Positions 1 to 60,382 of a stretch of DNA of 60,382 bases are shown here, piece after piece; the first letter of the stretch is position 1, and each line of letters opens with the position of its first letter. A model generated the notes under the pieces. That model did no database searches. It was not told where the DNA came from and worked only from the letters and a program-made list of their open reading frames with translations. The stretch is taken from the NCBI GenBank assembly GCA_022827625.1, contig JAJEIE010000007.1:1-60382 (forward strand), written 5' to 3'. Source of the stretch: Candidatus Poribacteria bacterium (GTDB lineage: Bacteria > Poribacteria > WGA-4E > WGA-3G). A program made the translations under genes and the position numbers.

Positions 1-1850
1 ACAATACTAAATGAGGATGCATCGGCACCACCGAGGGTATAGGTAAGGGTGGTATTCGCATCCACATCTGCCGCAGTGACCGCCGTGCCTATGTTTGTGT
101 TGGCTGCGGTGTTCTCTGCGATGGACCGGGTCGCGGTGCTACCCTCTGTGAAACTCGGTGCCTCGTTGATGTTTGTCACATTGATCGTGACATCGATGGT
201 GTCTGTGAGTTTGCTATCAGAAACGGTAATCCTCACGGTGTAAGATAACTTCGCTTCGTAATCAAGTGCTCCACTGGTTTGGAGCTGCCCGTTGGTGCTG
301 TCGATACTGAAGGATGCGGCATCCTTGCCACCGAGGGTGTAGGTAAGCGTGTCACCCGTATCGGGATCTGTGGCAGCGACAGCACTCCCGATGTCTTGTC
401 CAGAACCGGTATTCTCAGCCACAGAACGTGTCGTGGTACTGCCATCTGTGAAGGAAGGGGCGCGATTTTCGTCTACATCTGTGACATTGATCGTGACAAC
501 GATTGCATCTGTGAGACCACCGCTATCCGTAACGCGGACTGCCAGATCGTTGTAAGAACGCTTCGTTTCATAGTCGAGGGCGGCTCGGGTTTGCAGCTGC
601 CCTGTATTCGGATCAATACGAAACGAGTTCCTATCACCCCGACGCAGCGAATAGGTCAATGTATCCCCACTATCCGGATCTGTCGCAGTGAAGGCTACAC
701 CGATGTTTCTGCCGGATGCCGTCTGCTCCGCAACAGAGAGCGTCGCATGGGTGCCTTGGGAAAACACTGGTGCTTCGTTTACGTCGCTGACATTAATGGT
801 GACAGCAATAGAGGTGCTGCCACCGTTGCCATCAGACACCTCGACGGTAACCGAATAAGAAGACTTCGTTTCAAAGTCAAGTGCAGCCCTTGTTTGGAGT
901 TGCCCGGATGTGCTGAGGATGCTAAACGAGGACGCATCCGTGCCACTCAGCGTGTAGATGAGGGTGTCATTATCTGCATCTGTGGCAGCAACCGTCGAAC
1001 CGATGTTTACACTTGCTGCGGTGTTTTCAGCGACTGTCCGGGTGGCGGTAGTGCCTTCGGTGAACACAGGACTGGAGGCAGGGCTCTCGGCTACGACACC
1101 CTTAGGGTCGTTGTCTTCCTGGAACTCAGGCGGAATTGTAATATCAAGCGTTAAACTTCTACCTGCTGCTTTAACCGCTGCGATGAGCCTGCGGAGCGGT
1201 CCATAATCTGAAATCGGGTTTTTATTGAGAGATAAGAATTCCAGGGTCGTCAAGTTTTCAAGGACGGATACATCACTGATGGCATTGTGATCCAGAATGA
1301 GCGTTTTCAGGGCGGTCAAATTTGCAAGCACTGATATATCGCTGACGGAATTCTCGCCGAGACTGAGTTCTGTTAGCGCGGTCAAATGTTGAAGGACGGA
1401 TATATCACTGATGGCATTATGGGTCAGATAGAGCTCTTTCAGTGCCGTCAAGCTCTCAAGGGCAGATATATCGCTGATGGAAGTGGCAGCGAGAAAAAGG
1501 CTTGTGAGTGTGGTTAGATCTTCAAGAACGGATATATCACCGATAGAATTACCGGACAGATTGAGGTATGTCAGCGCAGTTAGCCCATTAAAATCACCGG
1601 ATTTCAGGGATGTGATACCTGTAAAGGCTGGGTTAAGGCTGGTAATTGCCGCAAGGTGTGCGGCAGTTACATCATCAGCATTATTCACACCAGGCACGGC
1701 AGCCACAATAGCGTCCCGTATCTGTGGTGTGCGTTCACTGAGTGGCGGATCGATTGCCTGAGCATATCCTGTGTGAAACGTGCTAAGAAGTATTAAGAGC
1801 ATCAAGAGAAAAAATACAGCAGGTCTTTGTTTTTTTATGAACAGTTTCAA
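1..1850 (-). CDS. Exported LRR-cadherin repeat protein (3' end beyond window)
   Basis: Only the first ~616 codons are present; the gene runs off base 1. I place the start at a TTG (1848-1850), seven bases after GGAG, because it gives a clear signal peptide (MKLFIKKQRP, then a Leu/Phe-rich core ending GYAQA). About seven 22-residue internalin-type leucine-rich repeats follow (LTALxxLxLxxNxISDISVL pattern, roughly residues 60-250). After a linker come at least four ~100-residue cadherin-like repeats with VAENTA, DTLTYTL, GQLQT, LDYE and VTINVTDVNEAP motifs; the last is cut by the window edge. Such domains bind calcium and mediate adhesion or protein contact at the cell surface, so a surface adhesin is a fair inference. 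The ligand is unknown, and a C-terminal anchor or sorting domain would lie outside the window. Confidence 0.85.
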   Translation of the reverse strand, partial: MKLFIKKQRPAVFFLLMLLILLSTFHTGYAQAIDPPLSERTPQIRDAIVAAVPGVNNADDVTAAHLAAITSLNPAFTGITSLKSGDFNGLTALTYLNLSGNSIGDISVLEDLTTLTSLFLAATSISDISALESLTALKELYLTHNAISDISVLQHLTALTELSLGENSVSDISVLANLTALKTLILDHNAISDVSVLENLTTLEFLSLNKNPISDYGPLRRLIAAVKAAGRSLTLDITIPPEFQEDNDPKGVVAESPASSPVFTEGTTATRTVAENTAASVNIGSTVAATDADNDTLIYTLSGTDASSFSILSTSGQLQTRAALDFETKSSYSVTVEVSDGNGGSTSIAVTINVSDVNEAPVFSQGTHATLSVAEQTASGRNIGVAFTATDPDSGDTLTYSLRRGDRNSFRIDPNTGQLQTRAALDYETKRSYNDLAVRVTDSGGLTDAIVVTINVTDVDENRAPSFTDGSTTTRSVAENTGSGQDIGSAVAATDPDTGDTLTYTLGGKDAASFSIDSTNGQLQTSGALDYEAKLSYTVRITVSDSKLTDTIDVTINVTNINEAPSFTEGSTATRSIAENTAANTNIGTAVTAADVDANTTLTYTLGGADASSFSI

Positions 1851-2430
1851 TATAAATCTCCATTTTTGTTTCAGGTGTAATTGGTCTATCGCGGTAGTTT
1901 GTGAAGCAACACAAAAAGACGCGACGCGATGCCTCGTGCCAAGCGAAGGGCGCGCGGGCGCGAAAGCTACAACACAATCATCGCTGTTGATACTATATTA
2001 TGAAGACTATTACTTAACGGAAATAAAGCGAGGGGGGGGGGTGGAACCCTTGTTAACTCTGAGTTAGCAGGACGGATTATGAGCGAACAAACGGAGCAAC
2101 AGCACAACATATCGCTATGCATATCGTCCATTCCAGACACGGGGAAAGCCGTTTTTTCGACGTTAGAATTGATAAGTCTGCTTTGCATACTCGGTACCTT
2201 ACATTCAATCCTGGGGTTCGGAAAACTACACGTACAACATTTTTTCGCACTGCATGTTCCAATTGACAAAAATTATATATCGCTTACACAATATTGCTCG
2301 CAACTGTATTACGGCTACCCTTTTGGTTTAGGCGCATCTGATGGGTAAAACCCGTGAAACGAGGAAACCAACCTTTTATCAATAGAATTTACGCAAAAAA
2401 CAATAATTTCAGTGTTTTTACCCCCCTAAA

Positions 2431-2500
2431 GAATCAAAATCAACGGTATGAAGCCCGTATGGGCTTCCCCGGGTATGAATGCCTTAATGGCATTCCCCGC
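2431..2500. repeat. Two-hairpin member of the GGTATGAA palindromic repeat family
   Basis: After AATCAACGGTAT come two adjacent perfect hairpins: GAAGCCC-GTAT-GGGCTTC (2450-2467) and GAATGCC-TTAAT-GGCATTC (2477-2495). Each is preceded by GGTAT and followed by CCCCG. The same layout, in one case with the identical stem, recurs at 58.5-58.7 kb and once at 59.57 kb. There is no following T-run, so it does not look like a simple terminator. Confidence 0.8.
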
Positions 2501-2853
2501 CCCTTATCAGGGAGACTTTAAGAGGAAATCCGTAAGTTATAGGTTATAATACGACAATTTTTTTTGATGATATAACAAAAAAATTATAAAGTCTATATAC
2601 AACTATAGAATATATGATAGTAATAAAAAAAGCAAGCTATTTTTTTCGGGTGTGTGCAATTTTTGTCGCAACACTAATTTTTTTGCCTGAAACACGTTTG
2701 TTTATAGTAAAGTTTGGACAATTTCTGCCTATTTCGTGTCGTGTTTTCACGCGTGTTTTATTTTTCTACGAGTTTTGATCTCAGGTGGAGTTGTCCTTCC
2801 TTTGGTATCAAACGTTCTATCGCTGATGGCTGACCGCTAACAGCCAAAACACC

Positions 2854-2883
2854 TTGCCAAAAAAGGATATTTTGTGATATTCT
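2854..2883 (+). promoter_or_regulatory. Candidate sigma-70-type promoter for the Gfo/Idh gene
   Basis: TTGCCA (2854-2859) and TATTCT (2878-2883) are separated by 18 bases and end 43 bases before the ATG at 2927. The match to the -35/-10 consensus is moderate and the surrounding sequence is AT-rich, so this is a candidate only. Confidence 0.35.
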
Positions 2884-2926
2884 AACCTATATCATATTTC
2901 GTATTTCTGCCGAAAAGGGGAACACT

Positions 2927-4114
2927 ATGGCGGTTCAGATTGCAATTATCGGTTGTGGCGGGATGGCAAACGGACATCTCAACGCCTATCTCACCATTCA
3001 TCAGGCAGTCCCTGGAAAAGTTGAACTCGTCGCTATGTGCGATGAGGTTGAAGAAAGGGCAGACCAATTTGCCGAGCGGGTCAAAGAGGTGACGGGTAAG
3101 AAACCTGCGGTATTTCAAGATACCGACGAGATGCTTGCAAAGGCGGATTTGGACGGCGCAGACATCTGCACTTCGCACGCACATCATCATATCAATGCAA
3201 TAAAGTGCCTCAACAGCGGTGTCAACGTCATGGTAGAAAAACCGATGGGCGTTACCGTCAAGGCGAGCCACGCGATTATTGCCGCAGCGAAAGCCAATAA
3301 CAAAATCGCAGCGACTGCTGAAAATATCCGTCGGATGCCGAGTCGGCGCACTGCTGAATGGCTGATGAACAAAAAACAGATGCTCGGAGACTTACGGATG
3401 TTCTCTGCACAACACGCCAGTTATCGCGAACCCAATCCACAAAGCGATTGGCACTGGCGACTCGATCTGACACTCGGGGGCGGCGGTATGGTCATGGACT
3501 CTGGGGCACACTACTGTGATACCATACGTTACCTCTTCGGTGATCCAGATACCGTTTATGGGCGCGTCTGTCAGTTTGAAGACTTAAAGGTCACCAAAGC
3601 CGGAGAAATCGTTAAGAATGAACAAGAGGACACATGGGTGGCGACCATTAACTTCAAAAGAGGCGTGATTGGACTTTGGACGTGTACATGGGCAGCGGTT
3701 GGACACGGTTTTCATCACGTCGTCTATTACGGTAGCGAAGGGTGTCTGCTCGATGATGGAGATATTTTTCACGGTCCGTTTGATGGCGCAGAAGTCATTC
3801 TCAAAGATGGCACGCGCCATAGCATGGAAAGCCTCATCACCGAATATATGGCAAGCCTCTCAGCTGAAGAAAAGGAACGCCTCTTCCCTCATAATTTCAC
3901 CGATGGTGTCGTCCTGGAATGCCACGATTTTGTGGATGCAATAGAGAACAACCGTCCACCCGAACTCGATGCCGAGGTAGGCCTCCGCGCAAAGTCCATC
4001 TGCGAAGCGATTTACGAATCTAATGCCTGCGGACAGGCGGTCGATTATGAAGAGGTTGTAGCAGGGAATATAGAAGTTTATCAAAAACCGATCAACGAAC
4101 GGTGGAATCTCTAA
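2927..4114 (+). CDS. Gfo/Idh/MocA-family NAD(P)-dependent oxidoreductase
   Basis: 395 residues, a normal length for the family. The N-terminal Rossmann fold starts at once (AIIGCGGMANGH, residues 6-17). The family EKP motif is present (VMVEKPMGV, about residue 105), and the C-terminal alpha/beta domain carries the MDSGAHYCDTIRYLFG motif. The ATG follows AGGGGAAC. These soluble enzymes oxidise or reduce sugars, inositols or related polyols with NAD(P); the substrate cannot be read from sequence. The MFS gene downstream begins on the base after this stop codon, so the two are almost certainly co-translated, which suggests a linked transport/catabolism role. A second, dissimilar family member lies at 34.7 kb. 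Confidence 0.93.
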   Translation: MAVQIAIIGCGGMANGHLNAYLTIHQAVPGKVELVAMCDEVEERADQFAERVKEVTGKKPAVFQDTDEMLAKADLDGADICTSHAHHHINAIKCLNSGVNVMVEKPMGVTVKASHAIIAAAKANNKIAATAENIRRMPSRRTAEWLMNKKQMLGDLRMFSAQHASYREPNPQSDWHWRLDLTLGGGGMVMDSGAHYCDTIRYLFGDPDTVYGRVCQFEDLKVTKAGEIVKNEQEDTWVATINFKRGVIGLWTCTWAAVGHGFHHVVYYGSEGCLLDDGDIFHGPFDGAEVILKDGTRHSMESLITEYMASLSAEEKERLFPHNFTDGVVLECHDFVDAIENNRPPELDAEVGLRAKSICEAIYESNACGQAVDYEEVVAGNIEVYQKPINERWNL

Positions 4115-5404
4115 TTGTCTAAACAGGAACGTTCTCCAACAAAACCTACAGAGGAACACCCACCGGAGATTGGAAACCCGGTCGGATATTTTGAACTCAT
4201 TCTCGGGAATCGCAATTTCCGCTGCCTCTGGGCAGGGCAGGTCGTCAGTCTCCTTGGTGACTGGTTTAACCTTATCGCTTCTGCAATATTAATCGCTGAC
4301 TTAACAGGGTCAGGACTCGCGTTGGGGTTCCTGTTCACAATCCGGATGGTAGCACCCTTTGTCATTGCCCCGATTGCAGGGATATGTGCAGACCGCTACA
4401 ACCGAAAACACCTCTTAATCATCACTGACGTTGCCCGTGCCATCATCGTTTTCGGATTTCTTTTCGTCCAAGACGAAAGCCACGTCTGGCTGCTTTATGC
4501 CCTTACGACACTCCTATTCGCAGTCAGTGGTTTTTTCAGTCCTGCTCGAAGCGCAATCTTACCAGATATCACTACCTCGCGAGAACTCGGTACAGCCAAC
4601 GCCCTCGGTGCTGCGACTTGGTCGGTGATGTTGGCTGTTGGCGCAATGATCGGCGGTTTAACAACCGGATTCTTTGGCAGCCAGACGGCTTTTATTGTTG
4701 ACGGATTAACCTTTTTCGTTTCAGCTGCTTTCCTCCTTCCAATTAAACTACCCGGTCCACCGTCCGCGGTACCAGGAACCCCGACCCGAGCGAAGCTAAG
4801 TGCCTTACGTTACATGTTCCAACATCCCGACATTCTTTTTATTGCGATGCATAAGGCAGCCATAGCCCTCCTACTCTCCTCAGGATTTCAGATTGTACAA
4901 ATAGAAATTGCCAATAGTTATTTTGTCATCGGTGTCGGTGGCGCGATCAGTTTAGGTTACATGTATGGTGTAAACGGTGTCGGTAGCGGTATCGGACCTA
5001 TTCTCGCACGATATTGGACCGGCGACCGAGACAAACTGCTCCGAATAAGCATTAGTCTTGGCTATCTGATTGGCGCACTTGGGGTTGTTATTACCGCGCC
5101 ACTTTATAATCTTACAACTGTACTGATCGGCGGATTTGTCCGGAGTATCGGTGGCGGGATTGTATGGGTCTTTTCAACGCAGCTCCTACTCCAAAACGCG
5201 CCGAATGAGATCCGGGGACGCATCTTCGGCACGGAATTTGCGCTTTTTACACTCATGGGGAGCATTGCCACAGCCATCGTGGGTGCCTTGTTAGATCAGT
5301 TTCAGATTCGCACTATTCTCTGGGGAATGGTGGCACTCCCGCTTATTCCGACAGTCTTCTGGTCGTTGTGGCAGGTGCGTTACAACCGCAGGCAATCAAA
5401 ATAA
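4115..5404 (+). CDS. MFS transporter (MFS_3/EntS-like exporter group)
   Basis: 429 residues with about 12 hydrophobic segments. After a ~30-residue charged, Pro-rich leader, the segment FELILGNRNFRCLWAGQVVS matches the start typical of the MFS_3 (enterobactin-exporter-like) group. The MFS loop 2-3 signature is visible as DRYNRKHLL (about residues 92-100), and PARSAILPDI follows helix 4 as usual in this group. The start is a TTG directly abutting the upstream stop (TAA-TTG), implying translational coupling to the oxidoreductase. Family members are inner-membrane, proton-driven exporters of siderophores, drugs or metabolites; the cargo here is unknown. Confidence 0.88.
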   Translation: MSKQERSPTKPTEEHPPEIGNPVGYFELILGNRNFRCLWAGQVVSLLGDWFNLIASAILIADLTGSGLALGFLFTIRMVAPFVIAPIAGICADRYNRKHLLIITDVARAIIVFGFLFVQDESHVWLLYALTTLLFAVSGFFSPARSAILPDITTSRELGTANALGAATWSVMLAVGAMIGGLTTGFFGSQTAFIVDGLTFFVSAAFLLPIKLPGPPSAVPGTPTRAKLSALRYMFQHPDILFIAMHKAAIALLLSSGFQIVQIEIANSYFVIGVGGAISLGYMYGVNGVGSGIGPILARYWTGDRDKLLRISISLGYLIGALGVVITAPLYNLTTVLIGGFVRSIGGGIVWVFSTQLLLQNAPNEIRGRIFGTEFALFTLMGSIATAIVGALLDQFQIRTILWGMVALPLIPTVFWSLWQVRYNRRQSK

Positions 5405-5485
5405 CAGGCGCGTTTAGCGCGCAGCCCGAACCCGATCCCCTCTAAACATCCTCAAAAAATTCAGAAATCTTTCATTTTTTTTTAG

Positions 5486-5522
5486 ATTATGCAAGTTTTC
5501 TATCCTAAAATTTCGTCTTTAA
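5486..5522 (+). promoter_or_regulatory. Candidate ECF-type promoter upstream of the sigma-LRR gene
   Basis: ATTATGCAAGTTTTCT (5486-5501) is followed by AAAAT and CGTCTTTAA (5514-5522). A near copy lies at 12580-12615. The layout (GCAAGTTTT-like upstream box, ~14-base gap, GTC-containing downstream box) resembles ECF sigma promoters, which often have a GTC in the -10 element. It sits ~110 bases upstream of an ECF sigma gene, so autoregulation is plausible but inferred. Confidence 0.45.
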
Positions 5523-5633
5523 TAATAAAAGGCATGAACCCTATCGCATCGTATAATTTTAAAGCCCCTATGTTTGGTTAAGCGTTTAGCGCATACAAAC
5601 ACGACCTGGTTTGTTCATTAAGAAGGAGCCTCT

Positions 5634-8417
5634 GTGGAAAGAAAAAAAGATGCTCAACTGATTCAGAATATTTTATTGGGTGACGACGCTGCATTCAACA
5701 CATTGGTCCAGAAGTACCAAAAAGGCGTTCACGCGCTTGCATGGCGGAAGATTGGTGACTTTCACTATGCCGAAGAGATTACGCAAGACACCTTCCTCCA
5801 AGCATACAACAAACTCCGGACGCTTAGAAACCCTGACCAATTTGCTGGCTGGCTCTACGTCATTGCCAGTCGGCTTTGCATCGATTGGAATCGGAAGCAA
5901 AAACCTGCGACGCAATCGCTGGAGGACACATCTGTGAAAGAAGTAGAGGGATCGGCGTATGCGCGTTATATATCGGAGAAACAGGAGACAGAAGCCCGGG
6001 AACGCCGTTATGAAATCGTTGAGCAACTTCTGGCAAGGCTGCCAGAGAGCGAACGTACAGTCGTCACACTCCACTATCTCGGCGAAATGACGGCACGGGA
6101 AATTGGAAAGTTTTTAGGTGTTTCTGTCCGAACGATTGACAGTCGTCTCCATCGGGCACGCAAACGTTTACAGGAAAAAGAAGAACTCTTGGTTCAAGAA
6201 GTTCTCGGTGGTGTTCAGTTATCGGCGAGTGTCAGCCAAAATATTATGCAGCAAATCGCTGACATGAAACTTACACCGACTCCGGTTTCAAAACCTTTGC
6301 TCCCTTGGGCGGCTTTTGGTGCAGCGGCGATTTTGCTTGTGCTCCTAATCGGATTTAGCAATCGATACCTCGTCCGTTTTCAGAAACCGTATAGTTTTGA
6401 GGCAACATCCAAACCGACGATCGAAATTATTGAAGCACCCGCTGTGCTTGATATTGACGCAAAACCGGCTGTGCGGAACCAAATCGGACGGGCTGATACC
6501 GAGGGTAAAAGCAGCGGGACCAGTGTGCAGATGGATGAAACGGTCTCAACGTCCAGGGCACTGGAGGATTCACGCGATTTTTCTTCAGCACAATGGATGC
6601 CGGATGCCGCATTACGTGCTGCGGTTCGAGAGGCGCTCACACTCCCTGAGTCTGTTCCTTTGACGAAGGAGCAGATGCAAGAACTACGGTATCTAACAGC
6701 CGGTGGAAAAGGGATTGCGGATATAAGGGGGCTGGAATTTGCCCAAAATTTAGTCCAGTTACATTTAGGCGATGCGGGTAATTATGTTACTGACTTAAGT
6801 CCGATCGCCACACTCACCGCCTTGACTCATCTCAATGTAGGAAGTAATCGAGTCGCAGATCTAAGACCGCTCGCCAACCTAACGCATCTAACCGGGTTAA
6901 GTCTCTGGAACAATCAAGTAACCGATGTATCTCCGTTGCGTTCGCTGACTGCTTTGACCTACCTGAATTTAGCTGACAATTATGTAAGTGATCTCACTCC
7001 GCTTGCGAATCTGATAAATTTGGACGAATTAGACCTTTTTGACAACGAAGTTAAAAATCTTGTGCCATTGTCGGGTTTGAGAGACCTAAATCACCTAATC
7101 CTTACATACAATCACGTTGAAGACTTAAGTCCGCTTGCGGAACTGATGAATTTACAAATACTATGGCTCAAAAAGAATCCAGTAAGAGATCTGCGTCCAC
7201 TCATGGGGTTGAATCTCACAGACCTTAAATACGACGGTTTATCATTGGCAGCAGAACAAATAGAATCTCCTGAGATATGGATGCCCGACCCTGTGTTGTG
7301 GATGGCGGTTCGGGGTGAACTGGGGCTGCTACCGGGTGTTCCGTTGACAAAAGAGAAGATGCAGAAGTTGACATATCTCGAGGCGCAAAATAGAGGCGTT
7401 ACCGACATAACAGGCTTAGCGTTTGCAACGAATCTCAGAGAACTCCACATGGGTCGGAATCCGATCACAGATTTATATCCACTTTCTAACTTGATAACGC
7501 TTGAAAGTTTGCATATCTGGAGCCTCTCTCCGAGTACGCCCAACCTTGATCTCCGTCCACTGACAAATCTCATCAACTTAAAAGCACTCTCTTTGGAGCG
7601 GAACGGGATTTCGGATATTCGTCTGCTTGCGGGGTTGAAGAAACTTCGCCTCTTGCATCTCACAGGTAATCAAATTGAGAATATCAGTCCGCTTTCGGGG
7701 CTAACTGAGTTGCGAACATTGTGGATCAAGGAGAATCCGATAACAGACTTGCGTCCACTCATAGGATTGCATCTCACAGACCTTAAATACGACGGTATAT
7801 TGCTGGACACAGAACAAACGGAACCTTCTGAGGTATGGATGCCCGACGCTGCGTTGTGGACGGCGGTTCGGGGTGAACTGGGGTTGTTACCGGGTGTTCC
7901 CTTGACAAAAGAGAAGATGCTGCGTCTGGAACGTATAGAAGTCAATTATAACGACACTCTTAACCTAACCGGTTTGGCGTTCGCTACGAATTTAAGGACC
8001 CTTACCCTTGATGGAAACAATCACATAACAGGGCTGCGTTCCATTGCCGATCTCATCAATCTCGTCGAGCTGCGTATTTGGCGACCGGAAGATGCGCCAC
8101 CGACGCATCTCGACATCCTTCCGCTGGCAAACCTTACCAATTTAGAAGAGCTCGTTATTGAGGGTTACGGGATCTCGGATATAAGCATTCTTGCCGACTT
8201 TATGAAACTTCAGCGGTTGTATCTCGAAAATAATCACATTGAGGATTTTTCGCCGCTCGCTGGACTGACAAATCTACGGGAGTTGCGGATTCGGAACAAC
8301 CGGGCAATTGACTTCCGTTCGCTCGTTCCTTTGAACTTGACCCTCTTTAGGTACGATGAGATCTATGAAGACCTACCCGCTGGAACTCCCGTCCTTGAGC
8401 GTGTTCGGAATAGGTGA
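5634..8417 (+). CDS. ECF RNA polymerase sigma factor fused through a membrane segment to leucine-rich repeats
   Basis: 927 residues, against ~180-200 for an ordinary ECF sigma factor. Region 2 spans about 9-85 (FNTLVQKYQKGVHALAWRKI, YAEEITQDTFLQAY, GWLYVIASRLCIDW). Region 4 spans about 125-182 (LLARLPESERTVVTLHYLGE, then the helix-turn-helix REIGKFLGVSVRTIDSRLHR). A single hydrophobic segment follows at about 224-242. The remaining ~680 residues should lie outside the inner membrane; they hold three modules, each opening with a WMPDxxL cap and PLTKExM and continuing with 22-residue LRRs (LxxLxLxxNxIxDLSPLAxL). The GTG start follows AAGGAG. Both sigma regions look complete, so it may direct transcription while tethered, or after proteolytic release; this is inference. 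The cytochrome/LRR gene starts 45 bases downstream. Confidence 0.93.
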   Translation: MERKKDAQLIQNILLGDDAAFNTLVQKYQKGVHALAWRKIGDFHYAEEITQDTFLQAYNKLRTLRNPDQFAGWLYVIASRLCIDWNRKQKPATQSLEDTSVKEVEGSAYARYISEKQETEARERRYEIVEQLLARLPESERTVVTLHYLGEMTAREIGKFLGVSVRTIDSRLHRARKRLQEKEELLVQEVLGGVQLSASVSQNIMQQIADMKLTPTPVSKPLLPWAAFGAAAILLVLLIGFSNRYLVRFQKPYSFEATSKPTIEIIEAPAVLDIDAKPAVRNQIGRADTEGKSSGTSVQMDETVSTSRALEDSRDFSSAQWMPDAALRAAVREALTLPESVPLTKEQMQELRYLTAGGKGIADIRGLEFAQNLVQLHLGDAGNYVTDLSPIATLTALTHLNVGSNRVADLRPLANLTHLTGLSLWNNQVTDVSPLRSLTALTYLNLADNYVSDLTPLANLINLDELDLFDNEVKNLVPLSGLRDLNHLILTYNHVEDLSPLAELMNLQILWLKKNPVRDLRPLMGLNLTDLKYDGLSLAAEQIESPEIWMPDPVLWMAVRGELGLLPGVPLTKEKMQKLTYLEAQNRGVTDITGLAFATNLRELHMGRNPITDLYPLSNLITLESLHIWSLSPSTPNLDLRPLTNLINLKALSLERNGISDIRLLAGLKKLRLLHLTGNQIENISPLSGLTELRTLWIKENPITDLRPLIGLHLTDLKYDGILLDTEQTEPSEVWMPDAALWTAVRGELGLLPGVPLTKEKMLRLERIEVNYNDTLNLTGLAFATNLRTLTLDGNNHITGLRSIADLINLVELRIWRPEDAPPTHLDILPLANLTNLEELVIEGYGISDISILADFMKLQRLYLENNHIEDFSPLAGLTNLRELRIRNNRAIDFRSLVPLNLTLFRYDEIYEDLPAGTPVLERVRNR

Positions 8418-8462
8418 TTCGGACCAACTTAACATATTTTTTATAAGCCGAGGCATACATCT

Positions 8463-9605
8463 ATGAAAACAGTAAAAACTCTTTTTTTAATCACGCTAAC
8501 TTTCATGGCGTTGGGATTCGGGAATGCTTATGCACAACAAAATCTCGCCCAACAGGCGTATACCATCTTTGAGCAAAGTTGCCTCAACTGCCACGGAGAA
8601 CACGGTGCCTACACTGAAGAAATCGTCATTGAGCATCTGGCACTTATTGAAACTGGTGCTGTTGTCCCGGGAAAACCTCTTGAATCTGAACTCTATAGGC
8701 GACTCCTTGAAGGCAATCCTGCGAAACGGATGCCGCTGGGTCAACCCCAACTTTCCGCCGCAGCGATTCTGACGGTTGGCAATTGGATTCAAGCAGGCGC
8801 ACCGGATTGGAAGGATACCTCTCAGGCAGAGGGTCGGTTCATTACACCTGAAGAAATGTTGGATAGCATCCAAAACCACGTTAGCTCGCTCTCACCTTTT
8901 GACCGTCCCTTCGCACGTTATTTTACGATGACCCATCTCTATAACGCTGGCGAGACGACTGAAGCACGCCATGCTTATCAACGCGCACTCTCTAAACTCG
9001 TGAACAGTCTCTCTTGGGGACGCGAAGTCATCAGACCACAACCCATTGACCCAGTAGAGACAATCTTCTATATTGACCTTCGAGACTACGAATGGGAGAT
9101 AGGAACCAACCGATGGACGCTGATTGAACAAGTCTATCCGTATAACATTGAGTTCGATGCCCCTACACAAACGAACCTCCGTGAAAAACTGACGCATCTA
9201 CGTCAGGAAATGAACTGTGAAGTGCCGTTTATTCATGTCGATTGGTTCCTTGCGACTGCCTCCTTGCCTCCCCTCTACCACGACATCCTCGGTCTCCCTG
9301 AGACTGATCGGGAGTTAGAGGCACGACTTGAGGTGAATGTCGTCGAAAATATCCGCAATGCTGCTGGCAAACGCGTCTGGCGTGCGGGTTTCAGCGATTC
9401 CGGTGTCTCAAATCACAACCGTGTTGTGGAACGGCATACCTCTCGGTATGGTGCGTATTGGAAAAGCTACGATTTTGCCGGGAGTGTCGGCACACAGAAT
9501 ATCTTTACACATCCACTCTCTTTCACACACGATGGTGGCGAGATTATCTTTAATCTACCCAACGGCTTGCAGGCATATCTTTTGGTTGATGCTGGCGGCA
9601 GTTGA
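8463..9605 (+). CDS. Exported c-type cytochrome domain protein, N-terminal part (ends at an in-frame TGA)
   Basis: 380 residues. A signal peptide (MKTVKTLFLITLTFMALGFGNAYAQ) is followed by a haem c site CLNCH (about residues 40-44) in the style of planctomycete PSCyt1 cytochromes (RMPLGQPQLS and NWIQAGAPDW follow). A ~250-residue all-periplasmic region ends in FNLPNGLQAYLLVDAGGS. The reading frame is closed by a single TGA (9603-9605) and then stays open in the same frame into the next gene. In homologues as I recall them this region reads through as GxRLDxAPxxIV...CxxCH, so this is probably the first part of one longer protein. It lies 45 bases after the sigma-LRR gene, in the same orientation. 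Confidence 0.85.
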   Translation: MKTVKTLFLITLTFMALGFGNAYAQQNLAQQAYTIFEQSCLNCHGEHGAYTEEIVIEHLALIETGAVVPGKPLESELYRRLLEGNPAKRMPLGQPQLSAAAILTVGNWIQAGAPDWKDTSQAEGRFITPEEMLDSIQNHVSSLSPFDRPFARYFTMTHLYNAGETTEARHAYQRALSKLVNSLSWGREVIRPQPIDPVETIFYIDLRDYEWEIGTNRWTLIEQVYPYNIEFDAPTQTNLREKLTHLRQEMNCEVPFIHVDWFLATASLPPLYHDILGLPETDRELEARLEVNVVENIRNAAGKRVWRAGFSDSGVSNHNRVVERHTSRYGAYWKSYDFAGSVGTQNIFTHPLSFTHDGGEIIFNLPNGLQAYLLVDAGGS

Positions 9606-9692
9606 CTGGATGCTGCACCGATAAATATCGTATCTAATCCTGCAGCGAGCGATCCAACTGTCCGCAATGGGCATTCCTGTATTGGGTGTCAT
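9603..9692 (+). other. In-frame TGA and following open codons, including a second haem c site
   Basis: The TGA at 9603-9605 is followed by 32 sense codons in the same frame before the ATG at 9702. They encode LDAAPINIVSN and, at 9678-9692, CIGCH, a second haem c motif that belongs to the family but lies before any ATG. One base change (TGA from CGA) would restore an uninterrupted ORF from 8463 to 12524 of ~1,353 codons. Other genes here end in TGA (for example at 8415-8417), so the codon normally means stop. Confidence 0.8.
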
Positions 9693-9701
9693 ACTGAGGG
9701 G

Positions 9702-12524
9702 ATGAAGACGTTTGAAGACGGTGTCCGTGCTGTTGTTGAGAAGAATCCGAATCCCCCGTTTGACAAGGCACGAGCCTTACAACTCTATACAGAGCAGTCT
9801 GTGCTGGACGGACTCGTGTTGGAGGATACCGAACGTTACCAACGCGCACTTGAAGCAGCAGGTGATGTATTTGGTGGGATTGAACCTGTGCAACGCTTCT
9901 ACGAAGCATTTCAAGGGCCCCTTGATGCTGCCCATGCTGCCGCTGCGGTTGGATTAGGAACCGAGGCATTCCTCCAAAGAATCCAGGGGAATGCGGGTTT
10001 GCAAAACTTGGGTTTATTGGTGCTGGAAAACGGTACGATGAAAAGAGATACGTGGACAGAGCAATTTAGTGAAGTCATTGTTGCACTGGGTTCTCCTGAC
10101 AGCAGTGTTCTTAAGCCGATTGTCCCACGGACGGAACGTATTCCTGGCGAGTCCGTTCACATTCCCGACCCGGTCCTCCGCTCAGCAATTGCAGAGACTC
10201 TTGGTAAGGCACCCAATGCCGCCATTACTATAGAGGAGATGGCAACATTGACGTACCTTGTTGCGGAAGCAATGGATATTCAAAATTTGGAGGGACTTCA
10301 GTTTGCAGCAAATCTCGAAGAGCTAAGACTTCGAGGTAATTCGCTCTCCGATTTATCCCCTCTGGCGGGGTTAACAACACTCAAAGAGGTAGAAATTTCC
10401 GGTGAGTCTCTATCGGACCTCTCTCCCCTCGCAGATTTGGTTAACTTGGAGGGCGTAGGGTTTTGGAAGACTTCCGTCTCAGACCTCTCTCCCCTGGCAG
10501 GATTAACAAAGCTCAGATGGTTAGAATTTAAGAACAGCCCTGTATCTGACTTATCACCGCTGGCGGGACTCACAAATTTGAAAAGACTGGAGACTTACGC
10601 CTCTAAGGACCTTGATCTCTCACCTTTAAAAGGATTGACAAAATTGGTAAAGTTAGGGATTGTTTCCAGTGGTGTATCAGATGTTTCGCCATTGGGTGGA
10701 TTGATTAATTTAGAATGGCTTTCGATCCAGAGTAACCGTCTTATATCGGACGTCTCGTCTTTGGTATCTTTGAAAAATCTGATAGAACTAAATCTCGCCA
10801 GAAACAAGATATCGGACGTAACACCCCTCGCAAATTTGCACAACTTGGAGGTGCTGCAGCTGCAGGAAAACAATATACCAGACCTATCACCTTTGGATGG
10901 GTTACGTGAGAATACGGAAATTCATTGGTTCAGTAATCCAGGTTTCCCAGAGGCAGGTCCCAAAATAGAGGGGCCCTGGTTATGGGTGTTGGTGCCGGGA
11001 GATGATTTTTCGGATGGTGTAGATTTGCTTTCACAAGCAAGTGACGGTGCTGTAACGGAATCGGTGGTCGCAACAAGCGGGGCAACGGAGGGAAGTCCTG
11101 TCGGAGAACATGTGTGGACATCGCACAAGCTCGCACCTACCGGTGGAGATAATATCCGTGCAATGCTAAACGCTATTGATGTAGAGATAGACAATGAGGC
11201 AGATAATGCCGTTTATGGTTCTCTCACTTTATATTCACCACGTGAACAGCAAACACGAATATTTGCCGGAAGCGATATTCTCCATAAGGTTTGGCTTAAT
11301 GGGGAGTTAGTTCATGAGAACCTTAGTTGGGTATGGGCTCGCGATTATCAAGATTATGCTCCTGTCACGTTGAAACGGGGTACAAATGTCTTATTGTTTG
11401 CGATTTACAGTTCCGGTGGAGAGTTTAGTGGCTATTTCGGGTTTGAACCCGACACTGAATATATGGTGATATCCCCTGGTACTGGCTTGGCACTCTCGAC
11501 AGATACAACAAGTGTTCGTGTGGGTGATACGTTCACAATTCGTATCAGCGCAGAAAAAGTTACAGACTTAGCAGGATGGCAATTCGACCTAACATTTGAT
11601 CCCGATGTACTTGAAGTGGTCGATGTGGACGAGGGCGGTTTTCTAAAGAGAGGCGGTCAAACAACCTTCTTTCAGCAGGGCGCGATTAATAACACTGCGG
11701 GAAGCATTGTAGGCTTAAGTTCAGCACTGATTTCCAAAAACGGCATCACCGGTACTGGAACACTATTGTCAGTGAGATTCTCTGCAAAGGCAGAAGGGAA
11801 CAGCCAAATAGCACTGCATAACTTTCAACTCGGTTCCAAAACCGGTGAAGCAATTCCTGCTGCCATGCGTCCGCTTACTATCACTGTAGAATCCAAACCA
11901 GCTTGGGATGTGAATGCAGACGGACAGGTCAGCATCTTAGATTTGATTCTCATTGCCCAAAATTTCGGAGAAGCGACATCTCCTAATTCACGAACCGATG
12001 TAAACCGCGATGGAGTCGTCAGCATTCTGGATCTTATTCTTGTCGCACAACACATGGGTGAATCAACGGAAGCAGCCGCGCCTTTTGCTATTGCAATAGA
12101 CAACGTGGAAGCACTTGATCCCATGATGATACAGGCATGGATAGAACGTGCGCAGGTTGAAGACGACGGTTCTGTTGCCTTTCAAGAGGGTATCGCTTAT
12201 CTCCAAAGTCTCTTGGCACTGCTCCTTCCTAAAGAGACAGCATTGCTGCCGAATTACCCAAATCCATTTAATCCAGAAACATGGATACCGTATCAGTTAG
12301 CGAACACCAGTGAGGTGACAATCACCATCTACGATGTGCGAGGGATACCTGTCCGGCAACTCAACCTCGGACATCAACATGCCGGTTATTACACAAACCG
12401 GAGTCGTGCTGCCTATTGGGATGGTCGGAACGAAATCGGTGAGCGCGTCGCGAGTGGTATCTATTTCTATCAATTCCGGGCAGATACCATCTCACATCTG
12501 CGGAAGATGCTTGTTTTGAAGTAG
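9702..12524 (+). CDS. LRR-cohesin-like-dockerin protein with Por-type C-terminal domain (C-terminal part of the split cytochrome protein)
   Basis: 940 residues counted from the ATG at 9702, though the frame is open from 9606. Order: the rest of the cytochrome-family region (about 1-150); an LRR block (about 155-405) opening with HIPDPVLRSAIAETLG and repeating DLSPLAGLTxL; a beta-rich region (about 420-590); a cohesin-like domain (VRVGDTFTIRISA, AGWQFDLTFDPDVLEV, about 600-725); and a type I dockerin with two calcium loops (DVNADGQVSILDL and DVNRDGVVSILDL). The end is a FlgD/Por-like domain opening NYPNPFNPETWIPYQL. No signal peptide exists in this part, so without read-through of the TGA it could not be exported, which fits a recent nonsense mutation or a recoding event. 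Cohesin and dockerin in one chain suggests self- or cross-assembly on the cell surface. Confidence 0.85.
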   Translation: MKTFEDGVRAVVEKNPNPPFDKARALQLYTEQSVLDGLVLEDTERYQRALEAAGDVFGGIEPVQRFYEAFQGPLDAAHAAAAVGLGTEAFLQRIQGNAGLQNLGLLVLENGTMKRDTWTEQFSEVIVALGSPDSSVLKPIVPRTERIPGESVHIPDPVLRSAIAETLGKAPNAAITIEEMATLTYLVAEAMDIQNLEGLQFAANLEELRLRGNSLSDLSPLAGLTTLKEVEISGESLSDLSPLADLVNLEGVGFWKTSVSDLSPLAGLTKLRWLEFKNSPVSDLSPLAGLTNLKRLETYASKDLDLSPLKGLTKLVKLGIVSSGVSDVSPLGGLINLEWLSIQSNRLISDVSSLVSLKNLIELNLARNKISDVTPLANLHNLEVLQLQENNIPDLSPLDGLRENTEIHWFSNPGFPEAGPKIEGPWLWVLVPGDDFSDGVDLLSQASDGAVTESVVATSGATEGSPVGEHVWTSHKLAPTGGDNIRAMLNAIDVEIDNEADNAVYGSLTLYSPREQQTRIFAGSDILHKVWLNGELVHENLSWVWARDYQDYAPVTLKRGTNVLLFAIYSSGGEFSGYFGFEPDTEYMVISPGTGLALSTDTTSVRVGDTFTIRISAEKVTDLAGWQFDLTFDPDVLEVVDVDEGGFLKRGGQTTFFQQGAINNTAGSIVGLSSALISKNGITGTGTLLSVRFSAKAEGNSQIALHNFQLGSKTGEAIPAAMRPLTITVESKPAWDVNADGQVSILDLILIAQNFGEATSPNSRTDVNRDGVVSILDLILVAQHMGESTEAAAPFAIAIDNVEALDPMMIQAWIERAQVEDDGSVAFQEGIAYLQSLLALLLPKETALLPNYPNPFNPETWIPYQLANTSEVTITIYDVRGIPVRQLNLGHQHAGYYTNRSRAAYWDGRNEIGERVASGIYFYQFRADTISHLRKMLVLK

Positions 12525-12579
12525 GTAGTATGCTGCGTCATAATCCACATCTAACCAAATAAACCTAAATCTTTTTCAT

Positions 12580-12615
12580 ATTATGCACGTTTTCTGCGTC
12601 AAAATGTGTCTTTAA
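12580..12615 (+). promoter_or_regulatory. Second copy of the ECF-like promoter motif
   Basis: ATTATGCACGTTTTCT (12580-12595), then AAAAT and TGTCTTTAA (12607-12615). It matches the 5486-5522 element at 15 of 16 bases in the first box and nearly all of the second, with a spacer one base shorter. It lies 177 bases before the lipoprotein gene at 12792, with a gene remnant between. Confidence 0.45.
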
Positions 12616-12635
12616 CAGTTTAGGTTTAACGGTCC

Positions 12636-12743
12636 GTCGAACTCGGTCTCTATGAAGATGGTCTCGCTACATTCTTTGAAGCAATGCCGGTCTCGCCGCA
12701 AGGGAGACTTGCTACGACATGGGGCGAAATCAAGAGCCGATAG
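12636..12743 (+). pseudogene. Possible C-terminal gene remnant
   Basis: A ~35-codon open stretch ending in TAG at 12741-12743 encodes VELGLYEDGLATFFEAMPVS and then a tail ending LATTWGEIKSR. It has the look of a protein C-terminus (regular codon use, a TTWG-type ending) but no start or upstream coding region; the frame closes with TAA just upstream (12627-12629). I interpret it as a leftover 3' end of a lost gene. It could be chance. Confidence 0.3.
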
Positions 12744-12791
12744 TGGATTTTAGCATTAATTGGGCACTTTAATCAGATGAGGTAAAGAGAA

Positions 12792-13403
12792 TTGAGAAGG
12801 ATTGGGATTACGAATCCCATTGCTATTGCACTCGTTGGCATTCTCATCACTTGTGTCTTGGTTTTTGTTGGATGCTCGCCTTTTGATGGGTATATTGCCC
12901 TTGATGCAGGATCGGGGTTGCTCCAACCAACATTCCGTATGTATGCCAATCCATATTTTCAAGAACGAGTGGGACGCATTACGAGTATTACAGTTTCAAA
13001 AAGCGAACACTTTTCTGGAGAGCAAAAACTAAAGGAACTTGAATTAAGATGGGACGATTCTCAAACGGTTTGGGACTTAGAATATAAATATACTGATAGC
13101 CTCATGAAGGCACTCTTGAAGCGGTTGTTGGGATTATCACAACCCGTTCCTCGTTTGACTTACGGGGAAGTGACACAGGGCTATGAGGAAAAAGTGAAAG
13201 CCGAACCTCTGGAACCCGGACAATCTTATTTTGTTGAGATTTGGGGGTATGGGAGGGGTATAGCGGCGTTCCATGGGACTCTGGAATTTATCATCCGTTT
13301 GGATGACACAGGTCGTCCTGATCGGCTGGAATATAGCTTGCCAGACGATATCTTTGAGAGGACGCGAGATGCGCTTAGGCTTAATCCAGGAGCACGCGAG
13401 TAG
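12792..13403 (+). CDS. Predicted lipoprotein of unknown function
   Basis: 203 residues. The N-terminus is a lipoprotein signal (MRRIGITNPIAIALVGILIT, then lipobox VFVGC with the lipidated Cys at about residue 28). The mature part is a mixed alpha/beta sequence with ELRWDDSQTVWDLEYKY, GQSYFVEIWGYGRGIAAF and LEYSLPDDIF. I recognise no family. The start is a TTG preceded by GAGG. The next lipoprotein starts nine bases after this stop with a strong Shine-Dalgarno in between, so the two form an operon. Membrane location is well supported; the role is unknown. Confidence 0.8.
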   Translation: MRRIGITNPIAIALVGILITCVLVFVGCSPFDGYIALDAGSGLLQPTFRMYANPYFQERVGRITSITVSKSEHFSGEQKLKELELRWDDSQTVWDLEYKYTDSLMKALLKRLLGLSQPVPRLTYGEVTQGYEEKVKAEPLEPGQSYFVEIWGYGRGIAAFHGTLEFIIRLDDTGRPDRLEYSLPDDIFERTRDALRLNPGARE

Positions 13404-13412
13404 GAGGTTTTT

Positions 13413-14729
13413 ATGCGTGTTTTGATAAAGGTCTTCACCGGAAGCGTTATTGGCGTTTTCACGATAGGGATGCTCGGGTGTGGGTGTCTTTTTCCGTCTA
13501 CTCCCTCCAACACGCTGATGAATCTGTACATTGATCTCCACACTGAAGCGGAATTCCTGCGGTATGATGGTAAATATAGAGAGGCGATTGAAAAGTATGA
13601 GCAAGCCTTTAAGATTCGTCCGCGTCCTACCGCTAATACAAAGGTCATTGATGTCAGCTACCTTACGCTGTTCAAATACCGTATCGCTTTTTGCTATGCT
13701 AAGTTGGCGGAAGCAGAAGGGGACGTTTCCCTCTATATCAAAGCCGAAGAGGTAGTGAAAGAGAGTTACCAAGCTGCGATACTCCGCTCTGATCAGATAG
13801 GTGTCCTCTATCTTTGGGGCTACATACTTTTCAAGCAGGAACGGTATGCGGAAGCCCGTGCCAAATTCGAGGAACTCCTTGAGATATCCCTGCAGGGTGG
13901 GTTCCATGATATTTTCGCTATGAATGCTATGGATGCGCTGAGGACAACGTATTTGGAATTAGGAGATGAAGCCGCCACCCCACGAGCATTTGAGCAGCTC
14001 GAGGAGCGACTTAAGATAGCCCTTCAGAATAGGGTTCCTGATCGTTTTCTTGAGGTCGCCTTGTACGGGCTTGGAGAAATGCATTTGGAACTGGAAGATG
14101 AAACCGCTGCACGCCGGGCATTTGGGCAGCTCGAGGCGTTACTTGAGACATCCGTACAAGGGGCAGTTCGTGATAGAAGCCTTGAGAGTTTCTCGTACTT
14201 CCACTATCTTGGGGACGCGTATTTGGAACTCGGAGATACGGATGCCGCTCGCCGGGCATTTGGGCGGTTCGAAGAGCTGCTTGAGACATTCGTACAGCAG
14301 GAAGCCCGGGATGTGAGTCTTGAGCGTTTCTGGGACTTTTACTATCTTGGTGAATCGTATTTGGAGTTGGGAGATAAAGTCGCCGCATTACGGGTATTTA
14401 GACGGTTTGAGGAACGCTTTGAGACCTCCTTGCAGCGTGGCGTTGATGACGGCCTTGCGTATATCTTGTCCACGCTTGGTGAATCGTATTTGGAGTTGGG
14501 AGATAAAACCGCTGCATTACGGATATTTAGGCGACTTGAGGAAATCCTCGAAATATCCTTGCAGCGTGAGGACCGAGAACGCAGCCTTGATTATGACTTG
14601 TACAGGCTTGGTGTCGCGTATATGGAACTTGGTGAAGAAGCCTCTGCCCAAAAGGTGTTTGTGGAGCTCCTGGAGCATTTCCCCGACTCGCTCTTCAAGG
14701 CAAAGGCGGAAGGCTTTCTTGGAAGGTAA
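13413..14729 (+). CDS. TPR-repeat lipoprotein
   Basis: 438 residues; ATG after AGGAGG. The lipobox region GMLGCGCLF puts the lipidated Cys near residue 23. Tetratricopeptide repeats follow: a first pair (YDGKYREAIEKYEQAFKI, QERYAEARAKFEELLEI) and then about six recent copies of a ~42-residue unit (YLELGDxxAALRxFxRxEExLETSLQ). The late copies are very similar to each other at DNA level (GAATCGTATTTGGAGTTGGG occurs twice), pointing to recent internal expansion. TPRs are protein-binding scaffolds, so a membrane-attached assembly role is likely, partner unknown. It is co-transcribed with the preceding lipoprotein and sits just before the duplicated locus at 14.8 kb. Confidence 0.85.
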   Translation: MRVLIKVFTGSVIGVFTIGMLGCGCLFPSTPSNTLMNLYIDLHTEAEFLRYDGKYREAIEKYEQAFKIRPRPTANTKVIDVSYLTLFKYRIAFCYAKLAEAEGDVSLYIKAEEVVKESYQAAILRSDQIGVLYLWGYILFKQERYAEARAKFEELLEISLQGGFHDIFAMNAMDALRTTYLELGDEAATPRAFEQLEERLKIALQNRVPDRFLEVALYGLGEMHLELEDETAARRAFGQLEALLETSVQGAVRDRSLESFSYFHYLGDAYLELGDTDAARRAFGRFEELLETFVQQEARDVSLERFWDFYYLGESYLELGDKVAALRVFRRFEERFETSLQRGVDDGLAYILSTLGESYLELGDKTAALRIFRRLEEILEISLQREDRERSLDYDLYRLGVAYMELGEEASAQKVFVELLEHFPDSLFKAKAEGFLGR

Positions 14730-14777
14730 TAAATGTAGTCCACAGAAACCAGCGCGAATAACGACAGGGAACCGCAA

Positions 14778-15353
14778 ATGGAATCTGTTAAGTCTTTTAT
14801 CCTCAATGTTTTTTCTGTACTGATTATATTTTTCTTCTTTTCTTGTATTGCTTCTGCTGTTTTGTATGTTATCATGTTTCTCCGCTGGCTTTTCTTGAGA
14901 CCGAAATGTTCCAACTGTGCCAAAAGGATAGGAGAAGAAACTATCAGGTGTCCACGCTGTGGGAGTCTCCTGAAAGAGGAACAGCCTCAAGAAGAACTGA
15001 ATCCTGAACTTTACGCCCGCATCAAAACTTTGGTGGTAGAAACGACGGGTTTGGCATCGGAGGAAGAACTCACGCCCGAAACACACTTGGCGGACGACTT
15101 AGGGATAGCCGGGGACGATGGTTATGAACTGCTTGAGGCATTTTGTGAAGCGTTCGAGATCCAAAATATGGAGGAGATTGAGCCCGCGGAATATTTCGGT
15201 ATAGAGGGAGGACCTAACCCATTTGAGATATATTTTTTTCTCTACGACTTGGTGTTTGAGAAAGAAAAACAACGTTATTCTTTCTCACCCCTTTACTTAC
15301 GCGATTTAGTCAAATCGGCTGAAGCGGGAAGATGGATACCGCCAGAGACATAG
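14778..15353 (+). CDS. Membrane zinc-ribbon protein with acyl-carrier-like (DUF1493-type) domain, copy 1
   Basis: 191 residues in three parts: a long N-terminal hydrophobic segment (about 5-40), a zinc ribbon with two Cys pairs (CSNCAKRI and CPRCGSLL, about 44-65), and an acyl-carrier-protein-like domain (about 75-140) with LTPETHLADDLGIAGDDGYE and LLEAFCEAFEI. True carriers have a DS(L) phosphopantetheine site at the helix-2 start; here it reads GDDGYE, with no serine, as I recall for DUF1493. It is therefore probably a binding module, not a carrier. The C-terminal tail (LRDLVKSAEAGRWIPPET) is almost identical in the paralogue at 17058. The gene and its flanks are part of a duplicated block. 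Confidence 0.8.
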   Translation: MESVKSFILNVFSVLIIFFFFSCIASAVLYVIMFLRWLFLRPKCSNCAKRIGEETIRCPRCGSLLKEEQPQEELNPELYARIKTLVVETTGLASEEELTPETHLADDLGIAGDDGYELLEAFCEAFEIQNMEEIEPAEYFGIEGGPNPFEIYFFLYDLVFEKEKQRYSFSPLYLRDLVKSAEAGRWIPPET

Positions 15354-15426
15354 TTTTAAGAAATGGCATCAAAGTTTGCAAACTACAATCAGATCTACAC
15401 ACAATCTAATAAAAAGGCACTACAAC

Positions 15427-16191
15427 ATGGAACCACGATTTACACGTGGTGAATATTGGCTATTGGAAACTGTTGTTGAGCATGAATTTGAAGTCTGTGC
15501 CCTTATTGACAGCAGTCTTGAATCATTCTTGGATAAAAAAGGACATGGGTTAACGCGCGTATCCCTCGTTGATACCTTCCATCGATTGCTCTCTTCAGGG
15601 CTAATTTATGCCAAAAGCGAGATGAACGGTTCTATCTCAACGAAGGAGCAAATCGAACTCGCTTTGGAGGAACGCGTACCTTGGGACACCCACCACGTTT
15701 TTATTGCAACCGACGGGGACATCGAAATTGCCCCAGATGAATCCAAACCCGCGCGCATGGAACCCGTAGATGTGAGAAAAATCACGTACTATGGGCTGAC
15801 GCAGGAAGGCGGCGCGCAATGGGAAGCCTTCGCCGCACCCGACTGGGAAAAATACATAGCCGAAAGTTTTCAGTCAGAAGATGCGGCGGGTGAATATGAA
15901 ATGTGGGAACTGATTTGTGGAGATAAAAATTGGCGTTATGCTGATAAAGATTGTCTCGATCCTCCGCAAAATTGGCTTGAAGCGTACATTGAATCTATGT
16001 GTTTCTACGACCAAAAGGAGGTGATTTTAGAGTCGGTCGAGTGGGATTATGTTACGCCGTGGCAAGCGACGTACTGGAAACGCCTCTCAGGTGGAGATAG
16101 AGTCCGCTTTCGGTGTCGGGACAAGCGCAACGGGGAGAATTTTGAACCGCCTCCCCCTCCGTTTGCAGAAGACTGGTATGCTTGGCATTAG
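15427..16191 (+). CDS. Unnamed family, copy 1 of 3 (MEPRFTRGEYW; winged-helix-like N-terminal half)
   Basis: 254 residues from the ATG at 15427; the frame is open further upstream, but that part is the repeated spacer. Soluble, no signal. Three blocks are shared with the paralogues at 16294 and 18803: MEPRFTRGEYWLLET at the N-terminus; KKGHGLTRVSLVDTFHRLLS with SGLIYA; and YGLTQEGGAQWEAFAAPDW. The second and third blocks have the pattern of a winged helix (recognition helix, GLI turn, then a wing ending LTxxG), which is my inference. The C-terminal third (CFYD, VEWDYVTPWQATYWKRL) is unfamiliar. This copy carries an insert at about residues 85-115 (THHVFIATDGDIEIA). I know no function for the family. 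Confidence 0.75.
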   Translation: MEPRFTRGEYWLLETVVEHEFEVCALIDSSLESFLDKKGHGLTRVSLVDTFHRLLSSGLIYAKSEMNGSISTKEQIELALEERVPWDTHHVFIATDGDIEIAPDESKPARMEPVDVRKITYYGLTQEGGAQWEAFAAPDWEKYIAESFQSEDAAGEYEMWELICGDKNWRYADKDCLDPPQNWLEAYIESMCFYDQKEVILESVEWDYVTPWQATYWKRLSGGDRVRFRCRDKRNGENFEPPPPPFAEDWYAWH

Positions 16192-16293
16192 AGAAACAGA
16201 TTGGATTTATTTACCCGCAAGGTCAAGAATAATTTAAAGGCGTATCGCACGAAGATGAGTTAAAAGGTGCATCATTTCACAAGGAACAACGGT

Positions 16294-16986
16294 ATGGAAC
16301 CACGATTTACCCGCGGTGAGTATTGGATACTTGAGACTGCTGTCGAGCACCTATTTCCAGTCTCTGCACTCAGTGATAGCGATAGCGATCTTGAGTTACT
16401 TCTAAATAAAAAAGGGCACGGGTTAACGCGGACCGCGCTCGTTGAAACCCTTCATCGACTCCTTTCTTCTGGACTGATTTATGCGGAAAGCCGCGTTGGC
16501 TTTTCAGATGAAGCGGTGGCTGTTGTTTCAACGAAGGAACAAATTGAACTGGCACTGGATGAACCCGAATCTTGGAGGGGTGTTCCCATAGAGGAGAGAA
16601 AAGTCACGTTCTATGGGCTGACGCAGGAGGGCGGCGCACAATGGGAAGTTTTCGCCGCACCCGACTGGCAAAAATATATAGACGCGGGTTTTCAATTGTC
16701 AGATGACAGTGAATATATAATGTGGGAGATGATTTGTGCGGATAAAGCGTGGCTCGAAAGATATTTTGAATCTCATTGTTTTTATAACCCAGATGAGGTG
16801 TTTTTAGAATCCGTTGAGCGGGATTATATTACACCGTGGGACGCAACATATTGGAAACAGCTCGACGGAGCACATAGAATCCGATTTCGGGAGCCAGACG
16901 AGAGCGAGAAGGAAAATTTAGGAGTGTCTCCGCCTTCGTTCCCGGATATGGGCTATTTTGATAAACTTTGGTGTGCTTGGCGATAG
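16294..16986 (+). CDS. Unnamed family, copy 2 of 3 (MEPRFTRGEYW)
   Basis: 230 residues; ATG at 16294 after AAGGAAC. It has the same three conserved blocks as its neighbour at 15427 (MEPRFTRGEYWILET, KKGHGLTRTALVETLHRLLS, YGLTQEGGAQWEVFAAPDW) and the same C-terminal signature (HCFYNPDEVFLESVERDYIT, PWDATYWKQL). Compared with copy 1 it lacks the acidic insert but has SRVGFSDEAVAVVSTKEQIE. Its C-terminal HRIRF and LWCAW endings are closer to copy 3. No membrane segment or catalytic signature is apparent. Tandem placement with copy 1 indicates local duplication followed by divergence. Confidence 0.75.
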   Translation: MEPRFTRGEYWILETAVEHLFPVSALSDSDSDLELLLNKKGHGLTRTALVETLHRLLSSGLIYAESRVGFSDEAVAVVSTKEQIELALDEPESWRGVPIEERKVTFYGLTQEGGAQWEVFAAPDWQKYIDAGFQLSDDSEYIMWEMICADKAWLERYFESHCFYNPDEVFLESVERDYITPWDATYWKQLDGAHRIRFREPDESEKENLGVSPPSFPDMGYFDKLWCAWR

Positions 16987-17057
16987 AAAATAGATTGGAT
17001 TTACGTACCTTCAATGTCAACATAACTTTCGGATCCCTCAACGAAGGGGTGACATAA

Positions 17058-17651
17058 ATGGAATCCGTTAAGTCTTTTCTTCTCCTTGTTTTTTGTGCGA
17101 TCGTTCTGCTGCCGTTCATTATTTTTATTCCTCTTGCTTTATATGGGGCGATTCTGTTTTTCTACGAATCAACGAAATGTTCCAATTGCGCAAAAGCCAT
17201 AAGAGGTGAGGCTATCAGGTGTCCACGTTGTGGGAGTCCCCTAACAGCGGAAGTGCCTGAAGAAAAAATAAATGCTGAACTTTACGCCCGTGTTAGTGCT
17301 TTCGTAGCTGATCAAAGAGGCGAAGCAGGGGAAAAACTTACGCCAGATACGCGATTGCAGGACGATTTAGGGGTAGACGGTGACGACGGTTTTGAACTGA
17401 TTGAAGCATTTTGTGAAGAATTTGAAATCCAAAATACAAGTGAGATTGATCTCACGAAACATTTCGCTCCAGAGGGGTGTAACCCATTTGAAATATATGT
17501 GTGGCTATATTATGAAATACCTATTGACCTATATTATTGGGTGGTTGGCAGAGAAAAACCCAGAGAAGAATCAAACAGTGATATACCCCTTACTTTACGA
17601 GACTTAGTCAAATCGGCTGAAGCGAAAAGGTGGATACCGCCGGAGACATAG
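17058..17651 (+). CDS. Membrane zinc-ribbon protein with acyl-carrier-like (DUF1493-type) domain, copy 2
   Basis: 197 residues, a clear paralogue of the gene at 14778 from first to last residue: MESVKSFLL plus a hydrophobic segment, zinc ribbon (CSNCAKAI, CPRCGSPL), carrier-like domain (LTPDTRLQDDLGVDGDDGFE, LIEAFCEEFEIQN) and tail LRDLVKSAEAKRWIPPET. Again no serine stands at the phosphopantetheine position (DGDDGFE). The DNA just after the stop (the ATCAAAGTTTGCAAACTACA spacer) also matches the one after copy 1, so the duplicated unit included the intergenic region. It probably sits on the inner membrane with the ribbon and carrier-like domain in the cytoplasm. Confidence 0.8.
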   Translation: MESVKSFLLLVFCAIVLLPFIIFIPLALYGAILFFYESTKCSNCAKAIRGEAIRCPRCGSPLTAEVPEEKINAELYARVSAFVADQRGEAGEKLTPDTRLQDDLGVDGDDGFELIEAFCEEFEIQNTSEIDLTKHFAPEGCNPFEIYVWLYYEIPIDLYYWVVGREKPREESNSDIPLTLRDLVKSAEAKRWIPPET

Positions 17652-17724
17652 TTTTGAGTAGTGGTATCAAAGTTTGCAAACTACAATCAGACTGACACAC
17701 ACTTTTATACAAGGAGCATCTCTA

Positions 17725-18186
17725 ATGTTGAGATTACGCGAAAAGTTGAAATATATGGCTTTGGGAGGGTTGATAGTCCTCGCCGGATTTGTATTTGGTA
17801 ATAAGAATAAGAATACCGAAGCACAATCTGGCGCTGAAACTGTTAATGAACTGACTGTTAGAAATATGATTGTACTTGAGAGTATAAGAGTGATTAACGA
17901 CGATAATGTGCCGCAAGTTGTAATCGGTTGGAATGAAAATGGTGGAAACGTATCAGCCCACAGTCCAAGGGGGCAGGCTGCGCTCAGCGTTGGTGAACAT
18001 GGCGGACTTATACAAGTCGGCAACGCAGAAGGAAAAATTGGGGCGCAAGTCACAATGAATGAGAATGGCGGTACCATAGTCGTGCGTTCCATAAGCGGAT
18101 CGGGTGCTGCTGCATTGGCTATATACGAGGGAAACGGCGTTGTTTACACAAGAGATCGACTCGGAAACATAAGTGCCCTTGATTGA
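17725..18186 (+). CDS. Small signal-anchored beta-repeat protein, copy 1
   Basis: 153 residues; ATG at 17725, eight bases after AAGGAG. The N-terminus MLRLREKLKYM is followed by a hydrophobic segment (ALGGLIVLAGFVFGN) that should act as a signal or anchor. The rest has irregular Gly-rich repeats of about 18-20 residues (ENGGNVSAHSPRGQAALSV, EHGGLIQVGNAEGKIGAQV, ENGGTIVVRS). Such short hydrophobic/Gly repeats often form beta-solenoids, an inference here. The segment ELTVRNMIVLESIRVIND is conserved in the next gene. Exported or membrane-anchored, function unknown. Confidence 0.75.
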   Translation: MLRLREKLKYMALGGLIVLAGFVFGNKNKNTEAQSGAETVNELTVRNMIVLESIRVINDDNVPQVVIGWNENGGNVSAHSPRGQAALSVGEHGGLIQVGNAEGKIGAQVTMNENGGTIVVRSISGSGAAALAIYEGNGVVYTRDRLGNISALD

Positions 18187-18214
18187 AATAACTTTGTAAA
18201 AAGGAGCATCTATA

Positions 18215-18703
18215 GTGTTTAGACTACGTGAAAAGTTGAAATATATGTTTTTAACCGGAGTATTGGCAATTGCTGGCTTTATGCTCGGTAACGTGAACAA
18301 TGACACGAAAGCACAACTTGGATCCGAGATGGTTGATACATTGACTGTCCGGAAGTTAACCGTGCTTGAAGACATAGCCGTAATAGCGGACAATGGGGAG
18401 CCTCGAGTTGTTATATCTTGGCATGAACTGAGTGGAGACGTATCGTGTTACGGTCCGGGCAAAATGGATGTTGCTGATAGGGCGAGTCTGTTGGTCGGTC
18501 AGTTGGGTGGCATTGCAGGGGTTACCGATAGAAACGCCAGTGGTGCGAGTCTGACGCTTGGTACGGAGGGTGGCGGCGTTACCATTTTTCCTATAGAGGG
18601 TCCTTTGGCTGCGAAAGGCGGTGCTGCCTTAGGCATAGATGAAGGTGATGGTTTTGTCTCCACAATAGATAGTTCTGGTGAACGCCGCGCATTGGAAGAG
18701 TAG
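18215..18703 (+). CDS. Small signal-anchored beta-repeat protein, copy 2
   Basis: 162 residues; GTG start after AAGGAG. A tandem paralogue of the gene 28 bases upstream, sharing RLREKLKYM, a hydrophobic segment, TLTVRKLTVLEDIAVI and Gly-rich repeats (LLVGQLGGIAGVTDRNASG, TEGGGVTIF) and a similar ending (DEGDGFVSTIDSSGERRALE). It differs in CYGPGKMDVADRASL. Its position between copies of the MEPRF family makes it part of the same duplicated locus. Likely exported; function not recognisable. Confidence 0.75.
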   Translation: MFRLREKLKYMFLTGVLAIAGFMLGNVNNDTKAQLGSEMVDTLTVRKLTVLEDIAVIADNGEPRVVISWHELSGDVSCYGPGKMDVADRASLLVGQLGGIAGVTDRNASGASLTLGTEGGGVTIFPIEGPLAAKGGAALGIDEGDGFVSTIDSSGERRALEE

Positions 18704-18802
18704 GTAGCAGAATTTTGAAAAGTCGCACTTGGGGACTCTCTCGGCTCATTTTACAAGGCTGAGATGGAACGCCTAATTCAAAAACAATAAAGGAACTACA
18801 AC

Positions 18803-19474
18803 ATGGAACCACGATTTACACGCGGCGAGTATTGGCTACTGGGAACCGCCGTTGAGAATCAATGGCCAGTCCGTCTGCTCATTGATAGCGATCTTGAGTT
18901 ACACGTAAATAAAACGGGGCACGGGTTAACGCGAGAAGCACTCATTGAGACGCTCCATCGCCTCATCGCTTTAGGGCTGATCTTTGCTCAAAATGAGGTG
19001 GACCCACCTATTTCAACGCCCCAACAAATCGAACGCGCCCTGGATGAAACACATTGGCGGTTTGCCACCGGAGGTGAGAGAGAGAAAAAAAACACGTCCT
19101 ATGGGCTGACACAGGAAGGGGGCGCACAATGGGAGGCGTTCGCCGCACCCGACTGGCAAAAATACATACGCACGAGTCGTCATTTAAATGACCGAGATGA
19201 CAGCGACCCGAGCATCCGGATAGCGATTTGTGCCGATAAATCATGGCTTGAAAGCTACTTTAAATCTAAATGTCTTTATGACCCAATGCATGTGTCTTTA
19301 GGGACGGAGGAGTGGGATTATATCGCACCGTGGGACGTAACGTATTGGAAACAACTCGAGGGGGCACATAGAGTCCGATTTCAGGCACGAGACGTGACCG
19401 AAGCACAAAACGTGAAACGGTATCCGTTGTGGCACCCGCAATTTTTTCGTAGTCTTTGGTGTGCTTGGAAATAG
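18803..19474 (+). CDS. Unnamed family, copy 3 of 3 (MEPRFTRGEYW)
   Basis: 223 residues; ATG after AAAGGAACTACAAC. It keeps the family blocks: MEPRFTRGEYWLLGT, KTGHGLTREALIETLHRLIA with LGLIFA, YGLTQEGGAQWEAFAAPDW, a C-terminal DYIAPWDVTYWKQLEGAHRV and the ending LWCAWK. The stretch after the APDW block is more diverged (RTSRHLNDRDDSDPSIRIAI). It ends 23 bases from the convergent ubiX gene. The N-terminal half again suggests a winged-helix fold. Three copies interleaved with two other duplicated families argue for a shared process. Confidence 0.75.
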   Translation: MEPRFTRGEYWLLGTAVENQWPVRLLIDSDLELHVNKTGHGLTREALIETLHRLIALGLIFAQNEVDPPISTPQQIERALDETHWRFATGGEREKKNTSYGLTQEGGAQWEAFAAPDWQKYIRTSRHLNDRDDSDPSIRIAICADKSWLESYFKSKCLYDPMHVSLGTEEWDYIAPWDVTYWKQLEGAHRVRFQARDVTEAQNVKRYPLWHPQFFRSLWCAWK

Positions 19475-19497
19475 AAAAATAGCGTTGAAAGGACAGA

Positions 19498-20088
19498 CTA
19501 TTCTTTCCAGCGTTGGATGAGTTTCGTATCTATGCCAAACTGATCTAAAATTTTTGTCACAACGAAGTTGAACATATCATCCACCGTTTTCGGGAAGTGG
19601 TACAACCCCGGCATCGCCGGTAGAACACATACCCCCATGCGTGACAATTTGAGCATATTTTCTAAATGTATGGAACTGAGGGGGGTTTCTCGCGGCACAA
19701 GGACGAGTTTACGATTTTCTTTGATACACACATCGGCAGCGCGCTGTATGAGGTTCCGTGATATACCTGTTGCGATAGCGGCAATGCTCCCCATACTACA
19801 TGGCACGACAATCATCCCTTCCGTGCGGAAAGAACCACTGGCAATCGACGCACCAATATCTGATTCGTGATGATAGATAACCCTCGGCGAGGATACGCCA
19901 ATAAGCGATTCCAGCTCGAAGTTATCTGGGTCTATCTTAATCTGAAGCTCTTCCCACAAAGCGCGCACACCGGACGAAGAAATCGTCAGATGTACCTCTA
20001 TGTCCTCATGCTGCGTCAGGACTTCGAGCAGTCGGACACCATATATGCCTGCACTTGCCCCTGTTATCCCTACAATCAATCGTCTCAA
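19498..20088 (-). CDS. ubiX: UbiX/Pad1-family flavin prenyltransferase
   Basis: 196 residues, full family length. It begins directly with the flavoprotein motif RLIVGITGASAGIYGVRLLE; typical downstream motifs are SDIGASIASGSF (the family SD-x-ASIASGSF block), VPCSMGSIAAIATGIS and LVLVPRETPLSSIHLENM. UbiX joins a dimethylallyl group to FMN to make prenyl-FMN, the cofactor of UbiD-type decarboxylases in ubiquinone synthesis or aromatic-acid decarboxylation. No ubiD lies in the window, so the pathway it serves is not shown. The start is a TTG with GAGGAG upstream. It converges on the MEPRF gene. Confidence 0.95.
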   Translation of the reverse strand: MRRLIVGITGASAGIYGVRLLEVLTQHEDIEVHLTISSSGVRALWEELQIKIDPDNFELESLIGVSSPRVIYHHESDIGASIASGSFRTEGMIVVPCSMGSIAAIATGISRNLIQRAADVCIKENRKLVLVPRETPLSSIHLENMLKLSRMGVCVLPAMPGLYHFPKTVDDMFNFVVTKILDQFGIDTKLIQRWKE

Positions 20089-20195
20089 TTTTAATTCACT
20101 CCTCAGCGAAAATCACACAGTGTTAAGCAATGTCTGTACGTGCCAGATGTGACTATTATAACTGTTTTTCGGAAAAATTCAAGGATAAACCCTAC

Positions 20196-20224
20196 TTGAC
20201 ACAAAAACGCAGAACAGGTAAATT
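20196..20224 (+). promoter_or_regulatory. Sigma-70-type promoter for the D-threonine-aldolase-like gene
   Basis: TTGACA (20196-20201), 17-base spacer, TAAATT (20219-20224), ending 61 bases before the ATG at 20286. The -35 is a perfect consensus with ideal spacing, in a divergent intergenic region shared with ubiX. Confidence 0.65.
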
Positions 20225-20285
20225 AATCACAGTAATTTATTTTCTATAAGACGTTGCGTGTAATCCCACATTACCGAGGAAAACC

Positions 20286-21329
20286 ATGAACATCGCTGAC
20301 TTAGATACACCAACACTCGCTGCGAATCTGGATGTGCTTGAACGAAATATCGAAGGTATGGCGACGCATTGCCATCAACTTGGCATTCCGCTTCGCGTTC
20401 ACACCAAAACGCACAAAGTGCCAGAAATCGCTAAGTTACAAGTCGCTGCTGGTTCACAAGGCATTACCTGTCAAAAATTGGGCGAAGCGGAGGTGATGGT
20501 GGATGCCGGGATTGACAACATCCTGATCCCTTATAATATCGTCGGTAAACCCAAACTCAAACGGCTAACCGCACTCGTGAAACGTGCACGCGTTACCGTC
20601 GCGCTTGATTCAGAGGAGACCGCAGCCGGTATCTCTCAGCAAGCAATTGCTGACGGCTGTATTGTGCCTGTGATTGTGGAATTGGATACGGGGAGTGGTC
20701 GTTGTGGCGTACAATCACCGCAGGCAGCACAACATCTCGCACAGCAGATTATAAAAATGCAGGGCATTGATTTCCAAGGCGTGATGACGTATCCAAGTAA
20801 CCTCCGAGCAAAACCGTTTATTGCCGAGACACTTGACCTCCTTGAACAAGACGGAATTCCCGTGAACATTATCAGTGGTGGTGGGACAGGCTCAGAAGCG
20901 GCATCAAAAGAACTCGGTTGTACAGAGACCCGTAGCGGCTCTTACGTCTACGAAGGCATGACGCGCATCGGTAACTCAGGCATGTTATCACCAGACCGGT
21001 GTGTCCTTCGGGTTATTGTAACCGTCGTCAGCACACCGACCCCCGAACGGATTATTATTGACGGCGGGATGAAGACTTTCGCCAGTTATCCACCAAAACC
21101 TTATGGACATATCATTGAGCATCCAGATGCCAAAATTTACGGTATGTCCGTTGAACATGGACACGTCGATGTGAGTGAATGTTCACACCGATTTAAAGTT
21201 GGTGAGCAGCTTTCCGTTATCCCACTTCACCAAGGGATGACCAGCAACCTTCACAATGAACTTGTAGGTATTCGAGACGGTGAAATTGAGACAATTTGGC
21301 AAATCGCAGGGAGAGGCAAAGTATTTTAA
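20286..21329 (+). CDS. D-threonine aldolase/DSD-like fold III PLP enzyme
   Basis: 347 residues. The N-terminal alanine-racemase-like barrel has the PLP-lysine motif VHTKTHKVPEIA (about residues 38-49), CQKLGEAEVM, ELDTGSGRCGV and SGGGTGSE (phosphate loop). The C-terminal domain has the D-threonine aldolase/D-serine dehydratase signature region (GMSVEHGHVDV, then VIPLHQGMTSNLHNEL). Known members bind a divalent metal through His and a Cys or Asp two residues on (H-x-C or H-x-D); here that position is Gly (HQG), so metal binding may be altered. Likely a D-hydroxy-amino-acid aldolase or dehydratase; substrate not deduced. A strong promoter precedes it and a PhyH dioxygenase follows. Confidence 0.88.
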   Translation: MNIADLDTPTLAANLDVLERNIEGMATHCHQLGIPLRVHTKTHKVPEIAKLQVAAGSQGITCQKLGEAEVMVDAGIDNILIPYNIVGKPKLKRLTALVKRARVTVALDSEETAAGISQQAIADGCIVPVIVELDTGSGRCGVQSPQAAQHLAQQIIKMQGIDFQGVMTYPSNLRAKPFIAETLDLLEQDGIPVNIISGGGTGSEAASKELGCTETRSGSYVYEGMTRIGNSGMLSPDRCVLRVIVTVVSTPTPERIIIDGGMKTFASYPPKPYGHIIEHPDAKIYGMSVEHGHVDVSECSHRFKVGEQLSVIPLHQGMTSNLHNELVGIRDGEIETIWQIAGRGKVF

Positions 21330-21441
21330 TTTAGCGCAAGCGTATAAACAAAATTTTCTGTCCAACAACAGTGTTTCCTAAGAACCGCAGGCTTCCGTTG
21401 TTGCCTGCTCATATCACCTTTATCTTTCAAGAGGGAAAACT

Positions 21442-22158
21442 ATGATTCTACCGACACCCGAACAGAAAGAACAGTGGGAAGAAGAAGGGTATCTCGTCTT
21501 TGAAGACGCGATTCAAGGGGAAGATCTCAACAGGCTTCAATCCGCTTTTGATTATTGGGCAGATGCCTGCAAAGCGGAGTGGTTGGATAGAGTCGAGGCG
21601 GGAGAAGCCGTCGCAACCTTTTACGACCTCCCAAATCCCTTTGAGAAAGACCCGATTTTCATTGATATTGTCGATTATCCGAGTTACTACGGCGCGTTGA
21701 TGGATTTCACAGACCACGACCTGATTATATTGGCACCGCAGGTGCGGACGGTGGCACCTTGGCCCGTGAGTTATACCGGATGGCACCCGGATGTCTCGCA
21801 GAGCAATCCACTCCACATTAAGGTACAAATCTACGTTAACGATGTTGAACCGGGAAGTGGGGAATTCGGCTTCGTGCCAGGCAGTCACAAACCGGATGCT
21901 GGTCCGTATGCACGTCCAATGCGGCAAGAAAGTATGCCGGGACATAAGACTTTCCCAGGTAAAGCAGGCACCGCGATTATGTTTAACTCCTGTGGATGGC
22001 ACGTTTCAATGGACAATCATTCCGATGGACCGCGTAAATCCATTATCCTGATTTACGAAAAACGAACACCGGGACGTATCGGACCGGAACAGTTTGCCTC
22101 TATCTCAGCGTATTGTCAGACGCCAGAACGTCGTAAATTGTTTAGCTTGGACGGCTAA
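21442..22158 (+). CDS. Phytanoyl-CoA dioxygenase (PhyH) family Fe(II)/2-oxoglutarate oxygenase
   Basis: 238 residues. The facial triad is readable: H-x-D in GWHPDV (about residue 115), a distal His in CGWHVSMD, and a following Arg in GPRKSIILIY that would bind 2-oxoglutarate. GFVPGSHKPDAGP is the usual family loop. These soluble enzymes hydroxylate small molecules with O2 and 2-oxoglutarate; the true substrate cannot be told. ATG after GAGGG. The amidohydrolase gene starts 18 bases downstream with its own Shine-Dalgarno, so the two are co-transcribed. A second, atypical PhyH-family gene is at 49.1 kb. Confidence 0.92.
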   Translation: MILPTPEQKEQWEEEGYLVFEDAIQGEDLNRLQSAFDYWADACKAEWLDRVEAGEAVATFYDLPNPFEKDPIFIDIVDYPSYYGALMDFTDHDLIILAPQVRTVAPWPVSYTGWHPDVSQSNPLHIKVQIYVNDVEPGSGEFGFVPGSHKPDAGPYARPMRQESMPGHKTFPGKAGTAIMFNSCGWHVSMDNHSDGPRKSIILIYEKRTPGRIGPEQFASISAYCQTPERRKLFSLDG

Positions 22159-22176
22159 GCAAAGGAGGGGTATCCT

Positions 22177-23070
22177 ATGCCACGAATTGACGCGCATCTG
22201 CACGTATTCACGAAAGCTTCGTCCGAGTTTCCGAGAGAGACATCAGACATTTGGCCCGCTGAACGCGAAGAGCCTGTCGAAAAATTGTTAGACCAGATGG
22301 AAAAACATCAGATCGATCAGGCAGTCCTTGTTCAGATGGCAGGCGCGAGCATAGCGAATCATCGTTACTTGCTGCACTGTCTCAAAGCGTATCCAAACCG
22401 ATTTTTAGGGATTGGATTGGTTCCGGAAGGACATCCGAACCCTGCTGACCACATGGCGGAACTAACAGATAACACTGGAATTATCGGGTTCCGATTCTCT
22501 ACATTCGGTGGACCGCGTGATATTTTTGAGAAGATGGATGTCCGTAAGTTTGCTGCGTATCCGATCTGGAAGTTTGCTGCGGCGCGTGATTATGTCTTGT
22601 GGCTTTATCCGAACGCTATCAACGCCCATCTCCTGCCCTATCTGATTCAAGAATTCCCGCAGGTACGGGTTGTACTCAATCATCTCGCCGTGTGCCCAGG
22701 AAAAGGCAAATTCAGTTGGGACGAATTCGGGAGACCTCAGATACAGGTGACAGGTTACAACCTCACTATGCACACCACTTATCGACTCGCGCGCTTTGAA
22801 AATGTTAATGTGCATCTCTCTGGTCAGTATGCCTTTAGCAAGGAAGAGTTCCCTTATAAAGATTTGGCAGGATGGCATCATGGTCTTTTGAGCGGCTTTG
22901 GGGCAAAACGACTGATGTGGGCAACCGATTTTCCATGGATTCTGGAGGAGCCGGGTTATGGCAAACTTACAACTGTTATTGAGAAACTCATGCCGAATTT
23001 GACGGAATCAGAGTTGGCAGACATTATGGGCGGAAATGCAAAACGAATCCTCCGTTTCCCCGATCTGTAA
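22177..23070 (+). CDS. Amidohydrolase-2-family TIM-barrel hydrolase or decarboxylase
   Basis: 297 residues; ATG after AAAGGAGGGG. It opens with the metal-binding HxH (MPRIDAHLHVF) and ends with the family Asp in LMWATDFPW, followed by MGGNAKRILRF. Between them come GIGLVPEGHPNPADHM, VLNHLAVCPG (metal-ligand His region) and FENVNVHLSG. Family members hydrolyse lactones or decarboxylate small acids in the cytoplasm. Its place between a PhyH oxygenase and an acetate-kinase-like gene suggests a small catabolic operon. Substrate unknown. Confidence 0.9.
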   Translation: MPRIDAHLHVFTKASSEFPRETSDIWPAEREEPVEKLLDQMEKHQIDQAVLVQMAGASIANHRYLLHCLKAYPNRFLGIGLVPEGHPNPADHMAELTDNTGIIGFRFSTFGGPRDIFEKMDVRKFAAYPIWKFAAARDYVLWLYPNAINAHLLPYLIQEFPQVRVVLNHLAVCPGKGKFSWDEFGRPQIQVTGYNLTMHTTYRLARFENVNVHLSGQYAFSKEEFPYKDLAGWHHGLLSGFGAKRLMWATDFPWILEEPGYGKLTTVIEKLMPNLTESELADIMGGNAKRILRFPDL

Positions 23071-23135
23071 TCCCTGTATACATAGTGTAGGAGGGTTTTC
23101 AACCCCGATGCTTTTCGATAGGAAATATTAATTAG

Positions 23136-24329
23136 ATGCGTATACTCTGTGCGAATGTAGGAAGCACCTCGTTCAAATATCAAATTATTGATATGGAAAC
23201 AACGGCTTCCCTTGTCAAGGGAGGCGTGGAACGAATCGGCAATTCACCATCAGCCTTTACACATACCGTATCCGGAAAACCAGCCGTTGAAGGCGAAATT
23301 GATGCCCCGACGCATACCGCCGCAATTGCCCACGCAATGCGCCTCATCACCGATCCTGAAGTCGGGTGCCTTCCCAATCTGGCACAACTCGACGGAGTTG
23401 GGTTCAAAACGATTCTTGCGAAAGGCTATTGGCGTTCGGCAAAAATTACTGAAGATGTGATCGCCGCACTTGAGGCATCAACCCCGCTCGCGCCGATGCA
23501 CAATCCTGCGTATATCGCCTCTATCCGCGCCTTTCAAGAACTCCTCCCGACGACACCACTTGCCGCCGTTTTCGAGACGTGGTTTCATCAGACGATCCCA
23601 GATTACGCCGCCGAATTTGGGGTCCCACGCTTCTGGGTAGAGAAACACGACATTCGCCGGTATGGCTACCACGGTGCCTCGCATCGCTATATCTCCGAAC
23701 GCGTACCGCAACTTCTCAAACGCGAATCAGGAGAAGGACTCCGCATTATCTCTTGCCACCTTGGGGGTAGCTCGTCTCTCTGCGCTATCAAAGACGGGGC
23801 GTCCATTGATACGTCAATGGGGACCTCAACGCAGTATGGAATGATTCAATCCACGCGATGCGGTGAGCTGGATGCCTTTGCTGTGCTGTATCTGATGGAT
23901 AAAGAGGGGTTCTCTACCGATGAAATCCGCCGTCAATTGATTGAAGAGTCCGGTGTGAAAGGCATTTCTGGCACGAGTGGGGATATGCGAGATGTGGAAG
24001 CGGCAATAGCAGCGGGTGACGACAAGGCACGCCTTGCCCTGGATACATACTGCTACGGCGTGAAAAAGTACATCGGCGCGTATATCGCCGCTCTTGGTGG
24101 TGTGGATGTCATCGCTTTTGCGGGAGGGATCGGTGAGAAGAGTCCGATAACGCGCGCGAAGGTCTGTGAAGGGTTAGAGTGGTGTGGGATTCACTTAGAT
24201 GCCGAAAAAAACGAGCAGCTCACTGGGGAATCCGACCTCTCTACCGACAACAGTCGCGCCAGAATTCTGGTTGTTTCCACGAATGAGGAACTCATCGTAT
24301 CGCGTGAAACCGCGCGGGTGCTGAGTTAG
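23136..24329 (+). CDS. Divergent acetate-kinase-family (ASKHA acyl kinase) protein
   Basis: 397 residues, family length. Clear acetate kinase landmarks: CANVGSTSFKYQIID at the N-terminus, PLAPMHNPA, RRYGYHGASHRYI, SMGTSTQYG, STRCGELD, FAGGIGEKSP and STNEELIVSRET. Set against the Methanosarcina enzyme from memory, several active-site positions differ: GHR (Arg91) reads GFK, VFDTAFH (Asp148) reads VFETWFH, and HLGN (Asn211) reads HLGGSS. The N-terminal Asn, Ser and Lys, the His of APMHNP, Arg241 and Glu384 equivalents remain. It may phosphorylate another carboxylate or be a poor acetate kinase. No phosphotransacetylase is nearby. It follows the amidohydrolase by 65 bases. Confidence 0.88.
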   Translation: MRILCANVGSTSFKYQIIDMETTASLVKGGVERIGNSPSAFTHTVSGKPAVEGEIDAPTHTAAIAHAMRLITDPEVGCLPNLAQLDGVGFKTILAKGYWRSAKITEDVIAALEASTPLAPMHNPAYIASIRAFQELLPTTPLAAVFETWFHQTIPDYAAEFGVPRFWVEKHDIRRYGYHGASHRYISERVPQLLKRESGEGLRIISCHLGGSSSLCAIKDGASIDTSMGTSTQYGMIQSTRCGELDAFAVLYLMDKEGFSTDEIRRQLIEESGVKGISGTSGDMRDVEAAIAAGDDKARLALDTYCYGVKKYIGAYIAALGGVDVIAFAGGIGEKSPITRAKVCEGLEWCGIHLDAEKNEQLTGESDLSTDNSRARILVVSTNEELIVSRETARVLS

Positions 24330-24370
24330 CCTCTATAATATGCGTTTCATAAAGGGACATTATAGCAAAC

Positions 24371-24397
24371 GTAGGGGTTGGGTAACCCAACCCCTAC
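24371..24397. repeat. Perfect 27-base inverted repeat
   Basis: GTAGGGGTTGGGT-A-ACCCAACCCCTAC, a 13-base perfect stem around a single central base, between the acetate-kinase-like and sialidase-like genes. The tract after it is AT-rich but has no clean T-run, so it could be a weak terminator or a copy of a dispersed palindrome. The sialidase frame is open through it, but coding there is unlikely. Confidence 0.75.
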
Positions 24398-24444
24398 TTG
24401 TAATTATAAAATTTTTATCGAAAAAAGGGAGAGTTGAAATCGTT

Positions 24445-25524
24445 ATGCGACAAGTTACACTCTACCGAGAACCCGGCCGCTACGCCGGATGGCCAGCAAA
24501 TTACGGTATATGGGCGTGGGGCAATGAGATCGTTGTCGGTTTCACGGTCGGGTATCATAAATCCGATGCAGGTTTCCATCGCCGAGACAGCAATAAGCCC
24601 TTTGTCGGGATGCAGGCACGGAGTTTAGATGGTGGTGAAACATGGAGTCTTTCGGAGACACCGTGTCGGCTACCTGCCAGAGGCACACTCTCTGCAGATG
24701 AACATGTCGAGCAACAGCATAGGCTAAAAACGCACGTTGCGTTTGAAACACCACAGCGTGTCGATTTTACGCACCCAGATTTTGCCATGATGTGCAGCAG
24801 AACTGGACTGAGAGCCGGAGCGTATTCGTGGTTTTATACCTCTACAGACCGATGCAAAAGTTGGGACGGCCCCTTCCGACTCCCAATGTTCGGTTATACC
24901 GGCATCGCAGCACGAACGGATTACCTCGTTTCAAATTCAGATGAATGCGTGGTGTTCCTCACAGCCTCAAAATCGGACGGTGAGGAGGGGTTAATATTCT
25001 GTGCCAAGACAACTGATGGCGGTGAGTCCTTCTCGTTGCTGTCTCAGATTGGACCGGAACCTAAAGGCTTCGCAATCATGCCGGCGAGTGTTAGATTGTC
25101 TGATTCAAAGATTCTGGTAGCGGTGCGTTGTCGCGGGGGTAACAGCGCAGATTGGGAAGAACGTAGAAATTGGATTGATCTCTATGTCTCTGATGATAAC
25201 GGACAAACATGGAATTATAAGAATCAACCTGTAGAGAATACCGGACGCGGTGGGAACCCACCAACGCTCACTCAGCTCCACGACGGAAGGTTGTGTCTTA
25301 TCTACGGCTACCGGGATGCACCACATCGGATTTGCGCTAAGTTGAGCGGTGATGATGGTGAGACATGGGGTGGAGAAATCGTGCTACGCGATAGTGGCGG
25401 CGACCCCGATATCGGCTATCCGCGCACGGTCCAACGTCCTGATGGAACTATAGTAACCGCCTACTATTTTGATGAAGAACCTGATGGCGAGCGATTTATT
25501 GAGGCGACGCTCTGGAAACCCTAA
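24445..25524 (+). CDS. Sialidase-like (BNR/Asp-box) six-bladed propeller protein
   Basis: 359 residues from the ATG at 24445, preceded by AAGGGAGAG. The open frame extends to 24340, but that part crosses a perfect palindrome and is rejected as coding. At least five Asp-boxes are visible (SLDGGETWSL, STDRCKSWDG, TTDGGESFSL, SDDNGQTWNY, SGDDGETWGG), the hallmark of sialidases and other BNR propellers. RYAGWPANYGIWAWGNEIVV is at the N-terminus and GDPDIGYPRTVQRPDGTIVT at the C-terminus. No signal peptide is seen, so it may be cytoplasmic. Glycan-acid hydrolysis is plausible, but catalytic residues cannot be assigned with confidence. Confidence 0.85.
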   Translation: MRQVTLYREPGRYAGWPANYGIWAWGNEIVVGFTVGYHKSDAGFHRRDSNKPFVGMQARSLDGGETWSLSETPCRLPARGTLSADEHVEQQHRLKTHVAFETPQRVDFTHPDFAMMCSRTGLRAGAYSWFYTSTDRCKSWDGPFRLPMFGYTGIAARTDYLVSNSDECVVFLTASKSDGEEGLIFCAKTTDGGESFSLLSQIGPEPKGFAIMPASVRLSDSKILVAVRCRGGNSADWEERRNWIDLYVSDDNGQTWNYKNQPVENTGRGGNPPTLTQLHDGRLCLIYGYRDAPHRICAKLSGDDGETWGGEIVLRDSGGDPDIGYPRTVQRPDGTIVTAYYFDEEPDGERFIEATLWKP

Positions 25525-25590
25525 CCCAAACTATCCAAACCCGTTCAACAGCAACTATTATTCCCCAAATCCTTATACCAAACGCGCTTT

Positions 25591-25625
25591 ACCGTAGGGC
25601 GAGACACAAAACTTCGCCTTACGGT
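25591..25625. terminator. Hairpin between convergent genes, possible bidirectional terminator
   Basis: ACCGTAGGGCGA (25591-25602) pairs with TCGCCTTACGGT (25614-25625) over 12 positions with one G-T wobble and an 11-base loop. It sits in the 174-base gap between two convergently transcribed genes. There is no strong T-run on either side, so it may also be a dispersed palindrome. Confidence 0.4.
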
Positions 25626-25698
25626 TGGAGAAAATGGACGGGTAGTAAAAATTATCTCCAAATCACCAGCTTCCAAGTTGCCGTCCATTTCCCCGCGG

Positions 25699-27792
25699 TC
25701 AGTCCATAGAACCAGCAACCAGCACGAGGTCAACAATGTTAACAACACCATCGCCGTTTACATCTCCAACACCGCCGCCAGTCTCTCCGAAATGTGAGGC
25801 AACCAATACCAAATCCTGAATGTTTACCACGCCATCGCCGTTTAGATCCGGTTGTCCGGCGATGGGTGCCGCTGCAAGATCGATATCAACTATAACTTCA
25901 GGTAGAAACATCCTTCTCTGTTTTGCTTGTAGGTCCAAAATCGGTGAGGTATCCTGGATCGGGTTGTCCGCAAGGCGTAACTCCTTTAAGGTATACAAAT
26001 CACTAAGGGGTTGGACATCACGGACCTGATTGTCATTAAGATATAAATCCGTTAAACTCGTCAAGTTAGCGAGTGGACTGACGTCAATTATTTGATTACT
26101 ATCCAGTGCTAATTCCTCTAATTCCGTTAGGTTTGCGAGTGGACGCACATCGACAATCTCATTGTCACTGAGTATTAAAATCCCTTCAAATTCCGTTAGG
26201 TTTGCGAGTGGACGCACATCAATGATGCGATTACCAGAGAGATTTAGTGATGTTATGTTAATCAGGTTTGTAAGTGGACTCACATCAATGATTTGGTTAC
26301 CCTGGAGTGCCAACCGCTCCAATTTCGTCAAGCCTGCGAGTGGACTCACATCAACGATTGGATTGCCCGTGAGACGTAAGTGGACCAGGTTATTCAAGTT
26401 TGCGAGCGGTCCTACATCAACAATTGAATTTATCTGAAGTTCCAGATACCTTAAATTCGTCAAGCCTGCGAGTGGGGTCACATCCATTAGTTCTCGATTA
26501 CCAGTAAGTCCTAAATGGTTTAGATTGGTCAAGTTTGCGAGTGGTCTCACATTCATGATTTGGTTGTACTGGAGTGATAACCCCTCCAATTCCGTCAAGC
26601 CTCTGAGTGGACTCACGTTAGTTATTGAATTCCCTGGAAGGCTTAATGTTCTTAGATTTGTTGCATGTTCCAATCCAGTGATGTCTGTTATCTGGTAGTA
26701 CCCGGCAATCAGAAATGTTAAATTTTCCATTGCTTGTTGAGTGAGTGGCTCTCCCGGTGCTATACCGAGTGCATGTCGCACGACACCTTCAAGAACAGCG
26801 TCTGGCATCCACGCTGCATCATCTGCCCCTGCAATAAGAATATCTAAACTCCGCAGATTCTGGAGATTAGCGAGAGGAGTCGTATTTTGAATTGGATTCA
26901 ACGCAAGTGTTAAGGAAAATAGGTTCAAATGCCTTAGGGGTGCAATATTGCGTATTTGATTGCCATGGAGTGTTAACTGCCCCAGTCGCGTCAAGTTTGC
27001 GAGGGGCCTCACATCAACGATTTCATTCAGCTCGAGTCGTAAATACACCAACTGCGTCAGGTTTGCGAGCGGACTCACATCAACGATTTGATTTTCATAA
27101 AGTTCTAAAAACCGTAGTCGCGTCAAGTTTGCGAGGGGCCTCACATCAGTGATTTGATTGTTAGAGAGGGCTAAATGCTGTAGCTGTGTCAGGTTTGCGA
27201 GCGGACTCACATCAGTGAGTGGGTGATTCCTGCTGAGCCATAGTTCTGTTAGGTTCGTCAAGTTTGCGAGCGGTCTGATATCACTTATGAAATTGCTCAT
27301 AGCCCTTAAGAACGTTAGTGCCTTCAACCCGACAAGTGGACTCACATCAGTAATCTTGTTAGACGAGAGTTCTAACCTTTCCAGTTTTTTCAATCCCGCG
27401 AGTGGCCTCACATCAATAATTAGATTAGTAGCAAGCGTTAATACTCTTAATTCCGTTAAATTTGCGAGCGGACTGATATCGACTATTTGATTCCGATAAA
27501 GGTCTAAGCTCCTTAAATTCGTCGCATATTCTAATCCGGTGAGATAGACTATCTGACTGCCCGGCTGCCTCTGTATGAGCGCGGAACGGTCAGCTTCCAG
27601 TTCAATTAAACCTTGCATTGCTTGCTGTGTGAGGGGTGTCCCTGCTGCGAGGTTAAGGGCGTCTCGTACCTTTGCTCTTAAGTTCGGGTCGGGCATCCAC
27701 ACCGTCTCATCTTGCGCCGAGGTAACATTAAGCCAACAGCTGAGCATGATGAATACTATAAGGCATGTGTAAAAGTATTTCATTAAGTTCAT
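25699..27792 (-). CDS. Exported leucine-rich repeat protein with C-terminal dockerin
   Basis: 697 residues; ATG after GGGAGAG. Signal peptide (MNLMKYFYTCLIVFIMLSCW, ending NVTSAQ). Two LRR modules each open with a WMPD cap (VWMPDPNLRAKVRDALNL, AWMPDAVLEGVVRHALGI) and PLTQQAM, then about 11 and 10 repeats of LxNLTxLxxLxLxxNxIxDVSPLA. The C-terminus is a type I dockerin: DLNGDGVVNIQDLVLVASHF and DVNGDGVVNIVDLVLVAGS carry the two calcium loops. Dockerins bind cohesins, and a cohesin-like domain occurs in the protein at 9.7-12.5 kb, so surface assembly between them is possible. The cap and repeats closely resemble the extracytoplasmic part of the sigma-LRR fusion. Confidence 0.93.
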   Translation of the reverse strand: MNLMKYFYTCLIVFIMLSCWLNVTSAQDETVWMPDPNLRAKVRDALNLAAGTPLTQQAMQGLIELEADRSALIQRQPGSQIVYLTGLEYATNLRSLDLYRNQIVDISPLANLTELRVLTLATNLIIDVRPLAGLKKLERLELSSNKITDVSPLVGLKALTFLRAMSNFISDIRPLANLTNLTELWLSRNHPLTDVSPLANLTQLQHLALSNNQITDVRPLANLTRLRFLELYENQIVDVSPLANLTQLVYLRLELNEIVDVRPLANLTRLGQLTLHGNQIRNIAPLRHLNLFSLTLALNPIQNTTPLANLQNLRSLDILIAGADDAAWMPDAVLEGVVRHALGIAPGEPLTQQAMENLTFLIAGYYQITDITGLEHATNLRTLSLPGNSITNVSPLRGLTELEGLSLQYNQIMNVRPLANLTNLNHLGLTGNRELMDVTPLAGLTNLRYLELQINSIVDVGPLANLNNLVHLRLTGNPIVDVSPLAGLTKLERLALQGNQIIDVSPLTNLINITSLNLSGNRIIDVRPLANLTEFEGILILSDNEIVDVRPLANLTELEELALDSNQIIDVSPLANLTSLTDLYLNDNQVRDVQPLSDLYTLKELRLADNPIQDTSPILDLQAKQRRMFLPEVIVDIDLAAAPIAGQPDLNGDGVVNIQDLVLVASHFGETGGGVGDVNGDGVVNIVDLVLVAGSMD

Positions 27793-27942
27793 GGTTTCTC
27801 TCCCAATTCTCTAGGCTTAGGAACAGAACTTTTCGTCGAATAATATAAGCATCCCGATAAAAATGCGATAAATTGCCTGTCTATCTCTATGCTTTGCTAT
27901 AGTGTCAACTTGCCTTGCTAATTCCTGTTCGGCTACAGATAT

Positions 27943-29259
27943 TCACTGTGATTCCAAGGCAAAACAGACAAGGCGATCTTTGCCTCGAATATATAACAGT
28001 CCATTTGACAATGCGGGTGCCGACCATGCCGGATACTCTATAAATTGTCTCCCGTTTTCGTCTCTTGGCACTGCTTCGGAAATGATCTCCATCTTTTCAG
28101 GGGTACATTTGAGAAGCATCAATCGTCCATATTCACCGAGGTAGATGAAATGGTTGTGCACCCAAAGTAAGGATGCCCGTTCATCAACGCGTTGTCCCCA
28201 TACGACTTTACCTGTCTTGAATTCGACGCACCGCAGTTCTGCACCGCTGGCATGCCGGTTGCTGCAGGCGTAGAGATAGCCTTCGTGATGAATGGCGGTG
28301 TTCCAGTGCAGCCGCATGGATTGGTCTCGGCGGCGCGGCGAATCTTTCCAAACAACCTTGTAGCCCCCTGGATAGACTTGGAGGACAGAACTGCCGACCT
28401 CGTAAGATTCACTGATAAATACGAGATCGTCAGCAACAACCGGATTTGAGGCATTGACGGATTCAATCCTCGGACAGCGCCACGGATAGTGGAAGTCGAG
28501 TTTCCCAGTTGCCGGTTCAAAACCGATGAGTCCACCACGGGCAAACATGAATCCCCAACGACGTCCATCAATGGTTGTCGTGATGGGACTGGCGTAACTC
28601 GCTAATTCGTCACTGATTTCATAAACGACTTTCCCGGTCCGTTTGTTGAACGCGACGATGCCGGTACCGTTTGGCGGTGGATTACCGTTTGATGCCCAAA
28701 TATTTTTCGGGGTACCCGGTGGAGAACCCCCAATTTGGGCAATAAGTAAATCGCCTTCAACAATCGGTGTTGAAGCGGTCCCGAAAAAGTTTTGGACGAC
28801 ATTGTAATGGGCTGCCGTATCCACTTTCCATAACAGGTTTCCGTCCGAAACATTCAGGCAGTGCAACTTTCCCTGAACCCCGAAGATATAGACCCGTTCT
28901 CCATCAACAACAGGACAGGACCGCGGTCCGTTGTTATATCCGTACATATCTTCGTAGTCTGTCGGATATTCAAATCGCCAAATCTCCGTACCGGTGTTGC
29001 TTTCCATGCAGGTGAGGCGCGCCATGTCGCCGTGCCGTGCGAAGATAAACAACCGTCCGTCTGCGATGGTAGGTGCCCCGTAGCTGGTACCGATTTTCTT
29101 GTGCCATACGACCGGAGGTCCTGTGTTTTTCCATGGCGCGATCTCTATCTTCTCTTGCGATTTGCCGTTTCGTTCTGGACCGAGAAAATCGTTCCAATCC
29201 GCCAACACGGTTAGTGGGAGGCTTAGGAATAATAATAAGACGCGCGCCGATGTCCTCAC
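27943..29259 (-). CDS. Exported PQQ-binding-like beta-propeller protein
   Basis: 438 residues; GTG start overlapping the TGA of the upstream gene by four bases (GTGA), with GAGGAGG seven bases before it. Signal peptide MRTSARVLLLFLSLPLTVLA, then WNDFLGPERNGKS, the usual opening of planctomycete-type PQQ-like propellers. Repeated blades follow: YGAPTIADGRLFIFARHGD, LTCMESNTGTEIWRFEYP, LHCLNVSDGNLLWKVDTA, VVYEISDELASYASPITT. No catalytic signature of PQQ alcohol dehydrogenases is present, so this is probably a binding or scaffold propeller. The overlap implies an operon with the mannonate-dehydratase-like enzyme. Confidence 0.88.
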   Translation of the reverse strand: MRTSARVLLLFLSLPLTVLADWNDFLGPERNGKSQEKIEIAPWKNTGPPVVWHKKIGTSYGAPTIADGRLFIFARHGDMARLTCMESNTGTEIWRFEYPTDYEDMYGYNNGPRSCPVVDGERVYIFGVQGKLHCLNVSDGNLLWKVDTAAHYNVVQNFFGTASTPIVEGDLLIAQIGGSPPGTPKNIWASNGNPPPNGTGIVAFNKRTGKVVYEISDELASYASPITTTIDGRRWGFMFARGGLIGFEPATGKLDFHYPWRCPRIESVNASNPVVADDLVFISESYEVGSSVLQVYPGGYKVVWKDSPRRRDQSMRLHWNTAIHHEGYLYACSNRHASGAELRCVEFKTGKVVWGQRVDERASLLWVHNHFIYLGEYGRLMLLKCTPEKMEIISEAVPRDENGRQFIEYPAWSAPALSNGLLYIRGKDRLVCFALESQ

Positions 29260-30275
29260 GCGGCGACCTCCTCATTTGCTCGCTTCACGAGTGCATTCAT
29301 ATAGGCGATCGTGTACGCTGTTCCGATGCGACCGTCACCGCCCATTTGTGGGATATGGTCAGGGATCAGCACGCCGTTGAAATTGACCTCGCGGAGGGCT
29401 TTCGCGACTTGGTACATATCCTGATAACCGTTGTCAACGAAGGTCTCAACGAAATGCGGCAGCGGTTGATCTACATTGCGGAAATGGACTTTGAAGATTT
29501 TGCCCCGTTCACCGAAGTAGCGGATGGATTCAATAACATCTTTGCCCATAAGCTCGCCGCCCTCCAACCAACAACCTACACAAAAACACATCCCGACATT
29601 CGGACTATCAGCGATTTCGAGTGCGCGTTTATAGCCCTCAAAACTGCTGAAGATACACCTCGGAATGCCAGCGAGATGCACTGCGGGCGGATCGTCAGGG
29701 TGAATACCTATCATCACACCCGCTTCCTCAGCCACTGGTGCGGCCTGTTTGATGAAGTAGGTGTAGTTATCCCAAATTTCCTCTTCACTGAACTCGCGAC
29801 CGTGTGAGAGCGGCATCCCATAGTGTTTACCGCCCCAGTGTCCGACATCGGCAGCATCAAGGTTGAATGCCCTTGCGCTCGCGCCACCGCGGGTGGTCTC
29901 ACGTTCCGTGCTCCAGATGCCGTTCCCCATGTGGGCATACGTCGTATACGGGATCCCTGCTCTGCCGAGGTCCCGAATGTACCGTTTGTACTGCTCAACC
30001 TTTGCGTCTCGGTTTTCTAAGTTAAGCACTATCCCGTCCTGATTGTGGACATCGCTGTTGCCGAATCCGTAAATTTTGAGTCCAGCGTTCTCGAAAATCT
30101 CACGACGGCTCATGAAATAGTCGTAGTTCGCATTTTCACCGTTCGTCCAGAGGACAACGTATTCAACGTCCATCTGCTTCGCGAGCTGCAGGTCAGCCTC
30201 ACTCGGTTCTGGTGACATCTGTGCCGTAACTTTCATACCGGGTTCAATTTTGCTTAACGGATTCTGAGTTGCCAT
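29256..30275 (-). CDS. Mannonate dehydratase-like (UxuA family) TIM-barrel enzyme
   Basis: 339 residues; ATG after GGAGG. Landmarks of the UxuA/sugar-isomerase-like barrel: GIHPDDPP (about residue 195), GMCFCVGCWLEGG, KIFKVHFRNVDQPLPHFVET and GVLIPDHIPQMGGD. The His, Cys, His and Asp in these motifs match the metal site I recall for UxuA. UxuA removes water from D-mannonate to give 2-keto-3-deoxygluconate in hexuronate breakdown. Length and motifs fit, but no other hexuronate genes are present, so a related sugar acid is possible. It lies upstream of the propeller gene and downstream of a sulfatase on the same strand. Confidence 0.82.
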   Translation of the reverse strand: MATQNPLSKIEPGMKVTAQMSPEPSEADLQLAKQMDVEYVVLWTNGENANYDYFMSRREIFENAGLKIYGFGNSDVHNQDGIVLNLENRDAKVEQYKRYIRDLGRAGIPYTTYAHMGNGIWSTERETTRGGASARAFNLDAADVGHWGGKHYGMPLSHGREFSEEEIWDNYTYFIKQAAPVAEEAGVMIGIHPDDPPAVHLAGIPRCIFSSFEGYKRALEIADSPNVGMCFCVGCWLEGGELMGKDVIESIRYFGERGKIFKVHFRNVDQPLPHFVETFVDNGYQDMYQVAKALREVNFNGVLIPDHIPQMGGDGRIGTAYTIAYMNALVKRANEEVAA

Positions 30276-30376
30276 TTTATGCCTCCATTTGGGTTGCGGG
30301 TTATAAGTTATAAGTTATAAGTTAAGAGGTTTTTTCGTAACAATCTTCCCAATAACCAGAAATCAACCACCACTAA

Positions 30377-31774
30377 CTATTCCTCGTCGCCAGCCGCTGC
30401 TTTGAGTCTATAGAGTTCTGCTGTCAATTCGGGGACAATATCTGCATAAGCGGGATCGTCGTAGACGCTGCACATCTCGTTCGGGTCCTTCTCCAGATCA
30501 AAGAGTTCCCATTCCGGCTCTTTCGGTTCATCAATAGATCCGGTTGTACCGAGTGCTTCGCCGTAGTAATAGATGAGTTTATAGCGGTGCGTCCGTATCC
30601 CGTAGTGTGCTGGAACATAGTGATGTGTGAGATGCATCCAGTAACGGTAATACATCGAAGTCCGCCAATCCTCCGAGGTTTCGCCATTAAGGATAGGACG
30701 TAAACTCGTGCCTTGCATATCATCTGGGATTGGGACACCGGCGTAGTCAAGCCAAGTCTCTGCGAAATCTATGTTCAACGCCATTGCGTCCGAAGAACTC
30801 CCAGCTTGAATTTCACGCGGATAACGGATAAGGAAAGGCATCCGTAGAGATTCTTCATACATGAACCGCTTGTCATACCAACCGTGATCGCCTAAGAAAA
30901 AGCCTTGGTCGGAAGTATAAATAATCATCGTATCATCAGCAATACCTTCAGCGTCCAGATAATCAAGCACCCGTCCGACATTATCATCAATCGAGGCGAC
31001 ACACCGGAGATACTCTTTGATGTAACGCTGATACTGCCAGTTTGCCAATTCCTTCTCCGACAATCCATCAGGCGGTGGACCGAGTGTATCAATCTTGAGG
31101 TCACTTTCGGTCATGTGTCCAAAGACGCGCATCTTTGCCTCTTTCGCAGCGTTTGAACGGTTCGCGTAATCGTCGAAGAAGTTATCCGGCATCGGCACAT
31201 CCTCATCCTCGAACATGTGGGCGTGCTTTTCGTCCGAGTCCCAGGGTCGGTGTGGTGCCTTATGATGACACATCAGAAAGAAAGGTCGTTCCTTGTCCCG
31301 ATTCTGGAGCCATTCCAATGAAAAATCGGTGATAATGTCGGTGGCATAACCTTCATGGGTCGTTCTCCCTTCAGGTGTGAGCATCACAGGGTCGTGGTAG
31401 AGTCCTTGTCCCGGCAAGACGTTCCAGTAGTCAAAACCGGTTGGATCCGCATCGCCACCGTGTCCGAGGTGCCATTTGCCTACCATGGCTGTCTGATAGC
31501 CGCTTGATCGCAGCATCTTCGCAACATTCGGTTTCCTGCCATCAAGCGGGTCAGACAACGTCTTCACACCGTTGAGGTGGCTGTGTTTCCCTGTCAAAAT
31601 ATTCGCACGGCTCGGTGTGCAAATGGAGTTCACACAAAAGCAGTTTTGAAGGATCATACCGCCCTCTGCGATACGATCGAGGTTGGGGGTCTGGTTAATC
31701 CGACTGCCGTAGCTGCTAATAGCGTGTGATGCATGGTCGTCGGACATGATGAATAGGATGTTAGGTCTGCTCAA
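30377..31774 (-). CDS. Sulfatase (arylsulfatase/GlcNAc-6-sulfatase-like)
   Basis: 465 residues. It starts with a TTG after AAAGGAG. The metal-binding N-terminus PNILFIMSDDHA is followed by the formylglycine site C-T-P-S-R at residues 52-56 (ICTPSRANILTG). Later motifs are MVGKWHLGH, MCHHKAPHRPWD, IYTSDQGFFLGDHGWYDKR and RYPREI. The Cys of CTPSR must be oxidised by a maturase; none is in the window. There is no signal peptide at this start, so it would be cytoplasmic unless the start is wrong. Sulfatases clip sulfate from polysaccharides such as sponge or algal glycans, which fits the other glycan-related genes. Confidence 0.94.
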   Translation of the reverse strand: MSRPNILFIMSDDHASHAISSYGSRINQTPNLDRIAEGGMILQNCFCVNSICTPSRANILTGKHSHLNGVKTLSDPLDGRKPNVAKMLRSSGYQTAMVGKWHLGHGGDADPTGFDYWNVLPGQGLYHDPVMLTPEGRTTHEGYATDIITDFSLEWLQNRDKERPFFLMCHHKAPHRPWDSDEKHAHMFEDEDVPMPDNFFDDYANRSNAAKEAKMRVFGHMTESDLKIDTLGPPPDGLSEKELANWQYQRYIKEYLRCVASIDDNVGRVLDYLDAEGIADDTMIIYTSDQGFFLGDHGWYDKRFMYEESLRMPFLIRYPREIQAGSSSDAMALNIDFAETWLDYAGVPIPDDMQGTSLRPILNGETSEDWRTSMYYRYWMHLTHHYVPAHYGIRTHRYKLIYYYGEALGTTGSIDEPKEPEWELFDLEKDPNEMCSVYDDPAYADIVPELTAELYRLKAAAGDEE

Positions 31775-31815
31775 CTTTTTCTCCTTTATCGATTTTTTCG
31801 TAGAAAATTTTCTTT

Positions 31816-32595
31816 CTATGGTAATCGGTCGGCGTTTAACGGTGGTGGTGGCGGTGCTTCAGCGAGCGTATACCCATGCACTTTTGCCCCTTGTTGTCGT
31901 TGATGCCATTTCAATTGCATATCACACCACTGTGTCCATACCTGCCGCTCTTTGGCAGCCCCCTTTATACGACTGAGTGTCTCTTGGTAACTGGAGAGGA
32001 AGGCATGTATACCGGCGATAATAGCAAAGTCAGGGAAGGAATTCACGAGATAAGCGGCTGTTTCCCTAATTCCGTTGCCGGGTTGCATAATAATAGCGAG
32101 CAGGGCAAAAGCAGAATACCAACATGAGAAATGAACAACAAAACGTATCAGGCACCGGCGCAGGTGTGACAAAATGCTTTGAGTGCTCCTGAAATATGCA
32201 TCGGTTCGCTTATGTTCCGATGTGACCGGCGACTCTCCAAGCATCTCTCCTTCTGCGATTGCATGCTCTTGCTGGCGGTACCAGGGTGTCCACGTCTGCC
32301 GTTCTTTAGCAATACCTTTTAAACGGCCCTGTACTGTCCGCCAACTGATAATGAACGCGCAGGGTATAGCAATCTTATATACCTCGAATGTGAAATCACG
32401 AACAATCTCTCCGATGATGAGCGAAAGGGCTTTCTGGATGGATTCTGCCGCAACGACATCTGGCCACGTACCGTATATGAAGGGGTCATCTGAGAGCGTG
32501 GCTAATGCAGAAAATGAAATCCAGCTCGTGACCAGAGAAATGATAAAGGTTTTCACGTTGGACCCCAGGAATACCAAGTTTTCTGGGAATTTCAT
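31816..32595 (-). CDS. Membrane protein with internal duplication, unknown function
   Basis: 259 residues; ATG preceded by GAGGCGAAAA. About four hydrophobic segments (around 8-33, 68-86, 150-170, 185-205). Two halves repeat each other: SWRTVQGRLKGIAKERQTWT in the first corresponds to YQETLSRIKGAAKERQVWTQ in the second, each followed by a charged stretch with W and Q/E. The end is Pro-rich (AEAPPPPPLNADRLP). I know no family. The repeated amphipathic KGxAKERQxWTxW motif next to a membrane helix may be a membrane-surface or protein-binding element. It stands between the sulfatase and a PotD-like gene. Confidence 0.75.
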   Translation of the reverse strand: MKFPENLVFLGSNVKTFIISLVTSWISFSALATLSDDPFIYGTWPDVVAAESIQKALSLIIGEIVRDFTFEVYKIAIPCAFIISWRTVQGRLKGIAKERQTWTPWYRQQEHAIAEGEMLGESPVTSEHKRTDAYFRSTQSILSHLRRCLIRFVVHFSCWYSAFALLAIIMQPGNGIRETAAYLVNSFPDFAIIAGIHAFLSSYQETLSRIKGAAKERQVWTQWCDMQLKWHQRQQGAKVHGYTLAEAPPPPPLNADRLP

Positions 32596-32639
32596 AGTCT
32601 TTTCGCCTCACATTATAAAGACCTTTTCGGCACAATTCG

Positions 32640-33671
32640 CTATTTTGCCTTTATTTCTTCCCATGCACGATTATAGTGTCGCGTAAAGTCTCCAGGGTCT
32701 TTCAACCACTCAAGAGAGTCCAGAACCTCTTTTGGCGGATAGATGAATTTGTGCATCCGCAGATGTTCCGGTAGATATTCTTTCGCCGTAGGGACACAGG
32801 TTCCATATTTCGTAAAAGCCGTAATCTTAGCGTTGACTTCAGGACGCAAGAGATAGTTAATAAACTGTTCAGCAAGTTCCTTATGCGGTGCGGATTTCGG
32901 AATACAGATTGCGTCAATAAATTGGCTTGAGCCTTCTTTCGGAATGACGTATCGGATCGTAGGGCGAGTTTCAGTCGCCCGAAACGCATCCCCACTCCAG
33001 CAGTGTGCCATAACGACATCCCCGGCGATAAGGAGTTCTTCGGCTTCGCTCTTGTACTGTTTGACGAGCGGTTTCTGGTCAATGAGTTTCTCTTTTGCTG
33101 CTTTGATCTCCTCTGGATCGGTTGTGTTGAGACTGTATCCAAGCAGTTTAAGCGCAGCACCGATCGTTTCACGTTGGTCATCAAGCATACTGAATTGGTT
33201 CTTATATTGTGTATCCCAAAGCACCGTCCAACTGTCAGGACCCGGTGAAACGACAGCCGAATCGTAGGCAATACCTGCGGTGCCGAATGTATAAGGGACG
33301 GAATATCGGTTTTCAGCATCAAAGTATTTGTTGAGGAACAGTGGACTGATGTTCTGAAAGTTCGGGATGTTTTCGCGGTTCAATTCCGCTAACAGATTCT
33401 GCTTGGTGAGAATTGATACCATATAGTCAGAAGGCATGATAATATCGTAACCTGTCGCGCCCGCTAACAACTTCGCAAGAAGGTCCTCGTTGCTGGCATA
33501 AGTATCAACAAGGACGGTAACGCCATATTCCTTTTCAAATCCCTCGCGAATGTCATCGCTGACGTAGCCTGCCCACGTAAAGACATTGAGTTGTTTTTTT
33601 TGCTCATCGCAATTGCTGCAGATGAAAAGTGTGAGGAGTAGCGCTGCTGAAAGGATATATTTGTTGCGCAT
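32640..33671 (-). CDS. potD: Spermidine/putrescine-binding lipoprotein (PotD-like)
   Basis: 343 residues; ATG after GGAGAAAAT. The N-terminus is a lipoprotein signal (LLLTLFICSNC, Cys about residue 21), then KQLNVFTWAGYVSDDIREGF, the usual start of PotD/PotF-type periplasmic binding proteins. YASNEDLLAKLLAGATGYDI, MPSDYMVSILTKQNLL, YSVPYTFGTAGIAYDS and YVIPKEGSSQFIDAICIPKS are further family landmarks. It would capture polyamines for an ABC importer. No potABC genes are in the window, so the permease lies elsewhere or the protein is a sensor. Polyamine specificity is likely, not proven. Confidence 0.9.
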   Translation of the reverse strand: MRNKYILSAALLLTLFICSNCDEQKKQLNVFTWAGYVSDDIREGFEKEYGVTVLVDTYASNEDLLAKLLAGATGYDIIMPSDYMVSILTKQNLLAELNRENIPNFQNISPLFLNKYFDAENRYSVPYTFGTAGIAYDSAVVSPGPDSWTVLWDTQYKNQFSMLDDQRETIGAALKLLGYSLNTTDPEEIKAAKEKLIDQKPLVKQYKSEAEELLIAGDVVMAHCWSGDAFRATETRPTIRYVIPKEGSSQFIDAICIPKSAPHKELAEQFINYLLRPEVNAKITAFTKYGTCVPTAKEYLPEHLRMHKFIYPPKEVLDSLEWLKDPGDFTRHYNRAWEEIKAK

Positions 33672-33730
33672 ATTTTCTCCGTAATGTTGACAAGGTCTGT
33701 TATCTGTGCTAACCTACGTACGCAGGATAC

Positions 33731-34096
33731 TTATTCGTCGGACGCTTCAGTCGGTAGTCCTTCGGCTTTCCAACCGCGAAAGCCGCCGGTTAGCACTGAA
33801 ACATTTTCGTATCCCATGTTTTTTAGGGTATGTGCGGAGAGCGTTGCACGGGTGCCGCCCCCGCAGTACGTGACAATATGCGTATCTGCATCAGACACAA
33901 TCTCGTCGATATCGAGTTCAAGGTATCCGCGTGGGAGTGAAACGGCATTCGGTAAGTGTTCTTCATCGTAATCGGGTTCATCTCGCACATCTATGATAAC
34001 AACGGGTTGTTCCGTTTCTGTGAGTTCGTCTGTGGAGATGTGTCCAACGTTTGCTTTTGCTTCTGCAACGAGTTCTTCAAGGGTTTTCAGGGACAT
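33731..34096 (-). CDS. Single-domain rhodanese
   Basis: 121 residues from the ATG at 34094-34096, chosen because GGAGG lies ten bases upstream; the frame is open further but without a start signal. The rhodanese fold is clear: VVIIDVRDEPDYDEEHLPNA, LPRGYLELDI, and the active loop HIVTYCGGGTRATLSAH with the catalytic Cys at about residue 82, followed by GFRGWKAEGLP. Rhodaneses carry a persulfide and pass sulfur to acceptors such as cyanide, thioredoxin or sulfur-trafficking proteins. There is no signal peptide, so it is cytoplasmic. Confidence 0.92.
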   Translation of the reverse strand: MSLKTLEELVAEAKANVGHISTDELTETEQPVVIIDVRDEPDYDEEHLPNAVSLPRGYLELDIDEIVSDADTHIVTYCGGGTRATLSAHTLKNMGYENVSVLTGGFRGWKAEGLPTEASDE

Positions 34097-34282
34097 AGCT
34101 TTCCTCCAAGTGGGTTGAAAATTGCTGATTAAAATTGAGGGAATTTGGGTGTCGTTATAAGCCAAAACCAGTCTTTGCAAAATATAACACAATATGATGG
34201 ATGCGTCAACATTTTTTCCTGTGGCTTACAAAACTGAATGTCATGATTGGGAGATTACTTTCTATAGGAAAAGAGGAGAAAA

Positions 34283-34726
34283 ATGGAATTGCTTAAAAAA
34301 TCTGTGCAGTCCGTGCTTGAAAAGGATCGGATTGGGAGTCCAGTGTTCTTACGGTGTGTCCTTCACATCGCTGATGAAGGCGAGAATTTACTGGCACCAA
34401 TGGCAGAGGTTGCTGCGCTTGCGAATGAATGGATACCCTCACAACCTACGTATGTCTATGCCCAAGGAGATGCAGAGGCAACGCAGGTTACGATAATGGT
34501 TCACTATGTAGGCGGACAGATGGCACTGTTAAGCGTCAATCGGGTTGATATGCAAACAGCAATTGACATGATGTTAGTCGGTAATAAAGGGGTCATCTAC
34601 CACGAAACGCCGATAGGCAGACATTACGCGAACGCCATTCCGCCGGAATTGGACGGCTCAGGTGAACTCACCGGCGCTATTGTGCAATCGCTTGAAAGCG
34701 GTCAACCTATAACCTTGGAGGGCTAA
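34283..34726 (+). CDS. Small conserved-looking protein coupled to a Gfo/Idh gene
   Basis: 147 residues; ATG after AGAGGAGAAAA. It appears to be a soluble alpha/beta protein: VFLRCVLHIADEGENLLAPM, AALANEWIPSQPTYVYAQGD, QVTIMVHYVGGQMALLSVNR, VIYHETPIGRHYANAIPPEL. I recognise no family. The stop at 34724-34726 is one base before the ATG of the oxidoreductase, whose Shine-Dalgarno lies inside this gene, so translation is coupled. A functional link with that enzyme is likely; the mechanism is unknown. Confidence 0.8.
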   Translation: MELLKKSVQSVLEKDRIGSPVFLRCVLHIADEGENLLAPMAEVAALANEWIPSQPTYVYAQGDAEATQVTIMVHYVGGQMALLSVNRVDMQTAIDMMLVGNKGVIYHETPIGRHYANAIPPELDGSGELTGAIVQSLESGQPITLEG

Positions 34727-34727
34727 C

Positions 34728-35873
34728 ATGCAGCAGAATGGAAAATACGGTGTTCTTTTACTCGGTGGACATCGCACACATCAGGAAAATTACGCCTCGA
34801 ATTTCGCACAGGATGAACGCTGTCGGTTGGTCGCTTTTGCGGATGAATTGGACGGACCGCCGGAGCGGATTACGTTGGCGCGTTCCCTGGCAGCGGAATT
34901 AAATCTACCCTTCATCGCCGACCTTGATGCGGCGTTGGCACGTGAAGATGTACATATTGTGAGTCTCTGTACAGATGTAGAACGCCGCGGACGTATCGGC
35001 GCAAAATGTGCCGAAGCCGGAAAGCACGTCTATCTCGACAAGCCGATGGCACTCAACCCGGAAGATGCCGATAAGATTGTTGCCGCTGTTGAAAAAAATG
35101 GTGTGAAATCTCAGATGTTTAGCAATATTTATAGTACGTGGGCGCGCACCGTTCAGCAGGCATTGACAACTGGAAGTATCGGACAACTGCAGGCAATTCA
35201 TTGTGATGTCTTATTTTCTAAAGGACATCCCGGCACCGCGCCGGTCGGCGAAAAACGGATTCAAAAACCTACGCTGGAACGCTACAGTTTCGTTGAAGCC
35301 AAACCTGAGATGTTCGATGTCGGTGTCTATGCTGTGTCTATGGTGAATTGGTTGACGCAAAAACGGGTGGCGCGCGTCTTTGGTGGAACGGCGAACTATT
35401 TCTTTCAAGAACATCGCAACTGCGGACTTGAGGACTTTGGTGCTTTGGTCCTGACCTTAGAAGGCGGGATCACGGCAACGATTGTTGGTGGACGCTACGG
35501 TTGGCAGAGTCACGCGCAAGGCGGCGTTCGGAAAGTCCATCTCGTTGGCACTGAGGGTTCTTTGACGTTTGATGCTTCGGCGAATCGTTTGGAAGTTTTC
35601 GCAGCTGAACCGGGGTTTGAACCGCCGGAGCCTCATCCGCTCGATCCGATGGGAATGTGGAGTAGCACACAAGCAGGGATTGGGATGCAACCTAAGCAAC
35701 TGTGGATAGATGTGAGCAGTGGGGACGACGGACAACGCGAATTTAGTGCGTTTGTGGATTGCATTGAGAACGGTGTAGAGAGTGAGATGAACGCTGAATT
35801 TGCAGCGCATTCTGTCGAAATTATCTGCGCCGGGTATCGTTCTGCGGCGACTGGAGAAGTCATCAACCTCTAA
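34728..35873 (+). CDS. Gfo/Idh/MocA-family NAD(P)-dependent oxidoreductase, second member
   Basis: 381 residues. The Rossmann part opens KYGVLLLGGHRTHQENYASN, with LGGH in place of the usual GxGxxG, so nucleotide binding may be altered. The catalytic-domain motifs are present: VYLDKPMALNPEDADKI (the EKP motif reads DKP) and MFDVGVYAVSMVNWL. IEAAHS-type C-terminal residues read NAEFAAHSVEIICAGYRSA. Coupled to the small gene just upstream. It overlaps the convergent AAA ATPase gene by 11 bases at its 3' end. Probably a sugar or polyol dehydrogenase; substrate not inferable. Confidence 0.88.
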   Translation: MQQNGKYGVLLLGGHRTHQENYASNFAQDERCRLVAFADELDGPPERITLARSLAAELNLPFIADLDAALAREDVHIVSLCTDVERRGRIGAKCAEAGKHVYLDKPMALNPEDADKIVAAVEKNGVKSQMFSNIYSTWARTVQQALTTGSIGQLQAIHCDVLFSKGHPGTAPVGEKRIQKPTLERYSFVEAKPEMFDVGVYAVSMVNWLTQKRVARVFGGTANYFFQEHRNCGLEDFGALVLTLEGGITATIVGGRYGWQSHAQGGVRKVHLVGTEGSLTFDASANRLEVFAAEPGFEPPEPHPLDPMGMWSSTQAGIGMQPKQLWIDVSSGDDGQREFSAFVDCIENGVESEMNAEFAAHSVEIICAGYRSAATGEVINL

Positions 35874-37680
35874 TACCCATCACTTCGAGTTGTGCAATCT
35901 GTTTCACCCAAGAGGCCCGGATGTCTGGAGAGTATTCGCCGGGGAGTAAGGACTTTCGTGTGCAATTAACGAGTGCCTGTAAAGTCTGATAACGTCGGAT
36001 TGGACCGATGTCGGGGAGAATCCGGTCTTCGACGACAGCGATGATCTCATCGAGCGTCAATTCGCCTGTTTCGTCTGATGTCTTTGACAAACGACCCTTG
36101 TGGAGGCTGGCGGCTTCTAAGTCAGAACGTAGCGAAGCAAAACTCGCAGCGGAATAGTCTTCTGTCAATTCCAAGAGTTGTTCGACGGCTGCTTCAGAAA
36201 TCGGGCCCCCAACGACTTTAGCGATAGTCCAGCGAAGGAAAGCCTCTCGGTCTTCGCCACTCGGATCGAGGACTGGAACGACCATATCCCCAACCCTGCC
36301 TTCTCGCCGTAGATCGGGTGAGAGGTTATAGATACGCGCCGTCATCAGGAGCCACGTGATATTGCCACGGAGTTGTGGATCCGACATCATCGCCTGTATT
36401 TTGCCTGTCAAACGCCGTTCTGTGCTGTGGGCATCCTGACCGACATTACCGAATTGCGTATCCGCTTCATCGACGAAGATGAGCACCTTCACGAGTGCCA
36501 TCAACAGTCGCTTGAGTCGCTCAAAGATAACATCTGTTTGTCCGAACCACATACTCCGAATGTTCTTGAGTACGAGGACCGGGATATCGAGTTCACCGGC
36601 GAGTCCCTCGAAAATAAAGGTTTTTCCGCTGCCGATGGGACCACAAACGCTCATGCCGGGGATCGCATCAGAACCCGTTGAGGTGATACGGGGCATCAAC
36701 TGGGTCTTGAGAAAATCTACCAGTTTTTGGTTACCAACGATATCCTTGAGACTGTGTGCCGGTTTCTTAAACTCTACGACATCTTCGCCTAACTGCCCTT
36801 GGATAAATTCGGACACTTTGTTAATAACATCTTCCGGTTGTAATTTGTCGCCAGAGTAGCGCGTGGAGAGGAGAAGTTGACGCAACGCCTGTATCGATAA
36901 ACCTGCTGTCAGCATCGCGAGTTGGGCTTGTGTGCCCCAAAGGTTAAGCGGTTTTTCCACCAATTTCGGTGTGTTGTTGAACCATGAAATGAAGTGCTGG
37001 CGTTCGGGCATCCCTGGCGATGGGATCTCAACGGTGACCACCTGGGGTAGCCTGATAATCCGAGAATTCACGAGGCTCGCGGATTCTGTGACGAAGATGA
37101 CGGTGTCGTTATCATTCATGAAATTGGAGTCTGAAATCCAATCCTGAACGATACTAATCCGGTGTCTGTCTTGAAGGGATAGACTCCGAATTTCGCCTTC
37201 TGGCAGCAGCATATCTGCCGCTTCAATGAAGATTATCAGTTTTTCTGAGAGTAGTTTTTCGCCTTGTGCATGCGTGCTTCGGGAGAGCAGGCAGAATTGC
37301 CGTAAGAGTTCGAGTGCCAGCGTAGGACTGCCGATCGCGTCATTCATATACTGCGTAAAGGAGACATTAGCAGTTTCGGCAGCAGCGTCTGACAGGCCAC
37401 CGGAACGTCGCGTGCTTGCATTTGTATCAAATTCCAGCTCAGTTGTCCCGCGCCACACATTGAACGCCTGCTTAACTTTTTCCCGATCAGCATCCTGAGC
37501 AAACCGTATAGGACCGTTGAGCTCGTAAACTATCAGAATGAACCCAGGGATGTCCCAGCTGCGCGTTAAGAAGGGGACGAGTGGGATGTAATCCGTATCC
37601 TCTGCCTCGCGTATGAAGAAGAGGTCGTGGATATTTCCAGACAGAACGAGGCTCCGGGATGTGCCTGAATTGATAAGCAT
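35863..37680 (-). CDS. Tandem AAA ATPase partnered with PspA
   Basis: 605 residues. The second half (about 290-500) is a classical AAA domain: SLKDIVGNQKLVDFL, Walker A CGPIGSGKT, Walker B VLIFVDEADTQF, sensor-1 region ITWLLMTARIYN and the finger region DLRREGRVGDMVVPVLDP. The first half (about 1-280) has the order of an AAA core (SGNIHDLFF, LIIFIEAADMLLP, NDTVIFVTESASL, IIRLPQVVTVEIPSPGMPER) but no Walker A, so it looks like a degenerate ATPase domain. The start ATG has a weak Shine-Dalgarno, with a stop 17 codons upstream. It lies 93 bases downstream of a PspA/IM30 homologue on the same strand, a pairing that recalls ESCRT-III with Vps4. Confidence 0.87.
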   Translation of the reverse strand: MLINSGTSRSLVLSGNIHDLFFIREAEDTDYIPLVPFLTRSWDIPGFILIVYELNGPIRFAQDADREKVKQAFNVWRGTTELEFDTNASTRRSGGLSDAAAETANVSFTQYMNDAIGSPTLALELLRQFCLLSRSTHAQGEKLLSEKLIIFIEAADMLLPEGEIRSLSLQDRHRISIVQDWISDSNFMNDNDTVIFVTESASLVNSRIIRLPQVVTVEIPSPGMPERQHFISWFNNTPKLVEKPLNLWGTQAQLAMLTAGLSIQALRQLLLSTRYSGDKLQPEDVINKVSEFIQGQLGEDVVEFKKPAHSLKDIVGNQKLVDFLKTQLMPRITSTGSDAIPGMSVCGPIGSGKTFIFEGLAGELDIPVLVLKNIRSMWFGQTDVIFERLKRLLMALVKVLIFVDEADTQFGNVGQDAHSTERRLTGKIQAMMSDPQLRGNITWLLMTARIYNLSPDLRREGRVGDMVVPVLDPSGEDREAFLRWTIAKVVGGPISEAAVEQLLELTEDYSAASFASLRSDLEAASLHKGRLSKTSDETGELTLDEIIAVVEDRILPDIGPIRRYQTLQALVNCTRKSLLPGEYSPDIRASWVKQIAQLEVMGIRG

Positions 37681-37773
37681 TCCGGCTTCTGTGCGGAATG
37701 TGTAGGTTGGGCTTTTAACGGCTATGGGTCACCGCCCCCTTCGATTTTCTACGACGCACCTAAAAAAACGGCG

Positions 37774-38610
37774 TTATACTGGGAGTTCGGAATCCGAGTC
37801 CGATTTTGCCTTATCGGGTTCAGCCTGCGTCTGTGTATCCGTTTGCTGTGCTCCAAAAATTAAGGCATCAAATTCGTCATTGGTAGCAGAGGAACGTGCT
37901 GCTGTGAGGAATTCTTCCTCGTCGCTCCTTGAATCCGTTCCAGCCAATTCCTGTGAAACTTTTGAACGCGCTTTCGCTTTCTCACGTATTTCACGCATGC
38001 GCGTCAATTCGGCGGAAGTGCCGTCCATACTGATACCAGAGAGCATATCGGCGATTTCTTCTTGTTCCCGCGCCGTAATCAGGTCCGCAACTGCCTCGGA
38101 TTGTTCGGACTTGATCTTATCTAAATCGCGATGGAGACTGGTAATCTGAAGTTTGCGGGATTCGATATCTGCTTGCGCACCTTCAATCTCGTTTTCCAGT
38201 TCCGTAATGCGACCGTTCTTTTCCGTCAGATTGGAATTGAAGTCTTGATAAGCGGTGACGCATCGCGTGTATTCAGGGTGGCTTTTAATTTCTTCTTGTG
38301 CGAGTCCTTCACCTTGTAACGCCGTAGCCGTCTGCTGTGCCTTGGCGATTGCGCCTGATTTTAGTTCTTCCAACCGATCGACTTCATCCGTTAAACTTTG
38401 GACTGTCGACTTCTTCTGTTCAACGATAGCAATAAGTTGCCCGATGGCTTGTTTGTAGCGTTGAATATTTCCTTTCTTATCGCGGATAATGTCTTCGTAA
38501 GCACCCCTAACGGCTTCAGGGTTTTCCATCATTCTATCCGCAGATTCATGTGCCCGGCCCGTCAGTGTATACCAGATAGCCTTGAAAAATCTTGTGAATC
38601 CATTTGCCAT
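37774..38610 (-). CDS. PspA/IM30 (Vipp1)-family membrane-remodelling protein
   Basis: 278 residues; ATG after AGGAG. The N-terminal helix GFTRFFKAIWYTLTGRA is amphipathic, as needed for membrane binding, and MMENPEAVRGAYEDIIRDKK is the start of the PspA coiled hairpin. Long coiled-coil heptads run to about residue 185. The C-terminal ~70 residues are acidic and look disordered (SRSDEEEFL, PDKAKSDSDSELPV), beyond the usual 220-230-residue length. PspA/IM30 proteins are bacterial ESCRT-III relatives that form rods and rings and protect the inner membrane. Its likely partner is the AAA ATPase gene immediately downstream. Confidence 0.9.
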   Translation of the reverse strand: MANGFTRFFKAIWYTLTGRAHESADRMMENPEAVRGAYEDIIRDKKGNIQRYKQAIGQLIAIVEQKKSTVQSLTDEVDRLEELKSGAIAKAQQTATALQGEGLAQEEIKSHPEYTRCVTAYQDFNSNLTEKNGRITELENEIEGAQADIESRKLQITSLHRDLDKIKSEQSEAVADLITAREQEEIADMLSGISMDGTSAELTRMREIREKAKARSKVSQELAGTDSRSDEEEFLTAARSSATNDEFDALIFGAQQTDTQTQAEPDKAKSDSDSELPV

Positions 38611-38791
38611 TGTTATTTCTCCTGTAAGCGTGCGCGTTTGAAACGCAGCCTTCCTATATGGGTTTGCAAGTTATGCCAGTGCCGCTTCGCACGACTCTGC
38701 ACCGCGCTACAGACACCTATAATATCGTAATTTTAACATATTTTATCTAAAATCGCAAGAAAATTCCACGTAAGGCTTGCTGAAATTCTGC

Positions 38792-38820
38792 TTGACACCA
38801 AGCAGGTATCCAAGTAAAAT
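38792..38820 (+). promoter_or_regulatory. Sigma-70-type promoter for the metallopeptidase-TPR gene
   Basis: TTGACA (38792-38797), 17-base spacer, TAAAAT (38815-38820), ending 31 bases before the ATG at 38852. Near-consensus boxes and ideal spacing, in the divergent region with the pspA-like gene. Confidence 0.65.
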
Positions 38821-38851
38821 ACACCCTAAACACTACTTTTAATTTTAAAAA

Positions 38852-41278
38852 ATGCACATAACACCTATGATACATAGGTCATTTTCATATTGGTTCTGGT
38901 TCATTGCGTTGGGTGTCTTGGCACTTGTGCTTGCCAATGTGCCGCTCTTTAACATCCTCGCTTTTGAGTTTTGCGCCGTGATGGCACTCAGTATTTCTTT
39001 CGCTGGTGCGCATATAGCACTCACAGTGCTGCAGCAAATGAAGCGGAGTCCAGAGGCACTTACCGGACCCCCCAGACGAATTGTCTTCCGGTGTTTCTGG
39101 CATGCCCTGATATCTAACGTCAGTTTGCTCCTATTACCGCTCGGTATAATTTTGCTGAACGCTTTTCGGGTCAAAAATTGCGATTTTGGTGAAGGGTTTC
39201 TCTTTTTCGCTATTTTACCCCTAATCAGTTGTCTGTATGCGACTGCAGCGGGTGTGTTTTTTGGATTCTGGGTTCAGAAACGGTGGGCGGCATACTTGGC
39301 GTATCTCGGCTATCTCTTACTTTCTTGCGTCCCAGTGGTTATCAATCTCATATTTTATCCACCCGTATTTGCGTATCATTCGACTTTCGGATATTTTCCG
39401 GGACCGATTTACGATTTCGTTATTCGGATAACCGGAACACTCCTGATTGCCCGTATGGAGACGCTGCTCTGGGTGTCCCTATTTTTGGGACTCACTATTA
39501 GCACTTGTGAGGTGAGTCGGAAAACAGGATTGATGCCGAAGCTGAGGTGGCGTAAACTTGTTGGACCCCTTACAAAACGCGTCCCGTTATATTTGTTGAT
39601 CGTTGGCGTATTAGGTTTTCAATTTTATGCAGGCGCGCTCGGTATTCGTCCAACCCGGGAAGATGTCGCTCGAAAACTTGGCGGCTTCCGAGAAACAACG
39701 CATTTTGAAATTTTTTATGCCCGTGAACTTGAACCTCAGATTGAACGGATTGCTGAGGATTGCGAATTTCAGTACGCCCAACTCTCTGATTATCTCATGC
39801 CTGAAGGTGAAGTGCTTTCTCGAAAGGTTCGAGCCTACATCTATGCTTCTCCAGCACAGAAGAAACGGTTGATTGGCGCACGTCATACGTCTATCGAGGA
39901 TCCGTTCGGTTATGGGTTTCACATCCATACCCAAGGTTTTCCGCATCCGGTACTGAAACATGAATTGGCACATGTCTTTACTATACCTTGGTCACCCTTG
40001 AAAGTGAGTCTGAAGATAGGTCTCCATGAAGGGATCGCAGTTGCTGCGGATTGGGAGGAAGGCAGACTTACCGGACATCAGTGGGCAAAAGCGATGCGGC
40101 AGATGGAGATCGCGCCCCCCCTTTCAGGCATCATGGGATTCGGATTTTGGGGACATGCGGGTTCACGTAGTTATCTATTGGCTGGCTCCTTTGTTCGGTT
40201 TCTTGTTGATACCTACGGCATAGAAAAATTTAAGGGCGTTTTTCCGACTGGGAATTTTGTGAAGCATTATGGGAAAGACTTGTATGCATTGGAAATGGAG
40301 TGGGTCGAATTTTTGGACAAGGTCCCTTTGAATGACAATGACATAGCCTATACAACGTACCGTTTACAGCAGCGGAGTGTTTTTGAGCGCGTCTGTGCCC
40401 ATGAGATGGCGGCTTGGCGAGATACGGCGTGGCAGGCGTACTACCGAAAAGATTTTGTCACTGCCGTCCAAACTTTTGAAACGATGCTGTCCGCTGAATC
40501 TAACAACTTAAACACACTATACGGCTTAATGTACAGTGCCTATCGGATGCAAGATTATGATAAGGCACTGTCGTTAGCAACTCGCATCGCAGGTGCGGAG
40601 GACACGCGATTGAGTCCAGAAGCAGTCCTCTTGACGGGAGACATCCACTGGCTCAAGGGTGATCACGAGCAGGCGTTAGAGACATACGCTTCGCTTGAAA
40701 CAGAACACCAGACAGTTGAGTTGAGGCGTATCAAGCGAATTGTAGCACTTTCTTATCCTGATACAACGCCGACGGATTGGGATTCCCAACGCATTGGAAT
40801 GCGGCAAGAGAATTCGTCCTTACGAGATCTGCTCCGCGCTGTGCTAATAGAATCCAAAGAGGGTGCCGAGAGGATGGCATACCTGTCCAGATGTATGCAA
40901 ACGGCACCAGATATGTGGTTAGCGTATCTTTTGGCTGGTGAATTACTCTATAGAGAAGAGGCGTGGCAGAATAGCAACCGATATTTCCAACGCGCCGCAG
41001 CACTATTAGAAAAATCAGGGATTGGGAATGAGGATTTGCCGGAGACACCGGCGCGCTTCCAATTGACATCCGAACAGTACGAGCGTCTCGTATTAGAGAT
41101 CCAGAGGACAATAGGCATCAATGCATACCATCAGAAAGATTATGAGACCGCAATAGAAGTATTTTCTGCAATTGCAAAGAACGAAGCATTGCCCCTCGGA
41201 ACCACACTAAGAGCAGATAGGTGGCAACAAAGGTGTCACTGGGCGCGATTAAATCGGGTAGATGCCATAAGTCCATAG
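38852..41278 (+). CDS. Polytopic membrane metallopeptidase (HELAH) with C-terminal TPRs
   Basis: 808 residues. The N-terminal third has about six hydrophobic segments (around 15-30, 38-60, 88-105, 115-140, 150-170, 195-218) and another at 245-262. A gluzincin-like domain follows, with the zinc motif HELAH at 370-374 and a candidate third ligand Glu393 in GLHEGIA; this resembles peptidase-MA-type domains. The C-terminal ~300 residues are TPR-like (AYYRKDFVTAVQTFETMLSA, AYRMQDYDKALSLATRI, HQKDYETAIEVFSAIAKNEA). It probably cleaves substrates at or outside the membrane, with the TPRs choosing partners. Topology and substrate are inferred. Confidence 0.87.
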   Translation: MHITPMIHRSFSYWFWFIALGVLALVLANVPLFNILAFEFCAVMALSISFAGAHIALTVLQQMKRSPEALTGPPRRIVFRCFWHALISNVSLLLLPLGIILLNAFRVKNCDFGEGFLFFAILPLISCLYATAAGVFFGFWVQKRWAAYLAYLGYLLLSCVPVVINLIFYPPVFAYHSTFGYFPGPIYDFVIRITGTLLIARMETLLWVSLFLGLTISTCEVSRKTGLMPKLRWRKLVGPLTKRVPLYLLIVGVLGFQFYAGALGIRPTREDVARKLGGFRETTHFEIFYARELEPQIERIAEDCEFQYAQLSDYLMPEGEVLSRKVRAYIYASPAQKKRLIGARHTSIEDPFGYGFHIHTQGFPHPVLKHELAHVFTIPWSPLKVSLKIGLHEGIAVAADWEEGRLTGHQWAKAMRQMEIAPPLSGIMGFGFWGHAGSRSYLLAGSFVRFLVDTYGIEKFKGVFPTGNFVKHYGKDLYALEMEWVEFLDKVPLNDNDIAYTTYRLQQRSVFERVCAHEMAAWRDTAWQAYYRKDFVTAVQTFETMLSAESNNLNTLYGLMYSAYRMQDYDKALSLATRIAGAEDTRLSPEAVLLTGDIHWLKGDHEQALETYASLETEHQTVELRRIKRIVALSYPDTTPTDWDSQRIGMRQENSSLRDLLRAVLIESKEGAERMAYLSRCMQTAPDMWLAYLLAGELLYREEAWQNSNRYFQRAAALLEKSGIGNEDLPETPARFQLTSEQYERLVLEIQRTIGINAYHQKDYETAIEVFSAIAKNEALPLGTTLRADRWQQRCHWARLNRVDAISP

Positions 41279-41394
41279 ACGCGAACACACAACTGAGGCT
41301 TTTGGACGGATTTTTATCTCAACTAAAATTGTCAGGTCTTCGTCTAATTGGGGTTGATCTAAGAACAGATTTTACTATTTTATAAGGAGCTGCT

Positions 41395-43314
41395 ATGAAA
41401 CTTTTTGTGCCGGGAAGAATTTGCCTGTTCGGGGAACACAGCGATTGGGCAGGCGGGCACCGGCGAAATAACGCAGCGCTCGAAAAGGGCTATACGTTAA
41501 TAACCAGCACAAACCAAGGTGTGTATGCCGAGGTTAAGCCGCATCCAACCTGTCTAATTTTGAGGACAACACTCAGTGATGGCACCCGCCATGGTCCCTA
41601 TAGCCTGCCCATGGAGGGGAGTGCGCTCCTCGCTGAAGCTGAAAAGGGCGGATTTTTTAGTTATGCTGCCGGTGTTGCCTATCAGATTTTGACCAACTAC
41701 CGGATCCAAGGGTTGGAAATCGATAATTATCTCACCGATTTGCCCGTCAAAAAAGGGTTGTCTTCAAGTGCAGCCATCAGTGTTTTAGTGGCACGCGCCT
41801 TTAATCGCACGTATGATCTCAAGATGACGACACGTGGTGAGATGGAATATGCTTATCGCGGTGAGACGACAACACCTTCACGCTGTGGACGGATGGACCA
41901 GGGGTGTGCATACCAACAGCCTATCCTCATGACCTTTGACGGGGACCATATTGATGTCCGAGAGTTCAACGTGTCGCAAAACATGTACCTCGTGATTGTT
42001 GATCTCGGTGCTGGTAAAGATACACGTCTCATACTAAACCAATTAAATCACTGTTATCCGTTTGCGGAAAGCGAATTAGATAGAAATGTTCAACACTACC
42101 TCGGTCCACTCAGTGCGCAGATTACACAAGAGGCATATCAGGCACTACGCGACGGAGATGCCGAAGCAGTCGGGAAGCTCATGACACGCGCACAGATGGA
42201 ATTCGACAAACACCTCATCCCGGCGTGTCCATCGCAATTGACAGCTCCTTTCCTTCACAAGGTTCTCAACTATGCGCCGATTCAACCGTATATCTGGGGC
42301 GGCAAAGGGGTCGGTTCGCAAGGCGATGGATCCGCACAATTTATTGCAAAAGACGAAGAGAGCCAACAGAAGGTTATTGAAATTATTGAACGGGATTTGG
42401 ATATGTCCTGTCTGGAACTCGTTATTGAGGCGGGGAGACACGTCCGAAAAGCCGTCATCCCTGCTGCAGGATTTGGCACTCGGCTATTCCCTGCTTCAAA
42501 GGCGATGAAGAAAGAATTGTTTCCCGTGATTGACAGTTCTGGGCAAGCCAAGCCAGCGATCATGGCAATCGTTGAAGAGGCAGTGAAGGCGGGTATTGAG
42601 GAGGTTTGCCTTATCGTTCAGCCAGGTGATACCGAACTCTTTGAGTCGTTTTTCAAAACGCCACCCCCGATTGAACACTTTAATAAACTCAGTAAAGAGA
42701 ATCAAGCGTATTGTAACTATCTATTGGAATTAGGGAGTCGAGTGACGTTCGTTACACAGGACGTTCAGGAGGGTTTTGGACATGCCGTCTACTGCGCACG
42801 GGAATGGGTCGGCAACGAACCGTTTCTGCTCATGCTTGGTGATCATCTCTACGGTTCAGATGAGGAAAGGTGCTGCGCACGCCAGGTGGTCGAGGCTTAT
42901 GAGCGCGTGGGGCAGAGCGTCGTTGGACTCAAGGTTACACCGATTGAACACTTGTCGAATTTTGGATGTGTCACTGGGGTCTGGGAAGAAGAGAACGCAC
43001 TCCTTTCGGTAACGGAGTTTTACGAAAAACCGGATGCTGAGTATGCGATGGAACATTTGCACGTAGATGGAATGGATATAGACCAGTTCTTGACGGTGTT
43101 CGGTATCTATGTTATTCAGCCCCAGATTTTTGAATTTCTCGAACGGAACATCACCCATAATCTACGTGAGCGTGGGGAATTCCAACTCACTTCCTGTTTG
43201 GACGAGTTACGGAAGGCAGACGGATTTTCAGGATATGTTGTTAAAGGACGCCGATTTGACATCGGGCTTCCTGAGGAATATCGGCAGACGGTTCTTGAGT
43301 TTAGGGATGCGTAG
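41395..43314 (+). CDS. Fused GHMP sugar kinase and sugar-1-phosphate nucleotidyltransferase
   Basis: 639 residues; ATG after AAGGAG. Residues 1-345 are a GHMP kinase: PGRICLFGEHSDWAGG (6-21), the phosphate loop LPVKKGLSSSAAISV (116-130) and motif 3 GGKGVGSQGDGSAQ (302-315). Residues 350-639 are a GalU-type nucleotidyltransferase: AVIPAAGFGTRLFPASKAMK with KELFPVID, FVTQDVQEGFGHAVYCA, LLMLGDHLYGSDE, FYEKPDAEYA and GRRFDIGLPEEY. Together they would phosphorylate a sugar at C1 and activate it, most likely to a UDP-sugar because of the GalU likeness, in one salvage enzyme. In the known Bacteroides fucokinase fusion the domains are in the opposite order. The sugar is unknown. Confidence 0.92.
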   Translation: MKLFVPGRICLFGEHSDWAGGHRRNNAALEKGYTLITSTNQGVYAEVKPHPTCLILRTTLSDGTRHGPYSLPMEGSALLAEAEKGGFFSYAAGVAYQILTNYRIQGLEIDNYLTDLPVKKGLSSSAAISVLVARAFNRTYDLKMTTRGEMEYAYRGETTTPSRCGRMDQGCAYQQPILMTFDGDHIDVREFNVSQNMYLVIVDLGAGKDTRLILNQLNHCYPFAESELDRNVQHYLGPLSAQITQEAYQALRDGDAEAVGKLMTRAQMEFDKHLIPACPSQLTAPFLHKVLNYAPIQPYIWGGKGVGSQGDGSAQFIAKDEESQQKVIEIIERDLDMSCLELVIEAGRHVRKAVIPAAGFGTRLFPASKAMKKELFPVIDSSGQAKPAIMAIVEEAVKAGIEEVCLIVQPGDTELFESFFKTPPPIEHFNKLSKENQAYCNYLLELGSRVTFVTQDVQEGFGHAVYCAREWVGNEPFLLMLGDHLYGSDEERCCARQVVEAYERVGQSVVGLKVTPIEHLSNFGCVTGVWEEENALLSVTEFYEKPDAEYAMEHLHVDGMDIDQFLTVFGIYVIQPQIFEFLERNITHNLRERGEFQLTSCLDELRKADGFSGYVVKGRRFDIGLPEEYRQTVLEFRDA

Positions 43315-43362
43315 TTCGGGAAAGCACAATGACTATTTTTATGGTATGTGCTTCCAAATTTG

Positions 43363-43371
43363 TGGTATAAT
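43363..43371 (+). promoter_or_regulatory. Extended -10 promoter element
   Basis: TGGTATAAT: a perfect TATAAT (43366-43371) with an extended TGn, and no good -35. It lies 107 bases before the small coiled-coil gene at 43478. Confidence 0.4.
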
Positions 43372-43477
43372 TGCTTTATCCAGTTTTGGGTGGCATTTCT
43401 GCAAACACTACACGCTGTTTCTGTCACCTTCCTACCACATAGCAGGGGGATAAATCAAACTGGAGCTGGAACGTCTT

Positions 43478-43906
43478 ATGAAAACTATTTTGCTTTTCTC
43501 TATACTATTCTGTGCGATAGCGGTGCCGGCAATGGGGGCACTCACCGATGCTGACCTTGACAAGATCCGCTTGATTGTCCAAGAGGAAATTAAGAGCGAG
43601 ATTGCACCGCTCATAACTGACATTAATAAACTAAAGACAAATGATGCTATTCGGCAGACAGAACTCAAGAATCTTAGCAAAAATATTGATGACAAGTTTG
43701 AAAGTGTTGAAAAGAACTTCGACAGACAAAATAGCATCATCATCGCCTGCATCGGTATACCTTTAGCGGTTCTTGCAATAGGTGCAACCATTTGGGGGAT
43801 ATTGGCAAGTAAGCGCAGCACAAAAGATCGCACACTTGAGCAGCAGATCGAAGTGCTTACACAAGAAATCGAAACGCTGAAGCAACAGAGAACTGTCCAA
43901 CCTTAA
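43478..43906 (+). CDS. Small signal-anchored coiled-coil membrane protein
   Basis: 142 residues. Signal peptide MKTILLFSILFCAIAVPAMG, then a charged coiled coil (about 24-85: LDKIRLIVQEEIKSEIA, NLSKNIDDKFESVEKNF), one transmembrane segment (about 88-110: IIIACIGIPLAVLAIGATIW) and a short second coiled coil (EQQIEVLTQEIETLKQQ). The C-terminus should face the cytoplasm. This layout is common in small bacterial proteins of unknown role. It ends nine bases from the convergent sensor gene. Confidence 0.75.
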   Translation: MKTILLFSILFCAIAVPAMGALTDADLDKIRLIVQEEIKSEIAPLITDINKLKTNDAIRQTELKNLSKNIDDKFESVEKNFDRQNSIIIACIGIPLAVLAIGATIWGILASKRSTKDRTLEQQIEVLTQEIETLKQQRTVQP

Positions 43907-43915
43907 AGTGAAATC

Positions 43916-46900
43916 TCACGGGATTCTGATGACGACGATTGTCATATCGTCATACTGCTCCGCCTCACCTACAAAATTGCGGACATCAACGACAAGGTGT
44001 TCAACAACTTCTGCTGCACTACATCCCTCAGGAATTCGCGAAACGGATTCCTTTAAACGATCCGTCCCATACATCTCTTCGGCTTGGTTAAGTGCCTCAA
44101 TCAGACCATCGGTATGAAAGATGAGAATATCGCCCTCCCTTAAATCGAAAGTCGCCGATTCATATTCCACCGTTCTCATACTACCGAGTGGGAGATCGCT
44201 GTTTTCAATCTCAATTATGTCGGTCCCGCGCTTAAGAACAGGGTAGGGTTGCCCACCGTTAGCGTAGTCGATCTGTCTTGTCGTTTCATCGAGAATCGCG
44301 AGGTTGAGTGCGATGAAACTTGGACCGTACATGCGTGGTGCTAACCCTGAATTAAGGTCGCTGAGAATGACATCCGCCTCGGATTTGAAACGTGAGACTT
44401 CGTATAACATCCCATTCGTCAGCACTGCGTTCATCGCGCCTCGGAGTCCTTTCCCGGCAGCATCCGCGACCGCTATTGCAGTCTGACCGTTTGCGACGGT
44501 TACGTAATCGTAAAAATCTCCACCGACCTGCGTGGCGGGGACCGACATCCCGGCGACATCAAATCCTTTCGTGTCGGGTGCTTCTGTAGGCAGGAGTCCC
44601 ATTTGGATATTTTGCGCTTCACTCAATTCAGCGCGAATCCGGCGCATTTCCGATTCTTCTCGTTGACGCACTTCATTTCGTAGCTGCGTCGTGTGCCGTC
44701 GGTTGACAATTAAGCGACCTAATAAGGAGAAAACGACGATCAGGAACAGGAGCGTTGGTAAGTAGGTACGCCATCGCGTCCAAAGCGGCGGTTGGATATT
44801 AAAATCCGCAACTGCGGGTCGATGGGTGTAGGACCAGTTTTCACGGAAAGCCTTAACAAGGAAGCTGTAGCTCCCGGCTTTCAGACCGGTATAGCGAATC
44901 CGCAGAATACCGTTTCGGTTTTGAAGTGCCACTTTAACGCCACTGCTGTTCATGAGCTGTGTGTCGGTTGATTCGGATGTGGTGAGGTTAATCCACTCGT
45001 TAGATGAAACGCTTGGATTGGTTGTTAAAAGAGAGAACTGCTTTGCTGAAACGTTAGTCCACTTCGGAGTATCTAATCCGAGTAATCTAAATTGATATGA
45101 CAGACCTTCTCGGAGTGGACTAATGCCCTGCACATCAAAGATAACATTTCTGGTGCCACGGGCAGGTAGCGAGAGGTTAGATGAAAGTTGCGTGTAGGTT
45201 TTGTCAGCCGCTAAAGCAGTGAGCCGGCAGAAAGGGGTGCCGCCGCGCGTCGGTGTATATTGTGTAGCACCGCCTTCAGTGGCAAACCAGATTTCTTGAT
45301 CCCTGAACTCATACAGTTTCCAGATGTTATTATGTGCGAGTCCATCTTTTGTCGTGAGCGTGTAGAAGGTTTCGCCATCGTATCGAACAGTGCCGCCCCC
45401 CCTTGTTGCGAACCAGATATTACCGCTGCTGTCCTCCATCACATCACGCACATTGTCCACGAGGAATCCATCTTTTGTTGTGTATGTTGTCAGGACGTTC
45501 CCATCGTAGCGGACCGCCCCACGAGATGTTGCTAACCAGAGGATTCTATCCTTGGAGATCAGTGAGGCGTTTACGGGTGCGAGTTCAATGTTCTGAGTTG
45601 TGGTTAACTGCGTGCCTAAATACGTCCGGAGCGCGTTTGAAAAGAGAAAAGTTATTTCGTTATTTTGTTGTGTTGGGTCTTTCCAGACTGCAAGTGGTGC
45701 TGAACTGGACGCGCCATCAAGGAAAAGCGGAGGACCGAGTTCAGTTTCACTCCAGAGTATCAATTTTCCTGTTACGGCGTTGAAGAACCATTTGCCACCG
45801 AGCGCAGATTTTAACAGGGCTGTCGCTTTAAGTGGCAGGATTTCTGGCTCTATACCACCGACTGTAGACGTTAAGCGGTCAATATTTTTCGGATAGCGTA
45901 AAACCCTCCCGTTCTCAAAATGCACCCATAGCCTGTTATTTGAATCTCTATACAGGGCAGTAATAGCCGCTTCACCGTGATCTATCTCCGAAGTCGTGCC
46001 GAACATGATTCTCTGAAAACCGCCCTTTGTGAATCGTAATAAGCCAGACGTATCCGCTTTAAAAAGGTTTCCACCGAAAGCTATCCATTGGTGTTCACCT
46101 TCACTCACAAGGACTTCAGGATCACTGGTTGCGCCTTCGCCGCCAGGACCGATTCTGGTCTGAATGGAGATAGAAACTTGGTCAAATTTTCCATTGGCGT
46201 ACCGAAAAAACGTATATTGTCTGGATCGCCCACGCGCCCTTGGATCTACGAAGTTGACAAACCAGATGTGTCCGCTAACTTCAAACATTTTTACGATTTC
46301 AGTCCGAGAACCCGATCCAGTTTGCCGCCTATCTGTAGCATTGGCTTGGGCAGCAGATGACGTGTCTTGTGTCAAGCCTAATCGCAATGAATTGATGGTG
46401 ATGTCTTCCGTGTCGGCATTGGGGTTGTAGCGGGCGACGCCCCCGGGAATACTGAACCAGAGGTAGCCCCGGCTATCTTCATATATCACCCGCACTCGGT
46501 TGGTGCCGATACCGGTGCGTGTACTAATGACGGGTCTCGGATCGAACGCTGTCACACCGTTATCGTGTCCAAACCACAACTTACCGTCGATGGCTTCAAA
46601 AATTGTGTGGATGTTATCGTTTTCCAGACTACTACTGAGGGTATAGGAAATGGGTTGAAGGTCTTGGTTATATCTCTGTGGTCCGCGTTCGCTAGCGAAC
46701 CATAGATGACCCATAGCATCTTCAACCTCAAGAGACCCGGATAGGTTCGCACGGGTATGCAGCCGTGCGCCCTCCCACCATCTTGTGGTGTATTCGTCAC
46801 CAAACCAAATTCGTCCTTTCTTGTCACTTCGGATTTTTGTGAGTCTTCGGGCTGCTGATAGTTCCGAGGGGGTGGCTCCCTTGGAGCCTCTGTATGCCCA

Positions 46901-47800
46901 GGGCAAGGGTAGAATCTGCTCAAAATTCTTTCCATCAAATCGTAGAAGAAGGTTATAGCCGCCGAACCAAAGATTTCCATCTGCATCTTCGGCTATTGCC
47001 TCGATTGCACCCACAGCGCGAAGATTTGAGGTATCGTAACGGACGAACTCATCACTCACTGACATACCACTTGTGTCATCACTTAGAGGTTCACGGACCA
47101 AAGGCACTTCTCGAAAACTCAGAATCACACCTGTTTGTTCTTTTTGTCCTTCACTACCACCCAACCAGAGTGTCCCGTCTTTACTTTCAAAGATCACGTT
47201 GATTGTCAAATCTGTTGAACGCAGCAAATCTTCGCCTACAATTTCGTTTGGCTGTGCCTGCGGTGGACGTTCGGCATCTGTGACGTATTTCGTTAATCGC
47301 TGATTTTCACCGACCCACACGTCACCGAGTTGATCGACAATCAATGAATTCCCCTTGCCAATCAGACTGATTGAAGTGCCATCAAATCGACTCACCCGTC
47401 CTTCCCTTTCTGATGGCACCCGCGTGAGGAACCAGATATGTCCCCACTTGTCCTCAGCGATTTGTTGTGTCCGTCCAAGCAACGCACCCGATTTCACTTT
47501 AGCGGAAAGTGCTTCATCCAAGGTGTTCAGAGAGCCAGCATAGGGTTCAAAAGTGTTGCCATCGAATCGACTGACGCCATTTTGGTCGGAACCGAACCAG
47601 AGCATACCACGACTGTCTTGGAAAATGACAGGGACAACAGGTCCCACCAACCCATCGGCAACGGTATAGGTTTGCATCTGCTCAGCCTGTGTATCGGCAC
47701 AGATAAAAACAACAAGGACTGTGCTAAGGATGAAGATGACACTTTTTGCTGGTGTCCGCAAGTTTCTGGAACTTGCGGAATGCGGGTGAGCGTATATCAT
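43916..47800 (-). CDS. Two-component-propeller sensor with SpoIIE-type PP2C phosphatase output
   Basis: 1,294 residues. The signal region is about 17-40 (SVIFILSTVLVVFICADTQA). A long array of propeller repeats follows (about 45-840; IFQDSRGMLWFGSDQNGVSR, VMEDSSGNIWFATRGGGTVR), then a Y_Y_Y-type immunoglobulin domain (SYQFRLLGLD, GSYSFLVKAF), one membrane segment (about 1020-1040) and a cytoplasmic SpoIIE/PP2C domain with the family Asp motifs VGGDFYDY, AVADAAGKGLRGAM, HTDGLIEA and QYDDMTIVV. It should sense an extracytoplasmic ligand (often glycan-related in this class) and dephosphorylate an anti-sigma-antagonist-like partner. No such partner is in the window. The start is uncertain: a TTG ~13 codons in also gives a good signal peptide, and a perfect hairpin lies between the two. 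Confidence 0.9.
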   Translation of the reverse strand: MIYAHPHSASSRNLRTPAKSVIFILSTVLVVFICADTQAEQMQTYTVADGLVGPVVPVIFQDSRGMLWFGSDQNGVSRFDGNTFEPYAGSLNTLDEALSAKVKSGALLGRTQQIAEDKWGHIWFLTRVPSEREGRVSRFDGTSISLIGKGNSLIVDQLGDVWVGENQRLTKYVTDAERPPQAQPNEIVGEDLLRSTDLTINVIFESKDGTLWLGGSEGQKEQTGVILSFREVPLVREPLSDDTSGMSVSDEFVRYDTSNLRAVGAIEAIAEDADGNLWFGGYNLLLRFDGKNFEQILPLPWAYRGSKGATPSELSAARRLTKIRSDKKGRIWFGDEYTTRWWEGARLHTRANLSGSLEVEDAMGHLWFASERGPQRYNQDLQPISYTLSSSLENDNIHTIFEAIDGKLWFGHDNGVTAFDPRPVISTRTGIGTNRVRVIYEDSRGYLWFSIPGGVARYNPNADTEDITINSLRLGLTQDTSSAAQANATDRRQTGSGSRTEIVKMFEVSGHIWFVNFVDPRARGRSRQYTFFRYANGKFDQVSISIQTRIGPGGEGATSDPEVLVSEGEHQWIAFGGNLFKADTSGLLRFTKGGFQRIMFGTTSEIDHGEAAITALYRDSNNRLWVHFENGRVLRYPKNIDRLTSTVGGIEPEILPLKATALLKSALGGKWFFNAVTGKLILWSETELGPPLFLDGASSSAPLAVWKDPTQQNNEITFLFSNALRTYLGTQLTTTQNIELAPVNASLISKDRILWLATSRGAVRYDGNVLTTYTTKDGFLVDNVRDVMEDSSGNIWFATRGGGTVRYDGETFYTLTTKDGLAHNNIWKLYEFRDQEIWFATEGGATQYTPTRGGTPFCRLTALAADKTYTQLSSNLSLPARGTRNVIFDVQGISPLREGLSYQFRLLGLDTPKWTNVSAKQFSLLTTNPSVSSNEWINLTTSESTDTQLMNSSGVKVALQNRNGILRIRYTGLKAGSYSFLVKAFRENWSYTHRPAVADFNIQPPLWTRWRTYLPTLLFLIVVFSLLGRLIVNRRHTTQLRNEVRQREESEMRRIRAELSEAQNIQMGLLPTEAPDTKGFDVAGMSVPATQVGGDFYDYVTVANGQTAIAVADAAGKGLRGAMNAVLTNGMLYEVSRFKSEADVILSDLNSGLAPRMYGPSFIALNLAILDETTRQIDYANGGQPYPVLKRGTDIIEIENSDLPLGSMRTVEYESATFDLREGDILIFHTDGLIEALNQAEEMYGTDRLKESVSRIPEGCSAAEVVEHLVVDVRNFVGEAEQYDDMTIVVIRIP
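47755..47779. repeat. Perfect 10-base-stem hairpin at the 5' end of the sensor gene
   Basis: TCCGCAAGTT-TCTGG-AACTTGCGGA. It lies 21-45 bases inside the sensor ORF if translation starts at 47800, or just before the alternative TTG start. Confidence 0.75.
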
Positions 47801-47876
47801 GAGTTTGTTATCAACGCAGTCTTAACAAACCCAAGTCTTTAGGAAACCTGGGTAGTTGACAGACCGTGTCTAATGA

Positions 47877-49052
47877 TTAGTGCGCGAAATCGCGAATCCG
47901 CGAAATCGCTTCTTTGATGACTGCGTCTGGATACGTAAGAGAGAGTCGGCAATAGCCCTCGCTCCACTGACCATATCCAAGACCGGGTGTTACCACAACC
48001 CCGACTTCTTCAAGGAGTGCCGTCGCGAAGGCACGGCTTGAACCGTTGAAACGCGGTGGTACGGGTGCCCAAATATACATCGTCGCCTTCGGTTTTTCGA
48101 TGTCCCATCCGCTCTCTGTAAGCGCGTCCACCACCATGTCGCGACGTTTCTGATAAACAGCGTTCACTGCAGGTGTGATTTCGTCTGCTATTGAGAGTGC
48201 TTTCGCACCGGCAAATTGAAGGGCGCGGAGTGAACCGTTATCTATGTTATCTTTAACGGTTTTAACAGCACTGACAGCGATTGGGTTACCGACAACAAAT
48301 CCCAATCGCCATCCTGTCATGTTAAATGCTTTGCTCAACGAAAAGAATTCAACGGCTACTTCAGCGGCACCGTCTACTTGCAAGATGCTTGGTGACCGGT
48401 AACCGTCGTAGGTATTTTCACTATAGGCGTTGTCGTGTGCGATGAGAATGTTATTTTGCCGTCCGAATTCCACGGCACGCTCGAAGAAATCGAGATCGGC
48501 GGTTGCTGTCGTTGGATTGTTTGGATAATTGATCCAGAGGACTTTGGCAAGACGTTTTATTTCATCAGGAATAGCTTCAAAGTCGACATAGAAATCGTTT
48601 TCTCGCAGAAGCGGGGCATAGTAAGTCGTCGCACTCGCAAAGACGTGTCCGATGTTATAGGTGGGATAACCAGGACTTGCAGCGATGCCAATGTCCCCCG
48701 GATTCAGTATTCCTAATGCCAGTTTAACAATAGCATCTTTGCTTCCGAGCGTTATCGCAACCTGATCATCGGATAATGGGACACCGTATCGGTGTTGGTA
48801 AAAATCGCGAACTGCCTCTGGAAAATCGCCGACAGGGTTGTCGCACCCATAACGGTGACGATCGGGGTCTTTCGGATTTTGGATTGCGTGTACAAGACTT
48901 TCGATGACTGGATCGGGAGTCGGGATATCCGGATCACCGATACCGAGGCTGATGACATCAACACCTCGTGCTTGTGCTGCCTGTATTTTTTGGCGTATAT
49001 CTACGAAGAGATAGGGTGGAAGTTTCTGTAACCTTTCTGCGGTTATAATCAT
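47877..49052 (-). CDS. dapL: LL-diaminopimelate aminotransferase
   Basis: 391 residues, full length for DapL. Fold-type I aminotransferase motifs: DVISLGIGDPDIPTPDPVIE, HRYGCDNPVGDFPEAV, GSKDAIVKLALGILNPGD, SPGYPTYNIG, WINYPNNPTTATA, HDNAYSEN, and the PLP lysine in FSLSKAFNMTGWRLGFVVGN. DapL converts tetrahydrodipicolinate directly to LL-diaminopimelate with glutamate as amino donor, bypassing the succinylase steps; it is found in Chlamydiae, Planctomycetes, cyanobacteria and others. Two dapB copies lie 3-5 kb away on the same strand, giving two successive lysine/peptidoglycan steps in one neighbourhood. Confidence 0.93.
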   Translation of the reverse strand: MIITAERLQKLPPYLFVDIRQKIQAAQARGVDVISLGIGDPDIPTPDPVIESLVHAIQNPKDPDRHRYGCDNPVGDFPEAVRDFYQHRYGVPLSDDQVAITLGSKDAIVKLALGILNPGDIGIAASPGYPTYNIGHVFASATTYYAPLLRENDFYVDFEAIPDEIKRLAKVLWINYPNNPTTATADLDFFERAVEFGRQNNILIAHDNAYSENTYDGYRSPSILQVDGAAEVAVEFFSLSKAFNMTGWRLGFVVGNPIAVSAVKTVKDNIDNGSLRALQFAGAKALSIADEITPAVNAVYQKRRDMVVDALTESGWDIEKPKATMYIWAPVPPRFNGSSRAFATALLEEVGVVVTPGLGYGQWSEGYCRLSLTYPDAVIKEAISRIRDFAH

Positions 49053-49082
49053 GTTTTTAATTCTGACCTCATAGTTAAAAAA

Positions 49083-49826
49083 TTATTTGAGTTGAAGGAT
49101 TGATTGTTGGGTTTCGCTGAGGCTTTCCATAACGTTTGGACTAAAGTGTAAACCTTGGCCACCCCAGTCTGGCATATAACCAATACTGTAACAATAATAG
49201 AGCGTCCGGCGCGGTTTACCAGAGACGTTGATAACAGAGCCGTGAGTGAGTGCTTCTGTAAAAATAATAGCATCACCTGCCGCTGCGGGGATCGGGGTCA
49301 AGACCGGGTTTTCATCTGGATGACTGCCCCAGGGCTTACGGAAATTGCTCTTGTGTGCCCCCGGTATAACAGCGAAGCATCCGTCCTCCACATCACAATC
49401 CAGCATCGGAAAGACTGCCTTTGTTAGCGTGGACACCATCTCCCCATTTCGGCAGTGGTACTGGCATTTTGGAATAATCGGTGTACCGTGCATGTGCAGT
49501 CCAGTATAACCGCCGCCCCATCGGTAGATCGTATAGGTGTGATTGAGCCGATAGGGACCGCCCGTTACGCCTTGGACGACATCCAGGACCTCTGGAATGT
49601 CGATGAGCGTATTGAAGGTGCTGTCCGCTTCCAAAATATTGGAGATATAGAGTTCCTGCTCAGTTCGCTGCGTTCCGAGACACAGCGGTGGCGGATACTC
49701 CTCAGGTGGCATCTGCTCGTATTGGTCTAAGACCTCGTTGCAGGCATCAATGACTGTCTGTGGAACAACACCCTTTAAAACAATGAAACCCTGCAAATCA
49801 AATAGATATTTTTGTTCATCTGTCAT
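49083..49826 (-). CDS. PhyH-family protein with atypical metal-site motif
   Basis: 247 residues; ATG after CGAGGAAAAC. Family features: LQGFIVLKGVVPQTVIDACN at the start, FAVIPGAHKSNFRKPWGSH (PGSHK loop), and a C-terminal His and Arg in ALTHGSVINVSGKPRRTLYY. Where typical PhyH enzymes have H-x-D, this protein has GLHMHGTP, with no Asp two residues after a His. Iron binding may use another residue or be lost. Many such GLHxHG proteins are labelled phytanoyl-CoA dioxygenase by similarity, as I recall. It lies 30 bases upstream of dapL. Confidence 0.82.
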   Translation of the reverse strand: MTDEQKYLFDLQGFIVLKGVVPQTVIDACNEVLDQYEQMPPEEYPPPLCLGTQRTEQELYISNILEADSTFNTLIDIPEVLDVVQGVTGGPYRLNHTYTIYRWGGGYTGLHMHGTPIIPKCQYHCRNGEMVSTLTKAVFPMLDCDVEDGCFAVIPGAHKSNFRKPWGSHPDENPVLTPIPAAAGDAIIFTEALTHGSVINVSGKPRRTLYYCYSIGYMPDWGGQGLHFSPNVMESLSETQQSILQLK

Positions 49827-49898
49827 GTGTTTTCCTCGAATGTTTATGGTAACAGTTTGTGCTCCGAAGAAGCACAGACTAACAGTCTATGCTACAAG

Positions 49899-51956
49899 TT
49901 AGGGAACCGCTTCGTATCTAAGAATTGTCCCGTTTTGGCCGACTACCCATCCACTGTTTGAACTACTGACATAGATAGCCTTCAAGTCTGTGCGTGTATC
50001 CGTACGTTGGGGTCTCCAATTCTGTCCACCGTCTTTTGTGTGTAGGACGAGTCCCTCTTTTCCGACAATCCAACCTTCAGTTTCGGAAGCAAAAAATACG
50101 TCGTCAAGGAAATTCGCAGTATGGCTCTCTTGGCGTTGCCATGTTTTTCCACCGTTATCCGTATGAAGAATTAAGCCATCCATACCCAAACTGCGCAGAT
50201 CCAATCCGACCACCCATCCTTTGTCTGCTGTGACGAAGGTAACGGCATCTAAGAAAAAGGATGGGTGACTTCTGCTGATAGAGGCGAGATGCCAATGGTC
50301 CCCGCCGTCGAGCGTAGAGAGCATTGTGCCGCTCATCCCGACTGCCCAGCCCCGTTGTTTTGAGGTAAAATGAACGTCAAAAAGGTTCCAGGTCGTTCCA
50401 CTCTCTTGACGTTGCCAGGTCTGTCCGCCATCGTCTGTATGAATAATTTCACCAGTACTCCCGACACACCATCCTGTTTCTTTGTCCACAAAGAAGACGG
50501 CGAGTAATTCTTGTGCTGTCCCAGAGACTTGGCGTTGCCAGACGCTTCCACCGTTTGTGGTGTGCAAGACGACACCGGCTTCCGCGACCGCCCACCCTTT
50601 TTCTGGAGACACAAAATGCGTTGCCCCGAAACATTCAGTCGTACGGCTATCTTGGGCGTCCCATACAGTTCCGCCATCTTCAGTTCGTAGAATCGCACCG
50701 CGATCCCCTACAACGTACCCCTCTTTTGCAGAAACGGCGCAGACATCAACAAGGAGATGGCTCGGACTTGATTGCGATTCCCAAGTTACACCGCCGTTCC
50801 GGGTGTGTAAAATTGTGCCGTTTTCACCGACAGCCCAACCGAGTCGTTTAGAGACAAAGTCAACACCCAAAAGGACGGGATCGGCACTGTTGTGGAAACG
50901 CGGACCACCCCGCTGGTGTTTCCATTTTCCTTTCCCGCCAGATGCCGTGTGAAGAATAACACCTAAGTCTCCGACAATCCAACCGTTTTGGGAGTCCGTA
51001 AAATCGATGTCGTAGAGCGTAAAGGTGTGGAGCGGTTCATTGCCGAGATACTCCGGCTGCCCATAACTGCTTTTATGCCGCTGATTGCTCCCATCCGTAA
51101 CGAATGCCCATGTCTCTCCGCTGTCAGTTGTTACAAAGACGCTCCGCCGATCCCCGACAACCCAGCCGGTTTGTTCATCGATAAAATGGAGGTTGAAGAG
51201 CGCCTGCGCTGTCGTAAATTGCACTTCCCATGACTGCCCGCCATCCGTTGTTCGATAGATGTAACCCGGATTTGCGGCGTTCAGGGTGTGGGCGTCTCCA
51301 GTGCTTGCTTCTGATGTTGGTGTATTGTAGGTGATAATCCATCCGAGATGTGTATCCACAAAGTAGACGCCTTTTAAGGATTTTTTACCAAATACACTTG
51401 TGTCCACCTGCGTAAACGTCTTTCCGCCGTCGGTTGTTTTAAGCAATGTTCCCCAGTCTCCAACAACCCATCCTGTAGTTTCACCGATAAAGATGTCGTG
51501 CAGGTTATTTTCCGTCCCTGTTTCAATATGGGTCCACGTCTCCCCGCCATCGGTCGTATGAATGAGTGTTCCACTTTCACCCGTACACCATCCCTCTAAT
51601 GCAGAGCGAAAATGGACTTTACGCAACGGTTTACCGAAAACGCCGCTGCGCTGCCTATGCCATGTTTGTCCACCGTTGTTTGTGTGGATGATGAGGCTTT
51701 CAGCGTCTTCCGTAAAGTCTTGTCCTGGAATAATATCTACTGCATTGCCGACTGCCCACCCTTGTGTCTCAGAGGCGAAGTGAACATCGTATAGATGTGA
51801 ACTCCAATCCCCTTCCAGAACAGTTTTCCACTCGTACCGAATTTGTCCTTTGGACGCGCTGTTCTCGCAACCGACGATGGATAGAATACCAATGAGCAGC
51901 ACGATAAAATAGCAGTTGGTTATCAGTGGCGGTTGCGTATTGTGTGCGGGCCACAA
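49899..51956 (-). CDS. YCF48/BNR-type propeller lipoprotein
   Basis: 685 residues from a TTG at 51954-51956. Longer starts (ATG at 52020-52022 and above) are in frame but overlap the 3' end of dapB copy 1, and their extra residues are just that duplicated DNA read in another frame. The N-terminus has a lipobox (IVLLIGILSIVGC) and then about 12 repeats of ~45 residues with GWAVGxxGTILHTxDGGxTW and Asp-box features (TDGGETW, TDDGGQTWQRQESGT). These resemble YCF48/HCF136-type photosystem-assembly and sialidase-like propellers. It should be anchored in the outer or inner membrane and bind a protein or glycan; no enzyme signature is seen. Confidence 0.82.
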   Translation of the reverse strand: MWPAHNTQPPLITNCYFIVLLIGILSIVGCENSASKGQIRYEWKTVLEGDWSSHLYDVHFASETQGWAVGNAVDIIPGQDFTEDAESLIIHTNNGGQTWHRQRSGVFGKPLRKVHFRSALEGWCTGESGTLIHTTDGGETWTHIETGTENNLHDIFIGETTGWVVGDWGTLLKTTDGGKTFTQVDTSVFGKKSLKGVYFVDTHLGWIITYNTPTSEASTGDAHTLNAANPGYIYRTTDGGQSWEVQFTTAQALFNLHFIDEQTGWVVGDRRSVFVTTDSGETWAFVTDGSNQRHKSSYGQPEYLGNEPLHTFTLYDIDFTDSQNGWIVGDLGVILHTASGGKGKWKHQRGGPRFHNSADPVLLGVDFVSKRLGWAVGENGTILHTRNGGVTWESQSSPSHLLVDVCAVSAKEGYVVGDRGAILRTEDGGTVWDAQDSRTTECFGATHFVSPEKGWAVAEAGVVLHTTNGGSVWQRQVSGTAQELLAVFFVDKETGWCVGSTGEIIHTDDGGQTWQRQESGTTWNLFDVHFTSKQRGWAVGMSGTMLSTLDGGDHWHLASISRSHPSFFLDAVTFVTADKGWVVGLDLRSLGMDGLILHTDNGGKTWQRQESHTANFLDDVFFASETEGWIVGKEGLVLHTKDGGQNWRPQRTDTRTDLKAIYVSSSNSGWVVGQNGTILRYEAVP

Positions 51957-51999
51957 ACATCTCTTTAACCGAGGACTGATAGCTGAAAACTGATAACCA

Positions 52000-52797
52000 T
52001 CAAAAAAGGACTTTGCTGACATCGTGCAATCCTTTGGGAGCGTTGACGACCCATCTCGCGGCACGAATCGCACCTTTGGCGAATGCTTCCCGATTGTGGG
52101 AACGATGAACGATGTTTAATTGTTCACCCTCGGTTGCGAATAGGACGGTATGATCACCGGCAATATCACCACCACGGACGGTGTGGGTCCCAATTTCTTG
52201 TTGTGTCCGCGCCCCGACGATGCCGTGGCGACCGTAGACCCCTACCTCTGCTAAATCACGCCCTAATGCTGTAGCGACAGTTTCGGCTAAAAGGAGGGCA
52301 GTGCCACTGGGTGCATCTGTTTTGCGATTGTGATGTGTCTCGATTGTCTCAATATTGTAATCATCTCCGAGGGCTTTCGCAATTAATTCCGATGCTTGGA
52401 GCATGACATTGACACCGAGGCTCATATTGGGTGCCATGACGCAGCGAATCTGTGAGGCAAGCGTTTTAACGATAGCCAATTCATTGGTGCTGAAACCTGT
52501 TGTTCCAATAACCACCGCTTTATCAGCGTCGACAGCCTGTTGGAGATACTGTATAGTTGCTTGCGGCTTTGAGAATTCAATGATAACATCTGTGCTGTCA
52601 AGCACATCCTCAAGCTTGCCTGTGACAGGGACCCCAATTTCACCGATACCTGCGACAACGCCAACATCACTTCCGATTTGTGGGTGTCCGGAATATTGAA
52701 TCGCCCCAACAAGTTCCATATCAACCTGTTCGGCAACGCTTTGTGTAATACACCGACCCATGCGACCACAGACACCGGTGATAACGACGCGGATCAT
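52000..52797 (-). CDS. dapB: 4-hydroxy-tetrahydrodipicolinate reductase, copy 1
   Basis: 265 residues from the ATG at 52795-52797 (AAGGTAAAAAC upstream). N-terminal dinucleotide motif VVITGVCGRMGRCI; MAPNMSLGVNVMLQ; the catalytic motif HHNRKTDAPSGTAL with the two His and the Lys; YGRHGIVGARTQQEIG. DapB reduces the dihydrodipicolinate intermediate with NAD(P)H in the lysine and diaminopimelate pathway. It is one of two tandem copies with identical length; most substitutions lie in the N-terminal half. Both keep all motifs. The 3' end overlaps possible longer starts of the propeller lipoprotein. Confidence 0.93.
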   Translation of the reverse strand: MIRVVITGVCGRMGRCITQSVAEQVDMELVGAIQYSGHPQIGSDVGVVAGIGEIGVPVTGKLEDVLDSTDVIIEFSKPQATIQYLQQAVDADKAVVIGTTGFSTNELAIVKTLASQIRCVMAPNMSLGVNVMLQASELIAKALGDDYNIETIETHHNRKTDAPSGTALLLAETVATALGRDLAEVGVYGRHGIVGARTQQEIGTHTVRGGDIAGDHTVLFATEGEQLNIVHRSHNREAFAKGAIRAARWVVNAPKGLHDVSKVLF

Positions 52798-53015
52798 GTT
52801 TTTACCTTGTATAGTAAGCCTCAAAATATGTGGATACTTGTAGCACACGACAAATGCCACACGCGCATTTGACGTTGATTCCTGTCAGTTTGTGTAAAGT
52901 GGGCACGCAAACTAACAGTTTGCGGTACAAAAGAGGGGTCTAAGTGATTCTGAAATCTCCTGTAATTCTGATCCTTGCTCCATACTGAGGACTGATAACT
53001 GAAAACTGATAGCCA

Positions 53016-53813
53016 TTAAAACAGGACTTCGCTAATATCGTGCAATCCTTTGGGAGCGTTGACGACCCATCTCGCGGCGCGAATCGCACCCTTGGCAAAC
53101 GCCTCTGGACTGTGTGCGCGATGGACAACACTTAATTGTTCACCCTCGGTTGCGAACAGGACGGTATGATCCCCGGCAATATCACCACCGCGGACGGCGT
53201 GGATACCAATTTCCTGTTGTGTCCGCGCCCCGACGATGCCGTGGCGCCCGTAGACCCCTACCTCTGCTAAATCGCGTCCTAACGCTGTCGCGACAGTTTC
53301 TGCTAAACGGAGGGCAGTGCCGCTCGGCGCATCTGCTTTGTGGTTGTGATGTGCCTCTATTACTTCAATATTGTAATCGTCTCCGAGGGCTTTCGCAATT
53401 AATTCCAATGCTTGGATCATGACATTAACACCGAGGCTCATGTTTGGTGCCATGACGCAGCGAATCTGTGCTGCGAGTTCGTTGATGGTTGCAAGTTCAT
53501 CAGGGGTGTAACCGGTTGTTGCAATGACCATCGCTTTATCAGCATCGACAACTTGCCGGAGGTGTTGCACGGTCGCTTCTGGCTTTGAGAACTCAATGAC
53601 GACATCGGCGCTTTCAAGTGCCTCCCCAAGCTTGCCTGTAATGGCTACGCCAATCGCGCCGACACCTGCGACAACGCCAGCATCACTCCCGATTTGTGGG
53701 TGTTCAGGGTATTCGATTGCCCCAACGAGTTCCATATCCTCTTGTTGGGCAACGCTTTGGATAATGAGCCGCCCCATGCGGCCGCATGCTCCATTAATAA
53801 TTACATTGATCAT
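53016..53813 (-). CDS. dapB: 4-hydroxy-tetrahydrodipicolinate reductase, copy 2
   Basis: 265 residues; ATG at 53811-53813 with no clear Shine-Dalgarno. Same motifs as copy 1: VIINGACGRMGRLI, MAPNMSLGVNVMIQ, HHNHKADAPSGTAL, YGRHGIVGARTQQEIG, and an identical AARWVVNAPKGLHD near the end. The catalytic His pair and Lys remain. Differences (for example LIIQSVAQQEDMELVGAIEY, TGYTPDELATINELAAQI) are conservative, so both copies are probably active. A tandem pair is unusual for this normally single-copy gene. Gene conversion could explain the more similar 3' halves. Confidence 0.93.
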   Translation of the reverse strand: MINVIINGACGRMGRLIIQSVAQQEDMELVGAIEYPEHPQIGSDAGVVAGVGAIGVAITGKLGEALESADVVIEFSKPEATVQHLRQVVDADKAMVIATTGYTPDELATINELAAQIRCVMAPNMSLGVNVMIQALELIAKALGDDYNIEVIEAHHNHKADAPSGTALRLAETVATALGRDLAEVGVYGRHGIVGARTQQEIGIHAVRGGDIAGDHTVLFATEGEQLSVVHRAHSPEAFAKGAIRAARWVVNAPKGLHDISEVLF

Positions 53814-53924
53814 ATTTTAAACTATTGCTCCTGGGCACTGCTCCACTACGTTACGCAGTGGTTTCCGATTAAGTTTGATGTTTTTGTCGCTTTTGAAGCT
53901 CACCTGACTGCCGATTGCTAACTG

Positions 53925-54893
53925 CTATTTCAATGTCAGCAGATATGCCATGAGGTCTTCCATCTGCTTGACTGAAAGAATATCTGCGAAGTTTTCGGGC
54001 ATAACACCCGCTTGTGGCACGCTGGTAGCCCTTATATCCTTTTTGTAGTAAGTTGTCCAGAGTTTCCCTGATTCGTCAAGCATTTGTAAAACGTCAGGGT
54101 TCTCCCTATTTCTGTGATCATAGAGATACCGTTTCTTGCCGGTGATTTCCTCTCCATCTATAGTGAGGATCGTGAGCATTTCGTATTCAGGTGCGATATA
54201 AGCACGCGGATTGAGGATAGACTCGACAATGAAGTGTGGGGCGCGGGTGCGAGCGATATAAGTCAGATCGGGACCTATCTCGTGGCCAGTACCGGTAGCG
54301 CCTCTGCCGTGAACTGCATGACATTTGCTACAAGCGTATCCTTCAGAGTAGAAGATAGCCTCTCCGGCTTTAACATCACCCTCCATGTAGGGTGTCCATT
54401 CTTCGCTCTGTTTTATCTCTTCCAAGGAGATCCCTGCCGCTTTTGCTTGCTCCGTTCGGAGATAGCCGACGATCATGTTGATGGCTTCATCGGAGAGTTT
54501 GCCTCCGAATTTTTGCATCTCAGTTCCCGGTAGTCCGTTGAATACGGTTTGGAAGATACCGCTATCGGTCCATCCATAGAGCCACTCGGCTTTGAAGAGA
54601 TCGGGTGCTTGTCCACCACGAGTGCGTCCGGCGTGGCAGTTCCAACACATCAAACGAAAATAGAACGCACCGTCTATAACGTCTTCACCATAAATGTTGT
54701 CCCTCGGCATCTCTGGTGCGATATCTACCTCAAATTCTTGCGCGTCTACAAGCGATAGGGAAAACAGACTCACACCTAAAAAAAAGAGAAGGAGAATACT
54801 ACACGCTGTGTATAGGGCGGAAGTTGTACGCTCAGACATTTTGCGAGCGCGCTTGCAAAGCGCGCCTATGAAGCGACAATTAGAGTGTATCAT
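53925..54893 (-). CDS. Dihaem c-type cytochrome of the PQQ dehydrogenase operon
   Basis: 322 residues. The ATG at 54891-54893 overlaps the stop of the upstream gene (TAATG) and follows GAGGAGGAA, which supports it; a second ATG 18 codons in (MSERTT) has no Shine-Dalgarno. A hydrophobic signal or anchor (CSILLLFFLGVSLFSLSLVD) is followed by two haem c sites, CWNCH and CSKCH, each in a cytochrome-c-type domain (FNGLPGTEMQKFGG with a candidate axial Met; later IGPDLTYIARTR and GVMPENFADILSVKQMEDLM). It probably takes electrons from the PQQ alcohol dehydrogenase encoded two genes upstream, in the role of XoxG/MxaG, though it is larger than those single-haem proteins. Confidence 0.9.
   Translation of the reverse strand: MIHSNCRFIGALCKRARKMSERTTSALYTACSILLLFFLGVSLFSLSLVDAQEFEVDIAPEMPRDNIYGEDVIDGAFYFRLMCWNCHAGRTRGGQAPDLFKAEWLYGWTDSGIFQTVFNGLPGTEMQKFGGKLSDEAINMIVGYLRTEQAKAAGISLEEIKQSEEWTPYMEGDVKAGEAIFYSEGYACSKCHAVHGRGATGTGHEIGPDLTYIARTRAPHFIVESILNPRAYIAPEYEMLTILTIDGEEITGKKRYLYDHRNRENPDVLQMLDESGKLWTTYYKKDIRATSVPQAGVMPENFADILSVKQMEDLMAYLLTLK
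54847..54865. repeat. Perfect 8-base-stem hairpin in the cytochrome N-terminal coding region
   Basis: GCGCGCTT-GCA-AAGCGCGC, inside the first 16 codons of the cytochrome ORF if translation starts at 54893 and just upstream of the second ATG. It could modulate initiation or show that the real start is the downstream ATG. Confidence 0.7.
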
Positions 54894-55765
54894 TACTGTT
54901 CCTCCTCCTGAAACGGAGCGTAGTAAGGTAAATGGTACTTCTGGACAAGTCCTTTAAGTTTTTCCTCACTCCATTTCTGTTCGATAATTGTGTTAACAGC
55001 GTCTTGAAGTGCGCGCGTATCTCGCTCTGGCGTATTTTTGCTGAAAGCAATAGAGACATTCCAGCGGAGGCGAGGCGGAGGGATGTATCCGTCAACGATT
55101 TCTAATTCGGGGTAGGCGGTTTCTGTCTGCGCTGCTCGCTGAATGCGGGAGCCTTTTTCAATCAACCACCCCGAGTTTGCCCACATACATCCGTAAGCGA
55201 TTTCCCCTTTCTGTAGGGCATTGAGGACAGCGATTTGCGATCGGTAAATCCGACGGTTGTATCCCATCTGTCGGAGCACATCACTTGCGATGGAGCCGGC
55301 TTCTGTTCCAATCGTTTCCAACTTGATGTCTTCCAGCGTTTTCGGCGACTTTTGCAAATCTTTGCGCTTTATTAGCACGTAACCCGTGCCGTAATAGGGT
55401 TTAGAAAAGTCAACGCGTTTACCTAACTGGACAGATTCGCTCATGGCACGCTCTTCGATAGGGACTCCGATGACACAGTCGCAATGTCCGTGTAACATAT
55501 CACCAAGCAGGCTATCTCGGAGCGTGTTAAGCCAGTGGAGTTCGAGTTTGACCCCTAATTCTGCTGCCAGTAGATGTGCTATCTCAACATCTACTCCTGG
55601 GAGTTCTGGGTCCGCATTAGAATAGGGCAAATTCCGAACGTCCATGCAGACAGTTAGCACCCCTTTTTCTTGAATTTCCTTTAAAGCATCGTCGGCATTT
55701 ACATTGTGCAATATCAGGACGGGTAGTGTCCAAAGTAGGACTCGCAAAAGGATACGGGATCTCAC
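54893..55765 (-). CDS. Periplasmic binding protein of the quinoprotein dehydrogenase system (MxaJ/XoxJ-like)
   Basis: 290 residues; GTG start after GGAGG. Signal peptide (RILLRVLLWTLPVLILHNVN ending ADD), then an SBP_bac_3-type fold: KGVLTVCMDVRNLPYSNADP, GVDVEIAHLLAAELGVKLEL, CDCVIGVPIEERAMSESVQL, FSKPYYGTGYVLIKR. The opening CMDVxNLPYS and the HCDCVIGVP motif are as I recall for quinoprotein-dehydrogenase-associated binding proteins. MxaJ/XoxJ proteins lie next to methanol dehydrogenase genes and help assemble or activate the enzyme. Its place between the dehydrogenase and cytochrome genes fits that role. Confidence 0.88.
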   Translation of the reverse strand: MRSRILLRVLLWTLPVLILHNVNADDALKEIQEKGVLTVCMDVRNLPYSNADPELPGVDVEIAHLLAAELGVKLELHWLNTLRDSLLGDMLHGHCDCVIGVPIEERAMSESVQLGKRVDFSKPYYGTGYVLIKRKDLQKSPKTLEDIKLETIGTEAGSIASDVLRQMGYNRRIYRSQIAVLNALQKGEIAYGCMWANSGWLIEKGSRIQRAAQTETAYPELEIVDGYIPPPRLRWNVSIAFSKNTPERDTRALQDAVNTIIEQKWSEEKLKGLVQKYHLPYYAPFQEEEQ

Positions 55766-55891
55766 GGTACAACCTCCTTTTTTTGGCTGTTAGCGGTCAG
55801 CTATCAGCATTCAGCCCAGAGAGCGTTGTGACAAGCAAAACGTTTGTAAACATCACACGCCGACTGACGACGGACTGCTGATGATTGATTG

Positions 55892-57622
55892 CTATTCATC
55901 AAAGAGCGCGAACACAAAGAGCGTTCCGCCTTGGCGGGCATTCACTTCGGCGTACTTTACAGCACCCGATGCTATGGCAATGTATTGGACCCCATCAAGT
56001 TTATAGGTAATCGGTGGTGCGAGAACCCCTGATCCGGTTTGGAAGTCCCAAAGCACTTCGCCGGTTTCTGCCGAGAGTGCCATGAATCTTCCCTCTAAGT
56101 CACCGGCGAAAACGAGACCACCCGCTGTTGTGAGGCATCCACCCCATTGTGGGAAATTCGTTTTGTGTCGCCACTTAATTTCACCCGTGGAAACATCAAT
56201 CGCGCTGATATGTCCCCACATCTCCATGTCCCCGGCTGCGTCCCTTTCGGCCGTCATACCGCTTCCAAGATAGGGTAAACCTTTCACATAGAAGACGCGA
56301 CCTTGGTGGTAGGAACCACACAGTTCCAAAGAGGGTACATACAGGTAGTTTGTGAGTGGATTATAGGCTGACGGGGGCCAGTTTTTTCCACCTTCAACGC
56401 CGGGACAGACGCGTATCGTCCCCTCTTCCGTGGTAAACACCCCGGGTTTGAGGGTCGGCCGACCATTTTCATCGAGCCCCGCAGACCAGTTCATTTCGCA
56501 ATATGGCGTGGCGTATAAGAATTTGCCGTTGGTTCTATCAAGCACGTAGAAATAGCCGTTCCGGTTTGCCTGCATCAGTGCCTTGGTCGGTTTCCCGTCA
56601 ATGTCCATGTCAATGAGAACCGGTTCACTCACGCCATCCCAGTCCCAAACATCGTGGGGTGTGGCTTGAAAGTGCCATTTGAGTTTACCGGTATCGGCAT
56701 CGAGTGCGACGATACAATCGGTATAAAGATTGTCGCCCCTACGGACAGCACCGTTCCAATCGGGTGCTGGATTTCCGGTTCCCCAGTAGACGAGGTTCAA
56801 TTCTGGATCGTACGAACCGGTGACCCAAGCGGAGCCGCCACCCGTCATCCATGAATCCCCTGCCCAAGTGTCGCCGCCGGGTTCGTCTTTTGAAGGAACA
56901 GTGTAAAATCGCCATGCCTGTTCACCCGTTTCAGCGTAGTAGGCATCGATGAAGCCGCGGATGCCGTATTCTGCGCCTGATATACCGACAATTACTTTAT
57001 CTTTAACGACTAACGGCGCAACGGTCAGGGATTCGGCGTTGGTTGAATCTCCGACAACTCTATCCCATAGCACTGTCCCGGTCTTCACATCGAGGGCGAG
57101 AAGATGGGCATCGAGGGTCGTCCAAAAGATTTTGTCTCCGAGAATAGCAGCACCGCGATTGACCATACCGCAGCAAATGGCGAGACCATCCTCAAGCGGA
57201 TAATTATATCGCCACAATTCTTTACCTGTTCTTGCATCCACCGCATAGATGCTGCTATAGGGGGTGGTGATAATCATGACCCCATTAACAACCAGTGGGG
57301 TACATTCAAACTTATCGAACTCTGTTCCAATTTGAAACGCCCATTTCGGGACGAGTTTTTTGACGTTTTCGGTAGTAATCTGCGTAAGTTCGCTGTATCG
57401 CCAACTTCTGTAGTCGCGTCCATACATCAGCCAGGTGTCGGGATCGTCTTGTGCTGAAAGTAACATCTCATTGGTAACTGGCTGGAAATTGTTCACATCG
57501 GTTCCGGCTGTAACAATGCTCGGTGTTGCAGCAAGTGATAGGACTATCACAAAGATTAGAAGGCTTACGCGTTTTGTGTATAGCCAATCTTTCGCTGCTT
57601 TGAAAAGGATCTGCGTGTTCAT
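55892..57622 (-). CDS. PQQ-dependent alcohol dehydrogenase with lanthanide-type D-x-D motif (XoxF/ExaF-like)
   Basis: 576 residues; ATG after AAGGAG; signal region ~19-40. Eight-bladed quinoprotein propeller with W-motifs. Readable active-site features: vicinal Cys150-Cys151 (AICCGM), Glu106 (FECTPL), Glu218 (SGAEYG), Asn284 (GTGNPAP) and HDVWDWDGVSE with catalytic Asp327 followed by Asp329. The extra Asp two residues after the catalytic Asp marks lanthanide-dependent dehydrogenases (XoxF, ExaF); calcium enzymes of the MxaF type have Ala there. The enzyme should oxidise a short alcohol in the periplasm and pass electrons to the cytochrome downstream. Methanol or ethanol preference is not predictable here. 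Confidence 0.93.
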   Translation of the reverse strand: MNTQILFKAAKDWLYTKRVSLLIFVIVLSLAATPSIVTAGTDVNNFQPVTNEMLLSAQDDPDTWLMYGRDYRSWRYSELTQITTENVKKLVPKWAFQIGTEFDKFECTPLVVNGVMIITTPYSSIYAVDARTGKELWRYNYPLEDGLAICCGMVNRGAAILGDKIFWTTLDAHLLALDVKTGTVLWDRVVGDSTNAESLTVAPLVVKDKVIVGISGAEYGIRGFIDAYYAETGEQAWRFYTVPSKDEPGGDTWAGDSWMTGGGSAWVTGSYDPELNLVYWGTGNPAPDWNGAVRRGDNLYTDCIVALDADTGKLKWHFQATPHDVWDWDGVSEPVLIDMDIDGKPTKALMQANRNGYFYVLDRTNGKFLYATPYCEMNWSAGLDENGRPTLKPGVFTTEEGTIRVCPGVEGGKNWPPSAYNPLTNYLYVPSLELCGSYHQGRVFYVKGLPYLGSGMTAERDAAGDMEMWGHISAIDVSTGEIKWRHKTNFPQWGGCLTTAGGLVFAGDLEGRFMALSAETGEVLWDFQTGSGVLAPPITYKLDGVQYIAIASGAVKYAEVNARQGGTLFVFALFDE

Positions 57623-57846
57623 TTCCTACTCCTTGGTTCTAACGATGAATACAGTCCCAGTTTTTCTACTTTTTGGAAATCGTGTCATAAAGGAACGTGA
57701 GGCATTTCGCGCGGTTTCACGGATAGATACCTCACGCGTCAGTTTACCAAAAATCAGGTTTTATGTAAAGCGTTAAAAGTCGATAGTCCAGAGCCATTTA
57801 TAGTAAAGTTTACAATTAAGTAGACACCTGCTTCTTAACAAACAAC

Positions 57847-57876
57847 GGTTCGTAGTAGTGCGATTCATCGCACGTT
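57847..57876. repeat. 30-base repeat with hairpin, copy A (copy B at 60260-60289)
   Basis: GGTTCGTAGTAGTGCGATTC continuing to CATCGCACGTT is identical at 57847-57876 and 60260-60289. It includes the hairpin GTGCGA-TTCA-TCGCAC. The copies lie on the same strand, either side of the transposase. Confidence 0.85.
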
Positions 57877-57933
57877 CTGCTAAAGGGTGACCAGATATTT
57901 TTAGACTTCACTATAGTTTTTCAATGATTTCTA

Positions 57934-58036
57934 TCTGGAAGCCCGAACTTGTTCGGGAAAAGTGTGCTGTCCTGAATAAAAATGTAATACAAGGAACGGA
58001 TTTAGTCTCTCCCCAGACTAAATCCAGGCTTCCGGA
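57934..58036. repeat. Nested inverted repeats forming a possible three-way junction
   Basis: An outer stem TCTGGAAG (57934-57941) pairs with CTTCCGGA (58029-58036) with one wobble. Inside are two perfect hairpins: CCCGAA-CTTG-TTCGGG (57942-57957) and GGATTTAGTCT-CTCCCC-AGACTAAATCC (57998-58025). Such a shape suits a structured RNA or a composite palindromic element. No gene adjoins it directly. Confidence 0.6.
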
Positions 58037-58574
58037 GACAGGAACCCTTTACATAGGTAAAACTAAATAGTCTGGGTTTTGATAGGTATATGTTGACAAA
58101 AGTGTGGGAAGGGAGGGACGTGAATATAGATTAACGGAACGGTATATCTGAATCAATCTTTGTTAAAAATGTTACACCCGTTTAAATTTGATGTGTTGCC
58201 TATAACGTTAAAGAACCCAGTCACTGTAAGGGTTTGTTGACGTTTAAATTTTCGATTTTCTCTTGTGCAAAAAAAAAGAATTTGGTGAAAAGTGTAACAT
58301 TTGTTCTGGCTATTAGCAGTTGGGGCGTTCCGCTGCGCTCCACTCTCGGCAGTCAGTTGTGTCGGTTTCACGCCGGTGTTTTGTAGATTGATACAATATT
58401 CATCTCTTTTGAAGTCTTATGATATATTATACTATCTTTGCTAACGGATGTCAAGTTAAAATATCAGGACGGTGTGTAAATATTTTGGCAGCGTTCCGTG
58501 TATGCGGGAGCCCAGACATAGCACTCCAAATCAGAATCAACGGTATTCATGCCTTGAATCAAAATCAACGGTAT

Positions 58575-58713
58575 GAAGTGCTTATGCACTTCCAAATCAA
58601 CGGTATCTATGCCTGTCGGCATAGACCGGGGTATGAAGCCCGTATGGGCTTCCCCGGGCATGAACCGGGTATGAATGCGCGTGTGGCATTCCCCGGGCGT
58701 GAGTAACCCTCAC
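58575..58713. repeat. Array of GGTATGAA-family hairpins
   Basis: Five hairpins in a row: GAAGTGC-TTAT-GCACTTC (58575-58592), CTATGCC-TGTC-GGCATAG (58607-58624), GAAGCCC-GTAT-GGGCTTC (58635-58652), GAATGC-loop-GCATTC (58673-58691) and GTGAG-TAACC-CTCAC (58699-58713). The first four follow GGTAT, mostly after AATCAACG. Stem sequences differ between copies but remain complementary. The same family occurs at 2431-2500 and 59558-59613. Confidence 0.8.
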
Positions 58714-58729
58714 TCGCTAAAAAGTCTCT

Positions 58730-59456
58730 TTGCTCCAGCGGAGCAATATGTCTATAGAAAAAGGCATATCAACGTCCCGCACTCCAGCGGAGTGCTATGT
58801 CTATAGAATTCGCAGTGAGAATGGAAAACGCTCATTTTTCAGAAGGGGGATCCGCGACCGGGTCGAAAACATACTTCAAATCATAGGCAACCTCAAAACG
58901 CTCTAAAAACTTAAGATATTCATCGCGAAAGGTTTGATGCGAATGATGTGCCTCTTGGTTTTCAATATAGGTCGCTACCTGAGGTATCTGAGAATGTGAA
59001 TAACTGAACGCACCGAACCCCTCTTGCCACGCAAATTGACCCATCGTCCAACGCTTTTGATTGATAAAGCGCGTCGAATTCACCTTGATGTCTTTCACTA
59101 AACCGGACAACGCGACATCCGGGGTCATACCGACTAAAATATGGATATGATCCGGCATTGAATTGATTTGAATTAATTTCTGTTTTTTGTTGGTGATGAT
59201 GCCGGTGATGTATTTGTGAAGTTCTGGCTTGTGGTGTTTGGGGATAAGTGCGTGTCTACCTTTCACGGAAAACACGATATGCACATAGAGTTGGGTATAA
59301 GTATCTGCCATAGGTTTTCATATATCTCCAGGCTTTGCGATATTATATTCGCGTCGTTTGTTGCGTGTCAAACCAAAAGTTTAGGGACATATTCTATAGA
59401 CATAGCACTCCGCTGGAGTGCAAGTTTTCTATAGACATATCACCCCGCTGGGGTGA
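58730..59456 (-). mobile_element. IS200/REP-associated transposase unit with inverted hairpin ends
   Basis: The transposase gene is bracketed by two hairpins on each side. Left, in + orientation: TTGCTCC-AGC-GGAGCAA (58730-58746) and GCACTCC-AGC-GGAGTGC (58779-58795), each followed by TATGTCTATAGA. Right, in inverse orientation: TCTATAGACATA then GCACTCC-GCT-GGAGTGC (59405-59421), and again with TCACCCC-GCT-GGGGTGA (59440-59456). This is the layout of REP sequences around a REP-associated tyrosine transposase. A further, imperfect copy with TATGTCTATAGA lies at 60129-60157. Confidence 0.8.
58832..59311 (-). CDS. IS200-like / REP-associated tyrosine transposase (Y1_Tnp)
   Basis: 159 residues. 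Y1-transposase features: YTQLYVHIVFSVKGRHALI at the start, the HUH metal motif within SMPDHIHILVGM, KVNSTRFINQKRW, FAWQEGFGAFSYSHSQI, and the candidate catalytic Tyr in QVATYIENQEAHH. IS200/IS605-type enzymes cut single-stranded DNA at hairpins and form a 5'-phosphotyrosine link; REP-associated members spread or process short palindromes. The gene is intact and flanked by such palindromes, so it may be active. Length (159) fits the short IS200/RAYT class. No TnpB is present. Confidence 0.92.
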   Translation of the reverse strand: MADTYTQLYVHIVFSVKGRHALIPKHHKPELHKYITGIITNKKQKLIQINSMPDHIHILVGMTPDVALSGLVKDIKVNSTRFINQKRWTMGQFAWQEGFGAFSYSHSQIPQVATYIENQEAHHSHQTFRDEYLKFLERFEVAYDLKYVFDPVADPPSEK

Positions 59457-59557
59457 AGAAAGCCTCTGGCATCCTTTTTGAAACGTCCAAAAATCTGTTA
59501 GTAGCAACTTGGGTAATTATAGTAAAGTCTACAATTAAATGGACGCTCAGAAATGGC

Positions 59558-59613
59558 AGGGGCGAGGCGGGGAAGTCCACACGGACTTCATACCGTTGAT
59601 TTACCTCGCCCCT
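59558..59613. repeat. Composite palindrome of the GGTATGAA family
   Basis: An outer stem AGGGGCGAGG (59558-59567) pairs with CCTCGCCCCT (59604-59613). Inside, read on the reverse strand, is AAATCAACGGTAT followed by GAAGTCC-GTGT-GGACTTC (59572-59589) and CCCC. It ends 10 bases before the downstream small gene's stop. Confidence 0.75.
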
Positions 59614-59623
59614 ACGACGCGAG

Positions 59624-59869
59624 TTACACATCTAAGTGTTCTTGGAAAACCCTAAAACTGGTCGCAATGGAAGCCTGAAGGGTCAGACGCTTCAGACGAT
59701 CGAGGTCGCCAATCGCCTCAAGCACCGAGCGGACTGCGGTGACATCGGCGGCGGGGAAGCGTTCGCTGAGGATGGCAAGTGTGCTTTCAATACTCGTTTG
59801 ACGCGCACCTTGCTCTATCCCTCGTTCCATCCCTCGTTCGATGAGAACTTCTGCCATAGATTGTGCCAT
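59624..59869 (-). CDS. Short C-terminal piece of an Rpn/PD-(D/E)XK-transposase-like protein
   Basis: 81 residues from the ATG at 59867-59869, which follows GGAGG by nine bases. The sequence AEVLIERGMERGIEQGARQT and then LAILSERFPAADVTAVRSVL with a ~30-residue helical tail resembles the end of Rpn-family (recombination-promoting nuclease) or DUF4351-type proteins as I recall them. The nuclease core itself is missing. The frame is open to 60106, but that part looks non-coding and includes a tandem repeat. Probably a remnant; possibly a small independent regulator, since the start signal is good. Confidence 0.5.
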   Translation of the reverse strand: MAQSMAEVLIERGMERGIEQGARQTSIESTLAILSERFPAADVTAVRSVLEAIGDLDRLKRLTLQASIATSFRVFQEHLDV

Positions 59870-59979
59870 CGGTTCTACCTCCGTTCCTAAACTGTCGGGG
59901 AAGTGTGCGATGGAGAGGCTTCGCGCGTGTAGGTATCTGTATGTGCTGGCACGGTGCCTCCTGTTATGAAAATGACATT

Positions 59980-60023
59980 TATATAAAGGATAGCATATTT
60001 CTATATAAAGGATAGCATATTTC
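59980..60023. repeat. Tandem duplication of a 22-base unit
   Basis: Two exact, adjacent copies of TATATAAAGGATAGCATATT plus TC (59980-60001 and 60002-60023), upstream of the small reverse-strand gene. Confidence 0.85.
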
Positions 60024-60382
60024 GGAGGCGGTGTCAAAAGATTTAGATTCCACAAGTATATATTAATGTAACTCAAGTTACTCCTAACGAGTTTTGAACG
60101 TTTCAAAAAGGTTTCCAGAGGTTTTCTTCATCCTAGTGGAGGTGATATGTCTATAGATAGGTGGCAACTTAGGTTATCATTAACTCAAGTTGCCAAATGA
60201 AGTTTCAGAAAATAATTGGGTAATAGACGGGCAATGAATTGCCCTACTACAAACGGTTTGGTTCGTAGTAGTGCGATTCATCGCACGTTGAGAAATTACC
60301 GAATTAATAAATTAATCTTCATACAGTTTGCGGTACAACACCGCTCTGGAGAATGAACACCTTTCATTCAAACAGGGAGCTG
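60024..60382. other. Repeat-bearing intergenic end of the window
   Basis: No gene seen. It includes an imperfect REP-like copy ending in TATGTCTATAGA (60129-60157), a hairpin GGGCAA-TGAA-TTGCCC near 60229-60244, copy B of the 30-base repeat (60260-60289), and a CAGTTTGCGGTACAA phrase (60327-60341) also present near 52915. Confidence 0.6.

Follow-up and report, generated by a model that had tools for sequence, protein, structure and literature searches.

The locus at positions 14778-19474 is one instance of an accessory island restricted to a single genus of Candidatus Poribacteria. The island is built from a cassette of two lipoproteins (LP203 and a TPR lipoprotein), an inner-membrane-type protein with a zinc ribbon and a DUF1493 domain (ZnR-DUF1493) and tandem genes of the MEPRF family, accompanied in some genomes by tandem beta-repeat genes. 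It lies beside LRR genes at a few chromosomal sites, and has been reshaped by gene duplication and partial deletion, and apparently by conversion-like recombination between its paralogues. The recurrent unit extends beyond 14778-19474, with LP203 and the TPR lipoprotein upstream as its most constant neighbours. We tentatively read the island as a protective array resembling orphan immunity genes, at a confidence well short of even; an envelope-sensing module and an island without a joint system are close rivals.

The window, i.e. the whole stretch of 60,382 nucleotides that was analysed, lies in contig 24 of a 5.0 Mb draft genome (G000). It was compared with Candidatus Poribacteria MAGs in sets of 85 genomes for the phylum (22 Poribacteria genera), 59 for the family and 38 for the genus. 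Genes were called with a simple ORF caller, which can overlook a gene lying opposite a long antisense frame, as happened with some beta-repeat genes; contig edges cut many loci, so gene absences beside edges are uninformative. The features of the locus and its upstream neighbours are:

9702-12524, + strand: large LRR protein with cohesin, dockerin and FlgD-like C-terminal sorting domains (Pfam LRR_4, Cohesin, Dockerin_1, FlgD_ig)
12792-13403, + strand: LP203 lipoprotein, undescribed family, predicted beta-rich, core partner (lipobox-like VGC; 12-17 homologues aligned)
13413-14729, + strand: TPR-repeat lipoprotein, core partner (Pfam TPR)
14778-15353, + strand: ZnR-DUF1493 copy 1, with hydrophobic N-terminal segment, CxxC...CxxC zinc ribbon and Ser-less ACP-like DUF1493 domain (PF07377, 35.1 bits; ACP match; hydropathy)
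15368-15387, + strand: duplicated spacer ATCAAAGTTTGCAAACTACA, copy 1, holding a 12-bp palindrome (sequence repeat)
15427-16191, + strand: MEPRF copy 1, predicted cytoplasmic (no TM-like segment; orthologue in G043, dN/dS 0.16)
16294-16986, + strand: MEPRF copy 2 (orthologues in G043, G050 and G022)
17058-17651, + strand: ZnR-DUF1493 copy 2 (PF07377, 32.7 bits)
17666-17685, + strand: duplicated spacer ATCAAAGTTTGCAAACTACA, copy 2 (sequence repeat)
17725-18186, + strand: anchored beta-repeat protein 1, with basic N-terminus, hydrophobic stretch and repeat domain (no family above cut-off)
18215-18703, + strand: anchored beta-repeat protein 2, GTG start, same domain layout as protein 1 (gene call; no family above cut-off)
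18803-19474, + strand: MEPRF copy 3, the most divergent of the three (gene call, tree)

All seven + strand genes that the preliminary description had placed at 14778-19474 are present (two ZnR-DUF1493, three MEPRF, two beta-repeat), but the boundary it drew omits LP203 and the TPR lipoprotein. The local expansion it proposed is borne out at the DNA level, where the paralogues form direct-repeat families of 67-84% identity; the corresponding protein identities are 61-65% for the MEPRF pairs, 59% for DUF1493 and 47% for the beta-repeat proteins. The spacers are likewise duplicated, with ATCAAAGTTTGCAAACTACA following both zinc-ribbon genes (15368-15387 and 17666-17685). The 12-bp palindrome AGTTTGCAAACT was found twice in the window, against 0.18 expected, and the spacer core AAGTTTGCAAACTACA, allowing up to one mismatch, occurs at just the two spacer sites in the 5.0 Mb assembly. 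Common descent therefore suffices as an explanation, and a role of the palindrome as a genome-wide regulatory motif was rejected.

The carrier-like domain had been counted among three unknown families; by profile match it is the known, ACP-like Pfam family DUF1493, with both copies, and all 16 Poribacteria matches, exceeding the curated threshold (21 bits). Similarity to acyl carrier proteins is detectable over about 50-80 residues, i.e. over partial length (hmmsearch, best 2.7e-7, to 2ehs). The phosphopantetheine serine is missing, as first noticed: a Gly stands opposite the Ser of solved ACPs and is invariant in the 12 aligned homologues. N-terminal to the domain, a hydrophobic segment of about 30-40 residues is followed by the CxxC...CxxC zinc ribbon, extensions that set these proteins apart from acyl carrier proteins; the basic residues that follow the hydrophobic segment point to a cytoplasmic location of both zinc ribbon and carrier-like domain. 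The match to acyl carrier proteins would fit a carrier pathway, in which the ACP-like domain is loaded with a substrate and MEPRF and the lipoproteins act as enzymes or acceptors. We consider this very improbable: the Gly is found in 12 of 12 homologues and also in a relative from Candidatus Thiodictyon, and the island lacks any enzyme for such a pathway. The invariant Ser-to-Gly change led us to reject a housekeeping or carrier-pathway reading.

The Thiodictyon gene, located on a plasmid, is the one DUF1493 relative that could be placed outside Poribacteria; a search in phages and viral contigs found none. It shares the DLGxxGDD motif with the Poribacteria proteins and is annotated as a member of the Pfam family, but is free-standing (about 101-107 aa), whereas the Poribacteria domains are fused behind a hydrophobic segment and a zinc ribbon within a multi-gene island. 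The gene directly follows one annotated as 'MafI family immunity protein', downstream of Rhs and upstream of an ankyrin-repeat gene, an arrangement reminiscent of Rhs/Maf-type toxin-immunity clusters. The link to immunity comes from this single neighbourhood in a different phylum.

Hydropathy shows no TM-like segment in the MEPRF proteins, which match no family in Pfam, NCBIfam, PADLOC or the PDB. A scan of genome contigs, sensitive to close relatives only, returned Poribacteria alone; relatives were absent from IMG/VR viral contigs, and none in plasmids was credible. The AlphaFold2 model is of moderate quality (pLDDT 63), with helices first and then a strand, and a Foldseek search with it gave a best E of 0.05 and nothing at E <= 0.001. 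On this model a PadR regulator is a weak match (E 0.64, prob 0.54), and neither Pfam nor Foldseek gave a significant match to a wHTH family, so that the 'winged-helix-like' character proposed at the outset stays a weakly supported lead. Long invariant motifs are kept across the alignment; a conserved activity common to the family would account for them as well as, or better than, diversified toxin binding.

The LP203 model (AF2, pLDDT 70) resembles Ig/FnIII/CopC-like proteins at E >= 0.01 only, with nothing at E <= 0.001, and the family was found in neither plasmids nor viral contigs. LP203 is present in 13 of the 59 family genomes, all in one genus, and 11 of these 13 also encode DUF1493. The TPR lipoprotein follows it directly in nearly every case (15 adjacent LP203-TPR pairs), and relatives of the large LRR gene head many islands. 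MEPRF and DUF1493 are confined to the same genus, one of 22, occurring in 12 (some as stubs only) and 13 of the 85 phylum genomes, respectively. Of nine genomes that carry a substantial MEPRF gene, eight also have DUF1493 (Fisher p = 2e-4 across the 38 genus genomes, uncorrected for shared ancestry).

Co-occurrence of the three originally named families thus holds for MEPRF with ZnR-DUF1493, but fails for the beta-repeat family, which 48 of 59 genomes carry, often as one gene at a distance from the other families; extra tandem copies lie near DUF1493 in G045, G048 and G054. Such wide occurrence without the others is what the preliminary description had itself regarded as speaking against a joint system, here for this one member, and the family was rejected as an obligate partner.

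Besides the 15 LP203-TPR pairs, the relatives' loci gave six TPR-DUF1493 adjacencies, five of DUF1493-LP203 and eleven of tandem MEPRF; in some of these counts an adjacency enters twice, as a few of the fetched stretches overlapped. The gene before or after the LP203-TPR pair is usually DUF1493. The core genes that flank the islands differ between the several chromosomal sites, among them sites beside a UbiX-like gene (G000, G043, G045, G052) and beside thiamine/RsmB-like genes (G022, G026, G046, G050), the flanking names coming from sequence inspection only.

These data also bear on the possibility that there is no joint system, and that a recombination-prone, LRR-associated site gathers lineage-specific paralogues with a shared address and no shared pathway. 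Gene order varies widely, beta-repeat genes are mostly elsewhere, and the pairing of families is imperfect, with DUF1493 lacking MEPRF in G035, G053 and G054 and MEPRF lacking a full DUF1493 in G058. Against this stand the retention of the LP203-TPR pair in 15 adjacent copies, a co-occurrence of MEPRF, DUF1493 and LP203 at different sites that is far beyond chance, and purifying selection on the island genes; we regard an absence of any joint system as unlikely.

With respect to selection, dN/dS between orthologues in the closest relative was 0.16-0.20 for MEPRF, 0.17-0.18 for LP203 and TPR and 0.42 for DUF1493 copy 2, compared with 0.02-0.08 for four flanking genes. Between the same two genomes, dS was 0.06-0.16 for island genes vs 0.16-0.49 for flanking genes, which, for these few genes, gives a hint that the island was recently exchanged. 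In the MEPRF tree, genes group by position across species, with window copies 1 and 2 joining copies of G043, G022 and G050, and with one triplet common to G026, G046 and G050; the paralogues are therefore old, and they are under purifying selection. For all three MEPRF pairs, dS drops about 2-4 fold in a central block around YGLTQEGGAQWE (40-codon windows), which resembles what gene conversion would give, although other constraints in short windows could also explain it.

Deletion has left traces as well. DUF1493 copy 1 is absent from G043, where its first 20 nt are joined to the spacer; as G045 and G052 keep a copy 1 (83% identical) in this position, a loss in G043 explains the pattern more simply. 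MEPRF stubs were found in G036, G040 and G045, and DUF1493 remnants in G039 and G056. Judged by these sequence patterns, the locus looks like a birth-and-death accessory array with conversion-like blocks and deletion scars.

An envelope-sensing or surface module would place the LRR, LP203, TPR and beta-repeat proteins at the periplasm or surface, with ZnR-DUF1493 relaying a state across the inner membrane to MEPRF as a winged-helix-like cytoplasmic regulator, possibly under a nearby membrane-anchored ECF sigma-LRR factor. The predicted localisations of the island proteins do span the envelope, six genomes (G000, G022, G046, G050, G054, G058) have fusions of ECF sigma, TM and sensor segments next to islands, and both the helix-then-strand order of MEPRF with its weak PadR match and the slight resemblance of LP203 to Ig/FnIII-like sandwiches would fit. 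However, MEPRF has no significant match to a DNA-binding domain, G000 contains about 24 close sigma fusions vs one island here, which makes a dedicated link doubtful, and several diverged MEPRF copies side by side would be unusual for a single regulator. Overall, we hold a sensing function to be possible, if rather doubtful.

The reading as an orphan-immunity-like array is favoured because of the Rhs/MafI context of the Thiodictyon gene together with the turnover pattern. MEPRF, DUF1493 and LP203 are genus-restricted, co-occurring and clustered, which supports it, and the locus carries tandem non-identical paralogues with copy-number turnover, as orphan-immunity arrays do. Under this proposal, each of the diverged paralogues would capture and inactivate a single variant of an incoming factor in the place where that factor acts. 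MEPRF would do so in the cytoplasm, DUF1493 at the face of the inner membrane, with its ACP-like fold serving as a binding module and not as a carrier, and the LP203 and TPR lipoproteins in the envelope. Gene copies would be retained or lost as the threat shifts.

Comparable in their behaviour are the esaG/tsaI strings of Staphylococcus aureus (PMC9484751), likewise strings of non-identical paralogues that change in copy number and need no nearby toxin. Block recombination has been reported for these T7SS EsaG immunity arrays (PMC9484751); their shared homology blocks with a recombination-like signal may have a parallel in the central MEPRF dS dip. The two differ in that the island has no demonstrated sequence relationship to these strings, brings several unrelated families together, has no known toxin and resides in Poribacteria.

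Profile searches bear out the first impression that no toxin or nuclease is visible. The island's small proteins gave no hit to a catalytic family (Pfam, NCBIfam, PDB, PADLOC), which fits the immunity-like reading. Speaking against that reading, along with the conserved MEPRF motifs, no match to an immunity family was obtained in Pfam or NCBIfam. PADLOC defence models did not match any of nine proteins, and anti-phage defence by known families was rejected on this ground. RHS repeats were found in none of the 59 family genomes, in contrast to Rhs/Maf-type clusters, and so no cognate polymorphic toxin of the Rhs kind was found, which likewise counts against an immunity role. A broader claim, which we consider improbable, would be that LP203, the TPR lipoprotein, ZnR-DUF1493 and MEPRF together make up a protective system of Poribacteria that spans the envelope and is as yet undescribed. 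Incoming factors would be neutralised in it by a dead ACP-like domain and by a new family of cytoplasmic proteins, and DUF1493 would generally be an immunity domain.

DUF1493 is an unexplained family, rarely mentioned in the literature that was searched; in the island it stands time and again with the same lipoproteins and with another unknown family. Together with the second DUF1493 context, beside immunity genes, the island provides a concrete hypothesis open to testing in laboratory strains. Should the genes have nothing in common but a recombination-prone site, they would represent ordinary lineage-specific gene turnover. The islands illustrate envelope-linked gene diversification in the largely uncultured Poribacteria.

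In the islands of relatives, the recurring gene sets with the LP203-TPR lipoprotein pair, ZnR-DUF1493 and MEPRF, a further small tandem family of about 170 residues is repeatedly present, with a signal peptide and hydrophobic segments; it has no member in this window, and Pfam gave no match for the one member tested. In two relatives (G046 and G050), tandem secreted-looking proteins of about 340-520 residues are placed between MEPRF triplets and LRR genes, and here too the one member tested had no match in Pfam.

Additional tandem proteins in loci (L) of relatives
L109:8657-9178, about 170-residue family
L119:6238-6846, about 170-residue family
L110:7544-8062, about 170-residue family
L101:888-6196, secreted-looking proteins of about 340-520 residues
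L100:10477-12562, secreted-looking proteins of about 340-520 residues

On a Candidatus Thiodictyon plasmid, consecutive genes for MafI immunity, DUF1493, hypothetical and ankyrin-repeat proteins (L153:6633-8404) are located downstream of an Rhs gene.

Within the window, three further proteins were annotated:
5634-8417, single polypeptide in which regions 2 and 4 of an ECF sigma factor are fused to a TM-like helix and an LRR domain
8463-9605, protein that looks secreted and contains a PSCyt1 domain (cytochrome C of planctomycete type)
9702-12524, LRR, cohesin, dockerin and FlgD/Por-type C-terminal domains in one protein

The PSCyt1 gene is flanked by the sigma-LRR gene and an LRR gene. The sigma fusion has about 24 close copies across the window's genome, and in one copy in G046 a glycoside-hydrolase-15-like domain replaces the LRR domain. 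It seems possible that the fusion is a membrane-anchored sigma factor with its own outside sensor.
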